Positions 1-50,592 of a stretch of DNA of 50,592 nucleotides are shown piece after piece. The DNA is from Alphaproteobacteria bacterium (GTDB taxonomy: Bacteria; Pseudomonadota; Alphaproteobacteria; SP197): NCBI GenBank assembly GCA_016869675.1, contig VGDP01000023.1, forward strand, positions 1 to 50,592, written 5' to 3'. Position 1 is the first letter of the stretch, and each line of letters starts with the position of its first letter. Below the pieces are notes generated by a model, which saw only the letters and a program-made list of their open reading frames with translations, had not been told where the DNA came from and did no database searches. The position numbers and the translations under genes are program-made.

Positions 1-81
1 ATTGCGCCGCGTCCTAGCCCTTGGACCCCCGTCGATACGGTGCAGTATGGTCGCGCCGGAACGCGCGCGGGGAGAGACGCG

Positions 82-2496
82 ATGAAGTCGCATTATCAGG
101 TGGTCGTTGTCGGCGGCGGCGTGGTGGGGGCCTCGGTGCTCTATCACCTGGCCAAGTTCGGTTGGTCCGACATCGTGCTGATCGAGCGCTCGGTGCTGAC
201 GGCGGGGTCGTCTTGGCACGCGGCGGGCGGCTTCCACGCGCTGAACGCCGATCCCAACATCGCGGCGCTGCAGGCCTACACCATCGACCTGTTGTCGGCG
301 ATCGAGAAGGAATCGGGCCAGTCGGTCGGCATGCACATGACCGGCGGCGTCACGGTCGCCTCGGCACCGGCGCGCTGGGAATGGCTGCAGGGGGCGTACC
401 GTGTGTTCCAGACCATGGGCATCGAGGACGTGCGCCTGATCGGCCCCGACGAGATCAAGGCCGTATGTCCGATCATGGACGTCCAGGGCGTGCTGGGCGG
501 CTTGTGGGCCGACCGCGAAGGCTACATCGACACCACCGGCGTCGTGCAGGCCTACGCCGGGGCGGCGAGGAAGCGCGGCGCCACGGTGATCGAGCACAAC
601 CGGGTGGTCGAACTCAACCCGCGCGCGGGCGGCGGCTGGTCGGTGGTCACCGAGCACGGCACGGTGACGTGCGATCACGTGGTCAACGCCGCCGGCCTGT
701 GGGCCAAGCAGGTCGGCCGCATGGCCGGGCTGGAACTGCCGGTCTCGCCGCTCGAGCACCACTACCTGCTGACCGAGACGATCCCCGAGGTCGCGGCCAT
801 GGACAAGGAGGTGCCGCTGACCGTCGACCTGGAAGGCTTCACCTACATGCGCCAGGATCAGAAGGGGGTGCTGCTCGGCATCTACGAGATCAACCACAAG
901 CACTGGAACATGGACGGCGCGCCGTGGAACTACGGCGTCGAACTGATCCAGGAGGACATCGACCGCATCGCCGACGAACTGGAGATGGGCTTCACCCGCT
1001 ACCCGTGCCTGCGCAAGGCGGGCGTCAAGAAGTGGGTCAACGGCGCCTTCACCTTCAGCCCCGACGGTAACCCGCTGGTCGGGCCGGTGCCCGGCAAGCC
1101 CGGCTACTGGGTGGCGTGTGGCGTCATGGCCGGCTTCCTGCAGGGCGGCGGCGTGGGCAAGAGCCTGGCCGAGTGGATGATCCACGGCGAACCCGAGGCC
1201 GATGTCTGGGGCATGGACATCGCGCGCTACGGCGACTTCGCCTCGAACAAGCGCTACATCAAGGAGACGACCGGCCAGTTCTACTCGCGCCGTTTCGTCA
1301 TGACCTACCCCAACGAGCAGCTGTGGGCCGGCCGGCCACTCAAGATGGCGCCGGCGCACGACGCCATGACCGAGGCGGGCTGCAAGTGGGGCGTGAGCTG
1401 GGGCCTCGAGGTGCCGCTCTACTTCGCGCCCAAGGGCTTCGAGGAGACGCCGACGCTCAAGTGGTCGAACGCGCGGCCCATCGTCGGTGCCGAATGCAAG
1501 CTGGTGCGCGAACGGGTCGGCATCCTCGATATCACCGGCTTCTCGCGCTACGAGGTCAGCGGCCCCAACGCCGAGGCCTGGCTCGACGGGCTGATGGCAT
1601 CGCGCCTGCCGGGGCCGGGGCGAGCGCGGCTGGCGCCCATGCTGGGCGAGACCGGGCGGCTCAAGGGCGACCTGACCGTGCTCAACTGGGGCGACGGCAC
1701 TTGGTGGATCATGGGCAGCTACTACCTGCGTCAGTGGCACATGCGCTGGTTCGACGACCATCGCCGGCCAGGCGTCGAAGTGCGCGACATCTCAGACACC
1801 ATGGGCGGCTTCTCGCTGTCCGGGCCCAGGTCGCGTGATCTGCTCGCCTGCGTCACCCACCAGGACGTCAGCGACGGCGCGCTCAAGTTCATGGGCTGCA
1901 CGACCATGGATATCGGGCTGATCCGCGCGCGCGTTGCGCGGCTCAGCGTGTGTGGCGAGCTCGGCTACGAGATCAACTGCCACGCGTCCGAGCACATCGG
2001 CCTACGCCGGACGCTGCTCGAGGCCGGCAAGGACCTCGGCGCCGGCGAGTACGGCTACAACGCGCTCTTGAGCCTGCGCCTGGAGAAGAGCTTCGGCATT
2101 TGGTCGCGCGAGTTCACCCAGGCCTACACGCCGCGCATGACCGGCATGGACCGCTGGATCGACTGGCAGAAGAAGGACTTCGTCGGCCGCCGGCCGGCGC
2201 TGGCCGAACGCGACGGGCCCGATCCGAAGCTCAAGCTGGTCACGCTCGCCATCGACGTGACCGGCGCGGATGCCTCGGGTTACGAGCCGGTGTGGCGCAA
2301 CGGCAAGCGCGTCGGCTTCGTCACCTCGGGCGGCTGGGGCTTCACGGTCGACAAGGGTCTGGCCATGGCGCTGGTCGCGCCCGACTACGCGGCCGAGGGC
2401 ACCGAGCTCACGGTCCATGTGGTCGGCGTCGAGAAGCCCGCCCGCGTCATCGCGCCCTCGCCCCACGACCCGACCGGCGCCCGCATGCGGGGGTAG
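82..2496 (+). CDS. FAD-dependent oxidoreductase with GcvT domains, dimethylglycine/sarcosine dehydrogenase-like
   Basis: 804 aa. The N-terminus has a Rossmann FAD motif (VVGGGVVGASVLYHLA), then SSWHAAGG, the region where this family attaches FAD covalently to His. Approximate domain order: DAO fold 6-375, short FAO central domain 378-430, GcvT-type tetrahydrofolate-binding domain 435-710, GcvT C-terminal barrel 720-800. Known relatives oxidatively demethylate dimethylglycine, sarcosine or similar methylated amines and pass the one-carbon unit to tetrahydrofolate. The exact substrate cannot be told from sequence. ATG at 82 is chosen because GGAGAG at 71-76 precedes it and the FAD motif follows at once; an in-frame ATG at 40 would add 14 unlikely residues. 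plsY follows after 6 nt. Confidence 0.88.
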   Translation: MKSHYQVVVVGGGVVGASVLYHLAKFGWSDIVLIERSVLTAGSSWHAAGGFHALNADPNIAALQAYTIDLLSAIEKESGQSVGMHMTGGVTVASAPARWEWLQGAYRVFQTMGIEDVRLIGPDEIKAVCPIMDVQGVLGGLWADREGYIDTTGVVQAYAGAARKRGATVIEHNRVVELNPRAGGGWSVVTEHGTVTCDHVVNAAGLWAKQVGRMAGLELPVSPLEHHYLLTETIPEVAAMDKEVPLTVDLEGFTYMRQDQKGVLLGIYEINHKHWNMDGAPWNYGVELIQEDIDRIADELEMGFTRYPCLRKAGVKKWVNGAFTFSPDGNPLVGPVPGKPGYWVACGVMAGFLQGGGVGKSLAEWMIHGEPEADVWGMDIARYGDFASNKRYIKETTGQFYSRRFVMTYPNEQLWAGRPLKMAPAHDAMTEAGCKWGVSWGLEVPLYFAPKGFEETPTLKWSNARPIVGAECKLVRERVGILDITGFSRYEVSGPNAEAWLDGLMASRLPGPGRARLAPMLGETGRLKGDLTVLNWGDGTWWIMGSYYLRQWHMRWFDDHRRPGVEVRDISDTMGGFSLSGPRSRDLLACVTHQDVSDGALKFMGCTTMDIGLIRARVARLSVCGELGYEINCHASEHIGLRRTLLEAGKDLGAGEYGYNALLSLRLEKSFGIWSREFTQAYTPRMTGMDRWIDWQKKDFVGRRPALAERDGPDPKLKLVTLAIDVTGADASGYEPVWRNGKRVGFVTSGGWGFTVDKGLAMALVAPDYAAEGTELTVHVVGVEKPARVIAPSPHDPTGARMRG

Positions 2497-2502
2497 ACGG
2501 GT

Positions 2503-3138
2503 TTGGTCGCCGATGCCCTAGCCACGCTCGCCGCCCTGGTGTTGGGCTACCTGCTGGGCAGCCTCAACACTGGCGTGATCGTGGGGAGGATCCACGGCAC
2601 GGACATCCGCAACCACGGCAGCCGAAGCGCCGGGCTGACCAACACGCTAAGGGTGCTGGGCAAACCCGCCGCAGCCATCGTTCTCGCGGGCGACGCGCTC
2701 AAGGGGATCGTCGCCTGTCTGGTCGGGCTGCGCCTCGGCGTGCAGGTCGGCTCGGGCGTGGCGGTGGATTCGGTAGGCCTGCTGGCGGCGGGCGCGGGCG
2801 CGATCATCGGTCACAACTGGCTTGTCTATTTCGGGTTCAAGGGCGGCAAAGGCGCGCTGACCGCCATTGTCGTCCTGTTCATGATCGATTGGGTTCTGGC
2901 ACTCCTGTGCCTTGGGTTCTTCGTCACGGTCGTGGCGTCGACCCGTTACGTGTCGCTCGGCACGCTGGGCGCCGCGCTGCTCTTCGTGGCGCTCTCGTTC
3001 GTACCCGCGTTCGACAAGACGTTCTGTTTTCCCGTCTTCGCGTGCCTGATGGCGGCGACGATCGTCTTCCGGCATCGGGCAAACATCCAACGCCTGCTTG
3101 CGGGAACGGAGAACAAGCTCACGTTCTCAAGCGGCTAG
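2503..3138 (+). CDS. plsY: Acyl-phosphate:glycerol-3-phosphate acyltransferase PlsY
   Basis: 211 aa integral membrane protein, the usual size for PlsY. Family motifs are visible: GYLLGSLNTGVIVGR near the N-terminus, GSRSAGLTNTLRVLG (the glycine/asparagine-rich active-site loop), AGDALKG, and GHNWLVYFGFKGGKG. PlsY transfers an acyl group from acyl-phosphate to glycerol-3-phosphate, the first committed step of phospholipid synthesis in the inner membrane. The start is a TTG at 2503, 6 nt after the preceding stop, so translation may be coupled to the upstream oxidoreductase gene. The glycine-rich loop reads GSRSAGLTN where many family members have GSGNxGxTN, a modest divergence. The neighbour has no evident functional link. 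Confidence 0.9.
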   Translation: MVADALATLAALVLGYLLGSLNTGVIVGRIHGTDIRNHGSRSAGLTNTLRVLGKPAAAIVLAGDALKGIVACLVGLRLGVQVGSGVAVDSVGLLAAGAGAIIGHNWLVYFGFKGGKGALTAIVVLFMIDWVLALLCLGFFVTVVASTRYVSLGTLGAALLFVALSFVPAFDKTFCFPVFACLMAATIVFRHRANIQRLLAGTENKLTFSSG

Positions 3139-3193
3139 AGCCGTCTAACGGGAGTTGGTGTTGGCGCACTGACGTCGCGTGCGGCCGCGCCGG

Positions 3194-4273
3194 TCAGCCG
3201 TCGTCGCGCAGGCCCAGCGCCAGGTCGTCGGCGTAGGCGAACAGGGCCGGGGTGCCGCCGGTGTGGATGAACACCACGGTTTCGCCCTTGCGCACGATGC
3301 CCTTGCGGACGTGGTCGATCAGGCCCGCCATCGCCTTCGAGGTGTAGACCGGATCCAGGATCAGGCCCTCGGTCCGCCCGGCCATCAGGATCGCCTCGCG
3401 CGCCGCCGGGGTGAGGATGCCGTAGCCCGGCCCGATAAAGTCGTCGGTCGAGGTCACGTCGGCCGGTGTCAGGCCGAGCGGCAGGCCCAGTCTCTCGCCG
3501 ATGCCGCCGGCGATGCGCGCCATCTCGACCGGGCGGGCGACGCTGGTCCTGAGCGGGTTGATCGCCACCACGCGGGCGCCGAGGCCCAACGCGCGTACGC
3601 CATACAGCACGCCGGTCGGCGTCACGTCGAACCCGGCCAGGTAGATGTGATCCGCCGCGCGGCCCATGGCCTGAAGCTGGGCGTACAGCTCGAGCACCGC
3701 GTTGACGTAGCCGAGCGCGCCGATCGCCTGGGTCGTCACGTCGGCCCAGCCGAACACGTAGGGCTTGCGCCCCTCGGCGCGCAGGGCCTCGGCGCGCGCC
3801 GCCAGATGCGCCGGCAGCACCTCCAGGTCGGTGCCCGGGATCACGGTGACGTCGGCGTCGAGCACGCGGTCGAGCAGCAGGTTGCCCTGGATCATCGGGC
3901 CCTTGACCCCGTGGACCAGCACGAGCGCGACCTTGAGGCCGAGCTTGGCCGCCGCGGCCGAGGCCTGGCGGCACCAGTTGGACTGGGTGCCGGCGCCCAG
4001 CACCACCGTGTCGGCCCCGGCGGCCAGCGCGGCGGCGAACAGGAATTCGTGCTGGCGCACCTTGTTGCCGCCGAACGCGAGACCCGTGCAATCGTCGCGC
4101 TTGACCAGGATGTCCGGGCCGCCTAGCGCCGCCGAAAGGCGCGGGCAGGGCTCCAGCGGCGTCGGCAGGTGGGCCAGCGGCACGCGCGGCTGGCGCGCCA
4201 GCGCCTCGGCCAGCGCGGCGGGCGCCACGGTGGCGTTGGAGCGCACGGCGGCGGTGGGGGCGGTATCGGGCAT
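3194..4273 (-). CDS. PLP-dependent D-cysteine desulfhydrase / ACC deaminase family protein
   Basis: 359 aa. The N-terminal half carries LVKRDDCTGLAFGGNKVR, in which K71 of GGNKVR is the expected PLP Schiff-base lysine, followed by the substrate loop GAGTQSNWCRQ. The C-terminal VFIHTGGTPALFAY binds the PLP phosphate in this fold. Relatives degrade D-cysteine to pyruvate, sulfide and ammonia, or deaminate 1-aminocyclopropane-1-carboxylate; the sequence alone does not decide. The ATG at 4273 is preferred because GAGGA lies about 7 nt upstream; an earlier GTG-type start at 4342 would run toward the divergent gene. It is transcribed away from the GMC oxidoreductase gene, with about 120 bp between the two starts. 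Confidence 0.85.
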   Translation of the reverse strand: MPDTAPTAAVRSNATVAPAALAEALARQPRVPLAHLPTPLEPCPRLSAALGGPDILVKRDDCTGLAFGGNKVRQHEFLFAAALAAGADTVVLGAGTQSNWCRQASAAAAKLGLKVALVLVHGVKGPMIQGNLLLDRVLDADVTVIPGTDLEVLPAHLAARAEALRAEGRKPYVFGWADVTTQAIGALGYVNAVLELYAQLQAMGRAADHIYLAGFDVTPTGVLYGVRALGLGARVVAINPLRTSVARPVEMARIAGGIGERLGLPLGLTPADVTSTDDFIGPGYGILTPAAREAILMAGRTEGLILDPVYTSKAMAGLIDHVRKGIVRKGETVVFIHTGGTPALFAYADDLALGLRDDG

Positions 4274-4394
4274 CGTGGTCCTCGCCGGGTTCGTCGCAGG
4301 ATCGACCACAGGGTCGCACGGTTCGGCCTGTTTGAGAACCATTCCGGCGCGCGCGCCGGACCGCTATAGATTGGATACAGGCGACAAGGGTTCC

Positions 4395-6023
4395 ATGGCC
4401 GCGCGGCAGAGTTACGACTACATCGTCATCGGCGCCGGCTCGGCCGGCTGCGTTATTGCGAACCGGCTGACCGAGGACGTGGGCGTGCGCGTCCTGCTGC
4501 TCGAAGCCGGCGGCCAGGACCGCGGCATGTTCATCCACATGCCGGCCGCGGCCAGCCTGGCCGCGCGCGATTCCAGGATCATCTGGGATTATCTGACGGA
4601 ACCCGAGCCGGGGCTGGACGACCGCCAGGTCATCGAGCAGCGCGGCCGCGTGCTGGGCGGTTCGTCGTCGATCAACGGCATGGTCGCCAACCGCGGCAAC
4701 CCGCGCGATTACGACGCCTGGGCCGCCCAGGGCCTGGCCGACTGGTCGTTCGCCCACTGCCTGCCCTACTTCCGCAAGATGGAGACGTTCGACCGCGGCG
4801 CCAACGACTGGCGCGGCGGCGACGGGCCGCAGCACATCGAGACGTGCCCCGCCACCAACCCGCTCGATCAGGCGTTTCTCGCCTGCGGCCCGCAGGCCGG
4901 GCACCCGTTCACCGACGATCAGAACGGCCGGCAGCACGAAGGCTTCCACGTCGCCCAGAGCTTCACGCGCAAGGGCGTGCGCTGGAGCACCGCCAGGGGC
5001 TACCTGCGCCCGGCGCTCGCGCGCGCCAACCTCGCGCTGGAGACGGGCGCGCTGGTCCACCGCATCGTCTTCGACGGCACGCGCGCGGTGGGCGTGGAAT
5101 ACGCACGCCGGGGCGCCGTGACGCGGGCTGAGGCGGCACGCGAGGTCATCCTGTGTGGCGGCACGATCAACTCGCCCCAGGTCCTGCTGCTGTCCGGCGT
5201 CGGCGACGCCCAGCATTTGGCCGAGCACGACATCCAGCTCGTCGCCCATGTGCCGGCGGTCGGACGCAATATGGAGGATCACCTTGTCGTGCCGGTCCAG
5301 TACGGCACGACCAAGCCGGTCTCGGTCGCCCAGCAGTTGAACTCGAGGCTGAAGCGCTGGCGCCTCGGGCTCGAATGGCTGCTGATGCGCAAGGGCGTCG
5401 GCACCACGAACTTCTGCGAGACCGGCTGCTTCTTCCGCAGCTCCGACCGGGTCGACTACGTTGACATCCAGCACGAGTTCTACGCGCTGCGCGCGGTCGT
5501 CGGTTCCTCGGAAAGCAACTTCGCCGACGGCTTCATGTTCTCCATGGGCATCATGCGCCCGGCGGGCCGTGGCCGGGTCCGGCTGAAATCAGCTAACCCC
5601 GCCGAGCATCCGACGTTCCGCTTCAACTACCTGGAGGCCGAGAGCGACCGGCGCCAGATGATCGATGGCTTGAAGCGAACACGCGAGATGGTGCGCCAGA
5701 AGGCGTGGGATGGTCTGCGCGGGCCCGAGCTGGAGCCCGGACCCGACGTGACGACCGACGCCGACATCCTGGCCTGGATCCGCGCCAACGGCTCGACCGA
5801 GTTCCACCCGTGCTCGACGTGCCGCATGGGCACCGGCGAGGACTCGGTGAGCGACGGCGTGGGGCGTGTCCATGGCGTCGAGGGTCTGCGCGTGATCGAC
5901 GCCTCGATCATGCCCAACAACGTGACCGCCAACCTCAACGCGCCGGTCATCATGATCGCCGAGAAGCTGGCGGACGCGATTCGCGGGCGATCGATGCCAC
6001 CGTCCACCGCGCCGGTCGCCTGA
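4395..6023 (+). CDS. GMC family oxidoreductase (choline dehydrogenase-like)
   Basis: 542 aa, typical for bacterial GMC alcohol dehydrogenases. The ADP-binding motif YIVIGAGSAGCVIANRL is at residues 9-25; the GMC signature GRVLGGSSSINGMVANRG and the second signature GGTINSPQVLLLSGVG follow. The C-terminal domain contains EFHPCSTCRMG, whose His is in the usual catalytic position, and ends with NLNAPVIMIAEKLAD, a conserved flavin-contacting segment. Family members oxidise primary or secondary alcohols; choline is only one possibility, and no betaine aldehyde dehydrogenase gene is nearby. ATG at 4395 has AAGGG 4 nt upstream. A weak 5-bp hairpin (6044-6057, tetraloop CGGA) follows the stop but lacks a T-run. 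Confidence 0.88.
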   Translation: MAARQSYDYIVIGAGSAGCVIANRLTEDVGVRVLLLEAGGQDRGMFIHMPAAASLAARDSRIIWDYLTEPEPGLDDRQVIEQRGRVLGGSSSINGMVANRGNPRDYDAWAAQGLADWSFAHCLPYFRKMETFDRGANDWRGGDGPQHIETCPATNPLDQAFLACGPQAGHPFTDDQNGRQHEGFHVAQSFTRKGVRWSTARGYLRPALARANLALETGALVHRIVFDGTRAVGVEYARRGAVTRAEAAREVILCGGTINSPQVLLLSGVGDAQHLAEHDIQLVAHVPAVGRNMEDHLVVPVQYGTTKPVSVAQQLNSRLKRWRLGLEWLLMRKGVGTTNFCETGCFFRSSDRVDYVDIQHEFYALRAVVGSSESNFADGFMFSMGIMRPAGRGRVRLKSANPAEHPTFRFNYLEAESDRRQMIDGLKRTREMVRQKAWDGLRGPELEPGPDVTTDADILAWIRANGSTEFHPCSTCRMGTGEDSVSDGVGRVHGVEGLRVIDASIMPNNVTANLNAPVIMIAEKLADAIRGRSMPPSTAPVA

Positions 6024-6103
6024 GCCCGCGCCGATCGGCCTAACCGTTCGGAAACGGCTGCTGCGCTGGAATAGCGCCACCTTCCGCGCGTTCTCATTCA
6101 GCC

Positions 6104-7225
6104 GTGCCCTCCATCCCAACCAAGACCCGCGAGTACGTATTCGCCGCGCGCGCGCTGGCCCATGACGACGGCCGGTCCTGGCCGCGCCATCTGGTGTGCC
6201 TGGCCCGCACGCGGCTGGCCCACAACATCGGTCCGGCCGACTATGTCGCGTGCGGCATGTACGCGCTGCCGACGTCCGCGTTCGGCGAATTCCTCAAGAA
6301 GAAGTCGCTCGAGGCGCTTCAGGCCGCGGTGAACCTGGTCGAGGTGCGCCCCTTCGCCGACGACAAGCTCCGGTTCTGGCGGCACTGCGTGGACGCGGGC
6401 TTGCCCGTGCCGCGCCTGCACGCCGTCGTGGGTGCGGCCGAACCGGGCCTGGTCGGCGAGATCCCGGTGCTGCGGGACGCGGCGCCGCTCGCGCGGATCC
6501 TGGCCGCGCTGCCCCCCGGCACCGCCTTCGTCATCAAACCGACGGACGGCGATTGCGGCCGGGGCGTGCTGGTCCTGGCCCGCGCCGACCACGGCGATGG
6601 CATCGTCGAGCGCGGCGCGCCGCTGTCACCGGCGGACGTGGCGGAGCAGATCATCGCTGTGCCCGACCAGGTCACATGGCTGGTCCAGAAGCGGATCACG
6701 GCGCACCCCGACCTGCGGCCCATCATGGCGGGCGACGGCGTCGGTACGGTGCGTGCGGTCACGTTGCACGATGGCGCCGCGCTCTCGATCCTGCATTGCA
6801 GCCTGCGCATCACCGCCGCGGGCGCCGTGGCCGACAACTTCAACCACGGCGAGTCAAGCAATCTGCTGGGCGATATCGACCTCGAGCACGGCACGCTGGT
6901 GCGCGCGTGGTGGCGCGACCGGCGCGCGCATCGCTTCCTCGTGCGCGAACAGCCCACGCAACTGGACACCGGCGCCTCGCTGGCCGGCGTCGCGCTGCCG
7001 TGCTGGCCCGAGACGATCGCCGCGATCCTCAAGGCGGCCGAGGTAATGGGCGATCTGCCGACGCTCGGCTTCGACGTAGCGATTACACCCCGAGGCCCGG
7101 TTTTCCTCGAGGCCAACTGGCGCTGGGATCCGGGCCTGCCCCAGGTCGCGCGCCGCCAGGGCCCGCGCCCCGCCATGGAACGCTTCGCCGCCGAGCGGTG
7201 GGGTTTGCAGGCGACGTTGCAATGA
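6104..7225 (+). CDS. Sugar-transfer-associated ATP-grasp protein
   Basis: 373 aa starting at GTG 6104. ATP-grasp features: AFVIKPTDGDCGRGVLVL is the lysine plus glycine-rich loop, WLVQKRI is the hinge-like segment, GVGTVRAVTL follows, and FLEANWRWDPG near the C-terminus gives the Glu/Asn metal ligands. The layout fits the family usually annotated as sugar-transfer-associated ATP-grasp, often found in polysaccharide or glycan loci. Here it is an orphan: no glycosyltransferase or polysaccharide gene lies nearby. Its substrate is unknown. It ends 34 nt before mazE, in a locally AT-rich spot. Confidence 0.75.
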   Translation: MPSIPTKTREYVFAARALAHDDGRSWPRHLVCLARTRLAHNIGPADYVACGMYALPTSAFGEFLKKKSLEALQAAVNLVEVRPFADDKLRFWRHCVDAGLPVPRLHAVVGAAEPGLVGEIPVLRDAAPLARILAALPPGTAFVIKPTDGDCGRGVLVLARADHGDGIVERGAPLSPADVAEQIIAVPDQVTWLVQKRITAHPDLRPIMAGDGVGTVRAVTLHDGAALSILHCSLRITAAGAVADNFNHGESSNLLGDIDLEHGTLVRAWWRDRRAHRFLVREQPTQLDTGASLAGVALPCWPETIAAILKAAEVMGDLPTLGFDVAITPRGPVFLEANWRWDPGLPQVARRQGPRPAMERFAAERWGLQATLQ

Positions 7226-7234
7226 AATACTTTG

Positions 7235-7240
7235 TATAAA
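7235..7240 (+). promoter_or_regulatory. Possible -10 element and small dyad upstream of mazEF
   Basis: A TATAAA hexamer sits in an AT-rich patch that stands out against the GC-rich surroundings. The overlapping ATACTTTGTAT (7228-7238) is a small dyad, the kind of site that MazE-type antitoxins bind for autoregulation. No good -35 box is found at 16-18 nt. A transcript from here would have a leader of only about 10-15 nt before the mazE ATG. Confidence 0.3.
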
Positions 7241-7259
7241 CACCTCGAGTTCGCCCGCC

Positions 7260-7496
7260 ATGCATTCCCGGATCGCTCGCTGGGGCAACAGCCTCGCACT
7301 CAGGCTGCCTAAGGCGGCCGTCGAAGAACTTCACCTGCGCGAAGGCCAATCCGTCGATATCGCCCTGGACGAAGGCCGGCTGGTGATCCGCTCGACCCGG
7401 CCCCGCTACAGCCTCGCCGAGCTCGTGGGCGCCATCGATCCGGCATCGATCCCGGAAAGCTTCAACGATGGGCCCAAGGGCCGCGAGGCCCTTTGA
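7260..7496 (+). CDS. mazE: MazE-type antitoxin, AbrB/SpoVT domain
   Basis: 78 aa. The N-terminal RIARWGNSLALRLPKAAVEEL is the classic AbrB-like DNA-binding half of MazE/ChpI antitoxins, followed by REGQSVDIALDEGRLVI. The C-terminal tail (RYSLAELVGAI onward) is the part that normally wraps and inhibits MazF. The stop overlaps the TTG start of the downstream toxin gene by 4 nt, the usual translational coupling in this module. No clear ribosome-binding site is seen. If the toxin is truly broken, the antitoxin may persist only as a regulator or relic. Confidence 0.85.
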   Translation: MHSRIARWGNSLALRLPKAAVEELHLREGQSVDIALDEGRLVIRSTRPRYSLAELVGAIDPASIPESFNDGPKGREAL

Positions 7497-7833
7497 CCGA
7501 CGTCCCCGACGCGGGCGATCTGGTGTGGCTGGTGTTCGACCCACAGGCCGGCCATGAACAGGCGGGTCGGCGGCCCGCGCTGGTTCTTTCGCCGCGCGCG
7601 TATCACGCTAAGACCCCTACGCGGTCGTCTGCCAGATCACGTCGAACCTCGGTCCTTATCCGTTCAAGGTCGTGCCGCCCGATGGGCTGGCGGTCTCCGA
7701 CGCGGTGCTGGCCGATCGGGTCAAGTCCGTCGATCACCAGGCGCGCAAGGTCACGGTCGCCGGGCACGTGCCCGACGACGTCCTGGCCGATGTAAAGGCC
7801 AAGATCGCCGCGCTGCTGGATCTGATTGACTAA
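7493..7833 (+). pseudogene. mazF: MazF-type toxin gene with a single-base frameshift
   Basis: The first frame, from TTG 7493, encodes a clear MazF N-terminus: GDLVWLVFDPQAGHEQAGRRPALVLSPRAYHAKT. After codon 41 the match stops and the frame degenerates into arginine/serine-rich sequence ending near 7795. The MazF C-terminus is found intact in another frame from TAC 7618: YAVVCQITSNLGPYPFKVV, then DAVLADRVKSVD, ending at TAA 7831-7833. Restoring one base in the CCCC run near 7613-7616 would give a continuous protein of about 113 aa, the normal length for this endoribonuclease. The cause could be a real deletion or a sequencing indel; both halves keep good coding character, so any loss is recent. 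Confidence 0.8.
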
Positions 7834-7878
7834 GCGACGGCCAAGCGGCGGACGACCCCACGGATCGGATTGGCTCGT

Positions 7879-12417
<4,539 letters not shown>

Positions 12418-12427
12418 CGCCGATCTC

Positions 12428-13873
12428 CTATTCCGCCGCGTACAACGCCTCGGCCCCGGCGTCGCGGGCGTCCAGGTAGCCGTCGATCGCCTTGGCCGCG
12501 TCGCGCCCGTCGCGGATCGCCCACACCACCAGGGACGCGCCGCGCACGATATCGCCCGCGGCGAACACGCCGGGCACACTGGTCATCAGGGTCTTATGGT
12601 TGGCGCGCACGGTGCCCCAGCGCGTGACCTCGAGCTCGGGTGTGGCCGCCATGGCCCGCACGTCCTCGGGGTCGAAGCCCAGCGCCTTGATCACCAGGTC
12701 CGCCTTCAGGGTCGCCGGTGCTTCGCCGGACGCCACCACGGTCTGCCGTCCGGTCGCATCCGGCGCGCCGAGCCGCATGGTCGCGACTCGCACGCCTTCG
12801 ACCTCACGGTCGCCGATGAACGCCACCGGATTGGCCAGGAAGCGGAAGCTGACGCCTTCCTCCTCGGCGTAACCCACCTCGCGCGCCGAACCCGGCATGT
12901 TGGCGCGGTCGCGTCGGTAGAGGCAGGTGACGGACGCGGCACCCTGGCGCACGGCTGTGCGCACGCAATCCATGGCGGTGTCGCCGCCGCCGATCACGAC
13001 CACGTGGCGGCCGCGCGCGTCCAGGCGGCCGTCGTCGAACGCCGGCACCGCGTCGCCCAGGCCCTTGCGGTTGCTGGCGATAAGATAGTCGAGCGCTGGT
13101 ACGATGTTGCTGAGCCCCACGCCGGGGGCCTGTATGTCGCGCGCTTGGTAGACGCCGCACGCCAGCAGCACCGCGTCGTGGCGCTGGCGCGCCTCTGCCA
13201 GCGTCAAGTAGCGGCCGAGCGCCGTCTTGACATGGAACCGGATGCCGGCGCGCGCGAGCAGATCGATACGCCGCTGCACGATGTGCTTCTCCAACTTAAA
13301 GCCGGGAATGCCGTAGATCAGCAGGCCGCCGATGCGGTCGTGCCGGTCGTAGACGTCGACCGCGTAGCCGCGCCGCCGCAGCCATTCGGCCGCGGCGAGC
13401 CCGGCCGGACCGCCGCCGACGATGCCGACCGAGCGGCCGTTCTCGCGCCTGGGCGTGGGCGGCGCGACCCAGCCGTTGGCGAACGCCTGCTCGGTGACGT
13501 AGCGCTCGACCGCGCCGATGGTCACCGAGGCGAAGCCGCGCTCGATCACGCAGTTGCCTTCGCACAGGCGGTCCTGCGGGCAGATGCGCCCGCACACCTC
13601 GGGGAACGTGTTGGTCGAGGCCGCGACCTCGTAGGCCTCCTCCAGCCGCCCCTCGGCGGTCAGCTTCAGCCAGTCGGGGATGTTGTTGTGCAGCGGGCAG
13701 TGGATCTGACAGAACGGCACGCCGCACTGCGAGCAGCGCGCCGCCTGCTCGGCCGCGCGTTCTCGCGCGAAATCCCGGAAGATCTCGTCGAAGTCGGTAC
13801 GCCGCTCGTCGGCGGCGCGCTTGTCCGGCGTCGCCTTAGCCAGGTCGACGAAACGCAGCAGTTCGTTGGGCAC
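12428..13873 (-). CDS. gltD: Glutamate synthase (NADPH) small subunit
   Basis: 481 aa. The N-terminal cysteine cluster C47, C50, C55, C59 (CSQCGVPFCQIHCP) and the later CGRICPQDRLCEGNC ligate 4Fe-4S clusters. A FAD motif follows (VGIVGGGPAGLAAAEWL), then the NADPH-binding motif (VVVIGGGDTAMDCVRTAVRQG) and the C-terminal FAD segment GVFAAGDIVRGASLVVWAI. The subunit takes electrons from NADPH and delivers them to GltB. GTG at 13873 is preceded by a strong AGGAGGGG. Here gltD is upstream of gltB, the reverse of the enteric order. Confidence 0.96.
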   Translation of the reverse strand: MPNELLRFVDLAKATPDKRAADERRTDFDEIFRDFARERAAEQAARCSQCGVPFCQIHCPLHNNIPDWLKLTAEGRLEEAYEVAASTNTFPEVCGRICPQDRLCEGNCVIERGFASVTIGAVERYVTEQAFANGWVAPPTPRRENGRSVGIVGGGPAGLAAAEWLRRRGYAVDVYDRHDRIGGLLIYGIPGFKLEKHIVQRRIDLLARAGIRFHVKTALGRYLTLAEARQRHDAVLLACGVYQARDIQAPGVGLSNIVPALDYLIASNRKGLGDAVPAFDDGRLDARGRHVVVIGGGDTAMDCVRTAVRQGAASVTCLYRRDRANMPGSAREVGYAEEEGVSFRFLANPVAFIGDREVEGVRVATMRLGAPDATGRQTVVASGEAPATLKADLVIKALGFDPEDVRAMAATPELEVTRWGTVRANHKTLMTSVPGVFAAGDIVRGASLVVWAIRDGRDAAKAIDGYLDARDAGAEALYAAE

Positions 13874-14135
13874 GCGCCCCTCCTGGGTATGGGTCGATCC
13901 TACGGCGCGCGACTGCCCCGTTCCAGTGATTCTTGCGCGATAGGGAAATCAGTATGACCCAATTTAGATGATCCATGGCTCAGCGACCCGTCTCCGTGGC
14001 GCAAGGGTCACCAGCATGGGCGATAATAGGTCCGATTCGGTACTAACATTCTGTGACATCGACCGCGCGAGCTAGGATTCCCTCTCCCGTCCCGTTCCTC
14101 TAGGGTGGCGCCGCCTACCCACGACGGATCGTCCC

Positions 14136-14939
<804 letters not shown>

Positions 14940-15875
14940 TCAGGCCGCTTCGGGCACCGGCTTGCGGTAGCGCGCCAGATACTCCGGCACCACGGCCTCG
15001 ACCGCGGCGGGGCGGATGCCGAGCGTGGCGAAACCCTCGGCCCCTTGGGCGACCACATTGTCCGTGCGCAGCATGAGCACCTGGTCTCGCGTGAGCGGCG
15101 GCACCGGCAGCAGCTCGAGCACGCTGGCCTGCAGCATGGCGAGCGGCCCAGGCACCGGAACCAGGCAGCGGCGCCGCCTGATCACGCGCAGGATGTAGGC
15201 CAGCAGTTCGCGGAACGTGTAGGTGCGCGGTCCGCCAAGCTCGAACGTCCGCCCCGCGGTCGCCGGGTCGGCGAGGCAGCGGCGGATGGCCTCGGCCACG
15301 TCCTCGACGAACACCGGCTGGAACCGGGTCGTTCCGGCGATCACGGGCAGCGCCGGGCTGACGCGGGCCATGGCAGCGAAGCGGTTGAAGAACTGGTCCT
15401 CGGCGCCGAACACGATGCTGGGACGCACGATGGTGGCGCCGGGGAACGCCGCGCGCGCGGCCTGTTCGCCGGCTGCCTTGGTGCGCCCGTAGGCCGCCGG
15501 TGATTCAGCATCCGCGCCGATGGCCGAGACGTGGACCAGCCGCGCCACGCGCGCCTTGGCCGCCGCGCGCGCGATGTTCGCGGCACCCTCCACATGGATC
15601 GCCGGGAACGTCCGCCAGGGGGTCTCGTGCAGGATCGCCACCAGGTTGACGACCGCGTCGGCCCCGGCCACCGCCTGGGCGACACTGGCCGCGTCGCGCA
15701 CGTCGGCCTGCGCCAGCGCGATCTGGCCCACGTCGCCCATGGGCTTCAGGAACAGGGCGCCCTCGGGATCGCGCCCCGCGACGCGCACGCGCCAGCCTTC
15801 GGCGGCCAGCTTGCGCACCAGATGGCGGCCGATGAACCCCGAGCCGCCGAACATCGTCACCAGTCGTCGCGCCAT
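14940..15875 (-). CDS. NAD(P)-binding protein of the complex I NDUFA9 family
   Basis: 311 aa extended short-chain dehydrogenase fold. The N-terminal nucleotide-binding motif is MFGGSGFIGRHLVRKLA; VVNLVAILHE and LVHVSAIGAD are typical of the NDUFA9/39-kDa complex I accessory subunit group found in alphaproteobacteria and mitochondria. A YGRTKAAGE segment takes the place of the catalytic YxxxK motif. The protein is thought to bind NADPH and stabilise NADH:ubiquinone oxidoreductase; no nuo genes are in the window, so the role here rests on family resemblance. ATG at 15875 has GAGGGA directly upstream. Confidence 0.85.
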   Translation of the reverse strand: MARRLVTMFGGSGFIGRHLVRKLAAEGWRVRVAGRDPEGALFLKPMGDVGQIALAQADVRDAASVAQAVAGADAVVNLVAILHETPWRTFPAIHVEGAANIARAAAKARVARLVHVSAIGADAESPAAYGRTKAAGEQAARAAFPGATIVRPSIVFGAEDQFFNRFAAMARVSPALPVIAGTTRFQPVFVEDVAEAIRRCLADPATAGRTFELGGPRTYTFRELLAYILRVIRRRRCLVPVPGPLAMLQASVLELLPVPPLTRDQVLMLRTDNVVAQGAEGFATLGIRPAAVEAVVPEYLARYRKPVPEAA

Positions 15876-15936
15876 GATCCCTCACCCAGGTTGGCCGCAT
15901 CATAGTCGTGCAACCACCCGAGGCAAGGGAACGGCA

Positions 15937-17953
15937 TCAGGCACCGGGCGACGCGGTCTCCGCCAGGGCCCGCCGGGCCGCCGCCCCCGATGCCTCGCCG
16001 CCCGCCACGTGCACGGTCGTCGTCGCGAACGCGACGCCGGCGGTGTCAAAGGCCTTCTTGATCAGGGCGTACGCCTTGCGCCGGATGACGAACTGCTCGC
16101 CAGGCTTGGTCATCATCTTCATGCGAATGGTCACCGCCTGATTGCCGAACGTCTCGACGCCCTGCATCTTCAGGGTCTCCAGGATGTGCGCCGCGCATTC
16201 TTCATCCGCCAACAGGTCCTTGCCGACCTGCTTGACGATCTTCTCGATCTTGTCGAGGTCGGTATCGAGCGCGAGGGCGAGCGTGAGCTTGTCGATGACC
16301 CAGTCGCGGCTCATGTTCTGGATCGCGCCCAGCTCGCCGAACGGCACGGTGAACAGCGGCCCGCGATGATGGCGCAGCTTGACCGAGCGCAGCGAGAAGC
16401 TCTCGACCGTGCCCTTGTAGGCGCCGCTCTGCACGTACTCGCCCACGCGGAACGCATCGTCCAGCAGGAAGAACATGCCGCTGATGATGTCCTTGACCAG
16501 CGTCTGGGCGCCGAAACCGATGGCGACGCCGACCACGCCGGCGCCGGCGACCAGCGGCCCGATCTCGATGCCCACCGACGACAGCACCATCAGAACCGCC
16601 ATGACCATGAGCACGACGAACACCAGATTGCGCAGGATCGGCAGCAGGGTGCGCAGGCGGTCCTGCCGCCGCGCGTCCTCGTCGTTGGCGCGGCTCGACG
16701 CCGCCACCGTCGCGAGCCGACGATCGATCAGGGCGCGTGCCACGTGCCATACCAAATCGGTCAGCAGCACGACGACGGTGGCCGAGATCAAACCGCGCGC
16801 GACGCGCGTCACCAGGGTGTCCTCGGCCGTCAGGGCGCCGAAATCCACCCGCCACGCCGCGGCCAGGATGAACGCAGCGCCGATGATCACGGCGGCACGC
16901 AGACCGCGCTCCAGGACCACCGCCGCGAGACCCGGCGTCTGGGCCACAGCGTCGTCGGCGCCGGCCGGACGGAGGATATGGCCGACCGCGCGGCGCACCA
17001 CGCCCATGGCCGCCGGCAGTCCGGCCGCGACCACCACGGTCCAGAACAGCGCCATGGCGTTGGCGACCCACAGGAGCCAGAGCAAGACCGGGTAGGCGCC
17101 CGGCAGCCAGCCCGGCAGCGACCGGTGCGCGTCGGTGTGGTCGCGTGGGCGGCGGACCGCCACGTTCAGCCCGATCGCCAACAGCACCAGGCCGGCCAGA
17201 TAGGCCAGCACATGACGGGCTTCCGCGGGGACACCGAGCGTCCCGAGCTGCACCAGGGTCACCCAGGCGAACGACAGCCAGCCGACGGCGACACCGATGT
17301 TGCGGTACCAGAACGAGGCGGCCGCCGTCCTCATGGGCACGACACGGAACCGCTCGGCGCCCGAGGCCAAGAGGAACCAGCCGGCGACCAGGGCAAGCCG
17401 TGTCGCCAGGAACGCCGTCAGATACCCGGCGACGATCTCGCGCAGCAGCGGCGGCCAATCGAAGGCCAGGAACGCGCCGCCGCTGCCAATCGCGAAGGCC
17501 ACGGCCATGCCCGTGCCGTAGGCGAGACAACTCGCCATGGCTTTGCAGGCGTTCGGCCACCGACGCGAACTTGAGGTCGAGCAGCCAGCGGCGAGGCCGC
17601 GCCATGCAGCGGTGGAAGATATGCTCGGCGATGAAGCCCAGCGCGACAAAGGCCACGACCAGCAACGCCAGCCTGACCAGGCCGCGTTCCTGGAACTGCA
17701 GCTCCGGGATGATCGCGGCGCGCTCCAACTCGGCGGGCAGGGCGAAAATCGCCGTCGCCATGCGCGTCAGGTGCGCGCGCGCCGCTTCGATGTAGGTCGA
17801 CAGCGCCTTGGTTGCGCTCGGCGCCTCGGCGGGGGCTGGCGTGGTGACAGCGTTGCGCGCCAGCCAGTCCTGCACCACGGGGTTGGCCAGAAGCTCCAGC
17901 ACCTGGCGCACTTCGGGAGGCGGGTCGGGGTCCGCCGTCCAGCCGGTTGACAC
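15937..17953 (-). pseudogene. MscS-family mechanosensitive channel gene with a single-base frameshift
   Basis: The upstream part (GTG 17953 to about 17545) encodes an N-terminal segment and a membrane helix (LVRLALLVVAFVALGFIAEHIF) and then KFASVAERLQ. The downstream part, in another frame from about 17541 to TGA 15937, continues with MASCLAYGTGMAVAFAIG, several membrane helices, and the MscS pore and vestibule: GAGVVGVAIGFGAQTLVKD, then FFLLDDAFRVGEYV. Removing one A from the AAA run (TTT on the plus strand, 17542-17544) joins them into about 671 aa, a sensible length for a large MscS-like channel. As read, either a truncated N-terminal peptide or an N-terminally shortened channel from an internal start would be made. 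A sequencing indel is an equally good explanation. Confidence 0.75.
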
Positions 17954-17990
17954 GCGCCGGTCGCTGGCCTAGTGACTGCGGTTCCGCGGC

Positions 17991-18077
17991 GCCCAGGTGG
18001 CGGAACTGGCAGACGCGCTAGGTTCAGGTCCTAGTGATCGAAAGGTCGTGGAGGTTCGAGTCCTCTCCTGGGCACCA
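17991..18077 (+). tRNA. tRNA-Leu (anticodon CAG)
   Basis: An 87-nt class II tRNA with encoded CCA. The acceptor stem GCCCAGG pairs with CCTGGGC (18067-18073), followed by discriminator A and CCA. The D-region is GGCGGAACTGGCAGACGC. The anticodon stem CTAGG/CCTAG encloses the loop TTCAGGT, giving anticodon CAG for CUG codons. A long variable arm (GATC-GAAA-GGTC) marks it as leucine. The T-loop is TTCGAGT. It lies between the mscS-like gene and rnd. Confidence 0.95.
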
Positions 18078-18109
18078 CGTTGTCGCAGCGGTCGGGGCGC
18101 ATCGCCGCC

Positions 18110-18721
18110 ATGCAGATCTATCTTCATATCGGCGATCTCCCCGACGGCTTGCACCTGGGCGATACGGTCGCGATCGATACCGAGACCATGGGTCTCAACC
18201 CAATCCGCGACCGGCTGTGCCTGGTGCAGCTCTCGGCCGGCGACGGCCATTGCCACTTGGTACAGATCGCACCGGACCAAGACCAGGCGCCCAACCTGGC
18301 GGCGATCCTGACCGATGCGCGGGTGCTCAAGATCCTGCACTTCGCCCGGTTCGACCTGGCCGCGGTGCGCCGCTACCTGGGCGTCCTGATCGAGCCGGTC
18401 TACTGCACCAAGATCGCGTCCAAGCTGGCGCGTACCTACACCGATCGCCATGGGCTCAAGGACCTGTGCAAGGACCTGCTGAACACCGACATCTCCAAGC
18501 AGCAGCAGACGTCCGACTGGGGCAGCCCCGAGCTCAAGCCCGAACAGCTCGCGTACGCCGCGCAGGACGTGCTTTACCTGCACGCGTTGCGCGAGCGGCT
18601 CGACGACATGCTGATGCGCGAGGGCCGGCGCGACGTCGCCGACGCATGCTTCCGCTTCCTGCCGCAGCGTGCCGAACTCGACCTGCTGGGCTTCGCCGAA
18701 CCGGACATCTTCGCTCATTAG
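18110..18721 (+). CDS. rnd: Ribonuclease D, short form
   Basis: 203 aa DEDD-family 3'-5' exoribonuclease. Exo I is VAIDTETMGL (D23, E25), Exo II lies around LKILHFARFDLAAV, and Exo III is YAAQDVLYLHAL (Tyr and Asp). Unlike the enterobacterial RNase D it has only the exonuclease domain and no HRDC domain, which is common in alphaproteobacteria. It trims 3' ends of tRNA precursors and other structured RNAs; sitting 32 nt after a tRNA gene is suggestive but possibly coincidental. ATG 18110 (MQIYLHIGDL) is preferred to GTG/TTG options upstream because it matches the expected domain start. Confidence 0.88.
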   Translation: MQIYLHIGDLPDGLHLGDTVAIDTETMGLNPIRDRLCLVQLSAGDGHCHLVQIAPDQDQAPNLAAILTDARVLKILHFARFDLAAVRRYLGVLIEPVYCTKIASKLARTYTDRHGLKDLCKDLLNTDISKQQQTSDWGSPELKPEQLAYAAQDVLYLHALRERLDDMLMREGRRDVADACFRFLPQRAELDLLGFAEPDIFAH

Positions 18722-18737
18722 GCAACCTCCGACTCGA

Positions 18738-18758
18738 ATCGGGCGCGGCTTGCCCGAT
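18738..18758. terminator. Hairpin downstream of rnd
   Basis: A perfect 7-bp stem (ATCGGGC/GCCCGAT) with a 7-nt loop starts 17 nt after the rnd stop. No T-run follows, so intrinsic termination is uncertain. Confidence 0.35.
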
Positions 18759-18814
18759 CACGCGGGGCCATAACGCAAGCCCACGCAATCGGTCCCCGAT
18801 CTCGAGCCGCGTGT

Positions 18815-18839
18815 TGCGGCCGTCCCGAACGCGGCCGCA
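18815..18839. repeat. 8-bp inverted repeat in the rnd-lptC gap
   Basis: TGCGGCCG and CGGCCGCA form a perfect GC-rich stem around a 9-nt loop, in the 211-bp spacer before lptC. It is followed by TAATTCC rather than a T-run. It might be a terminator, a leader structure or chance in GC-rich DNA. The rest of the spacer shows nothing recognisable. Confidence 0.35.
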
Positions 18840-18932
18840 TAATTCCGCCACCGTCGGCGGCCATCCTGGCGCGCCGGATGCGGAGGCCCGGCCATCGAAC
18901 CCGCGACGTCCCACGGCGACGACCATGCGCAC

Positions 18933-19574
18933 GTGACCTGGCAGCCGCGCCGCTGGTCCGTCGCGTCGTTGCGGCGTCAGGCCGCGAGCCACACCCGGCT
19001 GGTCGGACTGCTCAAGATCAGCCTGCCACTGGCCGCGGTCGCCATCGTCGTGGTGCTGATAATGTGGCCCTACGTGACCGACCGGGTCGCCTCGGGCTTC
19101 CGGCTGACCTTCGCCGACGTGGACGAGACCGCCGACGGCACCGTCACCATGATCAACGCCCGCTACCTGGGCACCGACCAGCGCGGGCAGCCCTTCACCA
19201 TCACGGCCGATGCTGCGGCCCAGAACCCGGCGGAGCCCGACCGCATCACCCTGACCCGCCTCGCTGGTGACATCGCGCTCAGCGACGGTCCGTGGATCAT
19301 CCTGTCGTCGGACCAGGGCGTCTACAGCCAGGAGGCCCGCGTGCTGGAGCTGAGCGGCGCGGTCAGCCTCTACGCCGACAGCGGCTACGAGCTGCGCACG
19401 GAGCGCGCCCGGCTCGACCTGGCCGCCGAGGTCGCGGACGGCGACGCTCCCGTCGAAGGCCAGGGGCCGCTCGGCCACCTGCAGGCCAGCGGCTTCAGGG
19501 TCACCGAGGGTGGCCAGCGCCTGCTGTTCCTCGGACCCGTCCGCCTTACGCTCTATCCCGCCGCCGAGGGTTGA
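18933..19574 (+). CDS. lptC: LPS export ABC transporter periplasmic protein LptC
   Basis: 213 aa. A basic N-terminus (PRRWSVASLRRQ) precedes a single membrane anchor (ISLPLAAVAIVVVLIMW, about residues 29-47), and the rest is a periplasmic beta-jelly-roll with the family pattern VTMINARYLGTDQRGQPFTITAD. LptC sits on the LptBFG complex and passes LPS to LptA. The start is GTG 18933; no ATG or strong Shine-Dalgarno site is present, so the N-terminus is the least certain part. lptA follows after 3 nt. The divergence is normal for this poorly conserved family; identification rests on topology and on lptA-lptB immediately after. Confidence 0.88.
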   Translation: MTWQPRRWSVASLRRQAASHTRLVGLLKISLPLAAVAIVVVLIMWPYVTDRVASGFRLTFADVDETADGTVTMINARYLGTDQRGQPFTITADAAAQNPAEPDRITLTRLAGDIALSDGPWIILSSDQGVYSQEARVLELSGAVSLYADSGYELRTERARLDLAAEVADGDAPVEGQGPLGHLQASGFRVTEGGQRLLFLGPVRLTLYPAAEG

Positions 19575-19577
19575 ACC

Positions 19578-20108
19578 ATGGAAAGGGCCGCGCTGATGGG
19601 CGCTAAGATCTTGATTCTGGCCATCTTGCTTTTTGCTGGGCAGTTTGGCCCGGTTCTTGCACAATCGGAGCTCGGATCGAGCCATGACACGTCGCTGCCG
19701 ATCGAGATCGCGGCCGACAGCATGGAAGTGGAGCAGGAGCGTCAGGTGGCGACGTTTAGGGGATCGGTCGACGCGCAACAGGGCGATCTTCGCCTGCGCG
19801 CCGACGTGCTGATCGTCCACTACCAGGACAAGGCGGACGGCGGGGGCAAGACCATTTCGTTGATCGAGGCCGACGGCAACGTCTTCGTCTCCTCGCCCGA
19901 GGAGACCGCCCAGGGCACCCACGGCGTCTACGACGTGACGGCGCGCACCATCGCGCTCGACGGCCCCGTGACGCTGACGCGAGGCGACAACGTGATCCAG
20001 GGCGACCGGCTCGAACTGGAACTGGAGACAGGGGTCAGCCGCGTGATTGGTGGTGGACAGGGCCGGGTCAAGGGCGTGTTCGTCCCCGAACAGGGCGGCC
20101 AGCCGTGA
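19578..20108 (+). CDS. lptA: LPS transport periplasmic protein LptA
   Basis: 176 aa with a signal peptide (KILILAILLFAGQFGPVLA, cleavage probably after ALA or AQS near residue 29). The OstA-like repeat follows: IEIAADSMEVEQERQVATFRG, LRADVLIVHYQD, and TLTRGDNVIQGDRLELELETG. LptA polymerises into a periplasmic bridge that carries LPS from LptC to the outer-membrane LptD. Its stop overlaps the lptB GTG start by 4 nt, so lptC-lptA-lptB are translationally linked. Confidence 0.93.
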   Translation: MERAALMGAKILILAILLFAGQFGPVLAQSELGSSHDTSLPIEIAADSMEVEQERQVATFRGSVDAQQGDLRLRADVLIVHYQDKADGGGKTISLIEADGNVFVSSPEETAQGTHGVYDVTARTIALDGPVTLTRGDNVIQGDRLELELETGVSRVIGGGQGRVKGVFVPEQGGQP

Positions 20109-20881
20109 TCGCGGCGCCGGCCGATACGCGCGAAGCCGCGCCGCGCCTGGTCGCCGAGGCGGGTGGGCTGGAGGCGCGCAACCTCGGCAAGTCGTTCCGC
20201 CGCCGCCCGGTGGTGCGCAATGTCAGCCTCGGCGTGCGCCGGGGCGAGGCCGTGGGGCTTCTCGGGCCCAACGGCGCCGGCAAGACCACGTGCTTCTACC
20301 TGATCACGGGTCTGATGGCGCCGGGCGCCGGCTCGATCATCCTCGATGGTCAGGACATCACGGCGCTGCCCATGTACCAGCGCGCGCGGCTGGGCATCGG
20401 CTACTTGCCGCAGGAGGCGTCGATCTTCCGCGGGCTGTCGGTCGAAAACAACATCCGCGCGGTGCTCGAGATCGCCGAGAAGGACCGCGAGCGGCGCGAG
20501 CATCTGCTCGATGGCCTGCTGGCCGAATTCTCGCTGACGCACCTGCGGCGCGTGCCCGCGCTCGCCCTTTCGGGCGGCGAGCGACGCCGGGTCGAGATCG
20601 CGCGCGCGCTGGCCTCGCAACCCTCGTTCATGCTGCTCGACGAGCCGCTGGCCGGCATCGACCCGATCGCGGTCGCCGAGATCCGCAGCCTGATCGGCCA
20701 CCTCAAGGACCGCGGCATCGGGGTCTTGGTTACCGACCACAACGTGCGTGAAACACTCGATCTGATCGATCGAGCGTACATCATCCACGACGGCCGCGTG
20801 CTGAAGGAAGGCCGGCCCGAGGAGATCGTCGCCGACGAAGGTGTCCGAAGGGTTTACCTGGGCGAAAGGTTCCGCCTCTAG
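20105..20881 (+). CDS. lptB: LPS export ABC transporter ATP-binding protein LptB
   Basis: 258 aa ABC ATPase. Walker A is GPNGAGKT (residues 54-61), the Q-loop region is GYLPQEASIFRGLSVENN, the signature is LSGGERRR, Walker B is FMLLDEPLAGIDP, and the switch His is in VTDHNVRETL. The Q-loop sequence and the DPIAVAEI segment are diagnostic of LptB rather than of amino-acid transporter ATPases. It has an N-terminal extension of about 20 residues relative to E. coli LptB, as is usual in alphaproteobacteria. GTG start. rpoN follows after 11 nt, so it is probably co-transcribed. Confidence 0.96.
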   Translation: MIAAPADTREAAPRLVAEAGGLEARNLGKSFRRRPVVRNVSLGVRRGEAVGLLGPNGAGKTTCFYLITGLMAPGAGSIILDGQDITALPMYQRARLGIGYLPQEASIFRGLSVENNIRAVLEIAEKDRERREHLLDGLLAEFSLTHLRRVPALALSGGERRRVEIARALASQPSFMLLDEPLAGIDPIAVAEIRSLIGHLKDRGIGVLVTDHNVRETLDLIDRAYIIHDGRVLKEGRPEEIVADEGVRRVYLGERFRL

Positions 20882-20892
20882 GCTCCGCGATC

Positions 20893-22398
20893 ATGGCCGT
20901 TTCAACCAGGCTCGACCTGCGCCAGAGCCAGACTCTGGTCATGACGCCGCAGTTGCAGCAGGCGATCAAGCTGCTGCAGCTGTCGAACGTCGAGCTGGGC
21001 GAATGCGTTGATCAGGAACTCGAGCGCAACCCGCTGCTGGAGCGGTCCGAGGGCGAGGAGACCCCGGTGCCCGGGCCGGCCGCCACCGAGGCGCGCGTCA
21101 ATGGCGAGGATCGCCTTCTCGATCCCGTCGCCGGACCCGCGGGTGACGAGGCACCACTCGACGTCAACCCGACCGACCAGTACGGCGACGACGCGGCCGA
21201 ACCCGGGTACGGTGGCCCGGGCGGCGCGTCGATGACGTCGCGGGGCAGCAGCGGCGGCCAGGGCTTCGACGACGAGGACGGCAGCCTGGAGCGCACGTTG
21301 GCGTGCCCCACCACCCTGCGCGAACACCTGCGCGCGCAGATCCAGGTCGACCTGACCGATCCGCGCGAAGCGATCATCGGCGGCTACCTGGTCGAGCAGT
21401 TGGACGAGGCCGGCTACCTGCGCATCGACCGCGACGCCCTGGCCGACACGCTGGGCTGTGCGCGGGCGCTGGTCGACCGGATCATCGTCAAGCTGCAGCG
21501 GATGGATCCGCCCGGCGTGTTTGCGGCCGACCTCAAGGAATGCCTGGCGCTGCAACTGGCCGATTGCAACCGGCTGGACCCCGCCATGGCGGCGTTGCTC
21601 GAGAACCTCGATCTGGTGGCGCGGCGCGACAACGCCGCGCTCATGCGCCGGTGCGGCGTCGAAGCGCAGGACCTGGCGGACATGCTGGCCGAGCTGCGCA
21701 CGCTCAACCCCAAGCCCGGCATTATCTTCGACACCGAGCTGCCGCCCCCAGTGGTGCCCGACGTGCTGGTGCGTCAGGCCGCGGACGGCGGCTGGCACGT
21801 CGAGCTGAACAGCGAGACCCTGCCGCGCCTTTTGGTCAACAAGCGCTACTACACACGCGTCAGCGGCTCGGTGCGCAACCGAGGCGAGAAGGACTACCTG
21901 GCCGAGCGCTTCTCGTCGGCCAACTGGCTGGTCAAGTCGCTCGACCAGCGGGCGCGCACGATCCTGCGCGTCGCGCGCGAGATCGTGCGCCAGCAGGACT
22001 CGTTTCTGGTCTACGGCATCCAGCACCTGCAGCCGCTGGTGCTGCGCGACATCGCCGAGGCGGTCGAGATGCACGAGAGCACGATCAGCCGCGTCACCAA
22101 CAACAAGTACATGGCGACGCCGTGCGGCGTGTTCGAGTTCAAATACTTCTTCACCTCGGGCCTGTCCTCGACCGTGGGCGGCGACATGATCTCGGCCGAG
22201 GCGGTGCGCCACCGCATCAGCACTCTGATCGACGAGGAGCCGGCCGAGGACGTGCTGTCGGACGACCGGCTGGTCGAGATCCTGCGCGGCGAGGGCATCG
22301 ACATCGCCCGCCGGACCGTGGCTAAGTATAGGGAAGCGTTGCGGATTCCGTCATCCGTGCAGCGCCGGCGCGACAAGAAGCTGTTCGCGACCGCCTAG
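20893..22398 (+). CDS. rpoN: RNA polymerase sigma-54 factor
   Basis: 501 aa. Region I is glutamine-rich and matches the activator-interaction region (LRQSQTLVMTPQLQQAIKLL). An acidic, variable linker occupies about residues 55-135. The core-binding domain follows, and the C-terminus has the helix-turn-helix (EAVEMHESTISRVTNNKY) and the RpoN box ARRTVAKYREALRIPSS. Sigma-54 directs transcription from -24/-12 promoters with AAA+ activators, classically for nitrogen control. Its position between lptB and hpf-ptsN is the widespread proteobacterial arrangement. Confidence 0.97.
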   Translation: MAVSTRLDLRQSQTLVMTPQLQQAIKLLQLSNVELGECVDQELERNPLLERSEGEETPVPGPAATEARVNGEDRLLDPVAGPAGDEAPLDVNPTDQYGDDAAEPGYGGPGGASMTSRGSSGGQGFDDEDGSLERTLACPTTLREHLRAQIQVDLTDPREAIIGGYLVEQLDEAGYLRIDRDALADTLGCARALVDRIIVKLQRMDPPGVFAADLKECLALQLADCNRLDPAMAALLENLDLVARRDNAALMRRCGVEAQDLADMLAELRTLNPKPGIIFDTELPPPVVPDVLVRQAADGGWHVELNSETLPRLLVNKRYYTRVSGSVRNRGEKDYLAERFSSANWLVKSLDQRARTILRVAREIVRQQDSFLVYGIQHLQPLVLRDIAEAVEMHESTISRVTNNKYMATPCGVFEFKYFFTSGLSSTVGGDMISAEAVRHRISTLIDEEPAEDVLSDDRLVEILRGEGIDIARRTVAKYREALRIPSSVQRRRDKKLFATA

Positions 22399-22429
22399 GC
22401 GGACAGTGCTTGCTCCGTGGGGGCGCTGG

Positions 22430-22435
22430 TATTAT
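22430..22435 (+). promoter_or_regulatory. Possible -10 box upstream of hpf
   Basis: TATTAT stands in the 126-bp gap between rpoN and hpf, with TTGCTC at 22410-22415 upstream. The 14-nt spacing is shorter than ideal, so only the -10 part is suggestive. It would allow hpf-ptsN to be expressed apart from rpoN. Confidence 0.25.
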
Positions 22436-22524
22436 AGGAACGGCGTCGAAGCGACCCCCAGACCGGTGGGTCCCGCGCTGGGCGCGGCGGGCGCGACGTC
22501 GACCGACACAGCTACATCGGACCC

Positions 22525-22824
22525 ATGAACGTCGCGATCACCGGAAAGCACATCGATGTGGGCGACGCGTTGCGCAAGCACGTGACCGACCGGCTCGATG
22601 AAGGGGTGCGCAAGTACTTCGCCGATCCCATCGAGGCGCACGTGACGTTCAGCCACGAAGGATTGCTCTACCGCGCGCATGTCTCGCTTCATGTAGGCCG
22701 CGGTTTGATGATGGAAGCGTCCGCTGATGCCGCCGGCATCTACGAAAGCTTCAACGCCGCCGCCGAGCACGTGGAGAAGCAGGCGCGCCGGCGCAAGCGC
22801 AAGGTTCGCAACAAGCACGTTTGA
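22525..22824 (+). CDS. hpf: Ribosome hibernation-promoting factor, short form
   Basis: 99 aa. The N-terminal S30AE domain is complete: MNVAITGKHIDVGDALRKHV, then VTFSHEGLLYRAHVSLHVGRG, ending with a basic helix (KQARRRKRKVRNKHV). HPF binds the 30S decoding region in stationary phase. Many alphaproteobacterial homologues are about 180-200 aa and carry a second dimerisation domain after this basic stretch; here a stop follows at once, and none of the downstream frames restores that domain. It therefore resembles the short gammaproteobacterial type that sits between rpoN and ptsN. Confidence 0.9.
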   Translation: MNVAITGKHIDVGDALRKHVTDRLDEGVRKYFADPIEAHVTFSHEGLLYRAHVSLHVGRGLMMEASADAAGIYESFNAAAEHVEKQARRRKRKVRNKHV

Positions 22825-22873
22825 GGGCGCGGCGCGCCGTCCGGCGCGCGCCAGCCCCCGCGGGGTAGTGACC

Positions 22874-23338
22874 ATGGATATTCAAGACATCCTCTCTCCG
22901 GACGCCCTCGAGCCACGCCTGGTCGCTACCAGCAAGAAGCACGCGATCGAACAGATCGCGCGGCTGGCGGCGAAGGCGAGCGGGCTCGACGCGCGGCTCG
23001 TGTTCGAGGTCTTGCTGGAACGCGAACGCCTGGGCAGCACGGGGGTCGCACACGGCATCGCGATCCCGCACGGCAGGTTCGCCGGCCTGGCGCGCATCCA
23101 CGGTGCCTTCGCGCGGCTCGAGTCACCGGTTGAGTTCGATGCCGCCGACGGCGCGCCCGTGGACCTGCTGTTCGTGCTGATGGCACCCGAGACCGCCGGC
23201 GCGGACCACCTGAAGGCGCTCGGGCGCGTTTCCCGCATGCTGCGCGACGCAGCCTTCTGCGACAAGCTACGCGCCGCCTCGACGGGCAAGGCGCTCTACG
23301 AACTCCTTGTCCGGGACGGCGCGTCCAAGGCGGCGTGA
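22874..23338 (+). CDS. ptsN: PTS-Ntr EIIA protein PtsN
   Basis: 154 aa. The phosphorylation-site His66 is in GIAIPHGRF, preceded by the family pattern LLERERLGSTGVAHG. DLLFVLMAPETAGADHLKALGRVSRMLRD is the typical second half. PtsN is the terminal phospho-acceptor of the nitrogen PTS and acts by protein-protein contacts, for example with potassium transport or sensor-kinase systems. ATG 22874 lies 49 nt after hpf and is preceded by GGGG. Confidence 0.95.
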   Translation: MDIQDILSPDALEPRLVATSKKHAIEQIARLAAKASGLDARLVFEVLLERERLGSTGVAHGIAIPHGRFAGLARIHGAFARLESPVEFDAADGAPVDLLFVLMAPETAGADHLKALGRVSRMLRDAAFCDKLRAASTGKALYELLVRDGASKAA

Positions 23339-23348
23339 CGGCGCCGCC

Positions 23349-23795
23349 GTGGCGGCAGCCCCGTCGGCGACACCGGCCGCCCGAACCGTTTATGCGACCT
23401 GCGTCACCATCGGCCGCGTCGGCGTGCTGATCCGTGGTCGGTCCGGCAGCGGCAAGTCCGACCTGGCCCTACGTCTTCTCGATGGCGGCGCGCGCCTGGT
23501 CGCCGACGATCGTGTGTGCCTCGAACGAGTCGGCGACCGCCTGGTCGCACGCGCGCCGCGCGAACTGGCAGGGCTGATCGAGGTGCGCGGCCTCGGCATC
23601 GTGCGTCTGGCGCATCGCCAGTCGGTGGCTGTCGGTCTGGTGGTCGAATTGGACGTCGCGCCGGACCGCCTGCCGCGGCGGCGTTCCTGCGTCATCACCG
23701 GCGTGCGCCTGCCGTGGCTGGCGCTTGACGCCCGGCACGCGTCGGCGACCGCGAAGCTTCGGCTTGCGTTGCGGCGACCCAGCCTGGAAGGTTAG
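23349..23795 (+). CDS. hprK: HPr kinase/phosphorylase, short alphaproteobacterial form
   Basis: 148 aa, containing only the C-terminal kinase half of the Firmicutes enzyme, as is normal in alphaproteobacteria. Walker A is GRSGSGKS (residues 30-37); ARLVADDRV and the HprK signature region ELAGLIEVRGLGIVRL follow. It phosphorylates and dephosphorylates a serine on HPr, linking the PTS to other signals. GTG 23349 is chosen over GTG 23307 because the latter would overlap ptsN by 32 nt and add a basic, unconserved leader. Confidence 0.88.
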   Translation: MAAAPSATPAARTVYATCVTIGRVGVLIRGRSGSGKSDLALRLLDGGARLVADDRVCLERVGDRLVARAPRELAGLIEVRGLGIVRLAHRQSVAVGLVVELDVAPDRLPRRRSCVITGVRLPWLALDARHASATAKLRLALRRPSLEG

Positions 23796-23801
23796 GCCGC
23801 G

Positions 23802-24764
23802 ATGAACGCCACACCCGACAGCGCGCGCGTCCCGCGCGGCCAAGCCCCGGCCGACAAGTCGCGCGTGCCGCTGGTCATCGTCACCGGCATGTCCGGCGCC
23901 GGCCGAGGCGCGGCCATGCGCGTGCTCGAGGATCTGGGCTACGAGGCGGTCGACAACCTGCCGCTCAGCCTGTTCGGTTCGATCGTGCCGTCCGAGGGGT
24001 TGGCGGGCCGCGGCCTGGCGTTGGACGTTGACGTGCGCACGCGCGATTTCTCGGAGCAGCGTTTCAACGAGATGGTCGACGCGCTGTTCGCCCTGCAGGG
24101 TGTGGACGGTCGCATGCTGTTCATCGACTGCGACGACGAGGCGCTGCGCCGCCGCTTCACCGAGACGCGCCGCCGCCACCCGTTGGCCAAGGACCGCGCG
24201 GTGCTCGACGGCATCCAGCTCGAACGGCGGCTGTTGGGCGACCTTCGCGGGCGCGCCGACGTGCTCATCGACACCACCGCGCTCTCGGTCGCGGAACTGC
24301 GGAGCATCGTCACCGGCCACTTCGCGCTCGATCCGGCCGGGCTGGCGGTGACGGTCATGTCGTTCGCCTTCCCGCGCGGCCTGCCGCGCGAGGCCGATCT
24401 GGTGATCGACGTGCGTTTCCTGGCCAACCCGCACTACGTGGATGCGCTGCGGCGGCTGACCGGCCTGGACGCGGCGGTCGGCGCGTACATCGCCGCCGAT
24501 GCGGCCTACGCGCCGTTCATCGGCGGTCTGGAATCCTGGCTCGTGCCGCTGCTGCCGCGCTACAAGCAGGAGGGCAAGAGCTACCTGACCATCGCGGTGG
24601 GCTGCACGGGCGGACGGCACCGCTCGGTCTACGTGGCCGAACGGATCGCCGCGGCGCTGGTCGCCCAGGGCCACGCCGTGCACCTGACCCACCGCGACCT
24701 GCCGGCGCCCAAAGACGCCCACGAAGCCCTCGAGCTCACCAGGAAGGATACCGTCGCCTCATGA
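23802..24764 (+). CDS. rapZ: RNase adapter protein RapZ (YvcJ family)
   Basis: 320 aa. The P-loop sits at residues 29-37 but reads GMSGAGRGA: Arg replaces the usual Lys, which is common in this family, and Gly36 replaces the usual Ser/Thr that contacts Mg2+. The rest is well conserved: LEDLGYEAVDNLP, SFAFPRGLPREADLVIDVRFLANPHYV, and the C-terminal GCTGGRHRSVYVAERIA that senses the amino-sugar metabolite in E. coli RapZ. GGAAGG at 23786-23791 precedes the ATG. It is probably the same operon as hprK and the PTS genes; the rapZ stop overlaps the next ATG by 4 nt. Confidence 0.92.
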   Translation: MNATPDSARVPRGQAPADKSRVPLVIVTGMSGAGRGAAMRVLEDLGYEAVDNLPLSLFGSIVPSEGLAGRGLALDVDVRTRDFSEQRFNEMVDALFALQGVDGRMLFIDCDDEALRRRFTETRRRHPLAKDRAVLDGIQLERRLLGDLRGRADVLIDTTALSVAELRSIVTGHFALDPAGLAVTVMSFAFPRGLPREADLVIDVRFLANPHYVDALRRLTGLDAAVGAYIAADAAYAPFIGGLESWLVPLLPRYKQEGKSYLTIAVGCTGGRHRSVYVAERIAAALVAQGHAVHLTHRDLPAPKDAHEALELTRKDTVAS

Positions 24765-25168
24765 TCGGACTGGTTCTCGTCACCCACGGCCGGCTCGCCG
24801 AGGAGTTCATCGCCGCCACCGAACACGTGGTCGGCGCCCAGCCGGCGGTGCGCGCCGTGTGCATCGGCCCCGACGACGACATGGAGCGCCGGCGCAAGGA
24901 CATCCTCGACGCCGTCGCCGTGGTCGACGCAGGCCAGGGGGTGATCGTGCTGACCGACATGTTCGGCGGCACGCCGTCGAACCTGGCGATCTCGGTCATG
25001 GAGCCTGGCCGCGTCGAGGTGATCGCCGGCACCAACCTGCCCATGCTGATCAAGCTCGCCTCGGTGCGCCGCGAGGGCAGCCTGCGCGACGCCGTGGCCT
25101 GCGCTCGGGAATCGGGGCGCAAGTACATTTACGTGGCGAGCGATCTGCTGGGCGCCGTCGAGACATGA
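24761..25168 (+). CDS. PTS EIIA component, mannose/fructose (ManX-like) family
   Basis: 135 aa with the phospho-accepting His9 in GLVLVTHGRLAEEF and the typical VIVLTDMFGGTPSNLA loop. No EIIB, EIIC or EIID is present nearby, so it most likely works as a regulatory phospho-acceptor rather than in sugar uptake. It overlaps rapZ by 4 nt upstream and the HPr gene by 4 nt downstream. Confidence 0.93.
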   Translation: MIGLVLVTHGRLAEEFIAATEHVVGAQPAVRAVCIGPDDDMERRRKDILDAVAVVDAGQGVIVLTDMFGGTPSNLAISVMEPGRVEVIAGTNLPMLIKLASVRREGSLRDAVACARESGRKYIYVASDLLGAVET

Positions 25169-25458
25169 ACGCCGGCGGCTCGCGCGCGCCGGGCGCGCGT
25201 CGGACCGTGACCATCGTCAACGCGCGCGGCTTGCACGCGCGCTCCGCGGCGCGCTTCGTCGAGCTGGCACGCCAGTTCACCGCCGAGATCACCGTGACGC
25301 GCGACGACGTCACCGTCTCGGGCCTGTCGATCATGGGCCTGATGATGTTCGCGGCCGGGCCGGGCAGCGTGCTCGCGATCGCGGCCGAGGGCCCGGACGC
25401 GGCCGCCGCGGTCGAGGCCCTGGCCACCCTGGTGGAGGCGAAGTTCCGTGAGTCCTAG
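25165..25458 (+). CDS. ptsH: Phosphocarrier protein HPr (NPr type)
   Basis: 97 aa. The phosphorylation-site His24 is in VNARGLHARSAARFVELA, and the regulatory-serine region reads VSGLSIMGLMMFAAGPGS, fitting a substrate of the HprK encoded three genes upstream. There is a 10-residue N-terminal extension (GGSRAPGARR) compared with E. coli HPr. ATG 25165 overlaps the EIIA stop; the gene overlaps the enzyme I start by 11 nt. Confidence 0.93.
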   Translation: MNAGGSRAPGARRTVTIVNARGLHARSAARFVELARQFTAEITVTRDDVTVSGLSIMGLMMFAAGPGSVLAIAAEGPDAAAAVEALATLVEAKFRES

Positions 25459-27238
25459 GACCGCAGCCAAACCGCGCCGCAGGGCGAAGCCGGGCCTTGC
25501 GCTCGTGGGCCACGGCGTGTCCCAGGGCATCGCCATCGGCCCCGCCCACGTGGTCGAAAGCGGCCGCGTCGACGTGCCGAAGTACACGCTGGAGCCCGGT
25601 GCCGTCGGGGCCGAGCACGCGCGCTTCGCCGAGGCGGTGGCCAAGAGCCAGACCCAGATCAAGAAGTTGCGCGCCAAGTCCAAGGACCTGCCCGCCTCGG
25701 CGGCCGAGGAGCTGGGCTACCTTCTGGACGCCCACGAGCTGATGCTGACCGGCTCGCGCCTCGTGTGCGGCGTCGAGAAGCGCGTCGCCGAGCAGAGCAT
25801 CAACGCCGAGGCGGCGGTCAGCGATGAGCTGCATGTCATCACCCAGGCGTTCGCGGCCATGAACGACACCTATCTGGCGGGCCGCGTGCAGGACGTGCGC
25901 GACGTCGGTGCCAGGCTGCTGCGCAACCTGACCAAGACCAAGCCGTACCGGGCGTTCTCGCAACTGCCGGCCGGCACCATCATCATCGCCGAGGAGCTGA
26001 CGCCCGCCGACACGGTGCTGATGGACCCGCGCCTGATCGCCGGCTTCGTCACGGCGTTGGGCGGCGCCGAGGACCACACCGCCATCATGGCGCGCTCTCT
26101 GGGCCTGCCGGCGGTCACCGGCGTGCCCGGCCTGACCGGCCGTGTGCAATCGGGCGTCACGGTGATCGTCGACGGCGGCACGGGGCGTGTCGTCATCAAC
26201 CCGACCCAGCGTCGGCTCGCCGCGTATCGGGCGAAGCAAGCCGAACTGACCAAGCTGGCGCGCCGGCGGGCGCGGCTGCGCCACGTGCCGGCGGTGACGC
26301 GCGACGGCGTGCGCATCACGCTGCAGTCGAACCTGGAAATGCCGGCCGAGATCGAGTCTGCCCAGCAGGGCGGCGCCGAGGGCATCGGGCTGCTGCGCAC
26401 CGAGTTCCAGTTCATGAACCGCCCCGACCTGCCGACCGAGGACGAGCAGTACCGCCAGCTCTTCACCATCGTCGCGGGCATGAACGGCCGGCCGGTGACG
26501 ATCCGCACCATCGACGTCGGCAACGACAAGATCGCGTCGCTGCCGGGCGCCGAGCTGCCGCCCAGCTCGAACCCGGCGCTCGGCATGCGCGCGATCCGGC
26601 TTTCCTTGCGCTTCCGCGAACTCCTGGACACCCAGCTCGCGGCGATCCTGCGGGCCGGCGCCCACGGGCCGGTGCGCATTCTGCTGCCCATGATTACCAA
26701 CCCGGTCGAGGTCCTGCAGGTGCGCGAGGCGATCGACCGGGTCGTGCGCCGGCTCGCGCGCAAGCGCGTGCCCATGGCCGAACCCTTGCCGCCCGTCGGC
26801 GCGATGATTGAGATACCCGGCGCGGCGCTGGCCGCCGACAACCTGGCCCGTGTGTGCGATTTCTTCTCGATCGGCACCAATGACCTGACCATGTACACCC
26901 TCGCCATCGACCGTGGCGACGACCAGGTGGCGCACCTCTACAACCCGCTGCACCCCAGCGTGCTGCGCCTCATCCAGTTCACCACGGCGTCAGCGCTGCG
27001 CGGGAGCATTCCCGTGGCCGTGTGCGGCGAGCTGGCCGGCGACTCCCGCTACACGGCGCTCTTGCTCGGGCTCGGCATCCGCGAACTCTCGATGGCGCCC
27101 TCGAACCTGCCCAAGGTCAAGCAGCGCATCCGCGGCCTCGACCTTGCCGAGGCGACACGGCGCGCGCTGACCATCATGGAGCAGAACGACAGCGCCATGA
27201 TCGCGGTGCTGCTCGACGACTTTAACGCCCTCGCCTAG
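25448..27238 (+). CDS. ptsP: Phosphoenolpyruvate-protein phosphotransferase (enzyme I)
   Basis: 596 aa from GTG 25448. The phospho-histidine is His210 in GGAEDHTAIMARSLGLPAV. The PEP-binding barrel follows: GIGLLRTEFQFMNR, VTIRTIDVGNDK, FSIGTNDLTMYTLAIDR, and the catalytic Cys in VAVCGELAGD. There is no N-terminal GAF domain of the kind carried by enterobacterial PtsP (about 740 aa), so the domain layout is that of PtsI although the context is PTS-Ntr. It accepts phosphate from PEP and passes it to HPr, and from there probably to PtsN and the ManX-like EIIA. Confidence 0.94.
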   Translation: MSPRTAAKPRRRAKPGLALVGHGVSQGIAIGPAHVVESGRVDVPKYTLEPGAVGAEHARFAEAVAKSQTQIKKLRAKSKDLPASAAEELGYLLDAHELMLTGSRLVCGVEKRVAEQSINAEAAVSDELHVITQAFAAMNDTYLAGRVQDVRDVGARLLRNLTKTKPYRAFSQLPAGTIIIAEELTPADTVLMDPRLIAGFVTALGGAEDHTAIMARSLGLPAVTGVPGLTGRVQSGVTVIVDGGTGRVVINPTQRRLAAYRAKQAELTKLARRRARLRHVPAVTRDGVRITLQSNLEMPAEIESAQQGGAEGIGLLRTEFQFMNRPDLPTEDEQYRQLFTIVAGMNGRPVTIRTIDVGNDKIASLPGAELPPSSNPALGMRAIRLSLRFRELLDTQLAAILRAGAHGPVRILLPMITNPVEVLQVREAIDRVVRRLARKRVPMAEPLPPVGAMIEIPGAALAADNLARVCDFFSIGTNDLTMYTLAIDRGDDQVAHLYNPLHPSVLRLIQFTTASALRGSIPVAVCGELAGDSRYTALLLGLGIRELSMAPSNLPKVKQRIRGLDLAEATRRALTIMEQNDSAMIAVLLDDFNALA

Positions 27239-27262
27239 ATCGGACCCGTCATCATTAACATC

Positions 27263-29272
27263 GTGACCACGTTGCCGCGCACCGTGCGCGTCGTCGAGCA
27301 CTTGTGGATTCCGGTGCGCGACGGCACGCGGCTGGCCGCCAAGATGTGGCTGCCCGAGGACGCCGAAGGCGCACCGGTGCCGGCCGTGCTCGAGTACATC
27401 CCCTACCGCAAGCGCGACAGCTTCCGCGCGCGCGACCACGCGCTGCACGCCTTCGTGGCCGGCCACGGCTACGCCTGCGTCCGGGTGGACTTGCGCGGGT
27501 CGGGCGACTCGGAGGGCCTGCTCGACGACGAGTACCTGCCGCAGGAGCAGCAGGACGGCGTCGACGTGATCGCCTGGCTGGCGCGGCAGACTTGGTGCAC
27601 TGGGCGGGTCGGCATGATCGGCATCTCGTGGGGCGGCTTCAACGGCCTGCAGATCGCGGCGCTCCGGCCGCCGGCGCTCGGCACCGTGATCTCGGTCGGC
27701 TCCACCGACGACCGCTACGCCACCGACGTGCACTATCTCGGCGGCTGCATGGTCAAGGACAACCCCGATTGGGGCGCGGTCATGTTCAGCCACGTCTCCA
27801 CACCGCCGGACCCGGCGATCGTCGGCGAACGCTGGCGCGAGATGTGGCTCAGGCGCCTCGCCAACCTGCGGCCCTGGCTGCTGCCCTGGATCGAGCACCA
27901 GCGGCGCGACGCCTATTGGCGCCAGGGCTCGGTGCGCGAGGATTTCGACGCCATTTCCGTGCCGGTCTACGCGATCAACGGCTGGGCGGATAACTACGCG
28001 GCGTCGATCCCGCGCCTGCTGGCCGGGCTGAAGGGGCCGCGCAAGGGTCTGATCGGGCCGTGGGCGCACAACTACCCGCACAAGGGCCGGCCGGGGCCGG
28101 CCATCGGTTTCCTTCAGGAATGCGTGCGCTGGTGGGATCATTGGCTGAAGGACGAGCCCAACGGCATCATGGACGAGCCCATGCTGCGCGTGTGGATGCA
28201 GTCGAGCGTGCCGCCGCGCGTGGAATACGCCGATCGGCCGGGCCGCTGGATCGTCGAGGCGGCGTGGCCCAGCCCGCGCCTGACGCCGCGCACGTTTGCC
28301 CTTAACCCCGGGCGCCTCGACGACACGGCCGGCCCCGCGGTCGCGCTCGCGCTGCGCTCGCCCCAGACCACGGGCCTGACGGCTGGCGAACTCGGCCGCT
28401 ACGGCTCGGGCGCCGAGTTCGCGTCCGATCAGCGCGAGGACGACGGCGGTGGCCTGCTGTTCGTCTCCGAACCCTTGGCCGAGCCGCTCGAAATCCTGGG
28501 TGAACCAGTGGTCAGCCTGACGCTCGCCTCGGACCGGCCGCTCGGTTTCGTCGCCGCGCGGCTCAACGACGTAGCGCCCGACGGCGCCTCGACGCGGGTG
28601 ACCTACGGCGTGCTCAATCTGGCCCATTCCAAGGACCACGCGCGGGTGGTGCCGCTCGAGCTGGGCACGACCCGGACATTCGACGTGGCGCTCGAAGCGG
28701 TCGCCCACGCCTTCCCGGCCGGCCACCGCCTGGCGGTCGCCGTGTCCAACGCCTACTGGCCGCTGATCTGGCCGTCGCCGTCGGCGTCGACCCTGACGAT
28801 CATGGCCGGCGTCAGCCGACTGGTGCTGCCGGTGCGGCCCGCCGACCCGGCCGACGCGCGCCTGCCGCCGTTCGAGGAACCCGCGTGCGCCGCGGCGCCG
28901 CCCGCGATGGTCCTGGCGCCGGCGCCCGACAACAACCGGGTGATCGTGCGCGATCCCCTGGCCGGCACCACGACGGTCACGCTGCCGCGCAGCTACGGCA
29001 CCGTGCGACTCCTGGACATCGACCTGGACATCGAGGAGCTGGGCTCGGTGACCTACGCTCTGCGCGACGACGACCCGACGTCGGCGACCTGCACGACGGA
29101 CTGGCAGATGGCGCGCCGGCGCGGCGGCTGGTCGGTGCGCACGGCCACCTGGACGCGGCTGAGCTGCACGGAGACCGACTTCCGCCTCGAGGCCTCGCTC
29201 GAGGCTTGGGAGGGCGGCGAGAAGGTGCTGACCCGGCACTGGGACACGGTCATCCCGCGCGACGGCCTCTGA
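27263..29272 (+). CDS. CocE/NonD family hydrolase (X-Pro dipeptidyl-peptidase-like)
   Basis: 669 aa. The N-terminal alpha/beta-hydrolase domain has the nucleophile elbow GISWGGFNG and LRGSGDSEG upstream; GPWAHNYPH carries the likely catalytic His. The C-terminal jelly-roll (from about residue 330, including EPLEILGEPVVSLTLASDRP) matches the X-Pro/CocE C-terminal domain. Members hydrolyse esters or peptides; the substrate is not predictable. There is no signal peptide. GTG start 24 nt after ptsP; probably an accessory gene unrelated to the PTS. Confidence 0.88.
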   Translation: MTTLPRTVRVVEHLWIPVRDGTRLAAKMWLPEDAEGAPVPAVLEYIPYRKRDSFRARDHALHAFVAGHGYACVRVDLRGSGDSEGLLDDEYLPQEQQDGVDVIAWLARQTWCTGRVGMIGISWGGFNGLQIAALRPPALGTVISVGSTDDRYATDVHYLGGCMVKDNPDWGAVMFSHVSTPPDPAIVGERWREMWLRRLANLRPWLLPWIEHQRRDAYWRQGSVREDFDAISVPVYAINGWADNYAASIPRLLAGLKGPRKGLIGPWAHNYPHKGRPGPAIGFLQECVRWWDHWLKDEPNGIMDEPMLRVWMQSSVPPRVEYADRPGRWIVEAAWPSPRLTPRTFALNPGRLDDTAGPAVALALRSPQTTGLTAGELGRYGSGAEFASDQREDDGGGLLFVSEPLAEPLEILGEPVVSLTLASDRPLGFVAARLNDVAPDGASTRVTYGVLNLAHSKDHARVVPLELGTTRTFDVALEAVAHAFPAGHRLAVAVSNAYWPLIWPSPSASTLTIMAGVSRLVLPVRPADPADARLPPFEEPACAAAPPAMVLAPAPDNNRVIVRDPLAGTTTVTLPRSYGTVRLLDIDLDIEELGSVTYALRDDDPTSATCTTDWQMARRRGGWSVRTATWTRLSCTETDFRLEASLEAWEGGEKVLTRHWDTVIPRDGL

Positions 29273-29368
29273 CGGCCCCTCCTACGCCCGTACGTTTGCC
29301 ATGCCCCGGGCGATCTGCTAAGCGCACGCGCCCATAGGGCGCTTCGCCCGCCGGCTAGCGGAGACACC

Positions 29369-30682
29369 ATGACCAAGGCCACGTCGAGGTACAAGGTCGC
29401 CGACTACAAGGTCGCCGACATCAAGCTCGCCGATTGGGGGCGGCGCGAGATCGCCATCGCCGAGACCGAGATGCCCGGCCTGATGGCCCTGCGCGCCGAG
29501 ATGGGCGGCAACAAGCCGCTCAAGGGCGCGCGCATCACCGGCTGCCTGCACATGACGATCCAGACGGCGGTGCTGATCGAGACGCTGGCGGCGCTCGGCG
29601 CCGAAATCCGCTGGAGCTCGTGCAACATCTTCTCGACCCAGGACCACGCCGCCGCCGCCATGGCCGCCGCCGGCATCCCCGTGTTCGCCTGGAAAGGCGA
29701 GTCCGAGGAGGACTACTGGTGGTGCGTCGACAAGACCATCTTTGGTCCCGGTGGCTGGGTGCCCAACATGCTGCTGGACGATGGCGGCGATCTGACCAAG
29801 GTGGTGCACGACCGGCACGCGGACGTCATGAAGGGCATTCGCGGCCTGTCCGAGGAGACCACCACCGGCGTCGCGCGGCTCTACCAGATGGAGAAGGCCG
29901 GCACGCTCGGCTGCCCGGCGTTCAACGTCAACGACTCGGTTACCAAGTCCAAGTTCGACAACATTTACGGCTGCCGCGAAAGCTTGGTGGACGGCATCCG
30001 GCGCGCCACCGACGTGATGATGGCGGGCAAAGTCGCCGTGGTGTGCGGCTACGGCCAGGTGGGCAAGGGCTCGGCCCAAAGCCTGCGCGGCGCCAGCGCG
30101 CGCGTCCAGGTCACCGAGATTGACCCGATCTGCGCGCTGCAGGCGGCCATGGACGGCTACCAGGTGGTGCGCATGGACGACGTCGCCGCCACGGCGGACA
30201 TCTTCGTCACCGCCACCGGCAACACCGACGTCATCACGGTCGACCACATGCGGCGCATGAAGGACCGCGCGATCGTGTGCAACATCGGTCACTTCGACAA
30301 CGAGATCCAGGTCGAGGGTCTGCGCAACCTGAAGTGGCACAACGTCAAGCCGCAGGTCGACGAGATCGAGTTCCCCGACGGCAAGCGTATCCTGCTGCTG
30401 GCCGAGGGGCGGCTGGTCAACCTGGGCTGCGCCACGGGCCATCCCAGCTTCGTCATGAGCGCCTCGTTCACCAACCAGATGCTGGCCCAGGTGGAGCTGT
30501 GGACAAACCACGGCCAGTACAAGAACAAGGTCTACGTCCTGCCCAAGCACCTGGACGAACGGGTCGCGCGTCTGCACCTCGACAAGGTCGGCGCCGTGCT
30601 GACCGACCTGACGCCGCGCCAGGCCGAGTACATCGGCGTGGACAAGGCGGGGCCGTTCAAGGCGAACGAGTACCGGTACTGA
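29369..30682 (+). CDS. ahcY: Adenosylhomocysteinase
   Basis: 437 aa. Conserved blocks: [35 protein letters not shown], the NAD-binding [26 protein letters not shown], and the C-terminal [20 protein letters not shown] with the terminal KANEYRY. It splits S-adenosylhomocysteine into adenosine and homocysteine, keeping methyltransferases running. GGAG lies 5-6 nt before ATG 29369. A GGGCG-CTT-CGCCC hairpin (29337-29349) is in the leader, but nothing there matches an SAH riboswitch as far as I can judge. Confidence 0.97.
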
Positions 30683-30704
30683 GGTCGCGGCCCGGCGCCG
30701 CGCG

Positions 30705-31934
30705 ATGGCCGCGTTGCGCGGACCGCTCGGGCTGCGCGACGTCCGGCTCTACCTGCTCGGGCAGCTGCTCGCCCATTTGGCGGGCCAGATCATCACGGTC
30801 GCCGTCGGCTGGCAGATCTACGACCTGACGCGCGACCCGATCGATCTCGGCCTGGCTGGCCTGGTCGAGTTCCTGCCCGCGCTCGTGCTCGTCCTGGTCA
30901 CCGGCCAGGTCGCCGATCGCTTCAACCGGTTGGCCATCATCATCATCTGCGTCCTGGCCGAGGCGGCGCTGGTGCTGGTGCTGCTGGCCTACACGGCCGG
31001 CGGTCCCGAATCCGTCCTGCCGATCTTCGCCATCCTCTTGTGCCTGGGGATTGGGCGAGCGTTCTGGGCCCCGGCCGAACGCGCGCTGCTGCCCAACCTG
31101 GTTCCGACCGAACTCCTTGGGCAAAGCATCGCGCTGTCCACGTCCACATGGCAGGCGGCGACCATCGTCGGGCCGGCCGTGGGCGGGTTGCTGTTCGGCG
31201 TGGCGCCCGAGCTCGCCTACGGCACGGCCGCGGCGTTCCTGATCGGCGCCAGCGTGGCCAACGCCCTCATCCGTCGGCCGGCGCGTGGGCCCCGCGAATC
31301 GGCCGATTGGACCGCGCTGATCGCGGGCTTCCGCTACGTCTGGCGCGAGAAGGTGGTGCTCGGCGCGATTTCGCTCGACCTGTTCGCCGTGCTGCTGGGC
31401 GGTGCCTCGGCGCTGCTGCCGATCTTCGCCCGCGACATCCTTGAGGTCGGCCCCTGGGGTCTCGGCCTCTTGCGCGCCGCGCCGGGCATCGGCGCCGTGG
31501 CCACCGCGTTGGTCCTGGCGCGCTATCCGGTGCGCGACCGGGCGGGCTGGATCATGTTCGGCTGCGTCGGCGTGTTCGGCGCAGCGACGGTCGTGTTCGG
31601 CGTGTCGACCACGGTATGGCTGTCGATCGCGGCACTGGGCGTCATGGGCGCCGCCGACATGGTCAGCGTCTACGTACGGGGAACCTTGATCCAGCTTTGG
31701 ACGCCCGATGGTTTGCGCGGCCGGGTCAACGCGGTCGACATGGTGTTCATCGGTGCTTCGAACCAAGTCGGCGAGTTCCGCGCCGGCACGGTGGCGGCGC
31801 TGATCGGCGCCGTGCCGGCCGTGTTGGTGGGCGGTCTCGGCACCCTCGCCGTGGTCGCCCTGTGGATGGTGCTGTTCCCCGATCTGCGCCGTATTCGCGC
31901 GCTCGAGCCGCCGGAACGGCTCGCCAGCCGCTGA
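30705..31934 (+). CDS. MFS transporter, EntS-like family
   Basis: 409 aa with about 10-12 hydrophobic helices. LLGQLLAHLAGQIITVAVGWQIYDLT at the N-terminus, GIGRAFWAPAERALLPNLVP and STSTWQAATIVGPAVGG are typical of the MFS_3/EntS group, which exports enterobactin and other small molecules. No siderophore genes are nearby, so the substrate is open. It begins 22 nt after ahcY and is likely in the same transcript. The protein ends in a short soluble tail (EPPERLASR). Confidence 0.85.
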   Translation: MAALRGPLGLRDVRLYLLGQLLAHLAGQIITVAVGWQIYDLTRDPIDLGLAGLVEFLPALVLVLVTGQVADRFNRLAIIIICVLAEAALVLVLLAYTAGGPESVLPIFAILLCLGIGRAFWAPAERALLPNLVPTELLGQSIALSTSTWQAATIVGPAVGGLLFGVAPELAYGTAAAFLIGASVANALIRRPARGPRESADWTALIAGFRYVWREKVVLGAISLDLFAVLLGGASALLPIFARDILEVGPWGLGLLRAAPGIGAVATALVLARYPVRDRAGWIMFGCVGVFGAATVVFGVSTTVWLSIAALGVMGAADMVSVYVRGTLIQLWTPDGLRGRVNAVDMVFIGASNQVGEFRAGTVAALIGAVPAVLVGGLGTLAVVALWMVLFPDLRRIRALEPPERLASR

Positions 31935-31981
31935 TGCGGCTCCATGCCCTGAACCACGAGGCGTTGTGGATATCCCGGGGA

Positions 31982-32049
31982 CAAGACCAAGTTCGGTTGT
32001 GGACGATCAGGTCCAGCCCCAGTCCAGGCTGGGGATTTCCTTGGTCTTG
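31982..32049. repeat. Nested inverted repeat, possible terminator or structured RNA
   Basis: A perfect 10-bp inverted repeat, CAAGACCAAG (31982-31991) and CTTGGTCTTG (32040-32049), encloses an inner hairpin CCCCAG/CTGGGG (32017-32022 with 32029-32034, loop TCCAGG). An alternative inner pairing, CCAGCC/GGCTGG, overlaps it. It lies 48 nt after the MFS gene stop and about 165 nt before divL. There is no T-run on either strand. The rest of the 31935-32214 gap shows no convincing small ORF. Confidence 0.5.
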
Positions 32050-32214
32050 ACTAAACGGCCGTACAGTCACGGACGCGCCGCATAAATCGCGCGCGGATGG
32101 GCTGTCTATCTAAAGATTCCTGCGTTCCAGGCCGGCGCCGCGGGCCGTCGGCCCCTTGGTCCGTATTCTATCCAATACATTCTTGACTTTTGAAGTGCTA
32201 AGACTCTTCCTGTG

Positions 32215-34608
32215 ATGGCGGTGCCCAAGATCGAGTCAGGTACGGGACGTTGGCCAGCGCCGGCCCTGGCGATGGCAGGGTCATCGTTTGCCGCTTGGCC
32301 GGTCCAGGCGGCGGCGCTTGATGGCGCGATGGGCACCACCGGGTGGCTCGGCGTGGGCTTTGCCATCGCCGTCGCGTCGCTCCTTGCGGCTCTCGTTCGC
32401 CTGACCAGCCGTTTGCGGCGTGCCGAGCGTCTGCTTGGCGGCCTGCCCGAGGGCCACTGGCACTGGAAGTCGGCGGGCGACGCCGGGGTGCCCTCAGCCG
32501 GGTTGCGGTCGTGGCTGGGCCTGGGCGACGAAGGTGCGGTCGCGTTCGATGCGGTGCTCGCCCGGTTCCCCGACGCCGGTCTTAACACGGCGGTCCAGGC
32601 GCTGCGCTCGGCCGGGACACCGTTCACCATCGATCTTGGCGGCGATGGCTCGGCCATCGCCCGGGGTGTTCCCGTGGCCGGCGGCGGCGCCGTCGTCTGG
32701 TTCGTCGACGCCGCGCCCCTGGCGGAGAGTCTGCGGGGCGCGCGCTCCGAACGCGACGGTTTCCGCGCCATCCTCGACGGCTTGTCATTCCCGGTGTGGC
32801 GGCGCGGCGCCGACCTTTCGCTCGACTGGTGCAACAAGGCGTATGCGGACGCCGTCGAGGCCGCCGACAGCACGGACGCGACGGCGCGCGCGGTCGAGTT
32901 GGCTGGTGGCGGCGACGCCGGCCGGCACCTGGCGCGCCAGGCGGCCGAGCGGCAGGCGCGCGCCAGCGGCAAGGCGCCGATCGTGGTCGACGGTCAGCGC
33001 CGCATGGTCAGCCTGATCGAGACGCCGATCGCCGGCGGCGGCACGGTCGGCGCGGCACAGGACGTCACCGAGGCCGAAGCGGCGCGGCGTGATCTGGAGC
33101 AGCACCTGCTGGCCCAGAAGGAGGTGATGCGCAACCTTACCACGCCGATCGCGGTGCTGGGCACGGACAAGCGTCTGCAGTTTTTCAACGAGGCGTTCGC
33201 GTCCCTGTGGCGCCTCGATTCCGCGTGGCTCGGCACCGAGCCAAGCTACGGCGAGATCCTGGATGCCATGCGCGAACGGCGCCTGCTGCCCGAAATGGCG
33301 GATTTCCGGGCCTACAAGCGCCAGCTTCTCGAGGCGTTCGAGACCGCGACCGAGCCCTCGGAGGACATCCTGCACCGGCCTGACGGCTCGACCGTGCGCA
33401 TCACGATGACGCCGCACCCGCTGGGCGGCGTCGTGTTCACCTACGAGGACGTCACCAGCCGGCTGGCGCTCGAACGCTCGCTGAACACGCAGATCGCGGT
33501 GCAGCGCGCCACGCTCGACAACCTGTTCGAGGCGGTCGCTGTGTTCGGCAGCGACGGACGGCTCAAGCTCAGCAACCCGGGGTTCGCCCGCTTGTGGCGG
33601 CTCGACGAGGCGACGCTCGATGGCGACACGCATATCGCCGACGTGCTGGAGTGGACCAAGGACCTACACGACTACGGGCCCGACTGGGACGCCTACAAGG
33701 CCAACCTGATTGGCCAGATCAGCGAACGCAGCCCGGTATCCTCGCGTATCGAGCGCACCGACGGCACCGTGCTCGAGGTCGCCAGCGTGCCGCTGCCCGA
33801 CGGCGCGACCCTGAACACCTATCTGGACGTGACCGACAGCATCCAGAAGGAGCGCGCGCTGACCGAACGGACCGAGGCGCTGGAGACCGCCGATCGTCTG
33901 AAGTCCGAGTTCATCGCCAACATTTCCTACGAGCTGCGCACGCCGCTCAACACCATCGCCGGGTTCGCCGAGATCCTGGCCAACCAGTATTTCGGAGCCC
34001 TGACCGACCGGCAGACCGAGTACTGCAACGGCATCCTCGACGCGACTCACCAGCTGACCAACACCATCAACGACATCCTCGACCTGGCCTCGATCGAGGC
34101 TCGGCAGATGTCGCTCCGGCTCGAGCGGTTCGACCTGCGCGAGCTGATCGAAGGCATGACGGGCCTGTTGCAGCGGCGTGCCAACCTCGAACAGCTGGCG
34201 CTCGTCTGCTCGTGTTCGCCGAATGTGGGCGAGATGCTGGCCGACCAGCGCCGGGTCAAGCAGATCCTGTTCAACCTGATGAGCAACGCGTTCAAATTCA
34301 CGCCGCCGGGCGGCCGGGTGTCGCTCGACGTGACGCGCGATGGCGGCGACGCGGTGATCGCCGTGACCGACACGGGCATCGGCATCCATTCCGATGAACG
34401 CACCCGCGTGTTCGATCGCTTCCAGCGCGGGCGCTCGGCCTCGCGGCGGCCGGGAACCGGCATTGGGCTGTCGCTTGTCAAGAGCTTCGTCGAACTGCAC
34501 GGCGGCTCGATCGCGTTGGAATCCCACCCCAACACCGGCACGCGCATCGTCTGCCGCATGCCGTTCGAGACGCGCGCCGCGCCCAAGGCCGAGGTCCACG
34601 CGGCGTAG
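32215..34608 (+). CDS. divL: DivL-like PAS sensor kinase with tyrosine in the H-box
   Basis: 797 aa. One membrane helix (WLGVGFAIAVASLLAALV, about residues 43-60) is followed by three PAS-like regions (about 180-290, 300-410, 425-540), a dimerisation/phospho-acceptor domain (565-630) and a HATPase domain (675-790). The H-box reads ANISYELRTPLN: Tyr572 stands where histidine kinases have the phosphorylated His. The N-box (LFNLMSNAFKF), G1 (DTGIGI) and G2 (GTGIGLSLVK) are intact. This combination is the hallmark of Caulobacter DivL, a CckA/DivK-pathway regulator with Tyr550. ahcY-side context and tsaE further downstream agree with that. GTG at 32212 is an equally possible start; no Shine-Dalgarno site is seen. 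Confidence 0.8.
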   Translation: MAVPKIESGTGRWPAPALAMAGSSFAAWPVQAAALDGAMGTTGWLGVGFAIAVASLLAALVRLTSRLRRAERLLGGLPEGHWHWKSAGDAGVPSAGLRSWLGLGDEGAVAFDAVLARFPDAGLNTAVQALRSAGTPFTIDLGGDGSAIARGVPVAGGGAVVWFVDAAPLAESLRGARSERDGFRAILDGLSFPVWRRGADLSLDWCNKAYADAVEAADSTDATARAVELAGGGDAGRHLARQAAERQARASGKAPIVVDGQRRMVSLIETPIAGGGTVGAAQDVTEAEAARRDLEQHLLAQKEVMRNLTTPIAVLGTDKRLQFFNEAFASLWRLDSAWLGTEPSYGEILDAMRERRLLPEMADFRAYKRQLLEAFETATEPSEDILHRPDGSTVRITMTPHPLGGVVFTYEDVTSRLALERSLNTQIAVQRATLDNLFEAVAVFGSDGRLKLSNPGFARLWRLDEATLDGDTHIADVLEWTKDLHDYGPDWDAYKANLIGQISERSPVSSRIERTDGTVLEVASVPLPDGATLNTYLDVTDSIQKERALTERTEALETADRLKSEFIANISYELRTPLNTIAGFAEILANQYFGALTDRQTEYCNGILDATHQLTNTINDILDLASIEARQMSLRLERFDLRELIEGMTGLLQRRANLEQLALVCSCSPNVGEMLADQRRVKQILFNLMSNAFKFTPPGGRVSLDVTRDGGDAVIAVTDTGIGIHSDERTRVFDRFQRGRSASRRPGTGIGLSLVKSFVELHGGSIALESHPNTGTRIVCRMPFETRAAPKAEVHAA

Positions 34609-34627
34609 GGCCGTCGTTCGCGACCGT

Positions 34628-35353
34628 TCAGTCGACGGGTTCGAGCCGGACCGCCGGCTCCGCTGCAGTCCTGGGCAATGCCCGGGCCGCGGACACCCTC
34701 AAGTCCTCGATCATCCGTTCCATGCGCGCGATGTGTGCCACGATGCGGTCCAGGTTGGCGCGCGTGTCCGGGCGATCCATGGTGGCGAGATCGGCGACCA
34801 GGGCTTTGGCGAGCCGCGCCATGCCGTGGAGCGGTGCCTTCAAGTCGCGGCTGGCGACCGAAGCGAAGCCCTCTAGGTTCTCGTTGGCTTGCCGCAGGTC
34901 ACGTTCAAGATCCTTGCGCCGCGTGATGTCGACGATGGTGGCGATCACGCCGACGACACCCGCCATGGCGAAGGGCCGCAGCCCGATCTCGACGGAGAAC
35001 TCGGTACCGTCGCCGCGACGACCGTAGAGTTCGCGCCCCACGCCCATCGCATTCGGCACCGGCTGGGCCGCGTAGTCCCGCCGTTGCCTGACATAGGTGT
35101 CGCGGTGGCGCTCCGGGATGAGACGTTCGACGGCGCCAACGATCAGATCCTCGCGCGCCAGGCAGAACATGCGCTCGACCTCGGTGTTGGCCATCGCCAC
35201 GCGGTCCATGGAAGCGGTGAAGATGACGCCGACCGGCATCGCGTCGAAGATGCGCGCTAGCACGATGGTGTCTTGCATGGCTGTATCCGCCGCACGGACG
35301 GAATCGCGCACGGTCTCGCGCACGTTCAAGACCACGTCGTCCGCCACGCCCAT
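34628..35353 (-). CDS. PAS-domain protein with a degenerate histidine-kinase dimerisation domain
   Basis: 241 aa. A PAS domain (about residues 30-145: IFDAMPVGVIFTASMDRVAMAN, GTEFSVEIGLRPF, VVGVIATIVDITRRK) leads through a coiled coil into a HisKA-like segment, FASVASRDLKAPLHGMARL. In phytochrome-type kinases this motif is SHDLxxPL; here Arg169 replaces the phospho-accepting His. No HATPase domain follows; the protein ends at RLEPVD. It can thus neither bind ATP nor be phosphorylated in the classical way and may act as a sensor or dimerisation partner. Strong AGGAGGAG precedes ATG 35353. It converges on divL with 19 nt between stops. Confidence 0.8.
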   Translation of the reverse strand: MGVADDVVLNVRETVRDSVRAADTAMQDTIVLARIFDAMPVGVIFTASMDRVAMANTEVERMFCLAREDLIVGAVERLIPERHRDTYVRQRRDYAAQPVPNAMGVGRELYGRRGDGTEFSVEIGLRPFAMAGVVGVIATIVDITRRKDLERDLRQANENLEGFASVASRDLKAPLHGMARLAKALVADLATMDRPDTRANLDRIVAHIARMERMIEDLRVSAARALPRTAAEPAVRLEPVD

Positions 35354-35720
35354 CGCGCTCCTCCTGGCGCCAAACTAGCGTTCGAGTGCAAACCCACGTC
35401 CGCGAGGGTGATGGGAACGTGCGAAGAATTCGTTATCAAGAAGGACCCGGGAGACAGCAGGACCAGTCAAGACAAGACACAACGAGCACGCGCATGTGCG
35501 GTTAAACATCCTGTGGCGGAGCGACCGAGTTCGACAACGAGTCTATCCCCCGTTCGAAGAAGACTACGGACTGCCTGGGTCCGAGCCGCGCCGTGGCGCG
35601 CCGCGTCGTTCACGGCGACGTGACCGCCCTCGGCGCTGGACGCCGGGCGCCGTCCTGCCCATCTTGTACGTGTGGCCCCGTGGCGCCAGCGGGCGACCCG
35701 GCCGGGGTCCAGGAGGAACG
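35354..35720. other. 367-bp divergent intergenic region
   Basis: This lies between the starts of the PAS protein (minus) and msrA (plus) and must hold both promoters. It is less GC-rich than the flanks around 35395-35515. GGAAC and CGTT occur at about 35413-35433 but with only 12 nt between them, too close for an EcfG-type promoter. No convincing small ORF, RNA gene or repeat was found. The last part before msrA carries AGGAGG at 35711-35716, the msrA ribosome-binding site. Confidence 0.6.
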
Positions 35721-36347
35721 ATGCTCGACACGATGACCGGCGGCCTGCTCGTCGAACCCGAGGATGTGCCCGATCCGGCGCTGGACGAGACGCCGGGCGA
35801 GGCCACGGAGCGCTCGATCGTGCTGGGTGGCGGCTGCTTCTGGTGCACCGAGGCGGTGTTCAAGGCGCTGGATGGCGTGCTCGACGTACGGCCGGGCTAC
35901 GCCGGCGGCACCGCCGCCACGGCGGATTATCGCACCGTGTGCGGCGGGCGCACCGACCATGCCGAGGTCGTCGAGGTGCGCTACGACCCGCGCCGCGCCA
36001 GCCTGGGCCAGATCCTGAAGGTCTTCTTCGCGGTCGCCCACGACCCGACCCAGCGCGACCGGCAGGGCAACGACCGGGGGCGCCAATACCGGTCCGTGGT
36101 GTTCTTCGGCGACGACGACCAGCGCCGCATCGCCGCCGCGTACATCGCCCAGCTCGACGCGGCGCGGGTGTTCGGTGGCCCCATCGTCACGACGCTCGAG
36201 CCCCGGGGTCGCTTCTTCGTGGCCGAGGACTATCATCACGATTTCGCCGCGCGGAACCCCTATCAGCCCTATGTCGTCTACGTCTCCCAGCCGAAGGTGG
36301 AGAAGCTGCGCGCCCACTTCCCCGACAAGCTGAAGTCCGACGCCTGA
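35721..36347 (+). CDS. msrA: Peptide-methionine (S)-S-oxide reductase MsrA
   Basis: 208 aa. The catalytic Cys39 is in [30 protein letters not shown] and [11 protein letters not shown] are further MsrA blocks. Note the GCFWCTE motif, with a second cysteine (Cys42) three residues on, as in many bacterial MsrAs. It reduces the S-epimer of methionine sulfoxide in proteins, normally with thioredoxin; trxA lies at 47.9 kb. ATG 35721 is fixed by AGGAGG 4 nt upstream. The protein is cytoplasmic, with an acidic 30-residue N-terminal extension and no signal peptide. Confidence 0.95.
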
Positions 36348-36373
36348 CAAACACGCCCGATCGAGGACGCGCC

Positions 36374-36871
36374 ATGACCACCCGTGCCGCCACCACACGC
36401 CCCGACCGCTCGGCCGCCGGTTTCGACTTGGCCGAGCCGAACGGCGCCGAGATGGCTCGGCTGACCGCCGGCCTGACGCCTGAGGAGCGGCGCGTGTTGC
36501 TCGACCACGGCACCGAGCGGCCGTTCTGCGGCACCCTGCTCGACAACAAGATGGACGGCACCTACGTCTGCCGCGTCTGTGGCCTGCCGCTGTTCCGCTC
36601 GGACGCCAAGTTCGAGTCCGGCACCGGCTGGCCCAGCTTCTTCGCGCCCTATGACCGCCACCACATCGCGCACCTGCGCGACACCAGCTACGGCATGGAA
36701 CGGACCGAGATCCGTTGCGCGCGCTGCGACGGCCATCTGGGCCATGTGTTCCCCGACGGCCCACCGCCCACCAGCACGCGCTTCTGCCTCAACTCGGTGT
36801 CCATGGACTTCGTCGCCAAAGGCCGGCCGCTGCCCGATCCGCTCGGTCGCGGCGATCCCTCGACCGCCTGA
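36374..36871 (+). CDS. msrB: Peptide-methionine (R)-S-oxide reductase MsrB
   Basis: 165 aa. Four zinc cysteines are present as two CxxC pairs (C66/C69 and C115/C118), followed by [22 protein letters not shown], in which Cys138 is catalytic. [10 protein letters not shown] is the substrate-binding tryptophan loop. It reduces the R-epimer of methionine sulfoxide, complementing MsrA encoded 26 nt upstream in the same operon. Its stop codon directly abuts the stop of the convergent CorC-like gene. Confidence 0.96.
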
Positions 36872-38191
36872 TCAGGCCTCCGGCTCGACCTCGACGCCCG
36901 GCTCGGCGGCGGGCACGACCAGCACTTTGTCGATGCGGCGGCCGTCCATGTCGACGACCTCGAAACGCGTGCCGCGCCAGACGATCGCCTCGCCGGTCGC
37001 CGGCAGGTGGCCCAGCCGCCACAGGTCGAACCCGGCCAGGGTCTCGTAGTCGTCGCCCGCCAGGGCGCGCAGGCCTGTCTCGGACTCGACCTCGGCGATG
37101 GCGGCCATGCCGTCGATCAGCCAGGACCCATCGGCGCGGCGCGCGAAACAGGGCGCGGTGTCGTCGCGTCCCTCGGGCAGGGTGCCCGCGATCGCCCGCA
37201 GCACGTCGGTCAGCGTGACCAGACCTTCGATGGTGCCGTACTCGTCGGCCACGATCGCCAGATGCTCGCCCGAGGCCCGGAAGCGTGCCAGCAGATCGAG
37301 CGCCGACGTTCCCTCCGGCACCACCAGCGGCCGCGCGGCACTGGCCAGCAGGTCGAACGGCTTGCCGTCGATCATGCGGTCCAGCACGTCCTTGGCGCGC
37401 ACGACGCCGACCAGCTCGTCCAGCGTGCCGCGGCACAGCGGCAGGCGCGATCGCGTCGCCGCGCGCAGGGCGACGCGCTGGTCATCGCGCTCGGACTCCG
37501 CGTCGAGCCACTCAATCGCCGGGCGCAGGGTCATGATCGTGCGCACCGAGCGGTCGGCCAGGCGCAGCACGCGTTCGATCAAGCGGTGTTCCTCCGGTTC
37601 CAGAACGCCAGACCGCACGCCCTCGGCCAAGATCAGGCGCACCTCGTCCTCGGTGTGGGCGTGCGCCGCCTCGGCGGGGCGGCGGGCGCCGAAGGCGCGC
37701 ACGATGCCCTCGGTCGACGCCTCGAGCAGCCAGACCAGCGGGCCGGCCCGCCGCGCCAGCCAGCTCATGGGCCGCGCGACGCGGGCGGCGATGCGTTCGG
37801 GCCGGATTAGCGCCAAACGCTTCGGCACCAATTCGCCGATCACCAGCGAGGCGTATGTTATGGCGCCTATCACCAGGGCGAAGCCGACTGTTTCGCCGTG
37901 CGGCACGATCCAGGCGACACGGTCGAGCCGCTCGCCCAGCTCCTCGGCCAGGGTGGCGCCGCCCAGCGCGCCGGCCGCGATGCCGACGAAGGTGATGCCG
38001 ATCTGCACGCTGGACAGGAACCGGCTTGGTTCGCCGAGCAGGGCGAGCGCGTGCGCCGCGCCGCGGTCGCCCGCCTCGGCCATGGCGGCCAGGCGCGAAC
38101 GCCGGGCCGAGACGATCGCCATCTCGGACATGGCGAGTCCGCCGTTCATAAGCGTCAGCGCGATCAGGGCGACGATGTGCCAGACGTACAC
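36872..38191 (-). CDS. CNNM/CorC-family (hemolysin-related) membrane protein
   Basis: 439 aa. N-terminal CNNM membrane domain (about residues 1-190: LIALTLMNGGLAMSEMAIVSARRSRL, SVQIGITFVGIAAGALGG, SLVIGELVPKRLAL), then a CBS pair (about 215-345: DRSVRTIMTLRPAIEWLD, ADEYGTIEGLVTLTDVL) and a C-terminal CorC/HlyC transporter-associated domain (WLIDGMAAIAEVESETGL). Family members have been linked to Mg2+/Co2+ transport; the hemolysin name is historical. GTG 38191 has GGGAGGT upstream. Confidence 0.92.
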   Translation of the reverse strand: MYVWHIVALIALTLMNGGLAMSEMAIVSARRSRLAAMAEAGDRGAAHALALLGEPSRFLSSVQIGITFVGIAAGALGGATLAEELGERLDRVAWIVPHGETVGFALVIGAITYASLVIGELVPKRLALIRPERIAARVARPMSWLARRAGPLVWLLEASTEGIVRAFGARRPAEAAHAHTEDEVRLILAEGVRSGVLEPEEHRLIERVLRLADRSVRTIMTLRPAIEWLDAESERDDQRVALRAATRSRLPLCRGTLDELVGVVRAKDVLDRMIDGKPFDLLASAARPLVVPEGTSALDLLARFRASGEHLAIVADEYGTIEGLVTLTDVLRAIAGTLPEGRDDTAPCFARRADGSWLIDGMAAIAEVESETGLRALAGDDYETLAGFDLWRLGHLPATGEAIVWRGTRFEVVDMDGRRIDKVLVVPAAEPGVEVEPEA

Positions 38192-38225
38192 GGTGACCTC
38201 CCTAAAATCAGGGCGGGGCGCGCGG

Positions 38226-39239
38226 TCAGAAACGGCCCGGGACGCCCGTGGTCGTCGAATACTCGAAGTGCAGCGCCGCGCCGGGATGGACGAGGTGGTG
38301 CATGGCGTGGGCGGCCATCGCCGCCTCGGCGAAGCCCGACAGGATCAGCTTCAGCTTGCCGGGGTAGGCGACGATGTCGCCCACGGCGAAGACGCGCGCC
38401 ACGTTGGTGGCCAGTGTCGCGGGATCGACGCGGATCAGGTTGCGCTCCAGCGCCAGGCCCCAGCCCGCGATGGGACCAAGCTCCATGGCCAGACCGAAGA
38501 ACGGCAGCAGCACGTCGGCCGGCAGCGTCTTGCGCGCGCCGTCCAGGGTGGCGACCACGACGCCGGTCAGCCGGTCGCCGTCGGCCTCCAGTTCGGCGAG
38601 CTGGTAGGGCACCACCAGCTCGATCCGTCCTTCCTTGGCCAAGGCCTCGAGGCGCGCGGCGCTCTCAGCCGCGGCACGGAACTTCGGCCGCCGGTGCACC
38701 ACCTGCACCGAGGCCGCGACCTCGGCCAGGCTGATCGCCCAGTCCACCGCCGAATCGCCGCCGCCCGCGATGACCACGCGCTTTCCCCGCAGGTCGTCAC
38801 GCCGCCGCACCAGATACTGCACGCCCTTGCCCTCGTGGCGTTCGATGCCCGGGATCGGCGGCCGGTTGGGCCCGAAGGCGCCGCACCCCGCCGCGATCAG
38901 CAGCGCCCGGGCGCGGATCGCCGTGCCCTTGGAGGTGGTGACCACCAGGCCGTCCCCGGACGGCTCGAACGCGGTCACCTGCTCGCCCAGGTGATAGGTG
39001 GGCGCGAAGGGCGCCGCCTGCTCGGTCAACCGCTCGACCAGGTCCTGGGCGTCGATGCGCGGGTAGGCTGGGATGTCGTAGATCGGCTTTTCCGGGTAGA
39101 GCGCCACGCACTGGCCGCCGGCCACGTCCAGCGCGTCGACCACGTGGCAACGCATCCGGAGCATGCCGGCCTCGAAGACCGCGAACAGGCCGACCGGTCC
39201 GGCGCCGACGACGACGATATCGGTCTCGTGCTGGGTCAT
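38226..39239 (-). CDS. Ferredoxin/flavodoxin-NADP+ reductase, thioredoxin reductase-like type
   Basis: 337 aa. FAD motif DIVVVGAGPVGLFAVFEAG, NADPH motif VVIAGGGDSAVDWAISLA and C-terminal VFAVGDIVAYPGKLKLILSGFAEA. The CxxC redox pair of thioredoxin reductase is absent and the C-terminal extension EYSTTTGVPG is present; both are marks of the TrxR-like ferredoxin-NADP reductases (YumC type). It exchanges electrons between NADPH and ferredoxin or flavodoxin. It begins 34 nt upstream-side of the CorC-like gene and could be co-transcribed with it. The start ATG at 39239 has only a weak ribosome-binding site. Confidence 0.92.
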   Translation of the reverse strand: MTQHETDIVVVGAGPVGLFAVFEAGMLRMRCHVVDALDVAGGQCVALYPEKPIYDIPAYPRIDAQDLVERLTEQAAPFAPTYHLGEQVTAFEPSGDGLVVTTSKGTAIRARALLIAAGCGAFGPNRPPIPGIERHEGKGVQYLVRRRDDLRGKRVVIAGGGDSAVDWAISLAEVAASVQVVHRRPKFRAAAESAARLEALAKEGRIELVVPYQLAELEADGDRLTGVVVATLDGARKTLPADVLLPFFGLAMELGPIAGWGLALERNLIRVDPATLATNVARVFAVGDIVAYPGKLKLILSGFAEAAMAAHAMHHLVHPGAALHFEYSTTTGVPGRF

Positions 39240-39313
39240 CGGTGCGGACTATCACGGTGGCCTCGTGTCTTGGCAAGGCCGCGCCGGCGGCCTAGATACT
39301 GCTGCCGCCCCCG

Positions 39314-39787
39314 ATGAATCGCGCCGTCGCCCGCACCGTGTCCCTGCCCGATCCCGCCGCCACCCGCACGCTCGGCGCCCGCATCGCGCGCGCGCTCGGC
39401 CCCGGCGACGTGGTCGCGCTGGAAGGGCCGCTTGGCGCGGGCAAGACCGCGCTCGCCCGCGCCATCCTGGCCGCGCTCGGCGTCGCCGGCGAGGTGCCCA
39501 GCCCGACCTTCACCCTGGTGCAGACCTACGAGACCCGGCGCGGCGAGGCCTGGCACGTCGATCTCTACCGCCTGTGCGACTCAGGCGAGGCGCGCGAACT
39601 CGGGCTTGAGGACGCGTTCGCCGCCGCGATCTGCCTGGTGGAATGGCCCGATCGCCTGGGCACCGCGCTGCCCGACGACCGGCTCGCGGTGGCGCTCGCC
39701 TTCGCCGACGATGCCGAGGCGCGCCACGCCGAGCTGATCGGCCACGGGACCTGGGCGGAACGGATCGATGATGTCCTCGACACCTGA
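39314..39787 (+). CDS. tsaE: tRNA threonylcarbamoyladenosine biosynthesis ATPase TsaE
   Basis: 157 aa. Walker A is GPLGAGKT (residues 38-45), then VPSPTFTLVQTYE and WHVDLYRLCDSGEARELGLED, with VEWPDRLG toward the end; all are TsaE blocks. TsaE is the P-loop ATPase that resets the TsaBD complex in making t6A37 on ANN-decoding tRNAs. It overlaps the next gene by 20 nt. The divergent gap to the reductase gene is 74 bp. Confidence 0.95.
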   Translation: MNRAVARTVSLPDPAATRTLGARIARALGPGDVVALEGPLGAGKTALARAILAALGVAGEVPSPTFTLVQTYETRRGEAWHVDLYRLCDSGEARELGLEDAFAAAICLVEWPDRLGTALPDDRLAVALAFADDAEARHAELIGHGTWAERIDDVLDT

Positions 39788-40760
39788 CCGCGCCGCCCAG
39801 ATCGCGGGCTTTCTCGACGCCGCCGGCTGGGGCGGTGCCGCGCGCCGGCCGCTTGCGGGCGACGCCTCGTTCCGCCGCTACGACCGGGTCCGGCTGGGCG
39901 CGCGCCGGGCCGTGCTGATGGACGCGCCGCCGGCGCAAGAGGACGTGCGTCCGTTCGTGCGCGTCGCCCGGTTCCTGGCGGACCACGGGCTCGGCGCACC
40001 GGCGATCCTAGCGGCGGACGAGACGAACGGCCTGCTGCTGCTCGAGGACCTGGGCGACGACCTCTACACCCGCGTGCTGCGCGACGGCGCCGACGAGGCG
40101 GCGCTCTACGACGCCGCCATCGACGTGCTGCTCGCGCTGCATGCGGTCGAAGTCCTGCCGATGGTGCCCGCCTACGACGAGGCGCGCATCCTCGACGAAT
40201 CGAACTTGCTGCTCGACTGGTTCCTGCCGGCCGTGTCGGGCCGGCCGGTCGACGAGGCGGCGCGCGCGGGCTACCACGACGCGCTGCGCGCCGTGCTGCC
40301 GGCGGCCTTCGCGACGCCGCGCCGCCTGGTCCTGCGCGACTACCACGCCGACAACCTGATCTGGCTGCCCGCGCGTGCCGGTGTGCGGCGCTGCGGCCTG
40401 CTCGACTTTCAGGACGCGGTCGCCGGCTCGGTCGCCTACGACCTGGTGTCGCTGCTCGAGGACGCGCGGCGCGACGTGGCGCCGACGGTCGTGCGCCGGG
40501 CGTTCGACCGCTACGTGGCCGGCGCGCCTGTCGGCCACGCCGCGGTCGAGGCGGCCTACGCCGTGCTCGGCGCCCAGCGCAACGCGCGCATCGTCGGCGT
40601 GTTCACGCGCCTGTGGCGGCGCGACGGCAAGCCGCAGTACCTGGATCTGTTGGCGCGCGTCTGGACCTACCTGGAGCACGACCTGGCGCATCCGGCGGTC
40701 GAGCCGTTGCGCCGCTGGTTCGACGTTCACATCCCGCCGGCCTGGCGGCGGCGGCCGTGA
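39768..40760 (+). CDS. amgK: Aminoglycoside-phosphotransferase-fold kinase, AmgK-like
   Basis: 330 aa. The APH fold shows the catalytic loop LVLRDYHADNLIWLP (Asp191) and the metal-binding LLDFQDAVAG (Asp213). In Pseudomonas, AmgK phosphorylates the anomeric carbon of N-acetylmuramate and GlcNAc for the peptidoglycan recycling route that bypasses de novo UDP-MurNAc synthesis, and MurU acts next. The murU homologue follows with a 4-nt overlap, which supports this role, though the group also contains uncharacterised kinases. ATG 39768 and ATG 39771 are both possible starts; either overlaps tsaE. Confidence 0.85.
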   Translation: MMSSTPDRAAQIAGFLDAAGWGGAARRPLAGDASFRRYDRVRLGARRAVLMDAPPAQEDVRPFVRVARFLADHGLGAPAILAADETNGLLLLEDLGDDLYTRVLRDGADEAALYDAAIDVLLALHAVEVLPMVPAYDEARILDESNLLLDWFLPAVSGRPVDEAARAGYHDALRAVLPAAFATPRRLVLRDYHADNLIWLPARAGVRRCGLLDFQDAVAGSVAYDLVSLLEDARRDVAPTVVRRAFDRYVAGAPVGHAAVEAAYAVLGAQRNARIVGVFTRLWRRDGKPQYLDLLARVWTYLEHDLAHPAVEPLRRWFDVHIPPAWRRRP

Positions 40761-41464
40761 CGCCATCGCGCGCCATGGTGCTGGCGGCCGGGCGCGGTGA
40801 ACGGCTGCGCCCGCTGACCGATCGCCTGCCCAAGCCCATGGTTCCGGTGGGTGGACGGTCGATGATCGACCGGGTGCTCGACCGGCTGGCCGACGCGGGT
40901 GTCCAGGTCGCTGTGGTCAACACGTGGCACCGGGCCGAGGCGATCGAGGCCCATCTCGCCGCGCGTACCCGTCCACGCATCGTCATCAGCCGCGAGGAGA
41001 CCCTGCTCAACACCGGCGGCGGCACCGTGGGCGCGCTGCCGCACCTGGGCGCGGACCCGTTCTACATCGCAGCGGCCAAGATGGTGTGGCGCGACGGCGC
41101 GCGCCCGGCCTTGCGCCGCTTGGCGGAAGCCTGGAACGATGGGACCATGGACGGGCTGCTGCTACTGCAACCGCGCGAGGCGGCGCTCGGCTTCGAGCAC
41201 CCAGGCGATTTCTTTCTGGCGGACGACGGACGCTTGCTTCGGCGCGGTTCGGCGCCCAGCGCGCCCTTCGCCTTCACCAGCCTGCAGCTCGCGCATCCGC
41301 GCGTGTTCGCCGATCCGCCGCCCGGCGCCTTTTCCCTGAACCTGGTGTGGGACCGCGCGATCGCCGCCGGGCGGCTCCACGGCCTGGTGCACGACGGCGA
41401 CTGGTGCAACGTCTCCTCGCCCGGCGGGCTCGCGCTCGCCGAGGCGCGCTCGTGGGATGGCTGA
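40757..41464 (+). CDS. murU: MurU-like nucleotidyltransferase with altered active site
   Basis: 235 aa from GTG 40757. The N-terminal nucleotide-binding motif is intact: MVLAAGRGERLRPLTDRLPKPMVPV, and NTGGGTVGALPHLG follows. The next block should be NSD or NGD, whose Asp binds the catalytic Mg2+; here it reads YIAAAKMVW, so residues 106-108 are Ala-Ala-Lys. The later block usually seen as HVGTP reads NVSSP. MurU converts MurNAc-1-phosphate to UDP-MurNAc; this copy may be inactive, differently specific or regulatory. It sits in the expected tsaE-amgK-murU-addB order and is full length. Confidence 0.8.
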   Translation: MTPSRAMVLAAGRGERLRPLTDRLPKPMVPVGGRSMIDRVLDRLADAGVQVAVVNTWHRAEAIEAHLAARTRPRIVISREETLLNTGGGTVGALPHLGADPFYIAAAKMVWRDGARPALRRLAEAWNDGTMDGLLLLQPREAALGFEHPGDFFLADDGRLLRRGSAPSAPFAFTSLQLAHPRVFADPPPGAFSLNLVWDRAIAAGRLHGLVHDGDWCNVSSPGGLALAEARSWDG

Positions 41465-44400
41465 GGCCGCGCGCGTCCACACCATTCCGGCCGGCGTCCC
41501 CTTCGCCGACGCCCTGGCCACGGGCCTGCTCGCCCGCGCCGCCAATCCCCTGGCGCTCGCCGACATCCAGCTCCTGCTGCCGACGCGCCGCGCCTGCCGC
41601 GCCGTGCGCAATGCGTTCCTGAGGGTCGGCGACGGCCGCGCCCTGCTGCTGCCGCGCCTGGTGCCGATCGGCGACGTAGACGAGGACGTGCTCGACGCCG
41701 AGGACGCCGCGATCGGGCTGGACGCCGAGGACGTGCCGCCGGCCATCACCCCGTTGCGCCGCCAGTTCCTGCTCGCCCGCTTGGTGCTGCGCGCCCAGGG
41801 CGCGCTCGACGTCGGCGGGCCGGAACGGGCGATGCGGCTGGCGGCCGAGCTCGCCCGGCTCTTGGACGACGCCCAGACCGCCGGCGTCGACCTGGCGGGG
41901 CTCGTCGACCTGGCGCCCGCGACGTACGCCGAACACTGGCAACGGAGCCTGGCGTTCCTCGGCATCCTGACCGAGCATTGGCCGCGCGTCCTAGCCGAGC
42001 ACGGCGTGATCGACCCGGCCGACCGGCGCAACCGGCTGCTCGCGCGCCAGGCGGCGCGCTGGCGCGCGGCGCCGCCTGCCCATCCAGTGGTGGTGGCCGG
42101 ATCGACGGGCAGCGTGCCCGCCGCCGCCGACCTGATCGCGGCGGCGTCGTCGCTGCCCACGGGCCTGGTCGTGCTGGCCGGCCTGGACCAGGCCATCGAC
42201 GAGGAGAGCTGGCAGGCGATCGGAGTGACCCACCCGCAGGCGGCGCTGAAGCGGTTGCTCGAGCGCCTGGGCCTCGGGCGCGACCAGGTCGCGCCGTGGC
42301 CCCACGGCGACGGCAGCCGCGCGGCGGCGCGTGCGCGCCTGCTGGGCGATGCCCTGCGTCCGGCGGCGACGCTGGGCGCCTGGCGGACCTCGGGTGGCGG
42401 GGATGATGCTGCCCTTGCCGGCCTGGCGCGGGTCGACGGCCCGACGCCCCAGGTCGAGGCCGGTGTCATCGCCGGCGCCATGCGCGAGGCGCTGGAAACC
42501 CCCGGCGCCACGGCGGCGCTGGTCACGCGCGACCGCGCGCTCGCCCGGCGCGTCGCCGAGGCCTTGGGCCGCTGGGGTGTGGCGGTCGACGATTCCGCGG
42601 GCCGGCCGCTGGCCGCGACACCGCCCGGCGCGTTCCTGCGCCTGGCCGCCGCCATGGCCGAGTCGAACGTCGCGCCGGTGCCGCTGCTTGCCCTGCTCAA
42701 GCACCCGTTGGCCGCCGGCGGGGGCGATCCCGCGCGGTTCCGTGCCGCGGTGCGGGCCATCGAGCGCGTGGCCTTGCGTGGGCCGCGTCCGGCCGCCGGC
42801 TTCGACGGCCTGGTCGCGGCTCTGGCTGACAAGGGGACGCCGCGCCTGCGCAACCTGGCGCGGCGCGTCGCCCGCGCCGGCCACCGCTTCGTCCGGCTGG
42901 CCGGCGGCAACCGGCCAGCGCGCCTCGGCGACCTGGTCGAAGCCCACGTCGCCTTCGCCGAAGCGCTGGCCGCGACCGACGAGGAAGGCGGCGCCGACAG
43001 GCTGTGGCGGCACGAGGATGGCGAGGCCCTGGCCGCGTTCATCGGCGAATTGCGCGAGGCGTCCCAGGCCATGGGTCGCGTGCGCGGCGCCGACTACGCG
43101 GGCGTGTTCGATACCTTGATCGCCGGACGCGCCGTTCGGCCGCGCTACGGTCGGCACGCCCGGCTCGCCATCTGGGGCCCGCTCGAGGCACGGTTGCAGA
43201 GCGCCGATCTGATGATCCTGGGCGGGCTGAACGAAGGGTCGTGGCCGCCCGCGCCCGATCTCGACCCCTGGCTCAGCCGGCCCATGCGCGCCTCCCTCGG
43301 CCTGGCCGACCGCGAGGCGCGCATCGGCCAGGCGGCGCACGACTTCGTGCTGGGCGCCGCGGCGCCGCGCGTCCTGTTGACCCGCGCCGAGAAGGTCGAA
43401 GGCACGCCGACCGTGGCGTCGCGCTGGCTGGTGCGCCTCGACGCCCTGCTTGCCGCCCGGGGCCTGTCCGAACGTCCGTTCGGCGGCGCGGTGGCCCGGC
43501 TCGGCTGGCACGCGGCGCTCGACCGGCCCGACCGGGTGGTGCCCGTGGCTCGGCCGCGCCCCGCGCCACCCGTCGCCGCCCGGCCGCGCCGGGTGTCGGT
43601 CACCGATATCGAGACCTGGCTGGCCGACCCCTACGCCCTCTACGCGCGCGCGGTGCTGGGTCTCGCGGCGCTCGACCCGATCGACGCCGATCCGGGCGCG
43701 GCGGAACGGGGCCAGTTCATCCACGATGCCCTCGACCGGTTCGTCAAGGCGTGGCCCGACGCGCTGCCTGACGACGCCCTCGACCAGCTCATCGCGTGCG
43801 GCAGGGCGGCGTTCGGCGCGGCGCTGGAACGGCCCGACGTCCATGCGTTCTGGTGGCCGCGCTTCAAGCGGATCGCTGCGTGGATCGTCGAGCAGGAGCG
43901 TGAACGGCGCGGCGGGATCGCGCGTGTGCTCGGCGAGGCGCGCGGACGCGCGGTGCTGGACGCGCCGGCCGGTCCATTCGAGCTGCACGCCAAGGCCGAT
44001 CGGGTGGAGGTGAACCGTGACGGCTCGCTCGCGCTGATCGACTACAAGACCGGCGTGCGTCCGGCGAACAAGGCGGCCCGCGAGGGCAAGGCGCCGCAAC
44101 TGGCCCTGGAAGGCGTCATCGCCAACCACGGCGGCTTCGAGGGCGTGGCGCCGGGGCCGCTCGCCGAACTTGCCTTCTGGCACCTCAAGGGCGGCGACCC
44201 GGCGGGCGAGGCAATTGCGCCGAAGGGCCTGGTCGACGCGTGCGCCCAGACCGAGGACGCCCTGAAGGGACTGGTACGGCGCTTCGATGACCCCGCCACG
44301 CCCTACCTCGCGTGCCCGCGCCCCGACATGGCGCCCGCCTACAACGACTACGAGGAGCTGGAGCGCATCGACGAGGGCGAGGCGACGCCCAGCGCCGTAC

Positions 44401-47400
44401 CGCCGTACCGGCCCAGGACACGCGACCGCCCGCGCGCCGGCGCGCGGGCCCCCCGGCCCGAACAGCGCGACATGTCCGATCCGGCGACCTCCGCGTGGGT
44501 CGCCGCGTCCGCCGGCACGGGCAAGACCACGGTGCTGACCGACCGGGTGCTGCGGCTGCTGGCCGGCGGCACGCCGCCCGGACGCCTGCTGTGCCTGACC
44601 TTCACCAAGGCCGCGGCGGCCGAGATGGCCCAGCGCATCGAGCGCCACCTAGGCCATTGGGCGACCGAGCCCGACGACGCGTTGGCCGCGAGCGTCGGCG
44701 CGCTCCTGGGCGCGCCGCCGGCGCCCGAGGTGCTGGACCGCGCTCGACGCCTGTTCGCCGACGTGCTCGAGACGCCGGGCGGCCTGCCGATCATGACGAT
44801 CCACGCCTTTTGTCAGGCGGTTCTGGAGCGCTTCCCGGTCGAGGCGGGCGTCGCGCCCGGCTTCGAGGTGCTCGACCCGTGCAGCGCGCGCGAACTGCAG
44901 GCCGACGCGCTCGACGCGGTCATCGCGCGCTCGAAGTCCGATCCGCTGCTGAATCGGCACGTGGCCACCGTCGCGACCTGGTCGGGCGAGATGACCCTGC
45001 GGGCCCTGATGGACGAGGTGACCCTGGATCGTGGCCGCTTCGACGCCTTGCTGCGGCGCCACGGCCGCGCCGCCGGTGCCGCCGCTGCATTGCGCCGGAC
45101 ACTGGGCGTGGTGTCGGACGACACGATCGAGCGGCTGATCGCGCGCACGGCGGATCCCGCCGCCATGGACGAACCCGCGCTCGCCGCCGCCGCGCGCGCC
45201 CTGCGCGAGGGGTCCGTGACCAACCAGGAGCTGAGTGCCGCCATCGCCGCCTTCCTCGCAACGCCGGCGGCGGCACGCCACGAAGACTTCGATGCCTGGT
45301 ACGGCCGGTTCCTCACCAAGGAGGAAAAGCCCCGCAAGACCTCGATCCTGATCAACAAGGCGGTGGCGCAGCGTTACCCCGCGGCTGTCGCGGCGCTGGA
45401 GCGCGAGCGGGACCGCATGGTCGCCTTCGTCGACGAGCGCAACCGCGTCATCACCGCCGAGGCGACGGCCGCGCTGTTCCACGTCGGCGAGGCGTTCCTG
45501 GCGGCCTACGCGGCGCGCAAGGCGGTGCGCGGCGTGCTCGACTACCAGGATCTGATCCTGGCCGCCGCCGACCTGGTGACACGGCCCGGCGCGGCGCCCT
45601 GGGTGCTCTACAAGCTGGACGGCGGCATCGATCACATCCTGGTGGACGAAGCGCAGGACACCAACCCCGACCAATGGCGCATCGTGACCGCCCTGGTCGA
45701 CGAGTTCTTCGCCGGCGAAGGCGCGCGCGAAACGCCGCACACGCTGTTCGTGGTCGGCGACCAGAAGCAGTCGATCTTCAGCTTCCAGGGCGCTGACCTG
45801 GAAGGCTTGGCCAGTGTGCATCACGACCTGCGCCAGCGCGCCAACGCCGCCGGGGTGCCGTGGCTGGAACGCGCCATGACCCACTCGTTCCGTTCGGCGC
45901 CGGTCATTCTGGAGGTGGTGGACACGGTGTTCGCGCGGCCCGAGGCCCGTGCCGGCGTGGTCCCAGATGGCGCCGTCGTGCGCCATGTGGCCGGGCGTTC
46001 GGACGCGCCGGGGCGGGTCGAGGTCTGGCCGTTGACCAGCGGCGATCCGCCCGCCGCCACTTCGCCGTGGGACGCGCCGATCGCGTATCCGGGCGCCGTG
46101 CGCGCGATCGATCGTCTGGCCGCCCATGTCGCGGATCGCATCGCCGCCATGGTTGGTCGCGTGACGCTGGGTTCGCGCGGCCAGCCGGTGCGGCCGGGCG
46201 ACATCATGATCCTGGTGCGCAGGCGCGATGCGATGATGCACGCCGTGATCCGCGCGCTGCGCCGGCGCGACGTGCCCGTGGCCGGGATCGACCGCATAGC
46301 GCTGACCGGCCCGCTCGCGGTGCGCGATCTGCTCGGCCTGATCGACGTGGCGCTGCTGCCCGAGGACGACCTCGCGCTGGCCACCGTGCTCAAGGGGCCG
46401 CTGGTCGGTCTGGACGAGGACGAACTCTACACCCTGGCCGCCGGCCGCGCCAAGGGAGTGCGCCTGTGGACGGCGCTGGGCCGCGCCGCGCGACGCCACG
46501 CGCGCTGCGCCCGCGCGCACCAATGGCTCGCCGGCCTGATGGCGCGCGCGGATTTAGCCACGCCATACGGGTTCCTGTGCGCCGCGCTCGAGGAGCCGGC
46601 CGCCCAGGAGGATGCCGGCAGCGGCCGCCACGCCATGCTGCGCCGCCTCGGGCTCGAGGCCGAGGACCATATCGACGAGTTGCTGACCCAGGCGCTCGCC
46701 TTCGAACGCAACCACGCGCCGACCCTGCAAGGCTTCGCCCACTGGCTGGGCCACGCCGACGTCGAGGTCACGCGCGATCCCGAGCATGGCCGCGACGAGG
46801 TGCGCGTGCTGACCGTGCACGGCGCCAAGGGGCTCGAGGCGCCGATCGTGATCCTGCCGGACACCACCGGGCTGCCCAATGCGAGCGGCGTCCGGCTGGA
46901 TTGGATCGCCGAGGATGGGCCGCTCTGGTCGGGCCGCGCGGCCTTCGCCGAGGATCGGGGCCGGGGCGCGAAGCAGGCGCGTCTGGTGGCCGAGGCGGCG
47001 GAGTACCGCCGGCTGCTCTATGTCGCCCTGACGCGCGCTGCGGATCATCTGATCGTGGCCGGCCTGGCGGTCAAGGGAACGGCGCCGGACGGCTCGTGGT
47101 ACCGCCTGGTGCGCGATGCCCTGGGGCCGGTGGCGACGGTCCAGCCCTTCGACGCCTGGCCCGGCGATGCGTTTGTGTTGGAAGCCGAGGGTCGAGGGCC
47201 TGGTCCTGCCGAGCCTGGACCCGCGCCCGAGCCGGACCTTCCGGCCTTGCCGGCCTGGTTGCGGCAACCCGCCCCGGTCGATGCGCCGGCGCGTCAACCG
47301 TTGGCGCCGTCGCGCGGGCCCGAGGAACCGCCGTCCGGGTCGCCGAAGAAGGCGGACGCCGACCGCCGCCGGCGCGGCCGACTGATCCATCGCCTGCTGG

Positions 47401-47828
47401 AACTGCTGCCCACCGTGGCGCCATCGGCGCGCGCCCGCCTGGCCGAACGCCTGTTGGTACGCCACGGCGCGGACCTCGATGTCGCCGCGCGCGCCGCCAT
47501 GGTGGCCGAGGTGCTGGCCGTCATGGCGGCGCCCGGTCTGGTGGATCTGTTCGGGCCGCAGAGTCGGGCAGAGGTCCCCATCGTCGGCGTGGTCGGCGAT
47601 CGAGTGGTCGCCGGCCAGGTCGACCGCCTGGTCGTCGGTGCCGGAACCGTCGTCATCGCGGACTTCAAGTCGGATCGCGCCGTGCCCGACCAGGTGCCCG
47701 CCGCGTACCGGCACCAGATGGCGCATTACGCCGCGGTGCTGCGCCAAGTCTTCCCGCGCCACCGCGTCAGCGCCGTGCTGATCTGGACCGAGGGCCCGCG
47801 CGTCATGCCGGTGCCCGACCTTGCTTGA
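41457..47828 (+). CDS. addBA: Fused AddB-AddA double-strand break repair helicase-nuclease
   Basis: A single 2,123-aa frame covers what are normally two genes. Residues 1-1000 are AddB: alphaproteobacterial N-terminus (IQLLLPTRRACRAVRNAF), GGLNEGSWPP, then the RecB-family nuclease with LIDYKTG (Asp862, Lys864). A proline/arginine-rich linker of about 35 residues leads into AddA from about 1003: Walker A SAGTGKT (Lys1023), LCLTFTKAAAAEMA, Walker B VDEAQDT (Asp1397), QKQSIFSFQGA, VHGAKGLEAPIV, YVALTRA and a second nuclease motif DFKSD (Asp2069, Lys2071). AddAB resects double-strand ends for RecA loading. An in-frame ATG at 44472 could restart AddA but has no Shine-Dalgarno site. It overlaps murU by 8 nt. 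Confidence 0.88.
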   Translation: MAEAARVHTIPAGVPFADALATGLLARAANPLALADIQLLLPTRRACRAVRNAFLRVGDGRALLLPRLVPIGDVDEDVLDAEDAAIGLDAEDVPPAITPLRRQFLLARLVLRAQGALDVGGPERAMRLAAELARLLDDAQTAGVDLAGLVDLAPATYAEHWQRSLAFLGILTEHWPRVLAEHGVIDPADRRNRLLARQAARWRAAPPAHPVVVAGSTGSVPAAADLIAAASSLPTGLVVLAGLDQAIDEESWQAIGVTHPQAALKRLLERLGLGRDQVAPWPHGDGSRAAARARLLGDALRPAATLGAWRTSGGGDDAALAGLARVDGPTPQVEAGVIAGAMREALETPGATAALVTRDRALARRVAEALGRWGVAVDDSAGRPLAATPPGAFLRLAAAMAESNVAPVPLLALLKHPLAAGGGDPARFRAAVRAIERVALRGPRPAAGFDGLVAALADKGTPRLRNLARRVARAGHRFVRLAGGNRPARLGDLVEAHVAFAEALAATDEEGGADRLWRHEDGEALAAFIGELREASQAMGRVRGADYAGVFDTLIAGRAVRPRYGRHARLAIWGPLEARLQSADLMILGGLNEGSWPPAPDLDPWLSRPMRASLGLADREARIGQAAHDFVLGAAAPRVLLTRAEKVEGTPTVASRWLVRLDALLAARGLSERPFGGAVARLGWHAALDRPDRVVPVARPRPAPPVAARPRRVSVTDIETWLADPYALYARAVLGLAALDPIDADPGAAERGQFIHDALDRFVKAWPDALPDDALDQLIACGRAAFGAALERPDVHAFWWPRFKRIAAWIVEQERERRGGIARVLGEARGRAVLDAPAGPFELHAKADRVEVNRDGSLALIDYKTGVRPANKAAREGKAPQLALEGVIANHGGFEGVAPGPLAELAFWHLKGGDPAGEAIAPKGLVDACAQTEDALKGLVRRFDDPATPYLACPRPDMAPAYNDYEELERIDEGEATPSAVPPYRPRTRDRPRAGARAPRPEQRDMSDPATSAWVAASAGTGKTTVLTDRVLRLLAGGTPPGRLLCLTFTKAAAAEMAQRIERHLGHWATEPDDALAASVGALLGAPPAPEVLDRARRLFADVLETPGGLPIMTIHAFCQAVLERFPVEAGVAPGFEVLDPCSARELQADALDAVIARSKSDPLLNRHVATVATWSGEMTLRALMDEVTLDRGRFDALLRRHGRAAGAAAALRRTLGVVSDDTIERLIARTADPAAMDEPALAAAARALREGSVTNQELSAAIAAFLATPAAARHEDFDAWYGRFLTKEEKPRKTSILINKAVAQRYPAAVAALERERDRMVAFVDERNRVITAEATAALFHVGEAFLAAYAARKAVRGVLDYQDLILAAADLVTRPGAAPWVLYKLDGGIDHILVDEAQDTNPDQWRIVTALVDEFFAGEGARETPHTLFVVGDQKQSIFSFQGADLEGLASVHHDLRQRANAAGVPWLERAMTHSFRSAPVILEVVDTVFARPEARAGVVPDGAVVRHVAGRSDAPGRVEVWPLTSGDPPAATSPWDAPIAYPGAVRAIDRLAAHVADRIAAMVGRVTLGSRGQPVRPGDIMILVRRRDAMMHAVIRALRRRDVPVAGIDRIALTGPLAVRDLLGLIDVALLPEDDLALATVLKGPLVGLDEDELYTLAAGRAKGVRLWTALGRAARRHARCARAHQWLAGLMARADLATPYGFLCAALEEPAAQEDAGSGRHAMLRRLGLEAEDHIDELLTQALAFERNHAPTLQGFAHWLGHADVEVTRDPEHGRDEVRVLTVHGAKGLEAPIVILPDTTGLPNASGVRLDWIAEDGPLWSGRAAFAEDRGRGAKQARLVAEAAEYRRLLYVALTRAADHLIVAGLAVKGTAPDGSWYRLVRDALGPVATVQPFDAWPGDAFVLEAEGRGPGPAEPGPAPEPDLPALPAWLRQPAPVDAPARQPLAPSRGPEEPPSGSPKKADADRRRRGRLIHRLLELLPTVAPSARARLAERLLVRHGADLDVAARAAMVAEVLAVMAAPGLVDLFGPQSRAEVPIVGVVGDRVVAGQVDRLVVGAGTVVIADFKSDRAVPDQVPAAYRHQMAHYAAVLRQVFPRHRVSAVLIWTEGPRVMPVPDLA

Positions 47829-47885
47829 CGGTTCGGGGATCGGCTCCCTACAGTCCGCCGGTCCACGTGAACCAGGGATTGAGCC

Positions 47886-48209
47886 ATGACCGTCAAGCAC
47901 GCCTCCGACGCATCGTTCGACCAGGACGTGCTCAAGGCCGAACGGCCCGTACTCGTCGATTTCTGGGCGGAATGGTGCGGCCCGTGCAAGCAGATCGCCC
48001 CGGCGCTCGAAGCGCTGGCGGGCGAACGCGCCGACAAGCTGGACGTGGTCAAGATCAACATCGACGACAACCAGAAGACGCCCACCCGCTACGGCGTGCG
48101 CGGCATCCCGACCCTGATGCTGTTCAAGGGCGGCCAGGTGGTGGCGACCAAGGTGGGCGGCGCGCTGCCCAAGTCCAAGCTGTTCGAGTGGGTCGATTCG
48201 GTGGTGTGA
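47886..48209 (+). CDS. trxA: Thioredoxin
   Basis: 107 aa with the classic active site [15 protein letters not shown] (Cys31, Cys34), cis-proline in [11 protein letters not shown], and no signal peptide, so it is cytoplasmic. It reduces disulfides and serves as the usual electron donor for MsrA/MsrB and ribonucleotide reductase. AGGGA is about 8 nt before ATG 47886. Its place directly after addA is a conserved alphaproteobacterial arrangement. Confidence 0.97.
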
Positions 48210-48217
48210 GGCACGCC

Positions 48218-49579
48218 GTGGCGAAGCAGGACGCGGCGGCGGCGGTCGCGGCGTTCCGCGCCGCGCACCCGAGCATTGAGACCGTCGATCCGCTGATCGT
48301 CGACATGGTCGGCGCGGTGCGCGGCAAGCGCCTCGCCATCGACGCGCTCGACAAGGTGATCGGCGGCGGCGTGGTGCTGCCCGGTTCCACCTACGTCATG
48401 GACATCCTGGGCAACAACGTGGACGCGACGGGCATGGGTCCGCGCGACGGCGACCCGGACTACCCCTGCCACATGGTTCCCGGCAGCCTGGTGCCCATTC
48501 CTTGGGCGACGCGGCCGCGCGCCCAGGCGCTGATGAGCATGACGTTCCCGGACGGCACGCCATACCCCTACGACCCGCGTGCGATCCTGGCCGCCGTCGC
48601 GGCGCGCTTCGCGCCGCTCGGGCTGCGACCCACCGTGGCCGTTGAGCTTGAATTCTATCTGCTCGACCCGGCGCGCGCGGCGGACGGCGGCGTGCGCGTC
48701 GCCGCGCCGGGCGGCAAGGCGCCGACCGAGACCCAGGTCTACAGCCTGGAGGACCTGGACGCGATCGCGCCGTTCCTGGACGACGTGCAGCGCGCGTGCG
48801 CCATCCAGGGCATTCCGGCCGATGTGGCGACCGCCGAGTACGCGCCGGGTCAGTACGAGATCAACCTGCGCCACGTCGACGATCCGGTGCTGGCCGCCGA
48901 CCACGCGATCCTGCTCAAGCGCGCGATCCGGGGCACGGCCGAGCGCCACGGCTATGTGGCCACGTACATGGCCAAGCCGTTCATCGAGTTGCCCGGCAAC
49001 GGCACCCACATCCACCTCAGCCTGTGGGACGCGCAAGGGCGCAACGTGTTCGACGAGGGCGACGCGGGCAGCGACCGGCTGCGTCACGCCATCGGTGGCC
49101 TGCGGGCGACCATGGCGGAATCCATGGCCTTGTTCGCGCCCAACGCGAACTCATACCGGCGCATCCGTCCCGGCGCGTGGGTACCCATGGCGCCGACCTG
49201 GGGCTTCAACAACCGGACCGTCGCCGTGCGCATTCCGGCGACGCTCGGCAAGGCGACCCGGCTGGAGCACCGCGTCGCCGGTGCCGATGCCAATCCCTAC
49301 CTGGTGTTGGCGGCCGTGCTGGCCGGGGTCCATCACGGTCTAGAGCGACGGCTTGATCCGGGGCCGCCCATCGAAGGCAACGCCTACGACCAGGTGCCGG
49401 CCTTGATGCCGGACAGTTGGGCCGCCGCGCTGGACCAGCACGACGCTGGCACCATCCTGCCAACCTACATCGACCGCCGGTACTGGAGCTTCTACGGCAT
49501 GGTCAAGCGGCACGAGCGGCGCACGTTCGAAGGGCGCGTTACGCCCACCGAGTACGACTGGTATCTGACGACGGTCTGA
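48218..49579 (+). CDS. Glutamine synthetase family protein, PuuA-like
   Basis: 453 aa. Catalytic-domain blocks: VAVELEFYLLD and AEYAPGQYEINL (metal-binding Glu), GNGTHIHLSLWD (ammonium/ATP region), YRRIRPGAWVPMAPTWGFNN, and RLEHRVAGADANPYLVLAAVLAG. The spacing resembles gamma-glutamyl-polyamine synthetases and related GlnA-like enzymes rather than the housekeeping type I enzyme; there is no Tyr adenylylation segment. It probably ligates glutamate to an amine. GTG 48218 is preferred; GTG 48206, overlapping the trxA stop, would add four residues. No other putrescine-pathway gene is in view. Confidence 0.85.
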   Translation: MAKQDAAAAVAAFRAAHPSIETVDPLIVDMVGAVRGKRLAIDALDKVIGGGVVLPGSTYVMDILGNNVDATGMGPRDGDPDYPCHMVPGSLVPIPWATRPRAQALMSMTFPDGTPYPYDPRAILAAVAARFAPLGLRPTVAVELEFYLLDPARAADGGVRVAAPGGKAPTETQVYSLEDLDAIAPFLDDVQRACAIQGIPADVATAEYAPGQYEINLRHVDDPVLAADHAILLKRAIRGTAERHGYVATYMAKPFIELPGNGTHIHLSLWDAQGRNVFDEGDAGSDRLRHAIGGLRATMAESMALFAPNANSYRRIRPGAWVPMAPTWGFNNRTVAVRIPATLGKATRLEHRVAGADANPYLVLAAVLAGVHHGLERRLDPGPPIEGNAYDQVPALMPDSWAAALDQHDAGTILPTYIDRRYWSFYGMVKRHERRTFEGRVTPTEYDWYLTTV

Positions 49580-49600
49580 CGCGCGGAGACGCCCGCCGCG

Positions 49601-49906
49601 TCACGCCGACTTGCGCTCGGTCTCGTCCGCATCGGCCTCGAGGCGCGCCGCCAGTCGCATCACCGCGGCGTGGGACTGCTCGATCTCCGCCAGGAGATAG
49701 TGGCGCAACGCTCCGTCGGCGCCCGACACCGTCTCGTCGTCGCTGTCCAACGCGGCCAGCCGCAGGCGGTCCCGCTCGAACAGGCGTTGCGCCTTGCCGA
49801 GCCTCGTCACCAACGTCTTAAGTGACTCGTCCAGTTCCGCGAAATGGGCGACGTGGGCCGATGGGGCCGATGATCCCGCTCTGATTCTTCCCGCGCGTTC
49901 AGGCAC
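49601..49906 (-). CDS. Small helical protein, paralogue of the next gene
   Basis: 101 aa of unknown function from GTG 49906, with GGAGG about 8 nt upstream. Residues 25-92 look alpha-helical and coiled-coil-like (LDESLKTLVTRLGKAQRLFE, then GADGALRHYLLAEIEQSHA). The core aligns by eye with the protein encoded at 50044-50376, sharing an R-x2-F-x-R-[DE]-R stretch and GA-[DE]-x-ALR-x-Y. No signal peptide or membrane segment is present. Convergent with the glutamine-synthetase-like gene. Confidence 0.6.
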   Translation of the reverse strand: MPERAGRIRAGSSAPSAHVAHFAELDESLKTLVTRLGKAQRLFERDRLRLAALDSDDETVSGADGALRHYLLAEIEQSHAAVMRLAARLEADADETERKSA

Positions 49907-50043
49907 GACGGGCCTCCGTTCTTGTCATTACCCCCGAGCGGCCTCGGACGACGGGTGTCGCGAGGCGCGCCGATTCATGAACCGAGGCTACACCAAGGGG
50001 GCGCGACGCGACACCGCTCGAAAGGCGTACGCAGTCCGCGACT

Positions 50044-50376
50044 CTAACCCCGCGGGCGGCGCCGGGTCGTCGCCATGGTCGTCTTCAATTGCTGCGCGAT
50101 CTTGCGCAGATCGGTGCACGCCGCCTCCAGTTCCGCCGCGACGTAGAGACGCAAGGCGGACTCCGCGCCGGTGGCGGCCTCGTCGTTGGCAATCGACGTC
50201 AGAAGCGAGCGCTCGCGGCTGAATCGTCGGCTGGTGCGGCCCAGGGCGTCGACGACATCGTCGAGCAAACCACTCAAGGCGGCGATGTCCTGGTCGCCCT
50301 CGGCGTGAGACGCAGGCGGCGACTTCGCGCTCTTGCTCTTCTTCGAGCGGTTCTCGCCTTCATGGCCGTCGGACAT
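50044..50376 (-). CDS. Small helical protein, paralogue of the preceding gene
   Basis: 110 aa of unknown function from ATG 50376, with GGGAG and AAGG just upstream. A charged, lysine-rich N-terminus (about residues 1-30) is followed by helical sequence (LLDDVVDALGRTSRRFSRER, then GAESALRLYVAAELEAACTD) and a basic tail (TTRRRPRG). It aligns with the 49601-49906 product over about 65 residues, suggesting a tandem duplication. The 137-bp gap between them has no evident gene. Confidence 0.6.
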   Translation of the reverse strand: MSDGHEGENRSKKSKSAKSPPASHAEGDQDIAALSGLLDDVVDALGRTSRRFSRERSLLTSIANDEAATGAESALRLYVAAELEAACTDLRKIAQQLKTTMATTRRRPRG

Positions 50377-50480
50377 CCTTGCGCTCCCGAGGAATAGTTC
50401 GCCGGCGGCACAATAGGTGAGGTAGTAGCGACGCGATGATACGTAGTCGGCTCATTAGGGTTAACACCAACCTGCATTGA

Positions 50481-50592
50481 TCAGAACCCGTTTGCCCATT
50501 CGCGGGGTCCGATGGACATGAATTGCCAGGGTTGATCGACGAGGTTGTTCCAGGCTTGGCAGCAGAGATCGACGATGTCCTCGGCGGATTTG
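50481..50592 (-). CDS. IS630-family transposase, C-terminal end (runs off the window)
   Basis: The last 36 codons of a frame entering from the right edge read KSAEDIVDLCCQAWNNLVDQ and then SIGPREWANGF before TGA at 50483-50481. The AWNNLVD and SIGxREWA pattern is the usual C-terminus of IS630-type DDE transposases. Only this part is inside the window, so neither intactness nor the second IS end can be judged. No terminal inverted repeat could be fixed between here and the small protein gene. Confidence 0.7.
   Translation of the reverse strand, partial: KSAEDIVDLCCQAWNNLVDQPWQFMSIGPREWANGF

Follow-up and report, generated by a model that had tools for sequence, protein, structure and literature searches.

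Resection of DNA double-strand breaks, the response to Chi and the loading of RecA are the established roles of AddAB, which ordinarily carries one PD-(D/E)XK nuclease in each subunit. The AddAB of Bacillus subtilis is laid out with two nucleases and one motor and can be likened to the protein described here, while RecBCD fills the same role with three subunits, two motors and one nuclease and is in this respect unlike AddBA. Among complexes that process DNA ends, natural joining of subunits has been described for Mre11/Rad50 (SbcD/SbcC), where fusions are recurrent and sporadic and lateral transfer has been proposed (PMC3175470). No published AddB-AddA fusion was found in a literature search that had most subscription journals outside its coverage, and a 2005 survey makes no mention of one (PMC1193525).

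AddB and AddA in one open reading frame

The window, i.e., the whole stretch of 50,592 nucleotides that was analyzed, makes up one of the 97 contigs in a draft genome of 3.49 Mb. An earlier note on this DNA had reported an uninterrupted frame running from AddB into AddA, and its coordinates were right: the ORF has no internal stop across its 2,123 codons, and both NCBIfam equivalogs are matched over their full length.

40769-41464, + strand: murU-like gene, start approximate (NF045697 match below its cut-off, synteny)
41457-47828, + strand: fused AddB-linker-AddA gene, single ORF of 2,123 aa (ORF call, NCBIfam and Pfam profiles)
41472-44375, + strand: AddB part, residues 6-973, full length (NCBIfam TIGR02786 over cut-off)
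43590-44294, + strand: AddB PD-(D/E)XK nuclease domain with H756, D848, DYK 862-864 and Q881 (PF12705, motif conservation)
44376-44459, + strand: linker, residues 974-1001 (family comparison)
44460-47813, + strand: AddA part, residues 1002-2119, full length (NCBIfam TIGR02784 over cut-off)
44463-44465, + strand: Q1003, the AddA Q-motif glutamine, upstream of the junction's only in-frame ATG (alignment to D. radiodurans UvrD LNPTQ)
44472-44474, + strand: ATG (M1006), M or L in relatives, no Shine-Dalgarno sequence (junction comparison)
44514-44528, + strand: AddA Walker A, GTGKT (motif conservation)
47346-47789, + strand: AddA C-terminal PD-(D/E)XK nuclease (PF12705, motifs)
47886-48209, + strand: trxA (downstream neighbor in all family members having that flank)

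The addB_alphas model (TIGR02786) aligns to residues 6-973 over positions 1-1022 of its 1024 with 969.5 bits (cut-off 486.5), and addA_alphas (TIGR02784) aligns to residues 1002-2119 over positions 2-1138 of 1138 with 1145.4 bits (cut-off 860.75); in the RecB equivalog test, recB scored 151.2 bits and thus stayed under its cut-off of 696. Pfam recognizes a UvrD helicase and two PD-(D/E)XK domains (PF12705 twice, over cut-off) in the fused protein, and a Pfam search of the window's genome returned no second PF12705 protein. SF1A helicase motifs Q, I, Ia and II-VI of the AddA half are present and conserved in the family, and the catalytic residues of both nucleases are intact here and kept through the family, which bears out the earlier description of an AddB nuclease motif followed by a complete AddA. 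That description had also credited the fusion with creating an enzyme with two nuclease domains; two are indeed present, but they are not due to the fusion, given that the ordinary complex has them as well.

Compared with other alphaproteobacterial AddAB, the order of addB and addA and the full-length equivalog matches are alike, but one polypeptide stands here in place of two genes. Separate adjacent genes, the usual arrangement, were found in none of the 12 family genomes that carry the gene; all have one ORF. It is the gene structure and not the enzyme that departs from the alphaproteobacterial type: this is a gene fusion of an already known complex, and its novelty lies in the encoding of both subunits as a single chain. 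The AddA chain of B. subtilis AddAB (structures 3u44, 3u4q and 4ceh-4cej) is homologous to the AddA half, but the B. subtilis enzyme differs in the Fe-S cysteines of its AddB: in the two regions examined around the AddB nuclease no conserved cysteine was found, and the protein here is encoded as a single chain. No Walker A is evident at the N-terminus of the AddB half.

The murU-like ORF overlaps the start of the fused ORF by 8 nt, an overlap through which translation of the two genes may be coupled. Upstream, the ORFs of the tsaE-amgK-murU cluster (window 39314-41464) are tightly packed or overlapping. Downstream, trxA is followed by a glutamine synthetase-family gene (48254-49576) with synteny kept in the family; its product is over the cut-off for Gln-synt_C and under every NCBIfam equivalog cut-off.

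Distribution and origin of the fusion

The window's order is represented here by one family with 16 genomes in 5 genera. Wherever the gene is present (12 genomes, all 5 genera), the frame is open through the junction: eight carriers have the entire fused ORF unbroken with 2,162-2,453 codons from stop to stop, three stay open up to the end of their contig, and the remaining one, G009, has two frame changes within AddA far from the junction. At this last locus (L041; G009:C16:102500-109845), AddA homology resumes in new frames, which could reflect sequencing indels or an early pseudogene. The order amgK-murU-addBA-trxA is common to family members wherever the contig includes the flanks. The search for further genomes with AddB and AddA in one protein, proposed in the earlier note, thus yielded 11 more, all in the window's family.

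No AddB-AddA fusion was detected in other families, neither in a class scan of 385 genomes, where a stop-free alignment across the junction was confined to the window's family, nor in a phylum scan of 398 genomes, where 133 had AddB and the frame holding it exceeded about 1,290 codons in the window's genome alone. Separate genes, as the earlier note had stated for alphaproteobacteria, are the rule in every other family sampled. In five of these families (G121, G231, G127, G297 and G305; L077-L081), the alignment spans the junction with one TAG or TAA stop there, and addA follows addB in-frame a few codons on, e.g., '...SAAGEL*VMAEHD...'. With a single in-frame stop in between, removal of that one codon would be enough to yield the fusion, and a route by stop-codon loss from a same-frame addB-addA state is what we infer. 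The loss of the stop-start junction proposed in the earlier note is supported by read-through in all 12 carriers and by an in-frame stop at the corresponding place in the five other families.

Several candidates were rejected as fusions: the five families just named because of their stop at the junction, G043 because its AddB lies in a different frame from AddA, whose open frame extends over 2,226 aa, and L047 because addB and addA are separate there. In a plasmid search, no record reached 80% coverage of the fused protein at a single place, and where these genes are annotated they are separate.

A maximum-likelihood tree of AddB plus AddA (LG+F+G4; 20 taxa, including 11 fused proteins, three of them partial) separates fused from unfused proteins at 100% ultrafast bootstrap. 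With all fused proteins on one side of this split, a single old origin is indicated, and one fusion event predating diversification of the family followed by vertical inheritance would be the simplest reading. This differs from the Mre11/Rad50 fusions in that joining of AddB to AddA goes back to one origin, with apparently vertical inheritance in an order.

Across the family, the linker measures 28-34 codons (about 28 residues in the window), and its frame and length are kept, with the frame preserved through indels, while its sequence is variable. The proline/arginine richness ascribed to it in the earlier note holds for the window's genome, where it is strongest, but not as a family trait since relatives keep the length and not the composition. 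The two closest pairs give a linker dN/dS of 0.13 and 0.23, computed over 25-34 codons only, versus 0.06-0.10 for the AddB and AddA halves. In more diverged pairs the range is 0.2-1.4, with counts that are small and synonymous sites that are in part saturated, and the diverged G000/G004 pair, with unreliable dS, nears or passes 1. Such a pattern fits a tether that would be translated yet loosely constrained. An open linker in one genome proves nothing by itself because the chance of a 29-codon stretch being open in this GC-rich DNA is high (P about 0.93); the joint probability for all 12 linkers is about 0.002 if independence is assumed, although the genomes are relatives. The element not explained by chance is a full-length AddB plus AddA in one stop-free frame in 12 of 12 relatives. 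The fusion is real, order-specific, ancient and maintained by selection, and both of its halves resemble the ordinary enzyme.

Four genomes of genus g3 (G008, G010, G011 and G014; L069-L072) lack addBA and have a gap of about 140 bp between murU and trxA, and six other members of the genus retain the fusion. RecB is over its cut-off in three of the four; in the fourth, a short contig carries a fragment of RecB. G008 has recC, recB and recD side by side, each scoring over its cut-off. The fused gene has thus been lost cleanly and as a whole in these g3 genomes, and RecBCD occurs in its place.

One chain or two proteins

We consider it highly probable, judging from the comparisons above, that AddAB is made here as one chain, i.e., as a covalently tethered AddB-AddA heterodimer. 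The main competitor is that one frame gives two proteins, with AddA produced also or mainly from an internal start, perhaps at an unusual codon, or with the chain cut in the linker, and the usual heterodimer doing the work. Some features speak for this: an ATG stands at the residue preceding SDP in 8 of 12 members, further in-frame ATG or GTG codons occur in the linker of some members, and a flexible, arginine-rich linker could be a protease target. In the window's junction, however, the sole in-frame ATG/GTG/TTG is the ATG at 44472, which the earlier note had rightly singled out as the only start candidate and as being without a Shine-Dalgarno sequence. It encodes M1006, three residues past the Q-motif glutamine Q1003, and no ATG, GTG or TTG precedes Q1003 in the junction of this genome. 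Glutamine is found at the Q1003 position in 12 of 12 family members, and the AddA of unfused relatives starts before it, so the ATG at 44472 is unlikely to be the start of a working AddA. Nor is the start position conserved: no position within the linker serves as a common start among family members, and the residue at M1006 is L in four of them (G003, G004, G006 and G007 lack an ATG there). A Shine-Dalgarno-like sequence precedes a junction start in G007 only, although such signals are weakly informative since genuine nearby starts are also weak and poorly told from internal ones. Separate production of a fully working AddA thus appears unlikely, and we give the two-protein alternative a small chance.

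Two other explanations are far less probable. An assembly or sequencing error that erased a stop codon or frame shift, which the earlier note had raised as a possible indel in the linker, might be suspected in a draft of 97 contigs with a relative (G009) that has frame breaks, though these lie inside AddA. It is ruled out by the open junction in eleven other assemblies, one of which has just 2 contigs. Only marginally more credible is decay of the fused gene into a relic while RecBCD takes over. The loss of the gene in four g3 species carrying RecB and the AddA frame breaks of G009 would agree with decay, but active-site motifs are intact and dN/dS is low in fused carriers, and a search of five fused carriers (G000, G002, G004, G006 and G009) gave no RecB over the family cut-off.

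A probable tethered AddAB and its implications

For the single-chain enzyme, we propose that in an ancestor of the order the stop codon between addB and a same-frame downstream addA was lost and the genes were joined, with the former AddB tail and AddA N-terminus becoming a flexible linker of 28-34 residues. The one translated product would fold like a normal AddB-AddA pair held by the tether, be active and confer an advantage. Its AddA half would be an ATP-driven 3'-5' translocase with one nuclease, and its AddB half, by homology to B. subtilis AddAB, would contribute the second nuclease and a degenerate helicase scaffold that recognizes Chi. The tethered enzyme would resect double-strand breaks for RecA, with the tether setting a 1:1 stoichiometry and the pair being assembled upon translation. 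An obligate single-chain AddBA is probably the sole AddAB/RecBCD-type enzyme for resection of double-strand ends in most of the order, never split into subunits and with subunit exchange impossible.

For single-molecule or structural work, a natural tethered AddAB would be a ready single-chain enzyme with its stoichiometry fixed at 1:1, and it would demonstrate that the two subunits can work without dissociating. Annotation pipelines built around two genes may give the fused gene a wrong label. The fusion is a derived trait shared across the order, and the swap to RecBCD inside one genus suggests that even the fused form is replaceable.

Follow-up and report, generated by a model that had tools for sequence, protein, structure and literature searches.

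Two small genes that lie in tandem near one end of an alphaproteobacterial contig are, as judged from their sequences, tandem paralogs, homologous far beyond chance. The explanation that we favor, and to which we give about an even chance of being right, is that they form a lineage-restricted pair, that their products are predicted hairpins packing into a helical-bundle adaptor, and that the insertion sequence beside them is only a neighbor. The points that we counted for this explanation were the homology of the two genes, their coding pattern, the predicted hairpins, the opposite charge of the two products, the lack of relatives, and the position of the insertion sequence edge outside the pair. 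The stretch of DNA analyzed (here called the window) comprises all of contig C23, 50,592 nt long, of a 3.49-Mb genome in 97 contigs, and in it the pair lies beside a block composed of addBA, trxA, and a glutamine-synthetase-like gene.

Both genes are on the minus strand. Gene 2 (P0002; 50044 to 50376) is the upstream member and encodes a basic protein of 110 aa (pI 8.9) from an ATG start codon, with charged tails at the N and C termini. Gene 1 (P0001; 49601 to 49906) encodes an acidic protein of 101 aa (pI 5.8) from a GTG start codon, and the net charges of the two products are opposite (−3.1 for the gene 1 protein and +1.7 for the gene 2 protein). The original prediction, made from the sequence alone, had given the coordinates, strand, and lengths of both genes exactly. 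It had also credited both with good ribosome-binding sites (RBSs), and by eye we read an RBS-like GGAGG 6 bases before the gene 1 GTG and GGGAG 7 bases before the gene 2 ATG. The gap between the genes (49907 to 50043) is, from the coordinates, 137 bp long, which weakens the case for tight co-translation of the pair. This gap lacks a sigma-70-like site and, on the strand of the pair, a terminator-like site; a terminator-like site is present on the plus strand at 49907 to 49920. No signal sequence or enzyme motif was seen by eye in either protein.

In a single BLASTP comparison, the two proteins were 33% identical over 78 aa (E = 6e-10). Their Smith-Waterman score was 119, compared with a mean of 31 (standard deviation, 5.7) and a maximum of 71 among 2,000 shuffles. 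The shared core that had been proposed for them, with its motif GA-[DE]-x-ALR-x-Y, is thus borne out, the motif reading GADGALRHY in one protein and GAESALRLY in the other, and the invariant residues fall in both predicted helices and around the turn. When the two genes were aligned by codon, the same residue was found at 30 of 100 codons, 14 of these 30 having a different codon sequence. Mismatches at codon positions 1, 2, and 3 numbered 54, 42, and 60 of 100, and the excess at the third position may be read as a weak coding signal at this divergence.

The GC contents at codon positions 1, 2, and 3 were 0.73, 0.50, and 0.82 for gene 1 and 0.63, 0.54, and 0.86 for gene 2. Three flanking genes have the same pattern of low second and high third positions, the third lying at 0.90 to 0.92, so that the pair is slightly lower, and this pattern was absent from the overlapping plus-strand frames (0.62, 0.74, and 0.65 for one and 0.84, 0.52, and 0.65 for the other). 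That the two frames are spurious or decayed would fit the finding of no homolog outside the pair, but we consider it barely probable, because the paralogy lies far above the shuffles and the GC by codon position agrees with coding on the minus strand; both frames also have a start codon preceded by an RBS-like run. On this sequence evidence, we take gene 1 and gene 2 to be real genes.

AlphaFold2 predicted two long helices for each protein. In the gene 1 model, they span residues 17 to 55 and 62 to 100, joined by a turn at DDETVS, with moderate confidence (mean pLDDT, 73.6; pTM, 0.42). In the gene 2 model, they span residues 22 to 61 and 66 to 105, joined at IAND (mean pLDDT, 80.1; pTM, 0.62), and the core blocks reached 91 to 95 except at the turn, a high core confidence obtained from an alignment of two rows. 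The N-terminal tail was of low confidence in both models. The proteins had been described as coiled-coil-like; their helical character stands, and the models predict, more exactly, an antiparallel two-helix hairpin. Short proteins rich in alanine and leucine are readily predicted as helix hairpins.

At an E value of ≤0.001, Foldseek matched neither model to a PDB structure, nor the gene 1 model to a viral model. The best VIA-align Z scores were 9.3 for gene 1 and 10.4 for gene 2, and the tool itself notes that helical bundles scoring below a Z of about 13 may have no more in common than their arrangement. The matches listed were a mixture of designed proteins, WXG100 proteins, a phasin, and the coiled coils of PI3K and LSD1. 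Because the scores lie below that level and the matches mix unrelated bundles, we draw no relationship from them, and the models point only to a fold class, the helix hairpin, for both proteins.

WXG100 proteins and LXG-partner hairpins (ESAT-6/CFP-10, EsxE/EsxF, and LapD2) are encoded as diverged pairs, and they resemble the pair in their length of ~100 aa and their two-helix hairpin, which is here a predicted one. The gene 1 model had a match of this kind among its best (4i0x; Z score of 9.3, 2.2 Å, 80 aligned), and the gene 2 model matched CFP10-ESAT6 (3fav; Z score of 9.9, 3.1 Å, 89 aligned) and 7uh4 (Z score of 9.8, 4.0 Å, 97 aligned). However, the WXG100-type matches were only 7 to 11% identical to the pair, their scores were tied with those of unrelated bundles, and the setting of the pair is alphaproteobacterial. 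The W-x-G turn is absent, neither protein containing a tryptophan, and so is the C-terminal YxxxD/E that follows helix 2 in WXG100 proteins. The sole tyrosine of each protein (residue 70 in gene 1 and residue 78 in gene 2) lies instead early in helix 2, in YLLAE and YVAAE, respectively. Membership in the WXG100 family fails on the missing tryptophan and the early YxxxE, and, on the predicted models, the likeness remains one of form.

The phasin PhaP (5ip0), likewise small and helical (its structure has 107 residues), aligned with the gene 2 model with a Z score of 10.4 (4.1 Å, 98 aligned). Unlike phasins, the pair matched no curated phasin model in Pfam or NCBIfam; even at E values of up to 10, it hit nothing in Pfam, and no storage-granule gene was found among the neighbors scanned. 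Nor did Pfam, NCBIfam, or PADLOC reveal a toxin or antitoxin domain of the kind found in type II toxin-antitoxin systems.

The original prediction had not recognized the family and had proposed a profile search for homologs. In searches of 95 other genomes (15 of the same family) with the single proteins, neither had a match at an E value of ≤0.001 besides the other. A profile built from the two proteins had no credible match among the other 15 genomes of the family, in which all candidates were scored. The same was true of 385 genomes of the class, 398 of the phylum, and 386 relatives, samples that overlap and include the genome of the window and in which at most 11 to 12 candidates per genome were scored. 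No third copy was found in the own genome, where all 36 candidates from the profile search were scored. The matches listed for plasmids, phages, and viral contigs all had E values of 0.4 or worse. The collections of known families likewise gave chance-level matches only, namely, HpnN in NCBIfam (0.053, the sole match), several in PHROGs (0.06 to 0.18), and Cmr1 in PADLOC for gene 1 (0.008), and we also took as chance the matches to PDB sequences (0.16 or worse). In literature listings searched under general terms, nothing about the pair turned up.

A few matches called for a closer reading. At an E value of ≤0.01, the class sample had matches in 9 of 385 genomes, one of which was the own genome, leaving 8 foreign matches, compared with about 4 expected for a per-genome E value of that size. 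Seven of these eight alignments were inspected and cover parts of other frames, and a class-sample match in region L116 is set against a long plus-strand frame on the opposite strand, by eye a Mur ligase. The one foreign match below 0.001, in genome G109 (E = 2.9e-4 in both the class and relatives samples), lies within an 874-aa frame; we judged it to be chance, as it is a piece of a long protein and about 0.1 such matches are expected in 386 genomes. Within the family, 6 of the 15 other genomes had profile matches at an E value of ≤10. One of these (G014; E = 0.0025) is opposite a 341-aa frame that is by eye a hydrolase, and another (G006; E = 0.4) belongs to a set of four membrane-anchored coiled-coil proteins. 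This set is encoded by four similar short genes in tandem (L132:1333-2646, on contig C1 of G006), between frames that by eye resemble Rieske-type oxygenases. The match in G010 (L130) was read as well, and those in regions L131 and L133 to L136 had E values of 0.23 or worse.

Because the searches of the family, the samples, and the collections gave nothing credible, the pair appears, as far as could be searched, to be accessory in its own family and orphan across the collections and samples covered, an absence that rests on species samples and a profile of two rows, with which distant homologs may be missed. The pair shares with other orphan, taxonomically restricted small genes its shortness, the lack of a homolog found outside the genome, and the adjacent end of a mobile element. 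It differs from them in having a tandem duplicate, which independently supports the frames as protein coding.

On its downstream side, the pair faces a thioredoxin gene, trxA (47886 to 48209, plus strand; assigned with Pfam), and the glutamine-synthetase-like gene (48218 to 49579, plus strand). The latter matches Pfam Gln-synt_C and falls below the cutoffs of all five NCBIfam models listed. It is convergent with the pair and not part of it, standing tail to tail with gene 1 at a distance of 21 bases. At the threshold set, all but one of the 15 other family genomes had the synthetase-like gene, and trxA lay within the 1.5-kb flank before it at the best locus of each of these 14, as well as in a genome of another family (G016). 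When the flanks of the synthetase-like gene were fetched and all of their frames of at least 45 aa were searched with the profile, the best foreign matches had E values of 0.54 and 0.16.

These flanks bear on the idea that the pair is vertically inherited and belongs to a hairpin family (WXG100-, phasin-, or secretion-chaperone-like) that evolves too fast for recognition. Short helical proteins quickly lose detectable similarity, and VIA-align did pair gene 2 with PhaP and CFP10-ESAT6. Those alignments, however, scored on a par with designed bundles and eukaryotic coiled coils, Foldseek gave nothing at its threshold, and no diverged counterpart rose above these E values beside the synthetase-like gene, and we consider such an origin unlikely.

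In another genome of the same family (G004, region L035), clpB adjoins the synthetase-like gene in the place that the pair occupies in the window. Region L077 has a ClpB-like match ~5 kb away, five further regions that were fetched lacked such direct adjacency, and the own genome carries clpB on contig C2. We considered an insertion of the pair and the insertion sequence between the synthetase-like gene and clpB, but because the adjacency was seen in G004 alone and was absent from the five further regions, we make no claim to an ancestral order. In the own genome (L127:834-1494, on C2), the neighbors that clpB meets tail to tail are genes for a PhdYefM-type antitoxin and a PIN-domain protein, in the position taken in G004 by the synthetase-like gene.

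On the upstream side, the window ends in the end of an IS630-family element (50466 to 50592, minus strand), which includes the last 36 codons of the transposase. As had been predicted, these 36 C-terminal residues (50484 to 50591) match IS630-family transposases from plasmids, the best with 72% identity (E = 2e-11), and matches of this kind occur on 242 plasmid records. From 50466 to the contig end, all 127 bases are identical to two other contig ends of the own genome, in C19 and C46. The edge of the element, at about 50464 to 50466, precedes gene 2 by about 88 bases, and the transposase is separated from the pair by its stop codon and the terminal sequence of the element. This end is present in a single copy on the contig, and the other end of the element is outside the window. 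We rejected a composite transposon on the strength of that single copy, and the genes are not IS630 passengers lying between two ends as far as the contig shows. Because the pair is outside the element and only one such end is on the contig, we see no sign that the insertion sequence carried the pair; in the explanation that we favor, the IS630 copy is a neighbor at which the assembly breaks and not its vehicle. The suggestion of an accessory locus next to a transposase is thus upheld by the absence of the pair from the 15 other family genomes but gains nothing from the transposase.

The pair might nevertheless be horizontally transferred cargo of an unsampled plasmid, phage, or integrated element, with the rest of the element beyond the contig end and a function that is the element's. 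Besides its absence from the other family genomes, the presence of clpB in its place in G004, and the adjacent IS630 end of a plasmid-borne kind, the region from 49580 to 50463 has a GC content of 0.67, compared with 0.70 for the window, and the third codon positions of the pair are lower in GC than those of the flanking genes. These GC differences are small, however; no plasmid, phage, or viral contig matched, and the 21 bases between gene 1 and the synthetase-like gene leave no element gene between them. We regard this origin as rather unlikely.

Under the explanation that we favor, that of lineage-restricted paralogs, a tandem duplication followed by strong divergence would have produced the two genes. 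Each product would be a small, probably cytoplasmic, antiparallel two-helix hairpin, and the hairpins would most likely pack, as homodimers or as an acidic/basic mixed dimer, into a four-helix bundle that may act as a noncatalytic adaptor or scaffold on a partner. The pair would be read toward the synthetase-like gene, possibly from a promoter-like site on the minus strand upstream of gene 2 (TTAACC-17-TATCAT; 50436 to 50464) that abuts the insertion sequence edge. This site is a consensus match only (9 of 12 positions), one being found in the region, compared with a mean of 0.2 (standard deviation, 0.5) in shuffles. By analogy with WXG100 pairs, the acidic and basic proteins could even form an obligate heterodimer, the first known two-component hairpin system of its kind in Alphaproteobacteria, which might, for example, target or chaperone a protein whose gene lies past the end of the contig, but we consider this very improbable.

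To judge from its sequence, the pair looks like a real but ordinary and modest case of duplicated lineage-specific orphan genes. The caution of the original prediction was justified, and the transposase, as a neighbor, gives no function. If real, the pair gives a small and clear example of two proteins restricted to one lineage, in which the duplicate suggests that the frames have been kept as proteins though nothing else alike was found. It would then lend itself to the question of whether orphans of this kind associate with one another; failing that, it is of little importance.

Farther downstream in the window, addB and addA form one continuous plus-strand frame of 2,123 aa (41457 to 47828), in which AddA begins at about residue 1006 by our cut. 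The AddB frame stops before AddA in the G016 genome of the other family (L140), and region L141 gave no match. In three other regions of the family (L137, L138, and L139), one frame runs from AddB to AddA without a stop codon, as it does in L035 up to the edge of that region, and a fusion of AddB and AddA may characterize the family of the window.
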